Assembly (NCBI GenBank): GCA_022823045.1
Contig: JAJDXW010000117.1
Span: forward strand, 1-49,978
DNA from: Gammaproteobacteria bacterium
GTDB taxonomy: Bacteria; Pseudomonadota; Gammaproteobacteria; HK1
DNA: 49,978 bases
Direction of reading: 5' to 3'
Shown: positions 1-49,978 of the stretch, piece after piece
Numbering within the stretch: the stretch's first letter is position 1
How the letters are laid out: the number at the start of each line of letters is the position of its first letter
Notes under the pieces: model-generated
Databases searched by the model: none
Seen by the model: the letters and a program-made list of their open reading frames with translations, nothing else
Told to the model about the DNA's origin: nothing
Made by a program: the position numbers and the translations under genes

Positions 1-1856
1 TCGGTGCGTACCTCCACGTTGTCGAGGATCCAGACGTTGACGAGGCGCTCGATCTCCTGCCGCGCGACCGGGCCGACGGGCTCGAAGTGCGAGAAGTCGA
101 AGCGCAGCCGATCCGGAGCGACGAGCGACCCTCGCTGCTGAACGTGGCTGCCAAGCACCTCGCGAAGCGCCGCGTGCAGCAGGTGGGTCGCCGAATGGTT
201 GCGCGCCGTATCCCGGCGTGCGCCCTCCTCCACGGCCGCGTCGATCTCGTCCCCGATCCGGATCCTCCCTTCCGTGGCAATCCCGTAGTGGACGATCGCG
301 CGCGCGCTCGCGCGGGTGTCGGACACCTCGAAGCGCCACCCCGAGCCGCGCAGGTGCCCCCGGTCCCCGACCTGTCCCCCGCCCTCCGGATAGAAGGGGG
401 TGCGCTCCAGGACCACCGCGCCGTGGTCCTCGGGGTCGAGCGCCTCGACGGGCTGGTCGTCCACGTACAGGCCGACCACCCGCGCCCGGTCGCGGAGCCG
501 GTCATATCCGGTGAACTCGCTCGCGCCTTCGACCTCTTGCCGCCGGTCGTGCACCGCCGCGAAGCGGCTGCCGGACCGCGCCCGCTCGCGCTGGGCGGCC
601 ATCTCCCGCTCGAAGCCCTCGTGGTCAACGGTGAGCCCTCGCTCGCGAGCCACGTCGGCCACGAGGTCTTCCGGAAAGCCGAACGTGTCGTAGAGGCGGA
701 ACACGACCTCGCCGGGAACGGTGTTTCCCCCGAGGAGGGCCAGCTCACCTTCGAACATCCGCATGCCCTGGTCGAGAGTGGCCGCGAACCGGTCTTCCTC
801 CTGGCGAAGGATCCGCTCGACCACCGCCCGGCGCTCGGCGAGCTCGGGGTACGCCTCGCCCATCTCCGCCTCGAGGTCCGCGACGAGGCGATGGAAGAAC
901 GGCTCGCGCATCCCGAGCCGGTGGCCGTGGCGGATGGCGCGCCGGACGATGCGGCGCAGGACGTATCCGCGCCCCTCGTTCGAGGGAAGCACCCCGTCCA
1001 CGATGAGAAAGGCGCACGAGCGGATGTGGTCCGCGATGACCCGGAGCGACTTGTCGCCCCGGTCCTCCGCCCCGGTCAGCTCCGCGGCGCGGCGGATGAG
1101 GTTCCGGAACAGATCGATCTCGTAGTTGCCGTGCACTCCCTGCAGCACCGCAGCGGCACGCTCGAGTCCCATGCCGGTATCGACCGAAGGCTTGGGCAGC
1201 CGGCTCATGTTCCCGTCGGCGTCGCGGTTGAACTGCATGAAGACGAGGTTCCAGATCTCGACGAAGCGGTCCCCGTCCTCGTCGGGGGATCCGGGAGGCC
1301 CGCCCGCGACCTCCGGGCCGTGGTCGTAGAACACCTCGGAGCACGGACCGCAGGGGCCGATGTCCCCCATCGACCAGAAGTTGTCCTTCTCCCCGCACCG
1401 CACGATGCGCGACGAATCGATGCCGATGTCCCGGCGCCAGATGTCCGCCGCTTCGTCGTCATCCTCGAAGACGGTGATCCACATCCGGTCTCGGGCCAGG
1501 CCCATCTCGCTGGTGAGGAACTCCCACGCGAACGAGATCGCCTCTTGCTTGAAGTAGTCGCCGAAGCTGAAGTTCCCCAGCATCTCGAAGAACGTGTGGT
1601 GGCGGGCGGTGTATCCGACGTTCTCGAGGTCGTTGTGCTTGCCCCCGGCCCGGACGCAGCGCTGGGAAGTGACGGCGCGGGTGTACGAGCGCGGGTCCGC
1701 GCCGAGAAACACGTCCTTGAACTGGACCATGCCCGAGTTGGTAAAGAGCAGCGTGGGGTCGTTGCCCGGCACGAGGGAGCTGCTGGCGACCACCTCGTGC
1801 CCGCGCGAACGGAAGTACCCGAGAAAGGCCTCGCGAAGTTCGTTGCTCGTGTTCAT
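1..1856 (-). CDS. alaS: Alanyl-tRNA synthetase, 3' end beyond window
   Basis: Charges tRNA-Ala with alanine in the cytoplasm and hydrolyses mischarged Ser/Gly-tRNA. About 618 N-terminal residues are visible, and the frame runs open through the left edge, so the C-terminal oligomerisation part is missing. The class II catalytic region is clear near the N terminus ([17 protein letters not shown]) and the editing domain shows the zinc-type HSATH motif around residue 552. The ATG start overlaps the recX stop as ATGA, which indicates translational coupling in a recA-recX-alaS unit. The antisense strand carries a long shadow frame that I do not consider real. Confidence 0.97.
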
Positions 1857-2332
1857 TCCCGCCCCGTCTCCTCGATCGCCCGGCGAACCTGCCGGTGCGT
1901 GAACCCCCTTGCGAGGAGGAAGCGCGCCTGCCGGGCGGCTTCGCTCCTCCCGGCGGGCAGCGCCGCGCCGAAACGCTTCTCGCGGGCCCCCCGGGCCCGC
2001 GTCTCCCACTCCTCGTCGTCCGGGTCGAGCAGCCTCCCCACGACCGAGGACTCGACCCCGCGCGACTCGAGGTCCCGCCGGATCCGGAGCGGGCCTCCGC
2101 CGCGCTCGATGCGCGAGCGGATGAACGCCTCCGCGAAGCGCGCGTCGCTCACCAGATCCTGCCCGCCGAGCTCCTCGACGGCGCGCTCCGCCTCCGCGCG
2201 GCCGTGCCCGGACCGCACCAGCTTGGCGAGCAGCTCGGCGCGCGAATGCTCTCGCCGGGCGAGCAGGCCGAGCGCCCGCCGGCGCGCCCGATTCGGGTCC
2301 GGGTCCGCATCACGCCGTGGGGGGAGAGCCAT
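1853..2332 (-). CDS. recX: RecA regulator RecX
   Basis: Small helical protein that binds RecA filaments and limits recombinase activity. It has 159 residues, rich in Arg and Glu, with the repeated three-helix pattern of RecX ([16 protein letters not shown] near residue 25, [20 protein letters not shown] near 70). It lies downstream of recA and overlaps the alaS start by 4 bp, the usual gammaproteobacterial order. I chose the ATG; a GTG one codon earlier is equally possible. A foldback repeat element lies between recA and this gene. Confidence 0.93.
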
Positions 2333-2471
2333 CACCCGGAATCGTCGACGAGCGTCCTCGCCCGGTGCGTCACAGTGTGCGGGGTTGCGCTTCCGGAGGC
2401 CTGGGCCTTGAGCCCCGTCGGTTCGGCGGGACGCGGGCGGAGGCGTTCCCGGCCGGCGCGCGACGGACCTG

Positions 2472-2661
2472 GCCCGGAAATCTCACCAACTTCTTGGCTC
2501 ACGGACGCGGATCTGCTCTCGGTGACAAGGCGTACTCCCTCAAGCCGCTTCGACGTAGTTCAACTACGCCTTCAGCAGCGCGGAGCGCTCTCTCGGTCCG
2601 TGCGCCTTGTCACCGCGGCATCTCCGCGCCCTCGCGACGAAAGTTGGTGAGATTTCCGGGC
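2472..2661. repeat. Foldback element copy A (190 bp, complete)
   Basis: Intergenic element between recA and recX. It is bounded by perfect 21-bp terminal inverted repeats at 2472-2492 and 2641-2661 (inner part AAATCTCACCAACTT). A second inverted repeat, GGTGACAAGGCG, lies at 2521-2532 and 2603-2614. The centre holds a small hairpin at 2554-2568 (stem CGTAGT, loop TCA). The core CTTCAGCAGCGCG followed by TCGGTCCGTGCG recurs in copies B and C. It fills most of the 354-bp gap 2333-2689, in which I see no gene. Confidence 0.9.
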
Positions 2662-2689
2662 TGGCAGGGCCTGATGGATCGGGAGCCTC

Positions 2690-3754
2690 TCAGGCGCCGA
2701 CCCCTTCCGCCGCCTCGGACGCCCGGGCGGCGGCCGAAGCACGCTCGGGGATCATCCGCACGCGGAGCTCCGACTCGATCTCGCCGGCGGTCTGCGGATG
2801 CTCCTTCAGGAAGTTGCGCGCGTTGTCCCGCCCCTGTCCGATGCGGTCGGTGCCGTAGCCGTACCAGGCCCCCGACTTCTCCACGATCCCGTGGGCGACC
2901 CCGTAGTCGAGCAGCTCCCCGTGCAGGGACACGCCCTCTCCGTACAGGATGTCGAACTGCACGTTCTTGAACGGAGGGGCGATCTTGTTCTTGACGATCT
3001 TGACCCGGGTCTCGTTTCCGATGACCTCGTCGCCCTTCTTGATCGCGCCGATCCGCCGGATGTCCAGGCGCACCGACGAGTAGAACTTGAGGGCGTTGCC
3101 GCCGGTGGTGGTCTCCGGGCTGCCGAACATGACCCCGATCTTCATGCGGATCTGGTTGATGAAGATGACCAGGGTGTTCGAGCGCTTGATGTTGGCGGTA
3201 AGCTTGCGGAGCGCCTGCGACATGAGCCTCGCCTGGAGCCCGACGTGGGAATCGCCCATCTCGCCCTCGATTTCCGCCTTCGGGGTGAGCGCGGCCACCG
3301 AATCGATGACCACCACGTCGACAGCGCCGGAGCGAACGAGGGTATCGGTGATCTCGAGAGCCTGCTCGCCGGTGTCCGGCTGGGAGACCAGCAGATCGTC
3401 GATGTCGAGGCCGATCTTCTCCGCGTAGCCGGGGTCGAGGGCGTGCTCGGCGTCGACGAAGGCGGCGGTGCCGCCCCGGCGCTGGGCCTGCGCGATCACT
3501 TCGAGGGACAGGGTCGTCTTGCCGGACGATTCCGGCCCGTAGATCTCGACGACGCGGCCGCGGGGCAGCCCCCCGATGCCGAGGGCGGCGTCGAGGCCGA
3601 GCGATCCGGTGGGGATCGCGTCGATGTCGCGAGGCACCGTCGAATCGCCGAGACGCATGATCGTGCCCCGTCCGAACTGCCGGTCGAGCTGACCGAGGGC
3701 GGCGTCGAGCGCGGCTTTGCGGCTCGCGTCCATCGCACCTTTCTCCACTCCCAT
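2690..3754 (-). CDS. recA: Recombinase RecA
   Basis: ATP-dependent strand-exchange protein for homologous recombination, and co-protease for LexA. It has 354 residues (E. coli 353). Walker A GPESSGKT is at residues 73-80 and the ATP-binding and L2 regions follow in the usual order ([20 protein letters not shown]). The C-terminal tail is Ala/Glu-rich and less acidic than in E. coli. The start was chosen at the ATG preceded by AGGAAG about 6 nt upstream; a second ATG seven codons later with AAAGGTG before it is a rival. No LexA-box-like palindrome was seen upstream; a minimal foldback repeat lies there instead. Confidence 0.98.
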
Positions 3755-3806
3755 TGCGCTTCCTTCCTTCTTTCTCTCGGGCCAGGGGTGGTTGCGCCGC
3801 CAACCG

Positions 3807-3859
3807 GCCCGGTCCATTCACCAACCATCACCGGAAAGAAGTTGGCGAGATGTCCGGGC
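3807..3859. repeat. Minimal foldback element copy F
   Basis: A 53-bp sequence between the 3' end of tadA and the start of recA. It keeps only the two ends of the foldback family: GCCCGG...CACCAAC on the left and AAGTTGGCGAGATGTCCGGG on the right. The outer 6 bp and inner 5 bp pair, with mismatches between. The whole internal core of copies A-C is absent. It lies in the presumed recA upstream region and could act as a terminator for tadA. Relationship to the family is inferred from the end sequences. Confidence 0.65.
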
Positions 3860-3865
3860 CGCGAA

Positions 3866-4342
3866 TTATCCCACAGAGGCGCCCGTTCCCGCGAGGCGCC
3901 GGCGCTCGCGGAAGAACGCGAGCAGGCGCTCCGACGCCTCCTCGGCGCGCACCCCGGCGGAGCACTCCGGGCGATGGTTGAGACCGGGCACGGCGCGAAG
4001 GTCGAAGGCGCTGCCGAAGGCGCCGGCGCGGGGGTCCGCGGCCGCGAAGACCACCCGCGCGACCCGGGCCTGCACGATGGCCCCGGCGCACATCGCGCAG
4101 GGCTCCAGGGTCACGAAGAGCTCCGCCTCGGGAAGACGGTAGTTGCCCGCCGCCCGGGCCGCCGCGCGCAACGCCTCGATCTCCGCGTGCGCCGACGGGT
4201 CGCATGACCCGACGGGCCGGTTCCATCCCGCCCCGAGCTCGACGCCGCCCCGCACCACCACCGCCCCGACGGGAACCTCGCCCTCGCCCGCCGCGCGGTC
4301 GGCGAGCTCGAGCGCCCGACCCATCCAGTCCTCGTCGCTCAT
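3866..4342 (-). CDS. tadA: tRNA-specific adenosine deaminase TadA
   Basis: Deaminates adenosine 34 of tRNA-Arg(ACG) to inosine, a zinc hydrolytic deamination. It has 158 residues. The zinc and catalytic motifs of the cytidine deaminase fold are present: HAEIEAL (proton-shuttling Glu) and PCAMCAGA (two zinc-binding Cys). The ATG overlaps the guaA TGA as ATGA, so it is translationally coupled to guaB-guaA, a common arrangement. The 1,036-codon open frame that includes it in-phase is an artefact of high GC; only this C-terminal part is a real protein. Confidence 0.95.
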
Positions 4343-5928
4343 TCCCACTCGATGGTCGCCGGAGGCTTGCTGCTCACGTCGACCCCGACCCGGGAGATCC
4401 CCGGCACCTCGTTGACGATGCGGGTCGACACGGTCTCGAGGAGCTCCCAGGGAAGGCGGGCGGCGCGGGCGGTCATGAAGTCGGCGGTCTCCACCGCGCG
4501 CAGGACCACGACCGGCTCGTGCCGGCGCTGGTCGCCCATCACCCCCACGGAACGCACCGGCAGGAACACCGCGAACGCCTGCGCCACCCGGTCGTACCAG
4601 CCCGCGCGGCGAAGCTCCTCGAGAAAGATCGCGTCCGCGGCGCGCAGCCGCTCCAGCCGGTCCTCGCGAACCTCCCCGAGCACCCGCACCGCGAGCCCGG
4701 GCCCCGGAAAGGGATGCCGGAACACGAGGTCGCGGGGGAGACCCAGCTCGAGGCCCACCGCCCGCACCTCGTCCTTGAACAGCTCGCGCAGCGGCTCGAC
4801 AAGGGAGAGGCGCATCCGCTCCGGGAGGCCGCCCACGTTGTGGTGGGACTTGATGACGTCCGCCTTGCCGGTGTCGGCGCGCGCCGATTCGATGACGTCC
4901 GGATAGATCGTGCCCTGGGCGAGGAAGGACGCTCCCCCCGCGCGCTCCGCCTCCTCCTCGAAGATCTCGATGAAGAGGTTCCCGATGAGGGTGCGCTTTC
5001 GCTCCGGGTCCTCGACCCCCCGAAGCGCGGCGAGGAAACGGGGCGCCGCCTCGACCCGCCGCACGCGGACCCCCTGCCCCCGAGCGAGCGCCTCCATCAC
5101 CTCGTCCCCCTCCCCGCGACGGAGCAGGCCGTTGTCGACGAAGATCCCGGTGACGCGGTCCCCGATGGCCCGATGCAGGAGGGCCGCCGCGACCGAGGAG
5201 TCGACGCCGCCCGAGAGGGCGAGCAGCACCCGGCCCGCCTCCCCCACCCGTGTGCGGATGGAGGCGACGCTCTCTTCGACGATGTTGGCCGGGGTCCATA
5301 CCGGCGGACAATCGCAGATCCCGTTCACGAAGCGGCCGAGGATCGCCGAACCCTGGCGGGTATGGGCGACCTCGGGGTGGAACTGCAGGCCGTAGAGCTG
5401 CCGCCCGGGGTGCGCGATCCCGGCGATGGGCGCGTTCGGGCTGGACGCGATGGTGCGGAATCCGTCCGGCAGGGCGGTCACCCGGTCGCCGTGGCTCATC
5501 CACACGTCGAGGAGCCCCTCCCCGCCAGGCCCGGTGCGGTCGTCGATGCCGCGCAGCAGGTCCGAGTGACCGCGGGCCCGAACCTCCGCCATGCCGAACT
5601 CGCGCGCCTCGGCCGAGTCGACCGCCCCCCCGAAGCGCGCCGCCATCGCCTGCATCCCGTAGCAGATCCCGAGCACCGGGACACCGGCCCGGAACACCGC
5701 CTCGGGAATCGGCAGACCGTCGCGCCCCCCGGTCACCGAGTCGGGTCCGCCGGAGAGGACGATGCCCCGCGGCCCGAAGGAGGAAAGCGCGTCCTCGGAG
5801 ATGTCGAACGAGCGGATCTCGCTGTAGACGCCGGCCTCGCGGACCCGGCGGGCGATGAGGCGCGTGTACTGCGAGCCGAAGTCGAGCACGAGGATGCGCC
5901 CGTCGTGGATGTCGGGAAGGACCGGCAC
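4339..5928 (-). CDS. guaA: GMP synthase (glutamine-hydrolysing)
   Basis: Converts XMP to GMP using ATP and glutamine, the last step of de novo GMP synthesis. It has 529 residues (usual about 525). The N-terminal class I glutamine amidotransferase domain has the nucleophile Cys in GICYGMQAM, and its His/Glu lie in LQFHPEV. The central ATP pyrophosphatase loop is [14 protein letters not shown]. The C-terminal dimerisation domain ends in KPPATIEWE, as in the family. It is 12 bp downstream of guaB and overlaps tadA by 4 bp. Confidence 0.98.
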
Positions 5929-5940
5929 CGCTCCGGCCGC

Positions 5941-7452
<1,512 letters not shown>

Positions 7453-7565
7453 CTAAGCCCGCCGTCCCTGCCCGCTTCGCTGGCCGATGCCGTGCCGTGG
7501 TCGATGCCACGCGCGTCGGGCCCCTCGACCGGATGGACGGTCCGACCGCCCGCACGAACACCGCC

Positions 7566-9026
7566 ATGCCCACTCCCTTCGACCGCGACTTCTCGCTGCC
7601 CGGCTCAGGACGGGCGCCCGCCGCCGGACCGCAAGCCGGGACCGGGGTCGGGACCAGGGTCGGGACCGGGGTCGGGACTGGGGCCGGCGCCGCGCCGAAC
7701 CGCGAGATCTACACCGTCGGGCGCCTCAACGACGAGGTCGCACGCCTGCTCGATGACTCCTTCCCTCTCATCTGGGTGGAGGGCGAGCTCACCAACCTCG
7801 CGCGGCCCCGCTCGGGGCACATGTACTTCACCCTGAAGGACTCCCGCGCCCAGGTGCGCTGCGCGCTCTTCCGCTCGAACCGGATGCGGCTCAGGTTCGA
7901 GCCGCGGGACGGCACGCAGGTGATCGCCCGCGCCCGGGTGGGCCTGTACGGCCCGCGCGGGGACTACCAGCTCGTGGTGCAGGAGCTCGAGCCGGCGGGC
8001 GAAGGCGCGCTCCGGCTCGCCTACGAGCGCCTGCGCCTCAAGCTCCAGGAGGAGGGTCTCTTCGACCGGAAGCACAAGCGCCCCCTGCCCGCCTTTCCGC
8101 GCCAGCTCGGGGTGATCACCTCGCCGAGCGGCGCGGCGGTGCACGACGTGCTCAAGGTGCTGGGGCGCCGGTTCCCCTCGCTGCCGGTGGTGGTCTACCC
8201 GACCCGGGTGCAGGGGGAAGGTGCGGGAGAGGAGATCGCGGACGCGATCGGCGTCGCGGTGCGCCGCGCGGAGTGCGGCGTCCTCCTCGTGGTACGGGGC
8301 GGCGGCTCCCTCGAGGACCTCTGGGCGTTCAACGAGGAGCGGGTGGCCCGGGCCATCCACGCCTGCCCCATTCCGATCGTCACCGGCGTCGGGCACGAGT
8401 CGGACGTGACGATCGCGGACTTCGCGGCGGACGAGCGCGCGCCAACCCCGTCCGCCGCGGCCGAGCGCGCCTCGCCGAACCGGAACGAGCTCGTCGAGCG
8501 GCTCGCCGCGGTCGCGGGACGCGCGCGGCGTGCGGCGGCGGCGGACGCCGAGCGGCGGCGGACCTCGCTCGAGCTCCGGCGGCGACGGCTCCGCCACCCA
8601 CTCCTGCGGATCGAGAACCTCACCCAGCGCACCGACGAGCTCGGACGCCGCGCCGCCGCCGCCTTCGACCGGCAGCGCGAGGAGACGAGGCGCCGAATGG
8701 CCACCCTATTCCACCGGCTGGACCGGGTCCGGCCCGACCCGCGGGGGTTCCGTTCGAAGATCGAGGTCCTGGAGCGGCGGGTGCGGGCCGCCATGGACGA
8801 GCGACAGGCGCGAGCGGCCGCGCGCGTCCGCGAGCTCGCCCGCGCCCTGCACGCGGTGAGCCCGGACCGGACCCTCGAGCGGGGCTATGCGATCGTCTAC
8901 CGGGACGGCGCAATCGTGCGCGACACAAGCGAGGTCGCCCCGGGGGACGCGATCTCCGCGCGGCTCGCCCGCGGCCGCCTCGCCGCGACCGTCACCTCCG
9001 CCGACCCGGACCCCGACTCCGACTGA
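7566..9026 (+). CDS. xseA: Exodeoxyribonuclease VII large subunit
   Basis: Large subunit of the single-strand-specific exonuclease VII. It has 486 residues. The N-terminal OB fold is seen at about residues 40-140 ([20 protein letters not shown]), followed by the catalytic region with [12 protein letters not shown] and [17 protein letters not shown], then a long Arg/Ala-rich coiled-coil segment (about 285-430). It is divergent from guaB. The ATG chosen lies just before the conserved start; an upstream in-frame ATG at 7533 would add 11 residues. The first 40 residues contain a repeat-encoded Gly-Thr-Gly-Val stretch. Confidence 0.95.
7638..7685. repeat. 12-bp tandem repeat within the xseA 5' end
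   Basis: Four near-identical 12-bp units of GGGACCGGGGTC type in a row, in frame in xseA and encoding a [16 protein letters not shown] series. The length is a multiple of three, so changes in copy number keep the frame. It lies before the OB fold, in a region not conserved in the family. Confidence 0.85.
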
Positions 9027-9068
9027 AGCGGCGCTTCGTCGAACCCGGCGCGGGCGACCCGATCCGAA

Positions 9069-10526
9069 TCAGGCGGAGACGCCGCCCATGCAGAGGTACT
9101 TGGTCTCGAGGAACTCGTCGAGGCCCTGGTAGGAGCCCTCGCGGCCGATCCCGGACTCCTTGACGCCGCCGAACGGGGCCTCCGCGGCGGACAGGATCCC
9201 CGAGTTCACCCCGACCATCCCATACTCGAGGCCCTCCGAGACCCGCCAGATGCGGCCGATGTCGCGGCTGTAGAAGTAGCTCGCGAGCCCGAACTCCGTG
9301 TCGTTCGCCATCGAGACCGCCTCGCCCTCGCCCTCGAAGCGAAAGAGGGGAGCGACCGGCCCGAACGTCTCCTCGCGCGCGACCTTCATGTCGGGGGTGA
9401 CGTCGGCGAGCACGGTCGGCTCGAACCACGTCCCGCCGAGGGGGTGCCGGTTGCCGCCCACCACGACGCGGGCGCCGTTGTCGAGGGCGTCCGCGATGTG
9501 CTCCTCCACCTTCTCGACCGCGGCCATGTCGATGAGCGGCCCCTGCACGACACCCGCGTCGAGGCCGTTCCCGACCTTCATCGCGCTCACCGCCTGGCCG
9601 AGCCGCGCGGAGAACTCCTCGTAGACCCCGTCCTGGACCAGCACCCGGTTCGCGCACACGCAGGTCTGTCCCATGTTCCGGTACTTCGACGCGACCGCGC
9701 CGGCGACGGCCGCCTCGAGATCGGCGTCGTCGAAGACGAGGAAGGGGGCGTTCCCGCCGAGCTCGAGGCTCACCTTCTTGACCGTCCCCGCGCACTGCTC
9801 CATGAGCTGCTTCCCAATCTCGGTGGAGCCGGTGAAGCTGAACTTGCGAACGACCGGGTTCGAGGTCATCTCGCGACCGATCTCGGCCGACTTCCCGGTG
9901 ATTACGCTGAACACCCCCGCGGGCACCCCGGCGCGTTCCGCAAGCTCCGCGAGGGCGAGGGCCGAGAGGGGCGTCGCGGTCGCGGGCTTCACCACCATCG
10001 GGCACCCCGCGGCGAGGGCCGGACCGGCCTTGCGGGTGATCATCGCGGCGGGGAAGTTCCAGGGGGTCACCGCCGCGGTGACCCCGACCGGCTCCCGGGT
10101 CACCACGATCCGCCAGTCGGGGTTGGGGGCGGGGATGGTGTCGCCGTAGACTCGCCGCGCCTCCTCCGCGAACCACTCGATGAAGGAGGCCGCGTAGGCC
10201 ACCTCCCCGATCGCCTCCGCAAGCGGCTTGCCCTGCTCGAGGGTCATCAGCGCCCCGAGGTCGTCCTGGTTCGCGAGCAGGAGATCGCTCCAGCGCCGGA
10301 GGACCGCCGACCGGTCCTTGGCGGTGCGCGCCCGCCACGCGGGCCAGGCGGCGGCGGCCGCGTCGATGGCCCGGGCGGTCTCGGTCGCGCCCATACGGGG
10401 GACGTGGCCGAGCACCTCACCGGTCGCGGGGTTGGTGACGGGAATGGTCTCGCCGGAGTCGGCCGCGACCCACTCGCCGCCGAGGTAGCACCGGTCCTTC
10501 ATCAGGCCGGGATCGGAAAGCTGCAT
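9069..10526 (-). CDS. gabD: Succinate-semialdehyde dehydrogenase (NAD(P)+)
   Basis: Oxidises succinate semialdehyde to succinate, usually in GABA catabolism. It has 485 residues (E. coli GabD 482). Near-colinear motifs are present: TPWNFPAAMITRKAGPALAA for cofactor and substrate, SFTGSTEIGKQLMEQC, the catalytic Glu in LELGGNAPF and the nucleophilic Cys in GQTCVCANRV. The ATG of MQLSDP matches the usual N terminus. No gabT or GABA transporter is nearby, so the physiological substrate is inferred from similarity to GabD only. Confidence 0.93.
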   Translation of the reverse strand: MQLSDPGLMKDRCYLGGEWVAADSGETIPVTNPATGEVLGHVPRMGATETARAIDAAAAAWPAWRARTAKDRSAVLRRWSDLLLANQDDLGALMTLEQGKPLAEAIGEVAYAASFIEWFAEEARRVYGDTIPAPNPDWRIVVTREPVGVTAAVTPWNFPAAMITRKAGPALAAGCPMVVKPATATPLSALALAELAERAGVPAGVFSVITGKSAEIGREMTSNPVVRKFSFTGSTEIGKQLMEQCAGTVKKVSLELGGNAPFLVFDDADLEAAVAGAVASKYRNMGQTCVCANRVLVQDGVYEEFSARLGQAVSAMKVGNGLDAGVVQGPLIDMAAVEKVEEHIADALDNGARVVVGGNRHPLGGTWFEPTVLADVTPDMKVAREETFGPVAPLFRFEGEGEAVSMANDTEFGLASYFYSRDIGRIWRVSEGLEYGMVGVNSGILSAAEAPFGGVKESGIGREGSYQGLDEFLETKYLCMGGVSA

Positions 10527-10549
10527 GACGAATCTCCACAAGTTCGGCC

Positions 10550-10594
10550 CCGCGCCCGCCGGGGCGCGGCGCGACCGCGCTAGGCCGGCCCCCC
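10550..10594 (-). terminator. Two GC-rich stem-loops between secG and gabD
   Basis: Two successive stem-loops, 10550-10569 (8-bp stem CCGCGCCC, 4-nt loop) and 10577-10594 (6-bp stem GGCCCC, 6-nt loop). They lie between the 3' end of secG and the start of gabD. There is no T-run, so a role as transcription terminator or attenuator is only a suggestion. No tRNA-Leu, often found next to secG, is present here. Confidence 0.3.
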
Positions 10595-10631
10595 GGTCGG
10601 GGCCCAGTCCGGACCCGGTCGTGGGACCGGA

Positions 10632-11003
10632 TCAGTTGTCGGACGAAGTTCCCTTCGGAACGTCGGAGGCCGGCACGTCCGAGACGGCAGCCGGCACGTC
10701 GCTGGTCGATGCCGGGATCGGGCCGGACTCGGCCGGCGCCTCGGTACGCTCCACCACGCTGCGGCGCTCCACCTGCTGGCTCGCAAGCCACGCGAGTCCG
10801 AGGCTGGTGAGGAAGAAGACCACGGCGAGCGCCGCGGTGGTACGCGTCAGGAAGGATGCGGCGCCGCGGGCGCCGAACACGGTTCCCGAGCCCCCCGCGC
10901 CGAAGGCCGCGCCGGCATCCGCGCCCTTGCCCTGTTGCAGCAGGACGAGCGCGATGATGGCCAGCGCGGCGAGGATGTGAAACGTCGTGAGGATGGTCAG
11001 CAT
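10632..11003 (-). CDS. secG: Preprotein translocase subunit SecG
   Basis: Inner-membrane component of the SecYEG channel. It has 123 residues with two hydrophobic helices (FHILAALAIIALVLLQQGKG near residue 8 and ALAVVFFLTSLGLAWLAS near 58), separated by the typical Gly/Ala/Ser loop (AGGSGTVFGARGAASFLTR). The C-terminal 40 residues are a low-complexity tail with DVPA repeats, somewhat longer than in E. coli. The gene is downstream of tpiA, the usual order. The start MLTILTTFHI was chosen over a longer frame that has no family similarity. Confidence 0.93.
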   Translation of the reverse strand: MLTILTTFHILAALAIIALVLLQQGKGADAGAAFGAGGSGTVFGARGAASFLTRTTAALAVVFFLTSLGLAWLASQQVERRSVVERTEAPAESGPIPASTSDVPAAVSDVPASDVPKGTSSDN

Positions 11004-11064
11004 CTCGGTCCCCGTTCGAATCCGGTTGACGGCCGGCTCCGCGCCGACCGGGGTACGCGGCCGT

Positions 11065-11820
11065 TCATCCGGCGGTCGCCCGGCGGATCGCGGTGAACCG
11101 GCCGGCGTCGAGGGATGCCCCCCCGACCAGCCCGCCGTCGATGTCAGGCATGGAGAAGAGATCCGCCGCATTCTCCTCGCTGACGCTCCCGCCGTACAGG
11201 ATTCGCACCGATTCGGCGGCGGCCGGGCGGCGGCTCGCGACCCGTTCGCGCACCGCCCGGTGCATGGCCTGGGCGTCGTCCGGGGCGGCGGTCCGGCCCG
11301 TGCCGATCGCCCACACCGGCTCGTAGGCGATCACGCTCTCTCCCACCGCCTCCGCGCCCCCGTCCGCGAGCAGCGCGTCGATCTGACGGCCGACGACCTG
11401 TTCCGCCTCCCCCGCCTCTCGCTCCTGAAGGGTCTCCCCCACGCAGGCGATGGGGACGAGCCCGCAATCCCTCGCACGCTCGAACTTGGCCCGCACCGCC
11501 TCGTCGGTCTCGCCGAGCCCGTGGCGGCGCTCCGAGTGGCCGACGATGACGAAGCGGCAGCCGACGTCGCGCAGCATCGAGGCCGCGACCTCCCCGGTGT
11601 GCGCCCCCGGGCCATGGCGGGAGACGTCCTGGGCGCCGAGCGCGATCCGCGTGCCGGTCACGACCCCCGCGACCGCGGCGAGGTAGGGGAACGGCGGGCA
11701 GACGGCGACGTCGGCAGCCTCGTCCCGCGCCCCGTCCACGAGCGCGCGTGCGAGGTCGGTGGCTTCCCGCGCGGTGCCATGCATCTTCCAGTTTCCGACG
11801 ACGAGCGGCCTACGCGCCAT
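11065..11820 (-). CDS. tpiA: Triose-phosphate isomerase
   Basis: Interconverts dihydroxyacetone phosphate and glyceraldehyde 3-phosphate in glycolysis. It has 251 residues, a full TIM barrel: catalytic Lys in GNWKMHG, His in IVGHSERR, Glu in [11 protein letters not shown], and phosphate-binding GGSVSEENA near the end. It overlaps the 3' end of glmM by 11 bp and precedes secG in a glmM-tpiA-secG unit. Confidence 0.98.
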
Positions 11821-13204
11821 GGCGCTCGGCCGTCGCGGCGGGTTCGCCCTCGCGCGGGTCCGGCGCGCCGGCGGCGTGCTCCACGGCGAGGGCGATGCGG
11901 CCCGCGAGATCGATCACCTGGTCCTCGGCGGCGCCCTCCACCATCACCCGCACCAGCGCCTCGGTGCCGGAGAGTCGGACCAGCACTCGTCCCCCGGCCC
12001 CGAGGTCGGCTTCGGCATCGCGCACCGCGCGCTGGAGCCCGGGTGAATCGAAGATGGCGCTCGAATGCGATTGGACCCTGACGTTCTCGATTCGCTGCGG
12101 GTACTTCCGGAATCCGCCGCGCAGATCGGCCAGCCCCTTCCCCCGGTCCACCATCGCGAACAGCACCTGGAGCGCGGCGATGATGCCGTCCCCGGTCGTG
12201 TTCTGGTCGAGGCACACGATGTGCCCCGAGGTCTCGCCCCCCAGGAGCCACCCCTTGGCCCCCAGCCGTTGGAGGACCTGCCGGTCCCCGACGTTCGCGC
12301 GGTCGAATACGATGCCCCGGTCCCCGAGCGACTCCTCGAGCCCCAAGTTCGTCATCAAGGTCCCGACCACCCCCCCGCCGAGCACGCCCCGACGCTGGCG
12401 GTCCTCGGCGATCACGAACAGGATGTCGTCGCCGTCGAGGAGGTCGCCGCGCGCATCGACCATGATGAGCCGGTCGCCGTCTCCGTCGAGGGCGATGCCG
12501 GCATCCGCCCGGTGGTCGAGGACGGCCTGACGCATCCGGGCCGGGTTGACCGCGCCGAAGCCGTCGTTGATGTTGAGCCCGTTCGGGCTCACCCCGATGG
12601 GCACGACCTGCGCCCCGAGCTCCCCGAACACGCTGGGCGCAATCTGGTAGGCCGCGCCGTGCGCGCAGTCGACGACGAGCCGCAGCCCATCGAGCATGGT
12701 GCGCCGCGGGAGGGTGCTCTTGCAGAACTCGATGTAGCGTCCCGCCGCGTCGTCCATCCGCTGCACCTTGCCGAGGCGGTCGGATGCGACCGCCTCGAGC
12801 GGGCGCTCGAGGGCGAGTTCGATCGCGACCTCCGCGTCGTCGGAGAGCTTTCCACCCTCCCGGGTGAAGAACTTGATGCCGTTGTCGAAGTAGGGGTTGT
12901 GGGAGGCGCTGATCACGATGCCGGCATCGGCGCGGTGGGTCTGCGTCAGGTACGCGACGGCCGGCGTCGGGGTCGGACCGAGCAGCCGCACGTCGGCGCC
13001 GGCCGCGGAGAGCCCGGCCTCGAGGGCCGACTCGAACATGTAGCCGGAGATGCGGGTGTCCTTGCCGATGAGGACGAGGCCGTCGCCGTCGTTCGCGAAC
13101 ACCCGGCCCGCGGCCCAGCCGAGCCGAAGCATGAAGTCGGGAGTGATGGGATGACGCCCGACCCTGCCCCGGATTCCGTCAGTGCCGAAAAGCCGCGGCC
13201 TCAT
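11810..13204 (-). CDS. glmM: Phosphoglucosamine mutase
   Basis: Converts glucosamine 6-phosphate to glucosamine 1-phosphate for peptidoglycan and LPS precursors. It has 464 residues. The N terminus [10 protein letters not shown], the phosphoserine loop [16 protein letters not shown], the Mg-binding DGDGDR, the sugar-binding GGETSGH and the C-terminal phosphate loop [12 protein letters not shown] are all in order. The gap to ftsH is 16 bp; folP, which commonly sits between ftsH and glmM, is absent here. Confidence 0.98.
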
Positions 13205-13220
13205 CCGTGCCGGACCGCCG

Positions 13221-15152
<1,932 letters not shown>

Positions 15153-15180
15153 TGCACCGATCCTCCCGGGATCGAATGAA

Positions 15181-15780
15181 TTATACGCGATGCCCGCACG
15201 CCACGACGTACACCTCGGGCGAACGGGGCCGCGACGCCCGAGGCTTGCGGGTGCGCACCGAATCAAAGCCCTCCCGCACCTCTCTCACGAACGGGTCGAA
15301 CCCTTGCCCGTGGAAGACCTTGACGACGAAGCTGCCGCCTGGAACGAGGACCCGGCCAGCGAGGTCGAGAGCCAGCTCGGCCAGGTGCATCGCCCGCGGC
15401 TGATCGACGGCCTTCATGCCTCCCATATTGGGTGCGAGGTCCGAGAGCACAAGGTCCGCGCCCGCGGGTCCGAGTCCCTCGAGCAGGGCCGCAAGGGCCG
15501 CCTCCTCCCGGAAGTCGCCCTGGAAGAAGTCAACCCCCGGGATCGGCTCCATGGGCAGGAGGTCGATCGCCACCACCCGCGACGCCCCGCGACGCCGCAG
15601 ATACTGGCACCAGGCCCCGGGCGCGGCGCCCAAGTCCACCGCCGTGGACCCCGGGCGCACGAGTCGGTGACGCTCGTCGAGCTCGGCGAGCTTGAAGGCC
15701 GATCGCGCCCGGTAGCCCTCGGCGCGGGCGCGCCGGACGAACTCGTCGTCACGCCAGGACTCGACCCAGCGGCGCGACAT
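15181..15780 (-). CDS. rlmE: 23S rRNA (uridine-2'-O)-methyltransferase RlmE
   Basis: SAM-dependent methylation of U2552 of 23S rRNA in the 50S subunit. It has 199 residues (E. coli 209). The SAM-binding [14 protein letters not shown] and the K-D-K-E catalytic set are visible: [40 protein letters not shown]. The gene is 28 bp upstream of ftsH. The RNA-binding gene yhbY, often divergent from rlmE, is not in the 177-bp gap upstream. Confidence 0.96.
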
Positions 15781-15957
15781 GAAGACGACACGGAGAAATC
15801 ACCCTCTTTCCGGCCGGCGGGCGGCGGCGGTCGCGGAATGAGGCCGGCGAACCCTCCTCGGGAGCGCGGCCGCCCGGCGAGCCCGGGCCGCCCGGAAGCG
15901 GGGACGAAGATGACGATGGAGGCAGGATACGCAGCACGCGCTACGGGGCCGGGCCGG

Positions 15958-16437
15958 TCAACGGTACTCGACGCCTACGATCTCGTACTCGCGTTCGCCA
16001 CCCGGCGCACGGACGGTGACGGTATCCCCGTCGTGCCGGCCGATGAGGGCGCGCGCGAACGGCGACGAGACCGAGAGGCGGCCCTCCGCGATGTCCGCTT
16101 CGAGATCCCCCACGATCTGGTAGTCGTGCTCCTCGCCGGTCTCGACGTCGACGAGCCGGACGGTGGCCCCGAACACGATGCGCCCCCCCGCTCCGAGGCT
16201 CGCGGGGTCGATGACCTGCGCCCGCGCGAGCTGGCTCTCGATCTCCGCGATGCGGCCCTCGAGGAAGCTCTGCTCCTCGCGCGCGGCGTGGTACTCCGCG
16301 TTCTCGCGCAGGTCTCCGTGCTCGCGCGCCTCGCCGATCGCGCGGATGACGCGCGGGCGCTCGGCGTTGCGCAGGCGGTCGAGCTCCGCGCGCAGGCGCG
16401 CCGCTCCGGCCGCGGTCATCGGCGGACGATCGCTCAT
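15958..16437 (-). CDS. greA: Transcript cleavage factor GreA
   Basis: Rescues backtracked RNA polymerase by stimulating cleavage of the nascent RNA 3' end. It has 159 residues. The N-terminal coiled coil (residues 1-75) carries the acidic tip in [18 protein letters not shown]; the C-terminal FKBP-like domain contains [14 protein letters not shown] and ends in EYEIVGVEY. It lies directly downstream of dapB; carA and carB, which separate dapB and greA in many relatives, are missing. Confidence 0.97.
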
Positions 16438-16506
16438 CGAAGAATTCCGGCGCTGGTTACCTGCCGAGGATGACGAAGCCGGCCAAACGAGCCGGAACCC
16501 GACGCC

Positions 16507-17322
16507 TCAGCGAAGCCCGAGGACGTCCTGCATATCGTAGAGGCCGGATCCGTGCTCCCGCAACCAGAGCGATGCGCGAAGCGCCCCGTGCGCGAAGTTG
16601 AGGCGGCTCCCGGCCCGATGGGTGATCTCGATCCGCTCCCCGGTGCCCGCGAACATCACCGTGTGCTCGCCGACGGCGTCGCCGCCGCGGATCGTCTCGA
16701 ACCCGATGGTCTCGCGTTCGCGCACCCCCGTGTGTCCTTCCCGGCCGTAGATCGCGCACTTCGCGAGGTCGCGCCCGAGCGCCCCCGCCACGATCTCGCC
16801 CATCCGCACCGCGGTGCCGGATGGCGCATCGACCTTGTTGCGGTGGTGCATCTCGATGATCTCGATGTCGGTCTCCCCGCCGAGGATCCGGCTCGCGACC
16901 TCGATGAGGTGGAAGCAGGCATTGACCCCGACGCTCATGTTCGGGGCGACGAGCACGGGGATGTCCGCCGCGCACGCCTCGACCCGCGCCCGCTCCTCGG
17001 GCGAGAACCCCGTGGTCCCGATGACGATCTGCGTCCCCGCCGCGCGGCAGCGCTCGGCGAGCGCCACCGTCCCGGACGGGAAGCTGAAGTCGATGACCCC
17101 GTCCACCGCCCCGAGGAACCGGCCCGGATCGTCCGTCACCTCGACCCCGTTGGCCCCGGACCCGGCGAGCGTGCCCGCGTCGGAGCCGAGCGCATCGTGG
17201 GCGGGCTGCTCGAGCGCGCCCGCGCACTCGAAGTCCGGGTGCCCGGCACAGGCCGCCACCAGGGTCCGGCCCATCCGACCCGCCGCGCCGGAGATCGCGA
17301 GCCGCATCACTTCGCTGGTCAT
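16507..17322 (-). CDS. dapB: 4-hydroxy-tetrahydrodipicolinate reductase
   Basis: NAD(P)H-dependent step of the diaminopimelate/lysine pathway. It has 271 residues. The dinucleotide-binding [10 protein letters not shown] lies near residue 12, [10 protein letters not shown] in the middle, and the catalytic [13 protein letters not shown] at about residue 160; the C terminus [11 protein letters not shown] is typical. The ATG overlaps the dnaJ stop as ATGA, so it is coupled to dnaJ. A longer frame extending into dnaJ is not real. Confidence 0.97.
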
Positions 17323-18446
17323 GAACGCATGTCCTCGAAGAACCGCTTGACGCCATTGAACCACGAAGTCGCCCGCGGTGCGTGCGCGGACTCGTCTCCC
17401 CCCTTCAGGGCCTCGTCGAACTCGCCGAGGAGCTCCCTTTGCCGCGCGGTCAGGTTGACCGGGGTCTCCACCACCACCCGGCACAGGAGGTCGCCGACCG
17501 TGCCTCCCCGCACCGATCGGACTCCCTTGCCGCGCAGGCGGAAGTGCCCGCCCGTCTGCGTCCCCGCGGGAACCTTGAGGTTCACCGCTCCGTCCAGGGT
17601 GGGGACCTGGACCTCGCCGCCGAGGGTGGCGGTCGCGAAGCTGATCGGCACCTCGCACCCGAGGTCCCGTCCCTGCCGCTCGAAGATGGGGTGGTCGCGC
17701 ACCGAGATCTCGACGTAGAGATCCCCGCTCGCCCCCGGCCGCGATCCGCTCTCCCCCTCGCCGGCAAGCCGGATCCGGTCGCCGTCGTCCACCCCGGGCG
17801 GGATCTTGACCGAGAGGGTCTTCCGGTCGCGGACCTTCCCCGCGCCGCGGCACGTCACGCAAGGGTCGCTGACGACGGTCCCCGCCCCCTTGCAGCGCGG
17901 GCAGGTCTGCTGCAGGGAGAAGAATCCCTGCTGCATGCGCACCTGCCCGTTGCCGCCGCAGGTCTCGCAGGTGACGGGGTGGGTGCCTGGTCGCGCCCCG
18001 CTCCCGCCGCACGTTTCGCAGTCCACCACGGTGGGGATCCGGATGGTGACCGTGTCGCCCGCCACCGCCCGCTCGAGGTCGAGCTCCAGGGGATAGCGCA
18101 GGTCCGCCCCGCGGTACGCGCGCGCCCCGCCGCCGCCGCGCGCGCCGAAGATGTCCCCGAAGACGTCGTCGAAGATGTCGCGGAAACCGCCGCCGAAGCC
18201 GGCGCCGCCGAAGGCGTCGGCGTTGAGCCCGTCGTGCCCGAACTGGTCGTAGGCGGCCCGCTTCTGCGGATCGGAGAGGACCTCGTACGCCTCCTTGGCC
18301 TCCTTGAAGCTCTCCTCGGCCCGGGTGTCGTCGGGGTTGCGGTCCGGGTGGTACTTCATCGCGAGGCGGCGGTAGGACTTCTTCAGCGCGTCCTCCCCGG
18401 CGCCGCGCTCGACCCCGAGCACCTCGTAGTAGTCGCGTTTGGCCAT
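17319..18446 (-). CDS. dnaJ: Chaperone protein DnaJ
   Basis: Type I Hsp40 co-chaperone that delivers substrates to DnaK and stimulates its ATPase. It has 375 residues: J domain 1-70 with HPD in [10 protein letters not shown], a Gly/Phe-rich linker ([14 protein letters not shown]), a zinc-finger domain with four CxxCxGxG motifs ([32 protein letters not shown]), and the C-terminal substrate domains. It is downstream of dnaK (121-bp gap) and coupled to dapB. Confidence 0.98.
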
Positions 18447-18567
18447 GCCCGGTGCCCGCCTGCCTCAGCGCGGGTCCGCGCCGGCCCGCCGACGCGGCCG
18501 GAAGCGCCCGCCGGAGGGCCGGATCGCCGGCCCCGGCAGGTCCAATCTCGCCCGCGAATACAACTGG

Positions 18568-20499
<1,932 letters not shown>

Positions 20500-20698
20500 T
20501 GCCGGATGCTCCGCGAATGCAATGAATGGTCGTGAACGTCAATATGCGGCGTGGCCGGCCGAATTCAACCGGAACGAGGGCGACGGCCGACGACGCGGAT
20601 TCGGCCCCGGCCGGCCCGGGCCGGCCCGGCCGCCCGGGTGCCGTGCCGCGTGGGTGAACGTGCGCCGCGCCGCGTGGTCGAGCGGGCGCCCGGCCCGG

Positions 20699-21502
20699 CT
20701 ACCGGGAAACGATGACCATGGCCGGACGCACCACGCGTCCGTGCAGCAGGCAGCCCTTCTGGAAGACCTGGATCACCTTGCCGGACGCCACGCCCTCGGC
20801 CTCCTGCATCGACATGGCCTCGTGGTACCGGGGGTCGAAGTCCTCGCCGGCCGGGTCGACCTCGACCGCCCCGAACTTCTCGAGCGCCGCGGTCAGCATG
20901 CGAAGGGTCATCTCCGTCCCCTCCGCGAGGGCCTCGACGGTGCTTCCCTCCTCGCGCGCCGCCCCGATGCCGAGCTCGAGGCTGTCGCGCATCGGCAGCA
21001 GCTCGCGGACCAGGCCCTCGACGCCGAAGCGGTGAGCCTGCTCCACGTCGCGGGTCGCGCGCCGGCGGACGTTCTCGACCTCCGCCCGGGCACGGAGCGC
21101 CGCATCGCGCTCGCGCTCGGCCTCCTCGCGGGCCGCATCGAGCCGGGCAAGAAGGGACTCGACGGTGTCGGGGGCCTCCTCCGGCTCGCCGGCGGGCGCC
21201 TCGCCGCCTTCTTCCTCCGCCGGGGGACCGGGCTCGTCCGCAGCAGCGTCGGCGCCGGTGGCGTCGGCGGCGCCCTCCGGCTCCGTCCCGGCGGCGGCCC
21301 GGCCGGCCCCATCCTCGGTCTCGGCCTCCGTCCCGGTCCCCTCGGCCGCGGCCTCGGTCTCCCGCCCCCCGGTCATGCCCCCGTCTTCCGCAGGGCCGTC
21401 ACCGGCCGCCGCCCGGCGCGCCTCCGGCGCCTCGCCGGCCGGAGGAGAAGGAGCGGTGCCGGCGGATCCGCCGTCCGCCGCCCGGCGATCTTCGTTCACC
21501 AA
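20699..21502 (-). CDS. grpE: Nucleotide exchange factor GrpE, long acidic N terminus
   Basis: Releases ADP from DnaK. It has 267 residues, well above the usual 190-200. The conserved part starts at about residue 110: a long coiled coil (LLARLDAAREEAERERDAAL ... RRRATRDVEQAHRFG) and the C-terminal beta domain (FDPRYHEAMSMQEA, VIQVFQKGCLLHGRVVRPAMV). The first 105 residues are a low-complexity Ala/Glu/Gly/Pro segment without recognisable fold. I kept the most upstream ATG; an internal start near residue 43 (MTGGRETE) cannot be ruled out. Confidence 0.92.
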   Translation of the reverse strand: MVNEDRRAADGGSAGTAPSPPAGEAPEARRAAAGDGPAEDGGMTGGRETEAAAEGTGTEAETEDGAGRAAAGTEPEGAADATGADAAADEPGPPAEEEGGEAPAGEPEEAPDTVESLLARLDAAREEAERERDAALRARAEVENVRRRATRDVEQAHRFGVEGLVRELLPMRDSLELGIGAAREEGSTVEALAEGTEMTLRMLTAALEKFGAVEVDPAGEDFDPRYHEAMSMQEAEGVASGKVIQVFQKGCLLHGRVVRPAMVIVSR

Positions 21503-21572
21503 TGGATCCTCCGCGATGGACTCGCACCGGGGAGCGGACGAAACGCCCCGGGTTCACTCGGCACATGGGGCG

Positions 21573-22637
21573 CTATTGGCGCTGGTTCAAGGCCGCTCCG
21601 AGCAGGCGGGCGGTAATGTCGACGACCGGGATGATCCGCTCGTAGGCCATGCGGGTCGGCCCGATGACTCCGAGCACCCCCACCACCTCGCTGTCCACCT
21701 CGTAGCGCGAGGTGACCACACTGTACCGATCCAGCACGTCGTAGCCCGATTCGTCGCCGATGAAGAGCTGGACCCCTTCCGCGCCCTGGGAGCGGTCCAG
21801 GAGGTGAAGGAGCATGCGCTTCTCGGCAAACGCGTCGAAGAGCTGACGCAGCCGTTCGATGTCCTCCGGCTCGCCCTGGTCCATCAGGTTGGTATGGCCG
21901 CGGACCACGTAGTCGCCGGCGGAGTCCTCGACGCGAAGTCCCTTCTCGGCCATCTCGACGACGCTCGCCGTCATTTCGTTCAGCCGGTCGCGGGCGTACC
22001 GCAGATCCTGGAGGATCTCGCGCCGCACCTCGTCGAGGTCGCGGCCCGCATAGTGGGTGTTCAGGTAGTTCGCGGCCTGCACGAGCTCGCTCGCGGAGTA
22101 CGGCCGGTCGGTCACGATGATGCGATTCTGGACCTCCTGCTGATTCAGCACGAGCACCACCAGCACCCGGTTCCCCGACAAGGGAAGGAACTCCACGTGG
22201 CGCAGATGCTCGTGGCTCTTGCGGGGGACCGTCACCACGCCGACGAAGCGGGTGAACTCGCTCAGCATCCGCGACGCCGCCTCGACCACCTCCTGCGGTC
22301 CGGGCGCGGCGCGGACCTCCACCTCGAGATCGCCGGCGAGCCGGCGCACCTCGCTCGAGCCGAGCGGCTTCACCGCAAGAAGATCGTCCACGAAGACCCG
22401 GTACCCCTGGGCGGTGGGGACCCGGCCCGCCGAGGTGTGGGGAGAACGGATGAGACCCATCTCCTCGAGGTCGGCCATCACGTTGCGGATGGTCGCGGGA
22501 CTCAGCTCGAGACTGGAGCCGCGCGACAGCGTGCGAGACCCGACCGGCTGGCCGTCCCGGATGTATTGCTCCACCAGGTGCTTCAACAGCTTCTGGGCGC
22601 GTTCACCAAGCACGCCCGCCCGCCCGCTTCGAGCCAT
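21573..22637 (-). CDS. hrcA: Heat-inducible transcription repressor HrcA
   Basis: Represses class I heat-shock genes by binding CIRCE operators, with GroEL as modulator. It has 354 residues. The N-terminal winged helix (RAQKLLKHLVEQYIRDGQPV, SPATIRNVMADLEEMGLI, HTSAGRVPTAQGYR) and the C-terminal GAF-like domain (VVGVLGVIGPTRMAYERIIP) are typical. The start MARSGRAG was chosen because residues further upstream have no similarity. It lies upstream of grpE (70-bp gap); I saw no complete CIRCE in this window, so its targets are probably elsewhere. nadK, often next to hrcA, is absent. Confidence 0.95.
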   Translation of the reverse strand: MARSGRAGVLGERAQKLLKHLVEQYIRDGQPVGSRTLSRGSSLELSPATIRNVMADLEEMGLIRSPHTSAGRVPTAQGYRVFVDDLLAVKPLGSSEVRRLAGDLEVEVRAAPGPQEVVEAASRMLSEFTRFVGVVTVPRKSHEHLRHVEFLPLSGNRVLVVLVLNQQEVQNRIIVTDRPYSASELVQAANYLNTHYAGRDLDEVRREILQDLRYARDRLNEMTASVVEMAEKGLRVEDSAGDYVVRGHTNLMDQGEPEDIERLRQLFDAFAEKRMLLHLLDRSQGAEGVQLFIGDESGYDVLDRYSVVTSRYEVDSEVVGVLGVIGPTRMAYERIIPVVDITARLLGAALNQRQ

Positions 22638-22858
22638 TCGCGATCCGACCCGGGTTTCGTCCTTCGAATTTAGCACCCGTCCACCGTACCGCCAAACCCG
22701 TCGCCGGGGCGCCCACCGGCCTTCGGGACGCACGCCGCGACGGCACACTCCCCGTCGTATCGGCCGGCCGGCGCGGGCCCCGCACCTCCCGAACGCTCCG
22801 AGTTGGCGAGGGGGCGGGCTCATGCTAGCCTCGCCCGCCCGCCATCCGGCGTTGGCCC

Positions 22859-24538
22859 GTGCTCATCCACCTCGCCGTCCGCGACTTCACGATCATCCAC
22901 CGGCTCGATGTGGAGCTCGGCGCCGGGTTGACCGTTCTCACCGGGGAGACCGGCGCGGGAAAATCCATCCTCGTCGATGCGCTCGGCTTCGCGCTCGGCG
23001 GCCGCGCGAGCGGCACGATGGTGCGTCCGGGCGCGGAGCGGGCCGAGGTCGCGGCCACCTTCGATGCGGCGGGCGTCGACGAGGTGGCAGAGCTCGGCCG
23101 GGAGCTCGGGCTCGAGGATGGCGGAGAGACGATCCTCCGGCGCCGGATCACCCCGGATGGGCGCTCGCGCGCCTGGATCAACGATTCCCCGGTATCGGCC
23201 CGGACCCTGCGGGACCTCGGCTCCCGCCTGGTGGACCTGCAGGGCCAGCACTCGCACCACGCCCTCCTTCGGCCGGCCCAACAGCTTCGGGTCCTCGACG
23301 CGGCGGCCGGACACGCGGAGCTCGTCGCCCGGGTCGCGGAGTTGCACCGGCGCCTCGACGCGATCGACGCCGAGCTCGAGGCCGCCCGGGCCGTCGGGGG
23401 CGGCGAGCGGGAGCGGCGCATCGACTATCTCGCCTTTCATTGCGCCGAGCTGGACGCGCTCGACGCGAAGGCGGGTGAGGCGGCCGAGCTTGCCGCGGAG
23501 CTGCGCCGCCTCTCCCACGCCGTCGAGATCCGGAGCGCGGCCGACGAGATCGAGCACGCCCTCTCGGGCGGGGAAAGCGCCGCCGGCTCGGCCGTGCACC
23601 GCGCCCTCACCCGGCTCGCCGACATCGAACGGCACGCGCCGGGGACGACGGCGAGCGCTCACGAGCTGCTCGAGACCGCGCTCGTGCACGTGACGGAGGC
23701 GAGCGTGGCGGTGCGCGCGCTCGCCCGCGGCATCGACACCGACCCGGCCCGCATTGCCTCCGTCGAGAACCGGCTCGCCTCCCTCCACGACGCCGGGCGC
23801 AAGCACCGGGTATCGCCGGACGAGCTGCCCGGCCGCCTCGCCGCTCTTCGCGGCGAGCTGGAGGGACTCGAGACCGGCGAGGCGCGGGTCCGGGAGCTTC
23901 AGGACCGGCGCGCCGCCGTCCGGACCGACTACCGGAAGGTGGCCGAACGTCTCAGCGAGGGCCGGAGCTCCGCTGCCCGGCGCCTCGCCGACGAGGTGAC
24001 GCTTCGCATGCGCGAGCTCGGGATCGACGGCGGTGCGTTCTCGGTAGCGATGAACCGGGCCCGGGAGGAGCGGGCCTCCGGGATCGACGAGGTCGAGTTC
24101 CGGATCCGCACCAATCCCGGCCACCCGCCGACCCCGCTCGCGCAGACCGCCTCGGGCGGAGAGCAGTCGCGGGTGAGCCTTGGTATTCTTGTCGCAACGC
24201 GTGGAGGGCTTCCGGTGATGGTGCTCGACGAGATCGACAGCGGCGTCGGAGGCCGGGTCGCGGAGCTGGTCGGGCGGCACCTGCGCCATCTGGCCGAGAG
24301 CTGCCAGGTGCTGTGCGTGACGCATCTCCCTCAGGTCGCTTCGCAGGCTCAGGGCCACCTCACCGTCTCGAAGGGAGCGAACGGATCGATGACGAGCGTG
24401 CGAGTGCGGACGGTGACGGGCGAGGAACGAACCGAGGAGATTGCGCGGATGCTCGCGGGCACGAGCGTGACCGCTCGCTCACGGGCGCATGCCCGCGAAA
24501 TGCTCGAGTCCGCGCGGCAAGGGGAGACGGCCGGGTGA
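22859..24538 (+). CDS. recN: DNA repair protein RecN
   Basis: SMC-like ATPase acting in double-strand break repair. It has 559 residues. The N-terminal Walker A GETGAGKSILVDAL, a central coiled-coil region (about 150-370) and the C-terminal ABC signature SGGEQSRVSLGILVATRGG with Walker B VMVLDEIDSGVGG are in order; VTHLPQVASQA follows. The GTG start directly precedes the conserved LIHLAVRDF. It is divergent from hrcA and its stop overlaps the bamE start (GTGA). Confidence 0.97.
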   Translation: MLIHLAVRDFTIIHRLDVELGAGLTVLTGETGAGKSILVDALGFALGGRASGTMVRPGAERAEVAATFDAAGVDEVAELGRELGLEDGGETILRRRITPDGRSRAWINDSPVSARTLRDLGSRLVDLQGQHSHHALLRPAQQLRVLDAAAGHAELVARVAELHRRLDAIDAELEAARAVGGGERERRIDYLAFHCAELDALDAKAGEAAELAAELRRLSHAVEIRSAADEIEHALSGGESAAGSAVHRALTRLADIERHAPGTTASAHELLETALVHVTEASVAVRALARGIDTDPARIASVENRLASLHDAGRKHRVSPDELPGRLAALRGELEGLETGEARVRELQDRRAAVRTDYRKVAERLSEGRSSAARRLADEVTLRMRELGIDGGAFSVAMNRAREERASGIDEVEFRIRTNPGHPPTPLAQTASGGEQSRVSLGILVATRGGLPVMVLDEIDSGVGGRVAELVGRHLRHLAESCQVLCVTHLPQVASQAQGHLTVSKGANGSMTSVRVRTVTGEERTEEIARMLAGTSVTARSRAHAREMLESARQGETAG

Positions 24539-25041
24539 CCGGCGGGGCCGGAAGCCGCGGGTCCGAGCGCCACGCTTGGGGGCCGTTCGCCTCGGGACGG
24601 TTCGCCACCGCACTGGCGGGCGCAATCGCGGTGCTCGCGGCGGGCTGCGGGAAGCTTCCCGAGGTCCCGGTGCCGGGGCTCTATCGAGTCGACATCCGCC
24701 AGGGCAATGCCCTCGACGACGCGGCGCTCGCCCGGCTCGAGCCCGGCATGACCCGGAGCAAGGTGCTTCACCTTCTCGGCACCCCGGCCATCGACGACGT
24801 CTTTCACGCCGACCGGTGGGAGTACCTGTTCTCGTACGCACCGGGAGGCGAGCCCTCGGAGTGGCGGCGCATCGCCCTTCACTTCGAGGATGACCGGCTG
24901 GTCCGGATCGAGGGGGACCTCCTGCCGGCCGACGCCATCGAGCTCGAACCGGAGGCGGCCAAGGTAATCCGCGTGCCCCCGCGCCCGCCCGAGAAGGGGT
25001 TGGTTCGGCGCGCGCTCCGGAAAGTGAAACGCGAGCAGTAA
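24535..25041 (+). CDS. bamE: Outer membrane assembly lipoprotein BamE
   Basis: Small lipoprotein of the BAM complex that inserts beta-barrel proteins into the outer membrane. It has 168 residues. A signal peptide with lipobox (AIAVLAAGC) ends near residue 38. The family core follows: YRVDIRQGNALDD, LEPGMTRSKVLHLLGTPAI, FHADRWEYLFSYAPG. The GTG start overlaps the recN stop, implying coupling. recN-bamE facing ratA and smpB is the conserved gammaproteobacterial neighbourhood; ratB, usual between ratA and bamE, is missing. Confidence 0.93.
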   Translation: MTGGAGSRGSERHAWGPFASGRFATALAGAIAVLAAGCGKLPEVPVPGLYRVDIRQGNALDDAALARLEPGMTRSKVLHLLGTPAIDDVFHADRWEYLFSYAPGGEPSEWRRIALHFEDDRLVRIEGDLLPADAIELEPEAAKVIRVPPRPPEKGLVRRALRKVKREQ

Positions 25042-25122
25042 CCGGGCCGGGCCGGGCGGCGCGAGACGGGACGGAGCGATTGACGTGTCGGGGATCGGCG
25101 CGGAGGCCGGCTCCCGCGGAGG

Positions 25123-25569
25123 CTAGCGGCTCCGCGGTGTACGGATGAGCCGCTCGGCCCTGCGGGTGAACGCCATGACCATGGAATCGGCGAGCTCGTC
25201 CAGGAACGGCGCGGCCAGCCGGCCGAGGAGCCGGCTCGCACCTTCGAACTCGAGACTCAGGGACACCCGCGTGCCGCCACCCGCCGCATCCTCGAACGAC
25301 CAGCGGCCGTTCAGACGGCCGAAGGGACCCTTGACGAGGTGCAGCTCGATCCGGCTCGGCGCCACCTCCCGGTTGCGCGTCGTGAGCCAGAACCGGATGG
25401 GACCCCGGACCATGCGAAGACTCGCCTCGACCATTCCCTCGCCGAGGGGCCGCACCTCGGCCGCGCGGCACAGGGGAACGAACTCGGGATACGAGGCGAC
25501 GTCCGCGACGAGGGCGAAGGTCGCCTCCCGGCTCGCCGGCACGACCGCCGCTCGCTCGATCCGTTCCAT
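25123..25569 (-). CDS. ratA: Ribosome association toxin RatA / COQ10-like START protein
   Basis: Member of the polyketide cyclase/START family; in E. coli RatA binds 50S subunits and blocks 70S formation, while eukaryotic relatives bind coenzyme Q. It has 148 residues, a single START-like domain ([65 protein letters not shown]). It is convergent with bamE and divergent from smpB. The start MERIER is supported by family length. The biochemical role here is inferred from position and family only. Confidence 0.92.
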
Positions 25570-25665
25570 GGGCGGAAGTATAGCGAGGGGCTCGCCGGAG
25601 TCCCCCGGGCGACAGGCGGCCGGCGGCCGGCGATAGGCGTCGGTCGACGGGGGACAGACACCGCA

Positions 25666-26142
25666 ATGGCCCGCAAGAAGAAGAAGGGGTCGGGAGGAAA
25701 CGTGATCGCGGCGAACCGCCGCGCACGCTTCGACTACCGGCTCGAGGATCGACTCGAGGCAGGCATCGCGCTCGAGGGATGGGAGGTCAAGAGCCTGCGG
25801 AGCGGACGCGCCCAGTTGAGCGAGGGTTACGTGGCATTCCGCGAGGGCGAAGCCTTCCTGCAGGGCGCCCACATCTCCCCCCTCCCCTCGGCATCGACCC
25901 ACGTCGAGCCCGATCCCGTACGCCCCCGCCGGCTGCTTCTCCACCGGCGCGAGATCGATCGCCTCGCGGGCGCGGTGCAACGCGACGGCTACACCGTGGT
26001 GCCCCTTGACCTGCACTGGACCCGCGGCCGGGCGAAGCTCGCCATCGCCACCGCCAAGGGCAAGCGCCGCGCCGACAAGCGGGCCTCCGACCGGGACCGT
26101 GACTGGCAGCGCGAGCGCGAACGGCTGATGAAGTCCCGCTGA
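25666..26142 (+). CDS. smpB: SsrA-binding protein SmpB
   Basis: Binds tmRNA and brings it to stalled ribosomes for trans-translation. It has 158 residues, an OB fold ([60 protein letters not shown]) and the basic C-terminal tail that mimics mRNA ([20 protein letters not shown]). The ssrA gene itself starts 114 bp downstream, so both partners of trans-translation are adjacent. Confidence 0.98.
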
Positions 26143-26238
26143 GCACGGCGGAGGTGACCGGACAGCCGCGACGAAGCGCCGCGGCGCATGCCGCCGAGGG
26201 ACCGAAGCCCTCCGCGGTGGCGGACGGCGCCGGTGGTG

Positions 26239-26244
26239 TACAAT
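26239..26244 (+). promoter_or_regulatory. Likely -10 box of ssrA
   Basis: TACAAT lies 12 bp before the predicted 5' end of tmRNA in very GC-rich surroundings, a good sigma-70 -10 position. No clear -35 hexamer is visible at the expected distance. Confidence 0.55.
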
Positions 26245-26256
26245 GCGCGCTCCCGT

Positions 26257-26610
26257 GGGGGCGACTTGGCTTCGACGCGGGTGGTGAAGCTCGAGGTGCA
26301 TGCCGAGGCGCAACATACCTCGTAAATCCAGTTGCAAACCTCAATAGTTGCCAACGACGACAACTACGCTCTGGCGGCCTAGCCCCAGCTCCTTCCCGGC
26401 ACGTGCTTGTGCGTTCGGATAGAGGAGTCACACAACACAAGCTCGCGAGGACGGACCGCCCGCGTCCGGAGTCGCTAAAGCTCAGCGGGCTCGCCGGTCG
26501 CAACCCTGCCCGTCGGGGGGCGAACGGTCAAACGGGTAGACGAGGCTAAGCATGTAGAGCCGACGGCGGAGCGCCAGCGGACGCGGGTTCGATTCCCGCC
26601 GCCTCCACCA
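26257..26610 (+). ncRNA. ssrA: Transfer-messenger RNA (tmRNA)
   Basis: 354-nt one-piece tmRNA. The 5' end GGGGGCGACTTGGCTTCGAC pairs with the 3' GCCTCC before the encoded ACCA; the T-arm GGGTTCGATTCCCGC precedes it. The tag reading frame at 26350-26382 encodes ANDDNYALAA followed by TAG, one residue different from the E. coli tag (ANDENYALAA). Encoded CCA and tag confirm identity. It lies downstream of smpB and at the border of the accessory block; tmRNA genes are frequent integration sites. Confidence 0.98.
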
Positions 26611-27031
26611 TCATTTCCAATAATTATTTGTTTTATATGACAAAAATGGCCGTTTGTGAACCACGATGCCACCTTTGGCATCGCTCTTGAATCGGCGAAT
26701 TTCGTCCGACGCACACGAATCCGGGTCGACCCTGCTTGCGGGGTGTCGATCCGTCATTCGGCGCTGATTCGGCTTCCGGTCCAACGCCCATCCGCACAAC
26801 GAGATGTATCGGGTGAAGGAAGCGCAAGGCCGATGAACCGCCGCGGCGGACCTGAGCCCGGTCGCCTCGCGAGCTGAGCGCTCCGGGCGCGACCGGGATA
26901 CCGGCGACAACAGGGACCATGGAACCGGATCGAGCCGCCACGCTGTTCCTCTGCTGACGTGTCTGAAGGGTGGCACGTTGAGCCAGGCTGGCCGCACGGG
27001 AGCTTGTTCCGGTTGTGAGGACGAGGGAGCA
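26611..27031. other. Intergenic gap after tmRNA; no gene seen
   Basis: About 420 bp between ssrA and the multicopper oxidase. The first 40 bp are strikingly AT-rich (CCAATAATTATTTGTTTTA), unlike the rest of the window. A perfect stem-loop lies at 26664-26683 (stem CGATGCCA, loop CCTT) and could end the tmRNA transcript, though it has no T-run. No integrase, no repeat of the tmRNA 3' end and no convincing small reading frame were found. Confidence 0.6.
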
Positions 27032-28507
27032 ATGGGGCAGAATCACGGGCGCCGCACGTTTCTGAAGACCGTATCGACAGGGATGCTCGCTGCCGGACTG
27101 GGCGCTGCGGGCGCTCGCGTGCGGGCGGCACCTCAGCCGGGGAAGGCAACGCCCCATTCCGGAACCGTCATCCCGGCGACGGCTGACTTCTCGCTCGATA
27201 TCGTCGAGGAGACGGCCTCGCCCTTCGGCATGCCGATCACGGCAATTCTGGCCGGCGGCCAGTGGCCGGGGACCGAGATCCGCTATCGAAAGAGCGATGT
27301 CTTTCGAGTGATGGTCCGAAACCGGTTGACCGAGCCGACATCAATCCACTGGCATGGACTGATCCCACCGAATCTGCAAGACGGCGTGCCGGGTGTGACG
27401 CAGGCGCCCATCGAACCCGGAGAGCTGATGCTCTACCAGTTTCCGCTGGTTCAGGCCGGCACCTATTGGTATCACTCGCATTACGAGCTGCAGGAGCAGC
27501 AGGGTCTCGCCGGTCCCCTGGTCATCGAGGATCCGGCCGAGGCTCGCGGCTACGATCACGACGTGACGCTGCTGCTTGGCGATGTCTACAACGGCGACCC
27601 CAACACGATCATTCCCGGACTCCGAGACGGCAGCATCGACTTCGAGGCCGACAAGCCGTTTGTCCTGCCAGGCGAAAGCGGATTCGCGACCGACGTGCCC
27701 TATGCCGGCTATCTGCTCAACGGCCGCTCCAATACGTCGCCCTGGAAGTATGCGGTCAGGCCCCGCCAACGGCTCCGGCTCAGGATCATCAACGCCTCCG
27801 CTTCCAGCTTCTTCCGTTTCGCAATTCCCGGCCTGCCCTTGACCGTGATTGCCTCCGACGGTGAGGACGTCGAGCCCGTCGAGGTCGACAACCTGATGAT
27901 CGGCACCGCCGAGCGCTACGATCTGCTGGTAACCATACCGGAGTCCGGAAACTACCCCCTCCATGCCGCCGCGCTGGGCGACAACAAGTGGGTGGAGGGT
28001 CTGATCCACACCCACGACGCCCCGGCCCCGCCCAAGTTCGGCCCGCCCAGGTTCGAAGGGCGCCACCTTTCGTTCGAGCAGTTGCGGGCGAGCGACGACA
28101 GCCGTTTTCCCAAGGGGCCGGAACGCAGCATCGACCTGCGCTTGAGCGGCAACATGGCGAAATACGTCTGGTTGATGAACGATGTCGCCTATCCGGAGCT
28201 CTTCGCGCCGCCGGATGCCAGGAATGTGCCGATCGAGGTGGGCCATGGCGAGGTGGTGCGCGTCACCCTGACCAACCCGACGCCGATGTATCACCCGATG
28301 CATCTGCACGGTCACGTGTTTCGGGTCTTGGGGGGCGACGAGGAACGGGCGCCGCGCAAGGACACGCTTTCGGTGCCGCCAAGGTCGACCCGCGCGATCG
28401 AGTTCTACGCCAACAATCCGGGGCGCTGGTTTTTCCACTGCCACAACCTCTATCACATGGCGAGCGGCATGGCCCGCGAGGTCCGCTACGTCAACTCCCC
28501 GAATTAG
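27032..28507 (+). CDS. Tat-exported multicopper oxidase (laccase/CopA type)
   Basis: Oxidises metal ions or phenolic substrates with O2 in the periplasm. It has 491 residues. A twin-arginine signal (GRRTFLKTV, then a hydrophobic stretch to about residue 36) marks export in folded form. All four copper motifs are present: SIHWHGLIP (about 105), YWYHSHYE (about 147), HPMHLHGHVF (about 421) and HCHNLYHMASGM (about 469), the last with the axial Met. The start MGQNHGRR has GAGGGAG just upstream. GC appears lower than in neighbouring housekeeping genes. Specific substrate unknown; copper tolerance or laccase activity are both possible. Confidence 0.93.
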   Translation: MGQNHGRRTFLKTVSTGMLAAGLGAAGARVRAAPQPGKATPHSGTVIPATADFSLDIVEETASPFGMPITAILAGGQWPGTEIRYRKSDVFRVMVRNRLTEPTSIHWHGLIPPNLQDGVPGVTQAPIEPGELMLYQFPLVQAGTYWYHSHYELQEQQGLAGPLVIEDPAEARGYDHDVTLLLGDVYNGDPNTIIPGLRDGSIDFEADKPFVLPGESGFATDVPYAGYLLNGRSNTSPWKYAVRPRQRLRLRIINASASSFFRFAIPGLPLTVIASDGEDVEPVEVDNLMIGTAERYDLLVTIPESGNYPLHAAALGDNKWVEGLIHTHDAPAPPKFGPPRFEGRHLSFEQLRASDDSRFPKGPERSIDLRLSGNMAKYVWLMNDVAYPELFAPPDARNVPIEVGHGEVVRVTLTNPTPMYHPMHLHGHVFRVLGGDEERAPRKDTLSVPPRSTRAIEFYANNPGRWFFHCHNLYHMASGMAREVRYVNSPN

Positions 28508-28709
28508 ATCTCGGCCGTTGGGGTGATCGCACGGGGACGTGCGAGCGATGACGTCGGGCTCCCGGACCGCGTCGAACGGGCCGAGCACATCCACGACGGC
28601 TTCGCGAGCGGCGCGCGAAGCGGCCCGACAAGGCCTGCGAATCTGTACGATCGAACCGCGGCGAGCAGCCGGCACGCCGCCGGAACCGGCGATGAGGGAG
28701 GAACACGCG

Positions 28710-29333
28710 ATGGCACGGGACCCGCAAGTTACGGATGCGCTGCGCGCGAAGGTTCGAGGTGAGCTTCGAGAAGTCGAGGAGATTCGGGACCCGGACCTCC
28801 GGGAGAAGGTGATCGAGGTATGGGCGCTCGCGATCGCCCGGAGCAGCTTCACTTCGATCGGCGAAATCGCGCCGTCGGGAAATCCCGGCGTGATGACCCT
28901 GAAGCGCGGCAACCAGGTCGACCACCTGCGTGGCGTCGCCCGCCTCGCCATGGGGATGGCAGACGAGCTCACGGCGAGCTTCCCCGAGCTCGAGGTTGAC
29001 CGCGACATCGTCATTGCGGGCGCGCTTTGCCACGACGTCGGCAAGCCCTGGGAGTTCGATCCCGAGAACCGAAAGCGTTGGGAATCCAATCCGCGCGCGG
29101 CGGGGCTTCCGTCAGTGCGGCACCCCGCCTACGGCGCGCACCTTTGCTTCACGGTCGGCTTGCCGGAGGAAGTGGCGCATTGCGCGACCGGTCACTCCGG
29201 GGAGGGAGAGCTCATCGTGCGCAGCCTCGAGAACACGATTGTCCACCACGCCGACCATGCATTCTGGAACATCATGCATGCCGGGGACATGATCGTCCCG
29301 GAGAGCGTGCCGGGTCGAAAGCACGTGGACTAG
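28710..29333 (+). CDS. HD-domain phosphohydrolase family protein
   Basis: Predicted metal-dependent phosphohydrolase of unknown substrate. It has 207 residues. HD-type motifs in order: HLRGVAR (first His, about residue 73), CHDVGKPWEF (His-Asp pair, about 110), HPAYGAH and GHSGEGE, and a late Asp in VHHADHAFWN. The start MARDPQ is preceded by GGGAGGAA about 7 nt upstream. It lies between the multicopper oxidase and the thiamine-diphosphate enzyme on the same strand, separated from the latter by a foldback-repeat relic. No nucleotide-binding or effector domain is fused. Confidence 0.8.
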   Translation: MARDPQVTDALRAKVRGELREVEEIRDPDLREKVIEVWALAIARSSFTSIGEIAPSGNPGVMTLKRGNQVDHLRGVARLAMGMADELTASFPELEVDRDIVIAGALCHDVGKPWEFDPENRKRWESNPRAAGLPSVRHPAYGAHLCFTVGLPEEVAHCATGHSGEGELIVRSLENTIVHHADHAFWNIMHAGDMIVPESVPGRKHVD

Positions 29334-29334
29334 G

Positions 29335-29390
29335 GCGGAGATCTCACCGACTTCCCGGTTCGCGGACGCGGAGCACTCGGCAAGGCGGCA
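29335..29390. repeat. Foldback element relic E (one end)
   Basis: Sequence just after the HD gene stop matches the left part of copy A: CGGAGATCTCACCGACTT, then GCGGACGCGGA and CAAGGCG in the same order. The remaining core and the other end are not detectable. It looks like a decayed or truncated copy. Confidence 0.6.
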
Positions 29391-29517
29391 TCACTACCCA
29401 ATCGGCCTGCATCCCGGCCGCCGCCCCTGCTCCGGCCCGACTTTCGCCGGTCCGAGGGGTCCCGGAAAGGCGGTGGAGTCATGTATAAAGGTCCCGGTCT
29501 CGAGCGGCGCGTTGGAA

Positions 29518-31158
29518 ATGACTCTCATTGGCTCGGAAATTCTCGCGAAGGCGCTCAAGCGCCACGACGTCGAGTGCTTCTTCTACCTCATGGGCGGCCC
29601 GATGATGGCGGCGGAAACCGCCACCATGGCCGAAGGCATCCGCGGGATCGACGTGCGGCACGAACAGGCCGCGGCGATGATGGCCCACGCGTGGGCCCGC
29701 ATCCGGAACCGCCCGGGGGTCTGCATGGCGGCGTCCGGACCCGGCACCACCAACCTCATCACCGGGGTTGCCCATGCCTGGGCCGATTGCGTCCCCGTGG
29801 TCGCGCTCGGGGGGTCCGCCCCGCTTGGGGCGCTCGGGCGCGGCGCGTTTCAGGAGATCGATCAGCTCGCGATGATGAAGCCCGCCACGAAGTGGGCCGA
29901 GCGGGTGCACGATCCACGCCGGATCCCGGAGTTCGTCGATCGCGCGTTCGAATGCGCCATGTCGGGCAAGCCCGGGCCGGTGTACCTCGACCTTCCGGGA
30001 GATGTGCTCTACACCCCGGTCGAGGAGGACGATATCCCCTGGAAGGGACCGGCGAACGGCAGGGATCGCCACCGCCCGAGTCCTTCGGCGGAAGCGGTCG
30101 CGGACATCCTTCGCCGGCTTGCGGCGGCGGAACGGCCCATTGTCGTCTCGGGAGGAGGCATTCTCTGGTCAGAGGCGGAAGCAGCCCTCGAGGCCTTCGT
30201 CGAGCATTTCGGAGTTCCCTTCTTCACGACGCCCCAGAGCCGAGGGGTGATCCGCGAGGATCATCCGTTGAGCTTCCTCACCGCGCGCTCCACCGCCTTC
30301 CGCGAAGCGGACCTGGTCCTCGTGCTCGGGACGCGCATGAACTACGTCATCGCCCACGGCGACCCTCCGCGCTTTCATCCTGACGCGCAGTTCGTCCGAA
30401 TCGACATCGACCCCGGAGAGATCGACACGAGCCCTCGTCTCGACCTCGGGGTGGTCTGCGATGTCCGCGCCGCGCTCGAGGCGCTGTGCGCGACCGGCAA
30501 GGGGGACCCCGATCGCTACGCGACGTGGCGCGAGCGACTCGGGGGGCGGAACGCGGGGCGGGCGGGCGACCACGAACGGTTGCTTTCGAACGACGATGTC
30601 CCGATCCATCCGCTGCGTCTGTGCGCCGAGATCCGCGAGTTCATGGACCGCGACGCGGTCCTGGTCGTCGACGGCCAGGAAATCCTCAACTACGGACGCC
30701 AGGCGATCCCGACGCATACCGCGCGCCATCGCATCAACTCGGGGGTATTCGGCACCATGGGGGTCGGACTGCCGTGCGCCATCGGCGCGAAGCTCGCCAA
30801 GCCCGACGCACAGGTCATTGCCCTGCACGGGGACGGGTCGCTCGGGATGAACGTCATGGAGCTCGACACCGCGGTGCGGCACGACGTTCCCCTCCTCATC
30901 GTGGTGAGTCTCAACGGCGGGTGGACGGGGGACCCTGACCGCGACAAGCCGGGCCGGGACCTCGGCTACACCCGATACGACATGATCGCGCAGGCCCTCG
31001 GTTGCCATGGCGAGCACGTGGAGGATCCGGCCGGGATTCGGCCCGCATTGGAGCGGGCGCAGGGCGAGGTGGACCAGGGACGCGTTGCCCTCGTCAACGT
31101 GAAGACGGATTGGCGCGCGCGGGCGAGCACTGTCGCCTTTACCCGCTACGCGACCTGA
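29518..31158 (+). CDS. Thiamine-diphosphate enzyme, acetolactate synthase-like
   Basis: Belongs to the acetolactate synthase / oxalyl-CoA decarboxylase / glyoxylate carboligase superfamily, which cleaves 2-oxo acids or joins carbonyls with ThDP. It has 546 residues in three domains: an N-terminal PYR domain with catalytic Glu in DVRHEQAAAMMAHAWAR (Glu about 49), a central Rossmann-like domain (IVVSGGGILWSEAEAAL, VLVLGTRMNYV) and a C-terminal PP domain with GDGSLGMNVMEL and an Asn about 25 residues on. The usual PYR loop (GIPGG type) reads YLMGGPMM here. ATG 29518 was chosen as it begins the family domain; a GTG at 29473 is possible. No small regulatory subunit follows, so classical valine synthesis is unlikely. 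Confidence 0.88.
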   Translation: MTLIGSEILAKALKRHDVECFFYLMGGPMMAAETATMAEGIRGIDVRHEQAAAMMAHAWARIRNRPGVCMAASGPGTTNLITGVAHAWADCVPVVALGGSAPLGALGRGAFQEIDQLAMMKPATKWAERVHDPRRIPEFVDRAFECAMSGKPGPVYLDLPGDVLYTPVEEDDIPWKGPANGRDRHRPSPSAEAVADILRRLAAAERPIVVSGGGILWSEAEAALEAFVEHFGVPFFTTPQSRGVIREDHPLSFLTARSTAFREADLVLVLGTRMNYVIAHGDPPRFHPDAQFVRIDIDPGEIDTSPRLDLGVVCDVRAALEALCATGKGDPDRYATWRERLGGRNAGRAGDHERLLSNDDVPIHPLRLCAEIREFMDRDAVLVVDGQEILNYGRQAIPTHTARHRINSGVFGTMGVGLPCAIGAKLAKPDAQVIALHGDGSLGMNVMELDTAVRHDVPLLIVVSLNGGWTGDPDRDKPGRDLGYTRYDMIAQALGCHGEHVEDPAGIRPALERAQGEVDQGRVALVNVKTDWRARASTVAFTRYAT

Positions 31159-31263
31159 AGCGAGCGGCGGGTCCGCGCGACCCCCGGGAACGGCGTCGGA
31201 GGCTGACCCGGCCCCCGAAACGCGTCGCCCGCGCCCCTTCGGTCGAGAGACCCCCAGCGGGAC

Positions 31264-32223
31264 TCAGAGCTTCTCGAGCTTCTGGAGGCTCCGCAGATAG
31301 CGGGGGCGCTCCCGGTCCCCGAAGCTCGACGGCCAGCTCGTATAGGAGACCTCGCCGACATAGATGTCGCCCCGGCTGTCCACGGTGAGGCCGTGGGGGG
31401 CAAGGAACTTGCCGGGCTCCTGCCCCGGTCCATCCTCGCCGCCGAGCCGGGCGACGAGCTCGCCCTCGTGGGTGACGATGGAGAGCCGCGGGCCGAGATT
31501 CGGGGCGTTGCGGTTGACGGCCATGCCGGGCCCGAGCTCGCCGATGAAGCAATGCGGACACGAGCCTCTCGGCATGAAGAGCCCGCAGGGCCGGTGCAGG
31601 TTGCTCCACTGCGTCTCGTAGCGCCCCTCGGTGTCGAAGACCTGGACGCGGTGGTTCTCGCGGTCGGCCACGTAGATCCAGCCGTCGTCATCGGCGGTGA
31701 TGTTGTGGACGATGTTGAACTGTCCGGGGCCGGAACCGCTCTCGCCCCAGGTCTTCACGAGCTTCCCGTCCGGCGAGTACTTGTGGACGCAGGCATTGCC
31801 GTAGCCATCGGAGACGAACAGGTGCCCGTCGGGCGAGAGCGCGGTGTGGGTGCAGCGGTGGAACGGCTCGTTGCTCATGAAAGGCGCCGGGGTGCCGGGC
31901 ACGCCGAGCGTCATCAGCACCTTGCCTTCGAGCGTGCAGCGCCTGACGGTGTGGCTGCCGTCGTCGGTGAGGTAGAGCGTCTCGTCCGGGCCGAGATGGA
32001 TGCCGTGGGCGCGAGGGTACTCTCCCTCGCCCCAGGACCTGAGGAAATTGCCCTCGCGGTCGAAGACGATCATCGGGTGCTCGCCCCGATTGAACACGTA
32101 GACCCGATCGTTGCCGTCCACCGCCACGGCGGCGACATCGCGGAACTCCCACCCGTCGGGCAGCTTCGCCCAGTCCTCGACGACCCGGTAACGGTGTTCG
32201 CCGCTTCCCAGAATGACCGCCAT
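31264..32223 (-). CDS. NHL-repeat (six-bladed beta-propeller) protein
   Basis: It has 319 residues made of NHL-type repeats: AVAVDGNDRVYVFNRGEHPM, THTALSPDGHLFVSDGYGNA, HNITADDDGWIYVADRENHR and HGLTVDSRGDIYVGEVS, each with the D-x-x-G-x-IYVAD pattern. It resembles the peptidylglycine amidating-lyase-like group of bacterial NHL proteins. No signal peptide is evident. The start MAVILGSGEH has AGGAGG about 8 nt upstream. It is convergent with the thiamine-diphosphate enzyme and divergent from the EamA transporter. Enzymatic role unknown. Confidence 0.85.
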   Translation of the reverse strand: MAVILGSGEHRYRVVEDWAKLPDGWEFRDVAAVAVDGNDRVYVFNRGEHPMIVFDREGNFLRSWGEGEYPRAHGIHLGPDETLYLTDDGSHTVRRCTLEGKVLMTLGVPGTPAPFMSNEPFHRCTHTALSPDGHLFVSDGYGNACVHKYSPDGKLVKTWGESGSGPGQFNIVHNITADDDGWIYVADRENHRVQVFDTEGRYETQWSNLHRPCGLFMPRGSCPHCFIGELGPGMAVNRNAPNLGPRLSIVTHEGELVARLGGEDGPGQEPGKFLAPHGLTVDSRGDIYVGEVSYTSWPSSFGDRERPRYLRSLQKLEKL

Positions 32224-32429
32224 CTGCCGGCCTCCTCGCCATTGCGCCAGGCCCGATTCTCCTTGGCGGGAATCGCGGCGGCAAGCGGCCAACGAGCGCA
32301 CCGCCCCGGTCGCGGGGAGAACCGATGGAGGCGTGCGGGTTCCGCCCTGTCGCACCGGGGCCGACTTGCGTTAGGTTTGCCCATACGGAGCGGAATCGCT
32401 CCGCCCGCACTCGCAAGGGCTCGCCCGAG

Positions 32430-33494
32430 ATGTCAAGCAGGGGATTTCGACCGGCGCACAATCCTCGCCTCGGGATCCTGTTCATCTGCCTAGGGATGAT
32501 GACCATCACGGTCAACGACGCAATCCTGAAGCAGTTCTCGGACCGCTATCCGCTCCACGAAATCGTCTTCGTGCGCGCCGTGGTGGCGATTCTGTTCAGC
32601 CTCGCCATGCTGCGGTTCGAGGGCGGACTCCGCGCCCTGCGCACCCGTCGCCCCGGAGCGCACATCGCGCGCGGACTCTGCATGGTCGTCGCGAACATCG
32701 CGTTCTTCGCGGCGCTCGCGGCAATCCCCCTCGCCGACGCGACCGCGCTCTTCTTCGTCGCGCCGCTCTTCATCACCCTTCTCTCCATCCCTTTCCTCGG
32801 GGAAAGGGTGGGCATTCGCCGCTTCTCCGCGGTCGCGGTCGGATTCGTCGGCGTGCTGGTGGTGCTCCGGCCGGGAGGCGCCGAGCTCGGACATTCCCTC
32901 GACCACCTGCTGACCATGCTGCTTCCCGTCGTGGCGGCGCTTGCGTATGCCGCGATGCAGATCCTGACCCGGCGGCTCCGGGCAAGCGCGCCGGCTTCCG
33001 CCATGGCGATCTACATCCAGATCACCCTGGTCGCGGTCAGCCTCCTGTTCTTCTTCGTGGCGGGCGACGGTCGCTACGCCGCGGGCATCGAGAGCAGATC
33101 GGCGCTCTTTCTGCTGCGCGCCTGGACCTGGCCGACCCTGGAACACTGGCTCTGGTTCGTGCTGCTGGGCGGCCTTTCGGCGTTCATCGCCTACTCCGTG
33201 ACGCAGGCTTACCGGCTCAGCGACGCCGCCACCCTCGCGCCGTTCGAGTATGTCGCTCTGCCGATGGCGATTGCGCTCGGTTGGCTCGTGTTCGACCACC
33301 TTCCCGACATCTGGGTGCTGCTCGGCTGCGCCCTGATCGCGGGTTCCGGCGTCTACGTGTACCGGCGCAAGAAGAAGGTGGCGGACGACCTTGCCGGCGC
33401 ACCGCGCCGGCGTCGGGGGAAACGGCTCGCCCGCGCTCGAGAATCGCTGCGGCATGGCCGCATCCGGCAACCGGCGTACCGCCGGGACCGGTGA
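32430..33494 (+). CDS. EamA/DMT-family membrane transporter
   Basis: Drug/metabolite transporter superfamily protein of the inner membrane. It has 354 residues with about ten hydrophobic segments forming two EamA repeats (ILFICLGMMTITVNDAILKQ near residue 15; LLPVVAALAYAAMQILTRR near 170; PFEYVALPMAIALGWLVF near 275). The last 45 residues are a very basic Arg-rich tail after YVYRRKKK. The substrate cannot be told; relatives move metabolites or amino acids outwards. It converges on the TauD-like gene (28-bp gap). Confidence 0.9.
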   Translation: MSSRGFRPAHNPRLGILFICLGMMTITVNDAILKQFSDRYPLHEIVFVRAVVAILFSLAMLRFEGGLRALRTRRPGAHIARGLCMVVANIAFFAALAAIPLADATALFFVAPLFITLLSIPFLGERVGIRRFSAVAVGFVGVLVVLRPGGAELGHSLDHLLTMLLPVVAALAYAAMQILTRRLRASAPASAMAIYIQITLVAVSLLFFFVAGDGRYAAGIESRSALFLLRAWTWPTLEHWLWFVLLGGLSAFIAYSVTQAYRLSDAATLAPFEYVALPMAIALGWLVFDHLPDIWVLLGCALIAGSGVYVYRRKKKVADDLAGAPRRRRGKRLARARESLRHGRIRQPAYRRDR

Positions 33495-33522
33495 CGACCA
33501 GGGAGCACGCGACGGGAAGCGA

Positions 33523-34545
33523 CTATCCCATGAAGCTTCGTCTGCCCTCGTCGCGCAGGAAGATCCTCACGAGGTGCCGGCGAGCCTCGGGATCGTGCGT
33601 CGCGTCCTCGTACTCGGTGCGGCGGTGGGCGATTCGAAAATTGTTCAGATACTGGATCTGACCGGCTTCCAGGGAGAACGATACGTGGTGGTCGGGCTCG
33701 CTCATGATGTCGAACATGGCCTCGATCGCGTCCCGGCCGGTTCGATCGAAGGGCTCGCCGACCAGCTCATAGCCCTTGTAGAGCAACCACTTGATGAAGC
33801 GGCCCCTTACCTCCCGGCCATCGTAGGAGAACACCGGAAACCGGTGGACGACCGCATCACCTTCGGCGTGCTCGCCCTGGCGGTTCCAGCAGAACGGTTC
33901 GTAGAGCCGCCGGAGCAACGCCGGATGCCGGTCGCGCAGCACGTTGTGAATCGCAAGCATGCTCGCGACGCTGCTGGTTCCCCCCTCGCGCGCCGTGCTG
34001 AGGACCAGGAGCCCGATGTGGGGCGGTGGAAAGTTGAACCCGTAGTCCGTATGCCAGGAGAGCTCCTGGCGGGTGAGGTCTCCGCGAACGCGGGTGTCGA
34101 TCCTTGCTCCGGTGTCCAGCACGTCGTAGAGCAGCCGTCCGTCGTAGGACTGGGCAACCGGTCGGCCGATCATGCCGCTCAGGAGCCAGTAGATCTTCTT
34201 CAGCTCGTCCTTGGAGAACGTGTCGGTCGGGAGGCGGTCGAGAACGGCGAAACCGACCCCGTCGTCGAGCGCTTCGCAAACCCTCGCCATGAAGCGGCGG
34301 CACGCAGCAAGCGCGTAGTCCCGCGGGTCGAGCGCGCTCGTCTCCATCGGATGGGCGCGAAGGGTCCGGCCGAGTTCTTCGATCTCGGCGAGCGCGTCGG
34401 GCGGAATCGGCATCCGCCAATCGTCCTCCGAGACGTCGTTCCGCTCCCAGACCCCGGGACCGGTCAACGGTTCCTCACAGGTCTTCGGGGCCGATCCCGG
34501 GTCCCTCGTCGGGAGCTCGCTTTGCATGGTCACGCTGATCGGCAT
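33523..34545 (-). CDS. TauD/TfdA-like Fe(II)/2-oxoglutarate dioxygenase
   Basis: Predicted non-heme iron oxygenase. It has 340 residues. The iron-binding HxD is seen in SWHTDYGFNFP (about residue 165), the distal His in NFRIAHRRTEYED (about 305) and the 2-oxoglutarate-binding Arg in RRHLVRIFLRD. The start MPISVT has GGAG about 5 nt before it. It lies 88 bp downstream of the CmcJ/NvfI-like gene on the same strand, probably in one transcript. Substrate unknown; length and motifs are closer to the gamma-butyrobetaine/TauD superfamily than to AlkB types. Confidence 0.88.
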   Translation of the reverse strand: MPISVTMQSELPTRDPGSAPKTCEEPLTGPGVWERNDVSEDDWRMPIPPDALAEIEELGRTLRAHPMETSALDPRDYALAACRRFMARVCEALDDGVGFAVLDRLPTDTFSKDELKKIYWLLSGMIGRPVAQSYDGRLLYDVLDTGARIDTRVRGDLTRQELSWHTDYGFNFPPPHIGLLVLSTAREGGTSSVASMLAIHNVLRDRHPALLRRLYEPFCWNRQGEHAEGDAVVHRFPVFSYDGREVRGRFIKWLLYKGYELVGEPFDRTGRDAIEAMFDIMSEPDHHVSFSLEAGQIQYLNNFRIAHRRTEYEDATHDPEARRHLVRIFLRDEGRRSFMG

Positions 34546-34633
34546 CTCGACTCCGCGTCGGTTTCGCGACCGCGACGATTGTAGATGGCGATCCGCCCGC
34601 CGCCCCCGACGAGGTCCGGAGCCGGTGGCCGCG

Positions 34634-35632
34634 TCACCCGAACAGCGCGGCGCACCGCACCTCGATGCTCCAGCGGTCCGGCGCGCCGGGCGGCGTCGCA
34701 GGGTCCTCGAAGGCGCTGTGGAAGCTGAAGGTGCAGGGCCCGCCGCCGGCGTCGGCATCTGCCTTCGCGCCCCGGGAGCGGGCCAGCTCGCCCGCCGAGT
34801 CCCACTGCTTGATGAGCAGCGCCTCGTCGCGGGTCATGGCGGACCAGTAGACCCAGCGATGGCGCGCATCGTGCTTCGCGAAGTAGTTTTCGCCGACGCG
34901 ATCCGCGTAGTGGATCTCGAACACGACGAGCTCTTCCGGGCGCACGCTCGCCGCGTCGCAAAGGGCAAGCGGCCGGGTCGCCACCGGTTCGGGGGCGATG
35001 TTGCGCCAGACGTTGACGATCGCGAAGCGCCCGCCCCCGAGCGCCCGTTCGACGGCCTCGGCGTCGAAGAGCGTCTCGCCCTCGGCGAGCGCCGTGCGAT
35101 AGGTGTCGTTCAGGGTCGGGAGGCGCGCCAGGTCGCGCAGCCGCTGGGGAGCGCTCGTCAGGGTGTAGTCGCCATGCACGAGATGCGCCGGTCCCTGCAC
35201 CTCCTGACCGCCGGCGATCCGTAGCTTCCCCGACTTCCCGGTGGCGGAGCGGACGTTGTGTTCGAAGGCCGCGACGGCGACCGCGCCGGTCGCGGCGCGG
35301 ACGACCCGCGCGCAGTCGGGATAGTAGGCGCGCACGACCGCCTCATGATCGAGGAAGTCGAGATCGCGGGCCTCCATCGGCCGCTCGAGCAGCTCGAATC
35401 CGTTGGCGGCGAGGGTCGGCCGATTGGAGGCACCGAGCCCGCGGGCATCGAGGATTGCCATCTCGCGATCCTCAAGATCGACGCCGACCCGGCCGCTGTC
35501 GCTCCCGTCGCGGTCGCGCCGGGTCAACACCTTGCCGTTCCGGTAAAGCGACGATTCCACCGAAGGCCGCAGATAGCGGAAGGTGCCGAGGCGAACGCCG
35601 TCCAGGTTCGGTGCCGTGTCTGGTTGCGTCAT
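34634..35632 (-). CDS. CmcJ/NvfI-family oxidoreductase
   Basis: It has 332 residues and resembles the CmcJ/NvfI family, whose founding members are the cephamycin 7-methoxylation partner CmcJ and the fungal endoperoxygenase NvfI. Family-like segments: HGDYTLTSAPQRLRDL (about residue 160), FAIVNVWRNIAPEPVATRPL (about 215), and VYWSAMTRDEALLIKQWDS (about 283). The start MTQPDTAP has AAGGA about 8 nt upstream. It is the first gene of a two-gene unit with the TauD-like oxygenase and divergent from the threonine dehydrogenase. Reaction unknown. Confidence 0.83.
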   Translation of the reverse strand: MTQPDTAPNLDGVRLGTFRYLRPSVESSLYRNGKVLTRRDRDGSDSGRVGVDLEDREMAILDARGLGASNRPTLAANGFELLERPMEARDLDFLDHEAVVRAYYPDCARVVRAATGAVAVAAFEHNVRSATGKSGKLRIAGGQEVQGPAHLVHGDYTLTSAPQRLRDLARLPTLNDTYRTALAEGETLFDAEAVERALGGGRFAIVNVWRNIAPEPVATRPLALCDAASVRPEELVVFEIHYADRVGENYFAKHDARHRWVYWSAMTRDEALLIKQWDSAGELARSRGAKADADAGGGPCTFSFHSAFEDPATPPGAPDRWSIEVRCAALFG

Positions 35633-35844
35633 GCTGGCGTTCCTTGGTCCTCGAAAGCGATTCCGTGTCATCCGGCGAGGCATGCCGCTCCTTCGAGCCG
35701 ACCGGCCTCCACGGCCGGTCCGCGGGGAATGTTAGTCCAAAGCGCCGCGCCGCCACGAGGGTATGATGCGTCGGCGACGGGGTCGAGTCCGGCGGAGTCC
35801 ATTCCGGTGGTTTCGGCGCCCCGGAACCCAAGAAGGGACCGCGC

Positions 35845-36813
35845 ATGTCGAACTGCAATCGAAAGATCCTCGTGGCCGGGGCCGCGGGCCAGGTCGGCAC
35901 GGAACTGGTCCCGGCCCTTCGCAGGCGGTACGGTCCCGAGAACGTAATTGCGGCAGCGCACCGGACGCTGCCCGAGGAGTCGTTCCGGAAGGCGGGCCCG
36001 TTCGTGACGCTCGACGCCACGGACGAGGACGCCCTGCGAGGGCTCGTCCGCGCTTACGACATCGGCGCCATCTACCACCTCGCGACGCTTCTCTCCGCCG
36101 ACGGCGAGAGGGACCCCGAGCGGGCCTGGCACGTCAACCTCGGCAGCCTCAAGAACGTCCTCGACCTCGGCGTCGAGTTCGAGATGAGCCAGGTCTTCTG
36201 GCCAAGCTCCATCGCCGTGTTCGGACCCACCACTCCACTGGTCCATACGCCGCAACGCACCGTCCTCGAGCCGACGACGATGTACGGCGTCACCAAGGTG
36301 GCGGGCGAGAACCTGTGCCACTACTACTGGGCCAGGTACGGCCTCGACGTCCGCGGCCTGCGCTATCCGGGCCTCGTGAGCTACGAAGCGTTCTCCGGAG
36401 GCGGAACGACCGACTACTCGGTGGAGATTTTCACCGCGGCCGTCACTCGGGGGCACTACACCTGTTTCGTCGATGCGTCCACCGTGCTGCCCCTGATGTA
36501 CATGGACGACGCCATCCGGGCGACGATGGAGCTCATGGCGGCGGACTCGTCACGAATCACGGTGCGGACCAGCTACAACGTCTCGGCAGTGAGCTTCACG
36601 GCCGGCGAGCTGGCCGCGGCGGTCGCCGACCGGGTCAATGGGTTCACCTGTGACTTCGAGCCCGACTTCCGCCAGGCGATTGCCGATTCCTGGCCCGATT
36701 CCATGGACGACTCGGTGGCCCGCGAGGACTGGGGATGGAAGCCGGAATACGACCTCTCCGCGCTGGTCGAGACGATGCTCAACGGAGTGCGGGAGAAGCT
36801 CGCACGCCGCTGA
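35845..36813 (+). CDS. SDR-type L-threonine 3-dehydrogenase (epimerase-like)
   Basis: Extended short-chain dehydrogenase of the UDP-galactose-epimerase-like group. It has 322 residues. The NAD-binding motif GAAGQVGTELV is near residue 12; the Tyr-x3-Lys pair is in MYGVTKVAGE (about 148-152). RYPGLVSYEAFSGGGTTDYS and LPLMYMDDAIRATMELM match the epimerase-type threonine dehydrogenases, which give 2-amino-3-oxobutyrate. GAAGGGA lies about 7 nt before ATG. No kbl (glycine C-acetyltransferase) is adjacent, so the pathway partner is elsewhere or the substrate differs. Confidence 0.82.
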   Translation: MSNCNRKILVAGAAGQVGTELVPALRRRYGPENVIAAAHRTLPEESFRKAGPFVTLDATDEDALRGLVRAYDIGAIYHLATLLSADGERDPERAWHVNLGSLKNVLDLGVEFEMSQVFWPSSIAVFGPTTPLVHTPQRTVLEPTTMYGVTKVAGENLCHYYWARYGLDVRGLRYPGLVSYEAFSGGGTTDYSVEIFTAAVTRGHYTCFVDASTVLPLMYMDDAIRATMELMAADSSRITVRTSYNVSAVSFTAGELAAAVADRVNGFTCDFEPDFRQAIADSWPDSMDDSVAREDWGWKPEYDLSALVETMLNGVREKLARR

Positions 36814-36839
36814 AGCCGTCTTCGCGGCGGGGCTCCGAA

Positions 36840-36916
36840 AATGGGGCCATAGTGGATCCTTCCACTTCTCGGCCGGCTCCCGACACCGCGCCGGAACAAT
36901 CCACTCTGACCCCATT
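36840..36916. repeat. REP-like imperfect palindrome
   Basis: Inverted repeat with arms 36840-36857 (AATGGGGCCATAGTGGAT) and 36899-36916 (ATCCACTCTGACCCCATT), 15 of 18 positions pairing. The right arm resembles the CACTCTGACCCCATT sequences often found flanking REP-associated tyrosine transposase genes. No transposase is present here, so it looks like a solitary copy or remnant. Confidence 0.6.
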
Positions 36917-36936
36917 CTCCCCGGCCGGGGTCCGGT

Positions 36937-37404
36937 TCAGTGATGGACGCGAGGGCCGCGCTCCGAGGACCACGAGGTATGCTCGACGACGAGGCCCTTC
37001 CGCACCCGCTTGCCGACGAACAGGGCCGCCTGGTGAAACGCCTGCTCGGCCTCTTTTGCACACCACTCCCAGTCGGCGGGGCTCCCCGACGCGCGCGTCC
37101 ACCAGTGCCCCACGACGTAGGTCGCGCCGATCTTCAGCTCCACCGTCCAATCGTGCCACAACGCCTCGGGGTCGGAATCCTCCGCGTACTCCTGCTCGAC
37201 GTAGCGGCTGAAGTTCCCGCCGTTGTCGTCCGGGGCGACGATGTCGACGACCGCGAGATCGGAATTGATGCAGGACTCCGTTCCGGTATGGACCGAGAAC
37301 GCGGTGGCGAAGACGGTATCGATGACCGAGGCCGCGGTCACCGTGACGGTGAGGGGAATATCCCAGTCCGGCTCGTAGGACGCGTCTTCGACTTCGTGTT
37401 TCAT
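36937..37404 (-). CDS. Hypothetical protein, 155 residues
   Basis: Not recognised. It has 155 residues, acidic, with many Trp (WDIP, LWHDWTVEL, VVGHWWTRA, DWEWCAKEAE) and no signal peptide or membrane segment. It begins 24 bp after rppH on the same strand, so it may be cotranscribed with it. The coding frame has no competitor with better features, but there is no strong ribosome site before the ATG. A REP-like palindrome follows its 3' end. Confidence 0.6.
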   Translation of the reverse strand: MKHEVEDASYEPDWDIPLTVTVTAASVIDTVFATAFSVHTGTESCINSDLAVVDIVAPDDNGGNFSRYVEQEYAEDSDPEALWHDWTVELKIGATYVVGHWWTRASGSPADWEWCAKEAEQAFHQAALFVGKRVRKGLVVEHTSWSSERGPRVHH

Positions 37405-37428
37405 GACCGCACCCGGTGGGAGTGGGAG

Positions 37429-37983
37429 TCAGCTCGAGCGGGACGCGCGCGGCCAGCGCGGCCCGGTCCGGCGACGCGAGGGCGGGCGCTCGCTCTTCGG
37501 CCGAGCCTCGACGCCCAGGATGGGTGCGAGCTCCGCGAGCGCGCGCCGGTAGACGAAACGCTTGAAGAACACCACCTCCCGGGCCGGGTCCCAGTACTCC
37601 ACCCACCGCCAGCGGTCGAACTCCGGCTTGGAGTGGGCGTCGATACGGATCTCGCCGTCGTCCGACAGCAGGCGGAGGAGGAACCAGCGCTGCTTCTGCC
37701 CGATGCACACGGGGTGCCGGTCGCGGCGCAGGAACTGCCGGGGAATGTCGTAGCGGAGCCACCCGGTCGTCGCACCCAGCACCTCGACGGACTCCGGCCC
37801 GAGCCCGAGCTCCTCGTGGAGCTCGCGGAACACCGCCTCCTCGGGCGACTCACCGTGGTGGATGCCACCTTGCGGAAACTGCCACGCGTCCCTTCGACCG
37901 ATCCGTCGCGCCCACACAACTTGGCGCCGCTGGTTGGACACGACCATGCCAACGCCCGGCCGGTAGCCGTCTGGATCGATCAC
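37429..37983 (-). CDS. rppH: RNA pyrophosphohydrolase RppH
   Basis: Nudix hydrolase that removes pyrophosphate from mRNA 5' ends and starts decay. It has 184 residues. N terminus [18 protein letters not shown] as in the family; the Nudix box spans about residues 39-61 ([20 protein letters not shown]). WLRYDIP and [12 protein letters not shown] also match. The C-terminal 25 residues are Arg/Pro-rich and unconserved. Confidence 0.95.
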
Positions 37984-38059
37984 GGGAGTCGCCTCTCGGG
38001 TGGCAATTCATTGTTTCACGACCGACCGATCGCCGCAATCGACTTCGGCCCGCTCCCTG

Positions 38060-38457
38060 GCCCGAAAATCTCACCAGCTTTCGTCGCGAGGGCGTGGAGA
38101 TGCCGATGTGACAAGGCGCACGGACCGAAAGAGCGCTTCGCGCTGCTGAAGGGCGAGCCGGAGACAGACGAAGCGCCGGTGGCGCTTCGTCCCGGCGAGC
38201 GGGCAATCCAAGGACAGATTGCCCGGCCTGCAAGCGAAGCAGGGACTGCGGAGCGCAGCAGGGACTGCGGAGCGCAGCAGGTAGCCGACACTAGCGCTAC
38301 GCGCTGTCAAAGCGGCTTGAGGGAGTACGCCTTGTCACAGCGAGCAGATCCGCGTCCGTAAGTCCGGAAACCTCGGAGAGGTTTCCAGACAAGTGAATCT
38401 CACGGAAAAATCTTGGATTTTTCCGTGTATGCAGAAAGCTGGTGAGGTTTTCGGGCC
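38060..38457. repeat. Foldback element copy B (398 bp, longest)
   Basis: Fills most of the 528-bp gap between rppH and adk. Terminal inverted repeats 38060-38082 and 38435-38457 differ at one position (inner part TCTCACCAGCTTT). Inner stem GTGACAAGGCG is at 38108-38118 and 38328-38338. Relative to copy A it is inverted and has a larger centre. That centre holds hairpins at 38168-38190 (10-bp stem, loop GGT) and 38201-38224 (8-bp stem), plus two 19-bp direct repeats at 38238-38275. The right arm carries two more hairpins near 38374 (stem GGAAACCTC, loop GGA) and at 38401-38427 (stem CACGGAAAAATC, loop TTG). Confidence 0.9.
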
Positions 38458-38511
38458 AGCCCCGCATGCCGCGCACCGCGCGTCCCCCCGGCGCGCTCCT
38501 TTCCCCCGGGC

Positions 38512-39162
38512 TCAGGCGGCGAGCACCGCCTCGATGGCCCGCGACCGGACCTCCTCGACCTCGCCCGTGCCCTTGATTCGCGCGTAGTGAAGCTCGCCCC
38601 GCTCCGCGAGCCCCCGGTAGTACTCGACGAGAGGCTCGGTCTGTTCGCGGTAGACCGCAAGGCGGGTACGCACCGTCTCCTCCCGGTCGTCGTCGCGCTG
38701 AATGAGCTCGTCGCCCGTCTCGTCGTCGCGCCCGTCCACGCGCGGGGGATTGTGGGCCACGTGGTAGACCCGCCCGGACGCGGGATGGACACGCCGCCCG
38801 CTCATTCGGACCACGATCTCCTCGTCGTCCACCGCGATCTCGATCACCGTGTCGATGACCACTCCCGCATCGCGCAGCGCTTCGGCCTGGGGGATGGTGC
38901 GCGGGAATCCATCGAGCACGAAGCCCTCCGAGCAGTCGGGGCGGTCGAGGCGCTCTCCGACCATCGCGACGATGAGATCGTCCGGGACGAGCGCGCCCGA
39001 ATCCATGATCCCCTTGGCCTTTTGTCCGAGCGCGGTTCCTTCGCGCACCGCCGCGCGGAGCATGTCGCCGCTCGAGACCTGGGGAATGCCGAAGTGTCGA
39101 GTGAGGAAGCCGGCCTGCGTGCCTTTGCCCGAGCCCGGACCGCCGAGTAGGATGATGCGCAT
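38512..39162 (-). CDS. adk: Adenylate kinase
   Basis: Interconverts ATP + AMP and 2 ADP. It has 216 residues (E. coli 214). P-loop [10 protein letters not shown] is at residues 7-16, the AMP-binding region [10 protein letters not shown] and [12 protein letters not shown] follow, and the long-lid domain lies around residues 120-165 ([18 protein letters not shown]). The start [10 protein letters not shown] is exact for the family; the upstream extension of the frame is not. Confidence 0.98.
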
Positions 39163-39232
39163 GCGCGATAGCTTGCCCTGAGGGACCAGCGGCGGATTAT
39201 ACGGGCCGGACGACCGACCCCGGGGAACGACG

Positions 39233-39622
39233 ATGAAGCTGCACGCGGACGCCGGGGCGACCCGGATCACCTCCTACGGGGCGGGGTACTTCGCGATCGG
39301 CGAGCGAATCGTTCGCCACGGCATCATCATCAGCGCGGACGGCACGGTCACTCCCTGGCCGCCGGTGGTCCCGGACGATCTCGACGAGGAACACCTCCGG
39401 CAGATCGTCGCGCACGACCCCGAGGTGGTTCTCCTCGGAACCGGCGTCCGCCAGGCGTTTCCGGCGCCGGAGCTCCTTGTCCCCTTCGTGGAGGCCGGCC
39501 TCGGCGTCGAGGTCATGGACACCGCAGCGGCCTGCCGGACGTTCAACGTGCTCGCGGCGGAGAGCCGCGAGGTGGTGGCGGGCCTCCTTCCCATCGGATC
39601 GGGGGACGCAACCGGAGCTTGA
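39233..39622 (+). CDS. DUF498 / Mth938-domain protein
   Basis: It has 129 residues and belongs to the Mth938/Xcc1710-like family (human relative NDUFAF3). Typical segments: [50 protein letters not shown] and [20 protein letters not shown]. Function in bacteria is not established; in proteobacteria it often neighbours respiratory or Sec genes. It is divergent from adk (70-bp gap) and convergent with nlpD. Confidence 0.88.
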
Positions 39623-39663
39623 TTCGGCCCGTCCCCACGCCGCCCCGGCCCGACCCCACCGGG

Positions 39664-40443
39664 CTAGCTCCGTCGGGGGAGATATTTCAGCGGATTCAGC
39701 GGCTTTCCGTCTCGCCGGACCTCGAAGTGCAGCTTCACCCGCTCGGCGCCGGTGCTCCCCATCTCGGCAATCTTCTGACCCGCCCGAACCGTCTGTCCTT
39801 CCTTGACGAGCACCCGATCGTTGTGGGCGTAGGCGGTAAGGAGCCGCTCGCCGTGCTTGACGATGACGAGGCGCCCATAGCCGACGAGGCCGCTCCCGGA
39901 ATAGACCACCCGTCCGTCCCGCGCCGCCACCACCGGCTGCCCACGCTGCCCGGCAATGTCGATCCCTCCGCGGTCGCCCTTGCCGAAGCCCCGAATGAGC
40001 TGCCCCCGGGCGGGCCACGTCCAGCCCCCGGCCGGCACCGGGGCCGCGGCCGCGGGACGCTTCGCGCCGTCCCCGGCCCCGGCCCCTGCCTTCTTTCCCT
40101 GCGCCCGCCCGGTCGAACCCGAGGTCGGGGCACCGCGCAGCGCGAGCTTCTGCCCGGGATGGATGACGTAGGGAGAACGGATGCGGTTCCAGCGCGCAAT
40201 GGAACGGTAGTCGAGACCGTATCGCCACGCAATGGACGAAAGGTTCTCCCCCCGGCGCACCACGTGCACGGCGGGCCGCTTGCCGCTCGGCCGCTTCGCC
40301 GCCGCCCTCGGCTCGCGCACCTCGGGCGCGGAGGTACGGCCGCCCCACGGCCCCAAACCGCAGCCGCCGGCGACCAGCACCACCAGGGCGCCGGCGAGAA
40401 GACGGGTCAGAAGTCGGCGTCGAACCCGAGTTTCCCGATCCAC
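39664..40443 (-). CDS. nlpD: Murein hydrolase activator NlpD
   Basis: Outer-membrane lipoprotein that activates amidase AmiC at the septum. It has 259 residues. A signal peptide with lipobox (LVVLVAGGC) ends near residue 28. One LysM domain is at about 58-103 (HVVRRGENLSSIAWRYGLDY). The C-terminal LytM/M23 domain is degenerate as in NlpD (GGIDIA in place of the zinc-binding His motif; LHFEVRRDGKPLNPLKYLP). The GTG start lies 37 bp inside surE, as no other start precedes the signal. pcm, usually between surE and nlpD, is absent, and rpoS does not follow. Confidence 0.93.
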   Translation of the reverse strand: MDRETRVRRRLLTRLLAGALVVLVAGGCGLGPWGGRTSAPEVREPRAAAKRPSGKRPAVHVVRRGENLSSIAWRYGLDYRSIARWNRIRSPYVIHPGQKLALRGAPTSGSTGRAQGKKAGAGAGDGAKRPAAAAPVPAGGWTWPARGQLIRGFGKGDRGGIDIAGQRGQPVVAARDGRVVYSGSGLVGYGRLVIVKHGERLLTAYAHNDRVLVKEGQTVRAGQKIAEMGSTGAERVKLHFEVRRDGKPLNPLKYLPRRS

Positions 40444-41171
40444 GACGAGATCGCACCGAGGGAGCTGTGCCGGGTGAGGTCGGCATGCAGGGGCGTCACG
40501 GAAACGAAGCCCTCCTCCACCGCATGGAAGTCCGTGTCCGGAGCGTTGTCCCGGGCCGAGCCCGCTTCACCGAACCAGTAGATGGACTCGCCGGACGGAT
40601 CGCGGTCGCGGACCGCCGGACGGGAGCGGTGCCGGTGACCGAGCCGCGTCACCTTCACCCCTTCGATGCGGTCCAGGGGCAGGTCCGGGACGTTCACGTT
40701 GAGGACCGTTCCCGGCGGGATGGAGCCATGGGAGAGCGCCCCGAGGAGCCTTTCCACCACCGCGGCCGCGGTCTCGTAGCGGTGCGGATCACGCCCCACC
40801 AGGGAGACCGCGATTGCCGGGAGGCCGAGATGGCGGCCTTCGAGCGCCGCCGCCACCGTCCCCGAGTAGAGCACGTCGTCGCCGAGGTTCCCGCCCGCGT
40901 TGATCCCGGACACCACGAGGTCCGGCTCCGTGTCGAGCAGCCCGGTGAGCGCGAGGTGCACGCAGTCGGTCGGAGTCCCCTCGACCACGATGAATCCGTT
41001 CTCGCGCCGCTCCGCCCGGAGCGGGTTGCGCAGGGTGAGGGAGTTGCTCGCGCCGCTACGATCCCGGTCGGGGGCGGCCACCGTCACCTCCCACCGATTC
41101 GAGAGGGTCCGCCACAGGCACAGGAGCCCCGGCGCCCGGTAACCGTCGTCATTGCTGAGGAGGATGCGCAT
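40407..41171 (-). CDS. surE: 5'-nucleotidase SurE
   Basis: Metal-dependent nucleotide phosphatase of stationary-phase survival. It has 254 residues. Metal ligands are in LLSNDDGY (Asp pair, residues 8-9), RSGASNSLTL and SGINAGGNLGDDVLYSGTV. GLPAIAVSL and NVNVPDL follow as in the family. The 3' end overlaps nlpD by 37 bp. Confidence 0.97.
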   Translation of the reverse strand: MRILLSNDDGYRAPGLLCLWRTLSNRWEVTVAAPDRDRSGASNSLTLRNPLRAERRENGFIVVEGTPTDCVHLALTGLLDTEPDLVVSGINAGGNLGDDVLYSGTVAAALEGRHLGLPAIAVSLVGRDPHRYETAAAVVERLLGALSHGSIPPGTVLNVNVPDLPLDRIEGVKVTRLGHRHRSRPAVRDRDPSGESIYWFGEAGSARDNAPDTDFHAVEEGFVSVTPLHADLTRHSSLGAISSWIGKLGFDADF

Positions 41172-41276
41172 CGGCCCTCGTGGCTGCGCGGGCGGGCCGC
41201 GGCCGGAACCGCGGCGCCGGCGCCCCTGACCCCGGACGTCGGCGGGGACCGATCGTCCCCGCCGCGAAGGACTCGC

Positions 41277-41807
41277 CTAGAAAGGCAGTCCGTGGGCTGC
41301 CGCGCCCATGAAGAGGAGCATGGGAATCGAGAGCATCGTGTTCGTGCGCGATGCGAGCAGCGCCGTCCGGCGCGCCCGGTTCTTCTCGTCGTCCGATGCC
41401 GAGACGATGCCGAGCACCTTCTTCTGGTTGGGCCATATGAGCACCCAGACATTGAAGAGCATGATCGTCCCGAGCCACGCGCCGACCCCGATGATCTGGA
41501 CCTGGGCCGGCGCCACGTCCATGGTCGCGCCGAGCGTGAACGCATTGACGAAACCGTACTTCGAGGAGCTCATCAGATACAGGGCGCCCGAGACCCAGGT
41601 GACCACCGCGGCCCACCGGAACCACAGCAGGGCTCGCGGGGCGACGTACTTGTTGATGGCGGCCGGCCCGGGGCCCCCCTGATCGGCATTGGCCTCCGCG
41701 ATGGCCGGAACCTGGACGAAGTTGAAGTAGTAGAGCAGGCCGATCCAGGTCACTCCCGACAGGAAGTGTATCCACCGCTCAATGGAAAGTAGGAATAGGG
41801 AATCCAC
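41277..41807 (-). CDS. PuuD-like (urate hydroxylase N-terminal domain) membrane protein
   Basis: It has 176 residues with about four membrane segments (WIHFLSGVTWIGLLYYFNFV; LLWFRWAAVVTWVSGALYLM; IIGVGAWLGTIMLFNVWVLI; SIPMLLFMGAAAHGL). It matches the membrane domain found at the N terminus of urate hydroxylase PuuD; here it stands alone without the cytochrome c domain of full PuuD. WPNQKKVLGIV is typical. No purine-degradation genes are near, so a urate role is doubtful. It lies 77 bp downstream of a 28-residue membrane peptide gene. Confidence 0.8.
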   Translation of the reverse strand: MDSLFLLSIERWIHFLSGVTWIGLLYYFNFVQVPAIAEANADQGGPGPAAINKYVAPRALLWFRWAAVVTWVSGALYLMSSSKYGFVNAFTLGATMDVAPAQVQIIGVGAWLGTIMLFNVWVLIWPNQKKVLGIVSASDDEKNRARRTALLASRTNTMLSIPMLLFMGAAAHGLPF

Positions 41808-41884
41808 TTTGCCGACCTCCCTTGGGTATTCCGAACACGCGGCTCAGCTTTCGAGACGGCGCCTGGCCGACTCGCCACGCCGAC

Positions 41885-41971
41885 TCAGCCGATGGGAAAA
41901 ATGGCCGCGAGGATCAACGCGATCACGACGCCCGCGATGATGGTCCCCCAGATGCTGTCCAATGGGTTCAT
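41885..41971 (-). CDS. Small membrane peptide, 28 residues
   Basis: Short reading frame MNPLDSIWGTII... ending FPIG, with a single hydrophobic helix rich in Ile, Val, Ala and Leu (about residues 9-26). The ATG has an excellent ribosome site, AGGAGA about 8 nt upstream. It lies on the same strand directly upstream of the PuuD-like membrane gene, so the two may be translated from one mRNA and interact in the membrane. Family unknown. Confidence 0.7.
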   Translation of the reverse strand: MNPLDSIWGTIIAGVVIALILAAIFPIG

Positions 41972-42095
41972 GGACTCTCTCTCCTGCTGCCTGGTCCGGA
42001 GGCCCGTCCGCAAGGGCGGCCTCGCCCGCGGATCGTACCGGCAGCGGGCGGGAATGGCCAGTGCCTTGCTGTGCGTTGTGTGCCCGCGGGGAGCG

Positions 42096-42800
42096 CTACC
42101 CGTCCGCGCCGCTCCCGTCCGCCTGCCGCCAGACGCACGTGCCTCCCGCCGCGCGATCGAGCTGGTCGAGCCGCGCCTCGTGACGGGCGAGCTCCTCGGC
42201 AGACGCCCGCACCACCCGGAGCGCGGGCCCTGTCCCGCGCTGCACGTACCGCCTTCGCACCGCCGCGGGAGCGAGGTCCATGCGGGTCTGGCCGCCGGTC
42301 ATTGCGAGGTAGACCTCCGCGAGGAGCTCCGCGTCGAGGCGCGCGCCGTGCACGGTCCGGCGCGAGTGGTCCACCCCGTAGCGGGCGCAGAGCGCGTCGA
42401 GGTTGTTGCGCTGGCCGGGATGCCGGCGCCGCGCGAGCTCGAGGGTGTCCAGAACCGAGTGGCGCCCGCTCAGGGGGGGGCGCGAGCAGCGCACGAGCTC
42501 CGCGTCGAGAAAGGCAAGGTCGAAGGGGGCGTTGTGGATGATGAGCTCGGCCCCGTCGAGGAACGCGAGGAACTCGTCCGCGAGGTCCGCGAACCTCGGC
42601 TCGTTCATGAGGTCCGCGTGCGACATGCCGTGAACGCGCTCCGCCCCCGCCTCGATCTCGCGCTCGGGGTTGAAGTGGCGATGGAACGCCGCGCCGGTGA
42701 GCCGGCGGTCCACGAGCTCCAGCGCCGCCGCCTCGATCACGCGGTGGCCCTCCTCGGGTTCGAGACCCGTCGTCTCGGTGTCGAGGACGATCCGGCGCAT
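42096..42800 (-). CDS. dnaQ: DNA polymerase III epsilon subunit (proofreading exonuclease)
   Basis: 3'-5' exonuclease of the replicative polymerase. It has 234 residues. DEDDh motifs: VLDTETTGLEP (ExoI, residues 5-15), HNAPFDLAFLD (ExoII, about 93), and HGARLDAELLAEVYLAMTGG (ExoIII, about 145). The C-terminal segment for binding the alpha subunit is short. The start MRRIVLDTETTG has GGGAG 6 nt upstream. It is 21 bp downstream of rnhA, the conserved pairing. Confidence 0.96.
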   Translation of the reverse strand: MRRIVLDTETTGLEPEEGHRVIEAAALELVDRRLTGAAFHRHFNPEREIEAGAERVHGMSHADLMNEPRFADLADEFLAFLDGAELIIHNAPFDLAFLDAELVRCSRPPLSGRHSVLDTLELARRRHPGQRNNLDALCARYGVDHSRRTVHGARLDAELLAEVYLAMTGGQTRMDLAPAAVRRRYVQRGTGPALRVVRASAEELARHEARLDQLDRAAGGTCVWRQADGSGADG

Positions 42801-42821
42801 CGTGCTCCCCGCCTCCATCGT

Positions 42822-43310
42822 TCAGCCGGAGCTTCCGGCCCGCTCCGCGGCGCGTCCGTCGGTCGACGCCCCGCTTCCGACCGCCGCCGCCTCCGCGCGC
42901 GCGCGCCGGTCCACCCGCTCGTTCTCAGGATGCCCGCTGTGGCCCCGCGTCCAGACCCAGTCCACATCGTGCCCCGACGCCGCCTCGTCCAGCCGATGCC
43001 AGAGGTCGACGTTCTTGACCGGCTGCCCACCCGCCGTGCGCCAGCCCCGCCGCTTCCACCCCGCGATCCAGCGAGTGATCCCGTCACGCACGTAGGTCGA
43101 GTCGGTGACCAGCCGGACCCGGCACGGGCGGCGCAGCGCTTCGAGCCCGTGGATGGCCGCGAGCAGCTCCATCCGGTTGTTGGTGGTCCACGGTTCGCGG
43201 CCGCCGATCTCCCGTTCGCGGCCCCGAAAGAGCAGGAGCGCCGCCCAGCCCCCGGGGCCCGGATTGCCGCGGCTCGCCCCGTCGGTGTAGATCTCGACCG
43301 GCTCTCGCAT
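42822..43310 (-). CDS. rnhA: Ribonuclease HI
   Basis: Degrades RNA in RNA-DNA hybrids. It has 162 residues. The four acidic catalytic residues are in [15 protein letters not shown] (Asp10), [10 protein letters not shown] (Glu), [11 protein letters not shown] (Asp) and [11 protein letters not shown] (Asp). The C-terminal tail is Ala-rich. The ATG lies 11 bp after the methyltransferase stop, with no purine-rich ribosome site in between (CCTCCCTCC precedes it), suggesting translation coupled to the upstream gene. Confidence 0.96.
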
Positions 43311-43321
43311 GGAGGGAGGCG

Positions 43322-44128
43322 TCAGGCCGCATCCTCCGCGGGGTACCGTCCTCGCTCGGTCATCGCCGCCGGGCCGGCGAGCCCGGCCTCCCGGATCCGC
43401 TTCCGCCGCCGGCGCCAGACGGGCCGCAGGGGGGTCAGGGTGGCGGTCCGCTTGCGCGCGACGAGGAACCAGGTGCCGCAAAATCCCGGCCAGAACCGCG
43501 GACCGGCGGTCTCGAACACCTGGAGCTGCCGGAGGACCCGGTGGCTCGGAAGCGGCGGACGGAAGAAGCAGCCCTCGCTCGCCACCGTGTCGAAGCCGAG
43601 GACCGAGAGCCAGTCCCTGACTCGCCCGGCGGTATAGAAGCGCCCGTTCCACGGAGCACCGCGACGGTGGAGGAGGTTCCAGGCCCCCATCAGCCCGAGC
43701 GCGTTGTATCCGGCCACGACCAAGTGACCCTCGGGCACCAGAACCCGTTCGGCCTCTCGAAGAACCGCATGTGGATCTTTTTGAAATTCAATTATATGTG
43801 GAAGAATTACAATGTCGATACTATCCGAGGCGACAGGCATCGCCCCGGGGTTGCCCTGGACCGCGGAACAGCGGGCGGCGGGGAGGACGGCCTCCGGCTC
43901 GGGTCCCCGCGCGGGTGCGCCCGGGACCTTGAGCCACGTACAATGCTGAACGCGAACGGCACCGAGCACGGGCAGGTAGTCGCGCGAACCGACAATCAGC
44001 AGGTGATATCCAAACTTGTTGGCAATCAAGGGGATAAGACATCGGTTCTCGGTGTCGAGGACGAGGCTCCCCGGCACGCGCCGGTGCCAGTCGGCTAGGC
44101 CGTTGCCGCCGTTCGGAAGATGCTGCAC
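43322..44128 (-). CDS. SAM-dependent methyltransferase (class I, Methyltransf_11 type)
   Basis: It has 268 residues. The methyltransferase core is recognisable by [17 protein letters not shown] and [20 protein letters not shown]; the SAM-binding Gly motif is weak (LLIVGSRDY). Relatives lie between gloB and rnhA in many proteobacteria; here gloB is missing and the gene is divergent from mltD. A GTG start is used, with a G-rich run 5 nt upstream. A remarkably AT-rich patch (about 43770-43825) interrupts an otherwise GC-rich gene. Substrate unknown. Confidence 0.88.
43791..43796 (-). promoter_or_regulatory. Candidate -10 (TATAAT) inside the methyltransferase gene
   Basis: A perfect TATAAT on the minus strand within an AT-rich patch of about 55 bp, facing rnhA and dnaQ. 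At 17 bp upstream is ATCGAC, a poor -35. Such AT-richness is rare in this window, so an internal promoter for rnhA-dnaQ is possible, but unproven. Confidence 0.3.
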
Positions 44129-44260
44129 GCGAACCCCCCGGGCCGGGTGACGGCCGGAAGTCTATCGCATCGAGGCGCGGCGACGGTGGAGCAGGCCCGC
44201 GGGTGAGCGGGATCCGGCTCCCCGGAGCGACCTTCCGTCGCACCTCCACCGACACATGGT

Positions 44261-44289
44261 TTGACTTGATCTGCCAACACTTCTACGAT
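44261..44289 (+). promoter_or_regulatory. Sigma-70 promoter of mltD
   Basis: TTGACT (44261-44266) and TACGAT (44284-44289) separated by exactly 17 bp. Transcription would start near 44296, leaving about 24 nt before the ATG at 44320. It sits in the divergent gap between the methyltransferase and mltD and argues against the longer reading frame that begins upstream of it. Confidence 0.7.
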
Positions 44290-44319
44290 GGGAAATTCAC
44301 GCTGAACGTATCCGCCTCC

Positions 44320-45768
44320 ATGGACCCAGCCCGCATCATGTGCGCCGCGCTCGTCGTCATGCTGTCGGCCACGTCGTGCATCAATTGGCAGACCGCGGAT
44401 CGCCGCGCCCATCCGAGGGCCATCCCCGAACCTCCTTCCGGCGGGGGCTCCGCGCCCGGAGACTCGATTGCGGGGCGGGTTTCCGGCGAAGCGCCCGGCC
44501 AGCCTGCCTCGGTTGCGTTGCTGCGGGAGCTGCGGACGGACGGAACCCTGGCGGACCGCCGCCTCCGGAATCCCTACGGCCCGGGTGAGGACCGCGACAC
44601 GTGGGAGCGCATCCGTCGCCTGATGACGGTGGTGCCGGTGCAGTCGCACGTCAGCTCCCTTCGCGAGTTCCGGCGCAAGCTCCGTCGGTACCACGGCAAC
44701 CAACGGTTCTTCGACACCATCGGGAGCAACGCGAGCCCCTGGCTCTATCACGTGACGCGGCAGCTCGCGGCCCGGGGGCTCCCGGGCGAGATCGCCCTGC
44801 TCCCGGCGGTGGAGAGCGGCTACGACGCGAGGGCCGTTTCGTCCCGGAACGCGGCCGGTCTGTGGCAAATCCTTCCCGGCACCGCGCGCGATCTGAAGCT
44901 CTCGCGTTCCTGGTGGTACGACGCACGACATGACGCCCCCGCCGCGACGGAGGCCGCGCTCGACTACCTCACTTTTCTCCACGACGAGTTCGACGGCGAC
45001 TGGATGCTCGCCGTCGCCGCCTACAATTGCGGCCCGGGCAATGTACGACGGGCTATCCGGCGAGCCGGACTGCGGATCGAGACGGCGCACTACGCCGCCA
45101 TCGAACGCTATCTTCCGAGGGAGACGCGCAGCCACATGGCGCGCTGGCTGGTCCTCTCCGAGATCGTCGCAATGCCGCGTCTGCACAACGTGCGGATGAA
45201 GACGATCCCCTGGCGCCCGTACTTCACCGAGGTTGCGGCGCCGTCGCAGGTCAACCTGGCGAGCGCGGCCCGGAGCGCGGGATTGCCCGCGGCGGAACTC
45301 GCGGTCCTCAACCTCGGATTCCGGCGCGGCATGACGGCGCCGAACGGACCGCATCGCGTGCTGGTTCGCGCCGAGCACGCCGACCGTCTCGGCCGGGAGC
45401 TGTCGCAGATCCGCCCGGTGCGGCTGCAGGAGCGCCGGCGCTACCGGGTCCGTGAAGGCGACACCCTCGGCGCGATCGCTCAGGCCCACGGGATCTCCGT
45501 GAAGACCCTGATGGCGGCCAACCGGCTGGACTCGCATCTCATTCACGCCGGCCGGGACCTGATGGTCCCCGTGTCCGGCCGTGCATCCTCGAAGCCGGCG
45601 GCGGCGACGGAGCGCGGCGTGCATGTCGTGAGTGCCGGGGAGAGTCTCTGGATCATCGCCCGCCGGTACCGGACCACCGTCAGCTCGCTTCGCGACTGGA
45701 ACCACCTCGCTCCGGGCTCGAACGTCCTTCATCCGGGTCAACAACTCCGAGTACGGGGTGAAGGTTAG
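44320..45768 (+). CDS. mltD: Membrane-bound lytic murein transglycosylase D
   Basis: Lipoprotein that cleaves peptidoglycan glycan strands. It has 482 residues. A signal peptide with a lipobox-like SATSC ends near residue 20. The SLT catalytic domain has Glu in LLPAVESGYDARAVS, then AAGLWQILPGTARDL and AYNCGPGNVRRAIR. Two C-terminal LysM domains follow (YRVREGDTLGAIAQAHGISV and HVVSAGESLWIIARRYRTTV), fewer than some relatives. The start was set by the promoter just upstream; ATG 44338 is an alternative. A foldback element starts at the stop codon. Confidence 0.94.
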   Translation: MDPARIMCAALVVMLSATSCINWQTADRRAHPRAIPEPPSGGGSAPGDSIAGRVSGEAPGQPASVALLRELRTDGTLADRRLRNPYGPGEDRDTWERIRRLMTVVPVQSHVSSLREFRRKLRRYHGNQRFFDTIGSNASPWLYHVTRQLAARGLPGEIALLPAVESGYDARAVSSRNAAGLWQILPGTARDLKLSRSWWYDARHDAPAATEAALDYLTFLHDEFDGDWMLAVAAYNCGPGNVRRAIRRAGLRIETAHYAAIERYLPRETRSHMARWLVLSEIVAMPRLHNVRMKTIPWRPYFTEVAAPSQVNLASAARSAGLPAAELAVLNLGFRRGMTAPNGPHRVLVRAEHADRLGRELSQIRPVRLQERRRYRVREGDTLGAIAQAHGISVKTLMAANRLDSHLIHAGRDLMVPVSGRASSKPAAATERGVHVVSAGESLWIIARRYRTTVSSLRDWNHLAPGSNVLHPGQQLRVRGEG

Positions 45769-46038
45769 CCGCGAGATTTCACCCATGTTCTGCTGCGGAC
45801 GCCAATTCTCTTGGCGGAGCGAGCCGTACCCCCTCAAGTCGCTTCGTCAGCGCGCAAGCGCTAGTGTCAACTGCGCCTTCAGCAGCGCGCATGCGCTCTT
45901 TCGGTCCGTGCGGCCCGCTACCGCGGCATCTTGGCGCCCAGACCCGAAAAACTCGGCGAGTTTTTCGGGTGAGCGACCATCTCGAAGAATTCGCAGAATT
46001 CTTCGAGTATGCGACGAACATCGGTGAAATCTCGCGGC
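45768..46038. repeat. Foldback element copy C (271 bp)
   Basis: Occupies almost the whole mltD-fabI gap. Terminal inverted repeats 45768-45790 and 46016-46038 differ at one position (inner part GCGAGATTTCACC). The inner stem is GCGGAGCGAGCCG (45814-45826) against CGGCCCGCTACCGC (45911-45924). The core CTTCAGCAGCGCG and TCGGTCCGTGCG is shared with A and B. The right arm has two perfect hairpins: 45942-45970 (13-bp stem ACCCGAAAAACTC, loop GGC) and 45981-46007 (12-bp stem CTCGAAGAATTC, loop GCA). Orientation is as in copy A. Confidence 0.9.
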
Positions 46039-46050
46039 TCGCCGCACGCC

Positions 46051-46833
46051 GTGGGACTGCTCACCGGCAAACGGATCCTGGTCACCGGGGTGGCGAGCAA
46101 TCGCTCGATCGCCTGGGGCGTGGCGAGGGCCATGCACCGCGAGGGCGCGGAGCTCGCCTTCACCTTCCAGAACGAACGCCTTGGCGAGCGGGTGCGCAAG
46201 CTCGCCGCCGAGGTCGGATCCACGCTCACCATCGGCTGCGACGTGAGCGCCGACGGGGACATCGACGGCCTGTTCCACCGCCTCGGGAACACGTGGCCGG
46301 CCCTCGACGGCCTGGTCCACGCGATCGCGTTCGCCCCGCGCGAGGCGTTGGACGGAGACTTCCTTTCCGGGCTCGACCGGGAAGCGTTCCGTGTCGCCCA
46401 CGACGTGAGCGCGTACAGCTTCGCGGCGCTCGCGGCCGGAGGGCGGGGACTCATGCGCGAGAACGGCGGCGCGATGCTGACCCTGACTTACCTCGGCTCG
46501 CAGCGGGTGTTCCCGAACTACAACGTGATGGGGCCGGCAAAGGCGAGCCTCGAGGCGACCGTGCGCTATCTTGCGGAGGATCTGGGGCCGGAAGGGATCC
46601 GGGTGAACGCGATCTCCGCGGGGCCCATCCGCACCCTCGCCGCCTCCGGCATCTCGGGCTTCCGCAAGCTCCTCGATCACGCGCAGGCGGTCGCGCCGCT
46701 CCGGCGCAACGTCTCCATCGACGACGTGGGCAACGCGGCCGCGTTCCTGTGCTCCGATCTCGCGTCGGGGATCACCGGAGAGATCACCCGCGTGGACGCG
46801 GGCTACCACGTCATCGGAACGCCTCGTCTCTGA
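46051..46833 (+). CDS. fabI: Enoyl-[acyl-carrier-protein] reductase (NADH) FabI
   Basis: Last reduction of the fatty acid elongation cycle. It has 260 residues (E. coli 262). N terminus [20 protein letters not shown], cofactor region TFQNERL, and the catalytic Tyr and Lys in [28 protein letters not shown] is the substrate loop. The GTG at 46051 matches the family start exactly; the longer frame from 46009 would read through the end of foldback element C. No clear ribosome site precedes the GTG. Confidence 0.95.
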
Positions 46834-47005
46834 CGTTCCGGTGCGCGACCGGACTCCCCCGGTCCGCGGCCCCTCCGACACGCCCCGCCGCGCCGGCTTC
46901 CGCGCCCGCCTGCGCGGCGGCTGCCCACCCGCGGATACCGGGCGGTTTCCACCGCGACCCGAATCGAGGAGAATACGCGGCGCGTCCGAACCCAGAGCAG
47001 AGTCC

Positions 47006-47578
47006 GTGAGCGGTATTCCACCGATCCTTCGCCTGGAAGTGACCGGCCAGCCCATGCGCTGGATCGGCTGGCAGGAGGCGGTGTCTCTCGGAGCACGGGG
47101 CCGCATCGCGTGGTCGATCGGGGAGACGGAGTTCTCCTTCCGGGGCGGACGCAACCGGATGAGCGGAAAGCGGTCCCGCATCACGGTGAGCTCGATCGTC
47201 GCCGTGCGGGGCCATCGGGGGGCCCATCGCTCCGGCACCCCTCCGCTCTCGAACCGGGAGCTCTTCCTCAGGGACGCGTTCACGTGCATGTACTGCGGCG
47301 GGGAGTATCCCGCCCACCTGCTGACGCGCGATCACCTCCTGCCCCTCTCGCGCGGCGGAACGGACCGCTGGGCGAACGTGGTCACCGCCTGCCGCACGTG
47401 CAATCACGCGAAGGGGGCGCGCACTCCGGACGAGGCGGACATGCCGATCCTCGCCGTGCCCTTCGAGCCCAATCGGGCGGAGTACCTGGTGCTGTCGAAC
47501 CGGCGCATCCTCGCCGACCAGATGAAGTTCCTGCGCCAGCGCTTCCGCTCCGGGAGCCGGATGCACGCCATCTGCTGA
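47006..47578 (+). CDS. HNH endonuclease family protein
   Basis: It has 190 residues. The C-terminal half has an HNH/zinc motif: CMYCGGEYPAHLLTRDHLLP, then LSRGGTDRWANVVTACRTCN, giving two CxxC pairs around the His. The N-terminal half (LRLEVTGQPMRWIGWQEAV, SIVAVRG) is shared by a widespread chromosomal HNH group of unknown function found in many proteobacteria. The GTG start was chosen to include that conserved N terminus. It is convergent with ppiD (10-bp gap). Confidence 0.87.
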   Translation: MSGIPPILRLEVTGQPMRWIGWQEAVSLGARGRIAWSIGETEFSFRGGRNRMSGKRSRITVSSIVAVRGHRGAHRSGTPPLSNRELFLRDAFTCMYCGGEYPAHLLTRDHLLPLSRGGTDRWANVVTACRTCNHAKGARTPDEADMPILAVPFEPNRAEYLVLSNRRILADQMKFLRQRFRSGSRMHAIC

Positions 47579-47588
47579 GCGGCGGACC

Positions 47589-49496
47589 TCAGCGGCCGTA
47601 CCCTTCGTCCTCGGACGCGATGCGGTCCTCGAAGACGCGAACCTCGGCACGCTCGCGGAGCGCGGTGACGAACGAATCGTGGGCATCGAGGCCGCTCTGC
47701 CGGGAGAGGCGGAGCCGCGACTCGCCGAGCGCATCAGCCTCGACCTCGTTCTCGATGACCTCGTCGAGGGCGAGGATCACGAAGTCCCCGTTCGGGAGGG
47801 CGACACCGTCGAAGGTCACTGCACCCGCGCCCGGGCGCGGCATGCTGAACAACACCTCCCGCACTGCGCGCTCCAGATCCGCTTCGTCGCGCCCGACGGT
47901 GCGCTCCTCGCTCCACGCGAGGTTTCCGGCCACCGCCTCGCGTCCCTCTCCACCCCGCAGTCGGCCGAGGAGGTCCACTCCCGCCGCGCGGGTCTCGTCC
48001 GTCGCCCGCTCCGCCTGGAGCGCCGCGACGATCTCCGGCCGCACGTCGTCCAGGGTAAGCTGGCGGGGCTCCCGGAGGTCGTCCACCCGCACGACCACCG
48101 TGCGATAGCCCTCGATCTCCACCGGCTCGCTGTTGTTCCCGGCGAGCACGTCCTCGTCGAACGCGGCCGTGATCACCGCCGGATCTCCGAGCACCTCGTG
48201 GCCCGGCTCGCCGCGCCGCGAGACATGGCCGCTCTCCTCGACCGTGAGCCCGAGCTCGTCCGCCGCGTCGGCGAGGTTGTCCGGCTGCTCGAAGGCGAGG
48301 TTCGAGAGGCGTTCCACCTGCTCGAAGTAGAGCTGCTCGGCCTGCTCGGTACGGTACTCGAACTCGATCTCCTCCCTGACCTCGTCGAAAGCGCGGGTGC
48401 GGCTCTCGCGAATGTCCTCCACCCGGATGAGGTGGAAGCCGAAGTCGGACTGGACCGGTTCGCTCAGCTCTCCGACGCCGAGGGAGAACGCCGCCTGCTC
48501 GAAGGGGGGAACCCAGATCCCGCGCCCGCCGAAGCCGAGATCGCCTCCCGACTCCGCCGAGCCCGGATCGTCGGAGAACTCCCGCGCCAGGCCTTCGAAC
48601 GCCTCGCCGGCGAGGATTCGGGACCGCAGGTCCTCCGCGCGCGCGAGCGCTTCGTCCCCACCCTCGTCATCCGCGATCAGGATGTGGCGCACGCGCCGCT
48701 GCTCCGGCGCGGTGTAGCCCGCCTTGCGCGCTTCGTACCAGGACTCGAGGGTCCCGTCGGGGACGTCAATCTCGGCCGCAAGGTCATCGCGCGACAGCAC
48801 GACGTACCGGAGCCTCGCCTCCTCGGGCGACATGAAGGCGCTTTTCTGCTCCTCGTAGCGCTTCGCGACCGCCTCCTCGTCGATCGCCACGCCCGCGAAC
48901 CTCTCGGCCGGCACCACGAGCCGGGAGAACGCCCGCGTCTGCGATTCGAGGGTGGCGAGACGCCGCGACCGGCGCTCCGTCGCGGCCGCGGACAGGACGA
49001 GGGCGTCGCGCCATTGCGCCTCCAGCAGCCGCCGGCGGGTGTCCGTCTCGAAGCGCCCGGGGCTCTGGCCGGAGCGCCTGAGCGCGAACTCGTACTCCTC
49101 CTGGGAGAACGCGCCGTCGCGCTGGAAGGCGGGAGCGGATCGGATCGCCCCCGCGAGCTGCTCGTCCGAGACCACGAACCCCGCATCGGAGGACGCCCGT
49201 GCGACCAGCCGTTCCCGGACCAGGCCGTCCATCGCCCGGGCGCGAACGAACGAGTCGCCGAGCATGCGGGAGACATCCTGCCCCGGGAACTGACGATTGA
49301 GAGAGGCCCGAACCCCCTGCAGGGCGGTCTGGTAGTCGAACAGGGAGATCTCCTCCCCGTCGACCTCGGCCACCGCCACGTTCGGATCAGGCCCGAGATA
49401 CTCCTGCACCCCCCACAGCGCGAACGGGATGCAGATGAGGATCACGATGATCCACGCGATGTAGCCGTGCGCGCGGTCGCGTATTCCCTGGAGCAT
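47589..49496 (-). CDS. ppiD: Periplasmic folding chaperone PpiD (SurA-N / PPIase-like)
   Basis: Inner-membrane-anchored periplasmic chaperone that meets proteins leaving the SecYEG channel. It has 635 residues (E. coli 623). One N-terminal membrane helix (YIAWIIVILICIPFALWGVQ, about 12-31), a SurA-N-like region (about 35-200), a parvulin domain at about 265-365 (RRVRHILIADDEGG, FGGRGIWVPPFEQAAFSLG, SDFGFHLIRVEDI), then a second chaperone region. The lon-hupB genes that often precede it are not here; a foldback relic and a transposase are. Confidence 0.95.
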   Translation of the reverse strand: MLQGIRDRAHGYIAWIIVILICIPFALWGVQEYLGPDPNVAVAEVDGEEISLFDYQTALQGVRASLNRQFPGQDVSRMLGDSFVRARAMDGLVRERLVARASSDAGFVVSDEQLAGAIRSAPAFQRDGAFSQEEYEFALRRSGQSPGRFETDTRRRLLEAQWRDALVLSAAATERRSRRLATLESQTRAFSRLVVPAERFAGVAIDEEAVAKRYEEQKSAFMSPEEARLRYVVLSRDDLAAEIDVPDGTLESWYEARKAGYTAPEQRRVRHILIADDEGGDEALARAEDLRSRILAGEAFEGLAREFSDDPGSAESGGDLGFGGRGIWVPPFEQAAFSLGVGELSEPVQSDFGFHLIRVEDIRESRTRAFDEVREEIEFEYRTEQAEQLYFEQVERLSNLAFEQPDNLADAADELGLTVEESGHVSRRGEPGHEVLGDPAVITAAFDEDVLAGNNSEPVEIEGYRTVVVRVDDLREPRQLTLDDVRPEIVAALQAERATDETRAAGVDLLGRLRGGEGREAVAGNLAWSEERTVGRDEADLERAVREVLFSMPRPGAGAVTFDGVALPNGDFVILALDEVIENEVEADALGESRLRLSRQSGLDAHDSFVTALRERAEVRVFEDRIASEDEGYGR

Positions 49497-49680
49497 GGAA
49501 GGCGGTCAGGCTCTCGAAAACGTGGGCGCAGAGGATACGGATCGCGGGGCGCAATCACAATATCGAACTCGGCTCGTACCCGCTCGTCTCCCTCGCGCGT
49601 GCGCGTGCACGCGCTCTTGAGAACCGTCGCGAGAGCCGCAGTGCCGTCGATGAAAGGCGCCGTCCGCGGCACGACTGCCT

Positions 49681-49829
49681 GCGCGCTGTCGACGCGGCTT
49701 GAACCGGATTACGCCGTGTCGCAGCGAGCAGATTGGCGTCCGCGAGTCTCGAAACCTCGGAAAGGTCTCCGGACAAGTGAATCTCACGGAGAAATCTTGA
49801 ATTTTCCGTGCATGCAGGAAGTTGGTGTG
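49681..49829. repeat. Foldback element relic D (right half)
   Basis: In the 407-bp gap before the edge transposase. Matches the right half of copy B in the same orientation: GCGGCTTGA, ACGCCGTGTCGCAGCGAGCA, the two arm hairpins (GAAACCTCGGAAAGG and the 49786-49810 hairpin), GACAAGTGAATCTCACGGA and the start of the end repeat GGAAGTTGGTG. Similarity stops at about 49829; the left half is not recognisable. The rest of the gap 49497-49903 shows no gene. Confidence 0.75.
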
Positions 49830-49903
49830 ATAAGCGGGCTAGGAGTCTGCGCCGCAGGAACCGGTGAGATAATTGTCAGGCGGAAGTAGAGGGAGGGTGT
49901 TGG

Positions 49904-49978
49904 ATGTCGACGACGTTTCGCCCCTATGAGCCGGATCAGATGCTGCTGCTGGCGCCGGACGTGCGCGCTTGGCTGCCC
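49904..49978 (+). CDS. Transposase N terminus (IS1182-like), cut by window edge
   Basis: The last 25 codons read MSTTFRPYEPDQMLLLAPDV and then RAWLP, typical of the start of IS1182-type DDE transposases. GGGAGGG lies 8 nt upstream of the ATG. Only the beginning is visible, so integrity is unknown. The left end of the element is probably in 49829-49903, next to relic D. Confidence 0.65.
   Translation, partial: MSTTFRPYEPDQMLLLAPDVRAWLP

Follow-up and report, generated by a model that had tools for sequence, protein, structure and literature searches.

CydX, KdpF and AcrZ are single helices of a few tens of residues that are bound to a larger membrane protein, and we know of no case in which the helix of a subunit of this type has been relocated to a C-terminus. 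The closest parallel to the gene pair analysed here is subunit IIa (CbaD) of the B-type (ba3) cytochrome oxidases. According to the available part of one report (PMC3128077), CbaD is a tiny single-helix peptide (41 residues in Aquifex) that is often left unannotated, is encoded directly upstream of its partner gene and takes the place of a helix built into subunit II of other oxidases; the same part states, with data not shown, that IIa and the fused segment have no sequence similarity.

The window analysed here, a stretch of 49,978 nucleotides taken as a whole, carries a hydrophobic mini-ORF followed by the gene of a four-helix protein of the Urate_ox_N family, hereafter the core (Table 1). 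An earlier note on this DNA had pointed to a small hydrophobic frame with a good ribosome site, paired with a PuuD-like membrane protein and without purine-catabolic neighbours, and all three observations held. The mini-ORF at 41971..41885 is the only ORF in the whole window, both strands included, that passes a filter requiring an ATG or GTG start, a Shine-Dalgarno motif, a length of 22-50 aa and a strong hydrophobic stretch. The core matches Pfam PF06181 (Urate_ox_N, DUF989) with 64.9 bits against a cut-off of 26.9, and the pair is flanked by dnaQ, an ORF with an RNase H domain and surE, with no purine-catabolic gene beside the core. As with CbaD, the peptide corresponds to a helix found fused in relatives, and it shares with CydX, KdpF and AcrZ the pairing of a single small helix with a larger membrane protein. 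Unlike IIa and its fused counterpart, however, the separate, N-terminally fused and C-terminal helices of the peptide family are recognisably homologous, and the neighbouring gene encodes a Urate_ox_N protein instead of oxidase subunit II. No CbaD family model was among the Pfam and NCBIfam matches of 24 peptides at E≤5, nor were families of the CydX, KdpF or AcrZ type among the matches of these peptides.

Table 1. Coordinates of the peptide gene, the core gene and their neighbours in the window.
Feature	Coordinates	Strand	Remarks
ORF with RNase H domain	43652..42822	-	upstream neighbour
dnaQ	42818..42096	-	upstream neighbour
Shine-Dalgarno AGGAG of the peptide	41981..41985	-	CTCCT on the forward strand; 9 nt before the ATG
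Peptide mini-ORF MNPLDSIWGTIIAGVVIALILAAIFPIG	41971..41885	-	28 aa, single helix, ATG start, stop included in coordinates
Gap from peptide stop to core start	41808..41884	-	77 nt; GGGAGG before the GTG of the core
Core, Urate_ox_N-family four-helix protein, 176 aa	41807..41277	-	GTG start; 77 nt past the peptide stop
surE	41171..40407	-	downstream neighbour

We propose that the mini-ORF very probably encodes a detached fifth transmembrane helix, so that an inner-membrane protein of five helices is here split and has the peptide as a structural subunit. The 28-residue peptide, once translated, would insert a single time, with its N-terminus inside and its C-terminus outside, and would pack against the four-helix core encoded just downstream; together they would restore in trans a module that relatives make as a single chain. 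In most of the relatives examined the equivalent helix is joined in frame ahead of core helix 1, and in one clade it is found at the C-terminus after one extra helix, which, from its predicted topology, would return the chain to the cytoplasmic side and let the relocated helix keep its orientation. If so, a micro-gene found repeatedly in Gammaproteobacteria would have a definite role, and anyone who expressed or deleted only the core gene, in an organism whose peptide is separate, would be studying an incomplete protein; the three natural connections of one helix would also lend themselves directly to testing how well membrane proteins withstand being split and rewired.

Of the 71 loci where the peptide is separate, one has too little upstream sequence; at the other 70 the mini-ORF filter, applied to 270 nt around the core starts, passed 62, none of the 70 regions read on the reverse strand and none of 3500 dinucleotide shuffles of the upstream regions. 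The peptides follow the consensus MNPLDSIxGTIIxGxVLAxIL, with MK replacing M in some. At the 64 separate loci measured, the peptide has 25-36 residues in 60 and 46-47 in four, three different stops are in use, and an SD-like motif (broad motif list) precedes 64/64 peptides and 62/64 cores; the relative frames of peptide and core are distributed 26/18/20 and the gaps span 11-102 nt. Because frames, stops and gaps vary freely over these loci, peptide and core are not joined by recoding, and a programmed frameshift or stop readthrough from the peptide into the core was rejected. Coding selection on the peptide is evident from substitutions across the set, with pN/pS of 0.22-0.43 and pS above pN in every divergence class (from 0.29 vs 0.06 up to 0.76 vs 0.32), while in the other two frames pS and pN are near-equal (0.38 and 0.33) or reversed (0.16 and 0.40); variability by codon position is 0.33/0.11/0.51. 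The changes relative to the two congeners alone (2 synonymous and 4 nonsynonymous in one, 4 and 3 in the other) are uninformative and, taken by themselves, do not amount to purifying selection. A terminator-like stem inside the peptide gene (41922-41905) is at chance level, one being found against a shuffle mean of 0.6.

A search at E≤0.001 found the core in 29 of 55 relatives, in one of them (G042) only through a weak distant match, and scans at E≤1e-15 found it in 123 of the 369 class genomes and in 87 of the 398 in the phylum sample; 80 named loci were kept from the at least 587 matches listed in the contig scan. Conservation in close relatives, which the earlier note had named as the check to be made, was found: both congeners and nine other family members (core at least 74% identical) carry the peptide, and L027 and L028, members of the family whose cores are more remote (48% identity), have the C-terminal form instead of a separate peptide. 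Among the first 29 loci the peptide is separate and upstream in 18 and fused in frame in four, the other seven being a locus with a different N-terminal helix (L023), the C-terminal forms L024, L025, L027 and L028, the interrupted L026 and the distant L029.

A larger set of 209 distinct core loci was classed by the peptide HMM and by eye, with PuuD loci set aside and entries identical in both core and upstream stretch collapsed, near-identical loci remaining. In this set the helix is separate and upstream at 70 loci, fused in frame at the N-terminus at 117 (103 close and 14 divergent) and C-terminal at 17, including assignments made by hand for the divergent separate peptides of L132, L145 and L223-L226 and for the C-terminal form of L222. 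The five other loci comprise one cut by a contig end (L204), the interrupted L026, two 81-aa fragments (L227 and L228) and L206, an intact core with no helix found in the surroundings of its locus. The core of L026, of the C-terminal form and from a 1.5-Mb genome (G019), is stopped by an in-frame TGA. At 49 further phylum-sample loci (L233-L281), which were examined out of a longer list, the helix is N-terminal in 48 (five close and 43 divergent, seven of the latter assigned by eye on a split alignment) and separate in L245. In an alignment of 30 fused proteins drawn from 52, the helix positions N2, P3, L4 and G14 do not vary. Peptide and core also occur together: in 36 genomes picked in advance, a search with the peptide profile (E<0.001) matched 19 of the 21 with a core, always at the core locus, and none of the 15 without one (best 0.044). 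Six of the 21 core genomes had supplied rows to the profile, and the two that it missed carry divergent helices.

The 16 C-terminal forms that were aligned and scored, a set without L222, have 59-75 extra C-terminal residues, comprising one more helix and then mostly GP(L/M)xS(V/I)xGVI, and no N-terminal or upstream helix was found for them. When the peptide profile was slid along these proteins, the C-terminal helix scored 14.5 and was the best of 183 windows (5.6 for the second; mean -10.6, sd 4.7), a score reached by none of 2000 column shuffles, and hhalign of the peptide with the C-terminal helix gave a probability of 91% (P 1.1e-6). By these profile comparisons the C-terminal helix is homologous to the peptide. 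Recognisable homology of one helix across three connections, the C-terminal one included, appears to be new as far as we have searched, and no description of the peptide was found in open-access papers. The mean K+R content of the loops is 3.85 / 0.48 / 6.6 in the separate forms, with the same pattern in the other forms; the loop charges place the helix 1-2 and helix 3-4 loops inside in all forms and predict that helix 1 runs out-to-in, with which the predicted topology of PuuD given in the accessible part of a previous study (PMC4562309) agrees.

A quick tree of 215 rows was built after collapsing rows that shared a label and at least 90% identity and omitting L204, L222, L026, L227 and L228. 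It holds at least 12 state changes among the helix connections, L132, L145, L223-L226 and L245 being labelled 'none' and not counted in these changes, and the C-terminal forms make up one clade with a support of 99. PuuD falls on one side of one branch, and support is low (23-77) for several deep branches close to the root, so that the direction, fission or fusion, is left undecided.

These distributions bear on what kind of product the mini-ORF encodes. A separate regulator or assembly factor, which would bind the core in the manner of AcrZ while staying outside its structure, agrees with the 70 of 209 loci at which the small ORF stands apart and has a ribosome site to itself, but the helix lies covalently in the protein chain at 117 (N-terminus) and 17 (C-terminus), and in the 30 fused proteins its N, P, L and G vary no more than residues of the core, which makes this reading improbable. 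Of the 'subunit or regulator' suggested in the earlier note it is thus the subunit that is far better supported, since most of the relatives examined have the helix within the chain of the protein. We give still less weight to a leader peptide or translational coupler, whose act of translation would matter instead of its product: although the small ORF lies 11-102 nt upstream of the core, and at L223 and L225 its start overlaps the pqqE stop as ATGA, the peptide itself is conserved with the low pN/pS given above, the same sequence also occurs fused and C-terminal, and both the gap and the frame change freely between loci.

A type I toxin-like hydrophobic peptide comes to mind since eight of the 24 peptides weakly match the NCBIfam Fst toxin model at E≤5 (best E 0.0022); the peptide of the window has no Fst match at this threshold, however, the peptide profile is tied to one membrane gene and natural fusions to that gene exist, and we regard a toxin as hardly credible. 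The same holds for a chance ORF, as short hydrophobic ORFs can appear randomly but none of the 3500 shuffles and only one ORF of the window pass the filter, and the peptide is conserved over the class.

The core had been taken in the earlier note for a stand-alone part of PuuD, a view that had to be given up. Core and part of the PuuD membrane domain are homologous (hhalign 99.3%), and the helix-1 His, W and G and helix-4 N, P and M columns are common to the core and the five PuuD proteins compared; the helix-1 His is invariant in 253/253 cores and 5/5 PuuD, and a column at the end of helix 4 is His in 203/213. PuuD, however, has an eight-helix membrane domain, with which the core aligns in two separate blocks that leave about 75 additional columns in PuuD, and a C-terminal cytochrome c, whereas the core has fewer helices, an extra one supplied by the peptide, and no such domain (its 176 residues in the window contain no cysteine and hence no CxxCH). 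Purine-catabolic neighbours, as expected of PuuD, are missing too: the core has the flanking genes of Table 1 here and argD, argF and Grx4 recurrently elsewhere. The peptide was rejected as a piece of PuuD, no PuuD helix matching it (hhalign probability 0.3%), and a full PuuD with the cytochrome c motif HCASCH is encoded elsewhere in the genome of the window (L229:3968-5161). Judged by its residues and neighbours, the core is not a stand-alone piece of PuuD and forms a family apart, with nearly invariant residues peculiar to it and different gene contexts; where four-helix proteins bear the name 'urate hydroxylase PuuD', they probably do not oxidise urate. By eye, the full PuuD of L229 adjoins guanine-deaminase-like and nucleoside ABC-permease-like ORFs.

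An AlphaFold2 model of the fused protein of L070 (pLDDT 89.5, pTM 0.82; first 30 residues 84-91) has five long helices and one short one. Foldseek gave no match to it at E≤0.001, and no solved relative was found when profiles of the fused protein and of the peptide were searched against PDB sequences. VIA lists bundles of many kinds for the model: its four core helices score Z about 12 with cytochrome b6, a value that designed bundles also reach, and STEAP1 scores Z 10.2, covering 12-194. In view of the invariant helix-1 His, the frequent His at the end of helix 4 and the possible likeness of the four-helix bundle to cytochrome b6, our best guess, still less likely than not, is that the core complex is a redox or cofactor-binding membrane protein and not a urate oxidase. 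Two relations to HemJ (UPF0093) were tried and rejected: recognisable homology, given no Pfam match at E≤1 and hhalign probabilities of 5% and 2% with two HemJ sequences, and replacement of the protoporphyrinogen oxidase HemJ by the core, given HemJ in 19/21 core-positive and 14/15 core-negative genomes. TIGR00562 was over its cut-off in one of the 36 genomes, and G000, G182 and G039 are the three of the 36 with no HemJ (PF03653) match.

Neighbours were counted by direct blastp over the 209 loci, the surE and dnaQ queries being the sequences of the window, which may miss distant homologues. An argD homologue is present at 117 loci, 113 times downstream on the same strand and in 105 of these within 500 nt, argF at 84 and both together at 79; a Grx4 glutaredoxin occurs at 56, in 53 of them upstream and divergent, and surE and dnaQ at 18 and 19. 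One representative each of argD, argF and Grx4 was confirmed by NCBIfam. In the window and the family members L002-L012, argD is found at four loci and surE downstream at seven.

A paralogue at L223-L226 lies in the order pqqE-[peptide]-core-serC-pyrD and has its own peptide at 4/4 loci, two of them with GTG or TTG starts; PqqE was confirmed on L224 only, serC and pyrD were assigned by eye, and pqqE and serC of L226 are masked by antisense ORFs. At L223 and L225 (core at about 4000) the ATGA overlap with the pqqE stop suggests translational coupling with pqqE, and L226 shows GTGA at this place. The gene order of L223-L225 and, where resolved, L226 is that of the 'puuD' of the pqqAED-puuD-serC-pyrD clusters (Hyphomicrobium Hden_0550). 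This cluster is reported for denitrifiers in the accessible part of a recent paper (PMC12423496), and no mention of a mini-ORF before 'puuD' was found in that part. The paralogue also matched three plasmid records that name the protein urate hydroxylase PuuD. An Acidibrevibacterium plasmid carries a 34-aa peptide, unannotated in the PLSDB table, between pqqE and the gene so called, and no peptide is present in the 71-nt gap of the Methylovirgula plasmid copy; overall, a peptide of 30-34 aa precedes the paralogue core at L223-L226 and on plasmid L283, and none precedes it on plasmid L282. Given that the intact core of L206 and the Methylovirgula copy have no helix nearby, the peptide may not always be needed and is perhaps dispensable at times.

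Rather doubtful, in our estimate, is the wide reading in which one helix of an uncharacterised membrane redox protein has three natural connections (a trans micro-gene mostly of 25-36 aa, cis N-terminal, and cis C-terminal behind an orientation-restoring helix) with at least 12 switches, and the protein would serve a membrane step, so far undescribed, that belongs with arginine synthesis (argD, argF) or, for the paralogue, with pqqE-serC-pyrD. In both contexts the four-helix gene precedes the gene of a PLP aminotransferase, argD (113/209) or serC (paralogue), which may be coincidence.

Elsewhere in the window, at 38057-38459 and 45767-46039, stretches of about 403 and 273 nt are bounded by inverted repeats of 24-26 nt that are 96% complementary, and a 100-nt direct repeat (86%) links 38322-38421 with 49706-49805. 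These dispersed repeat elements are MITE-like, and similar sequence seems, by eye, to lie near L229:7967-8335.
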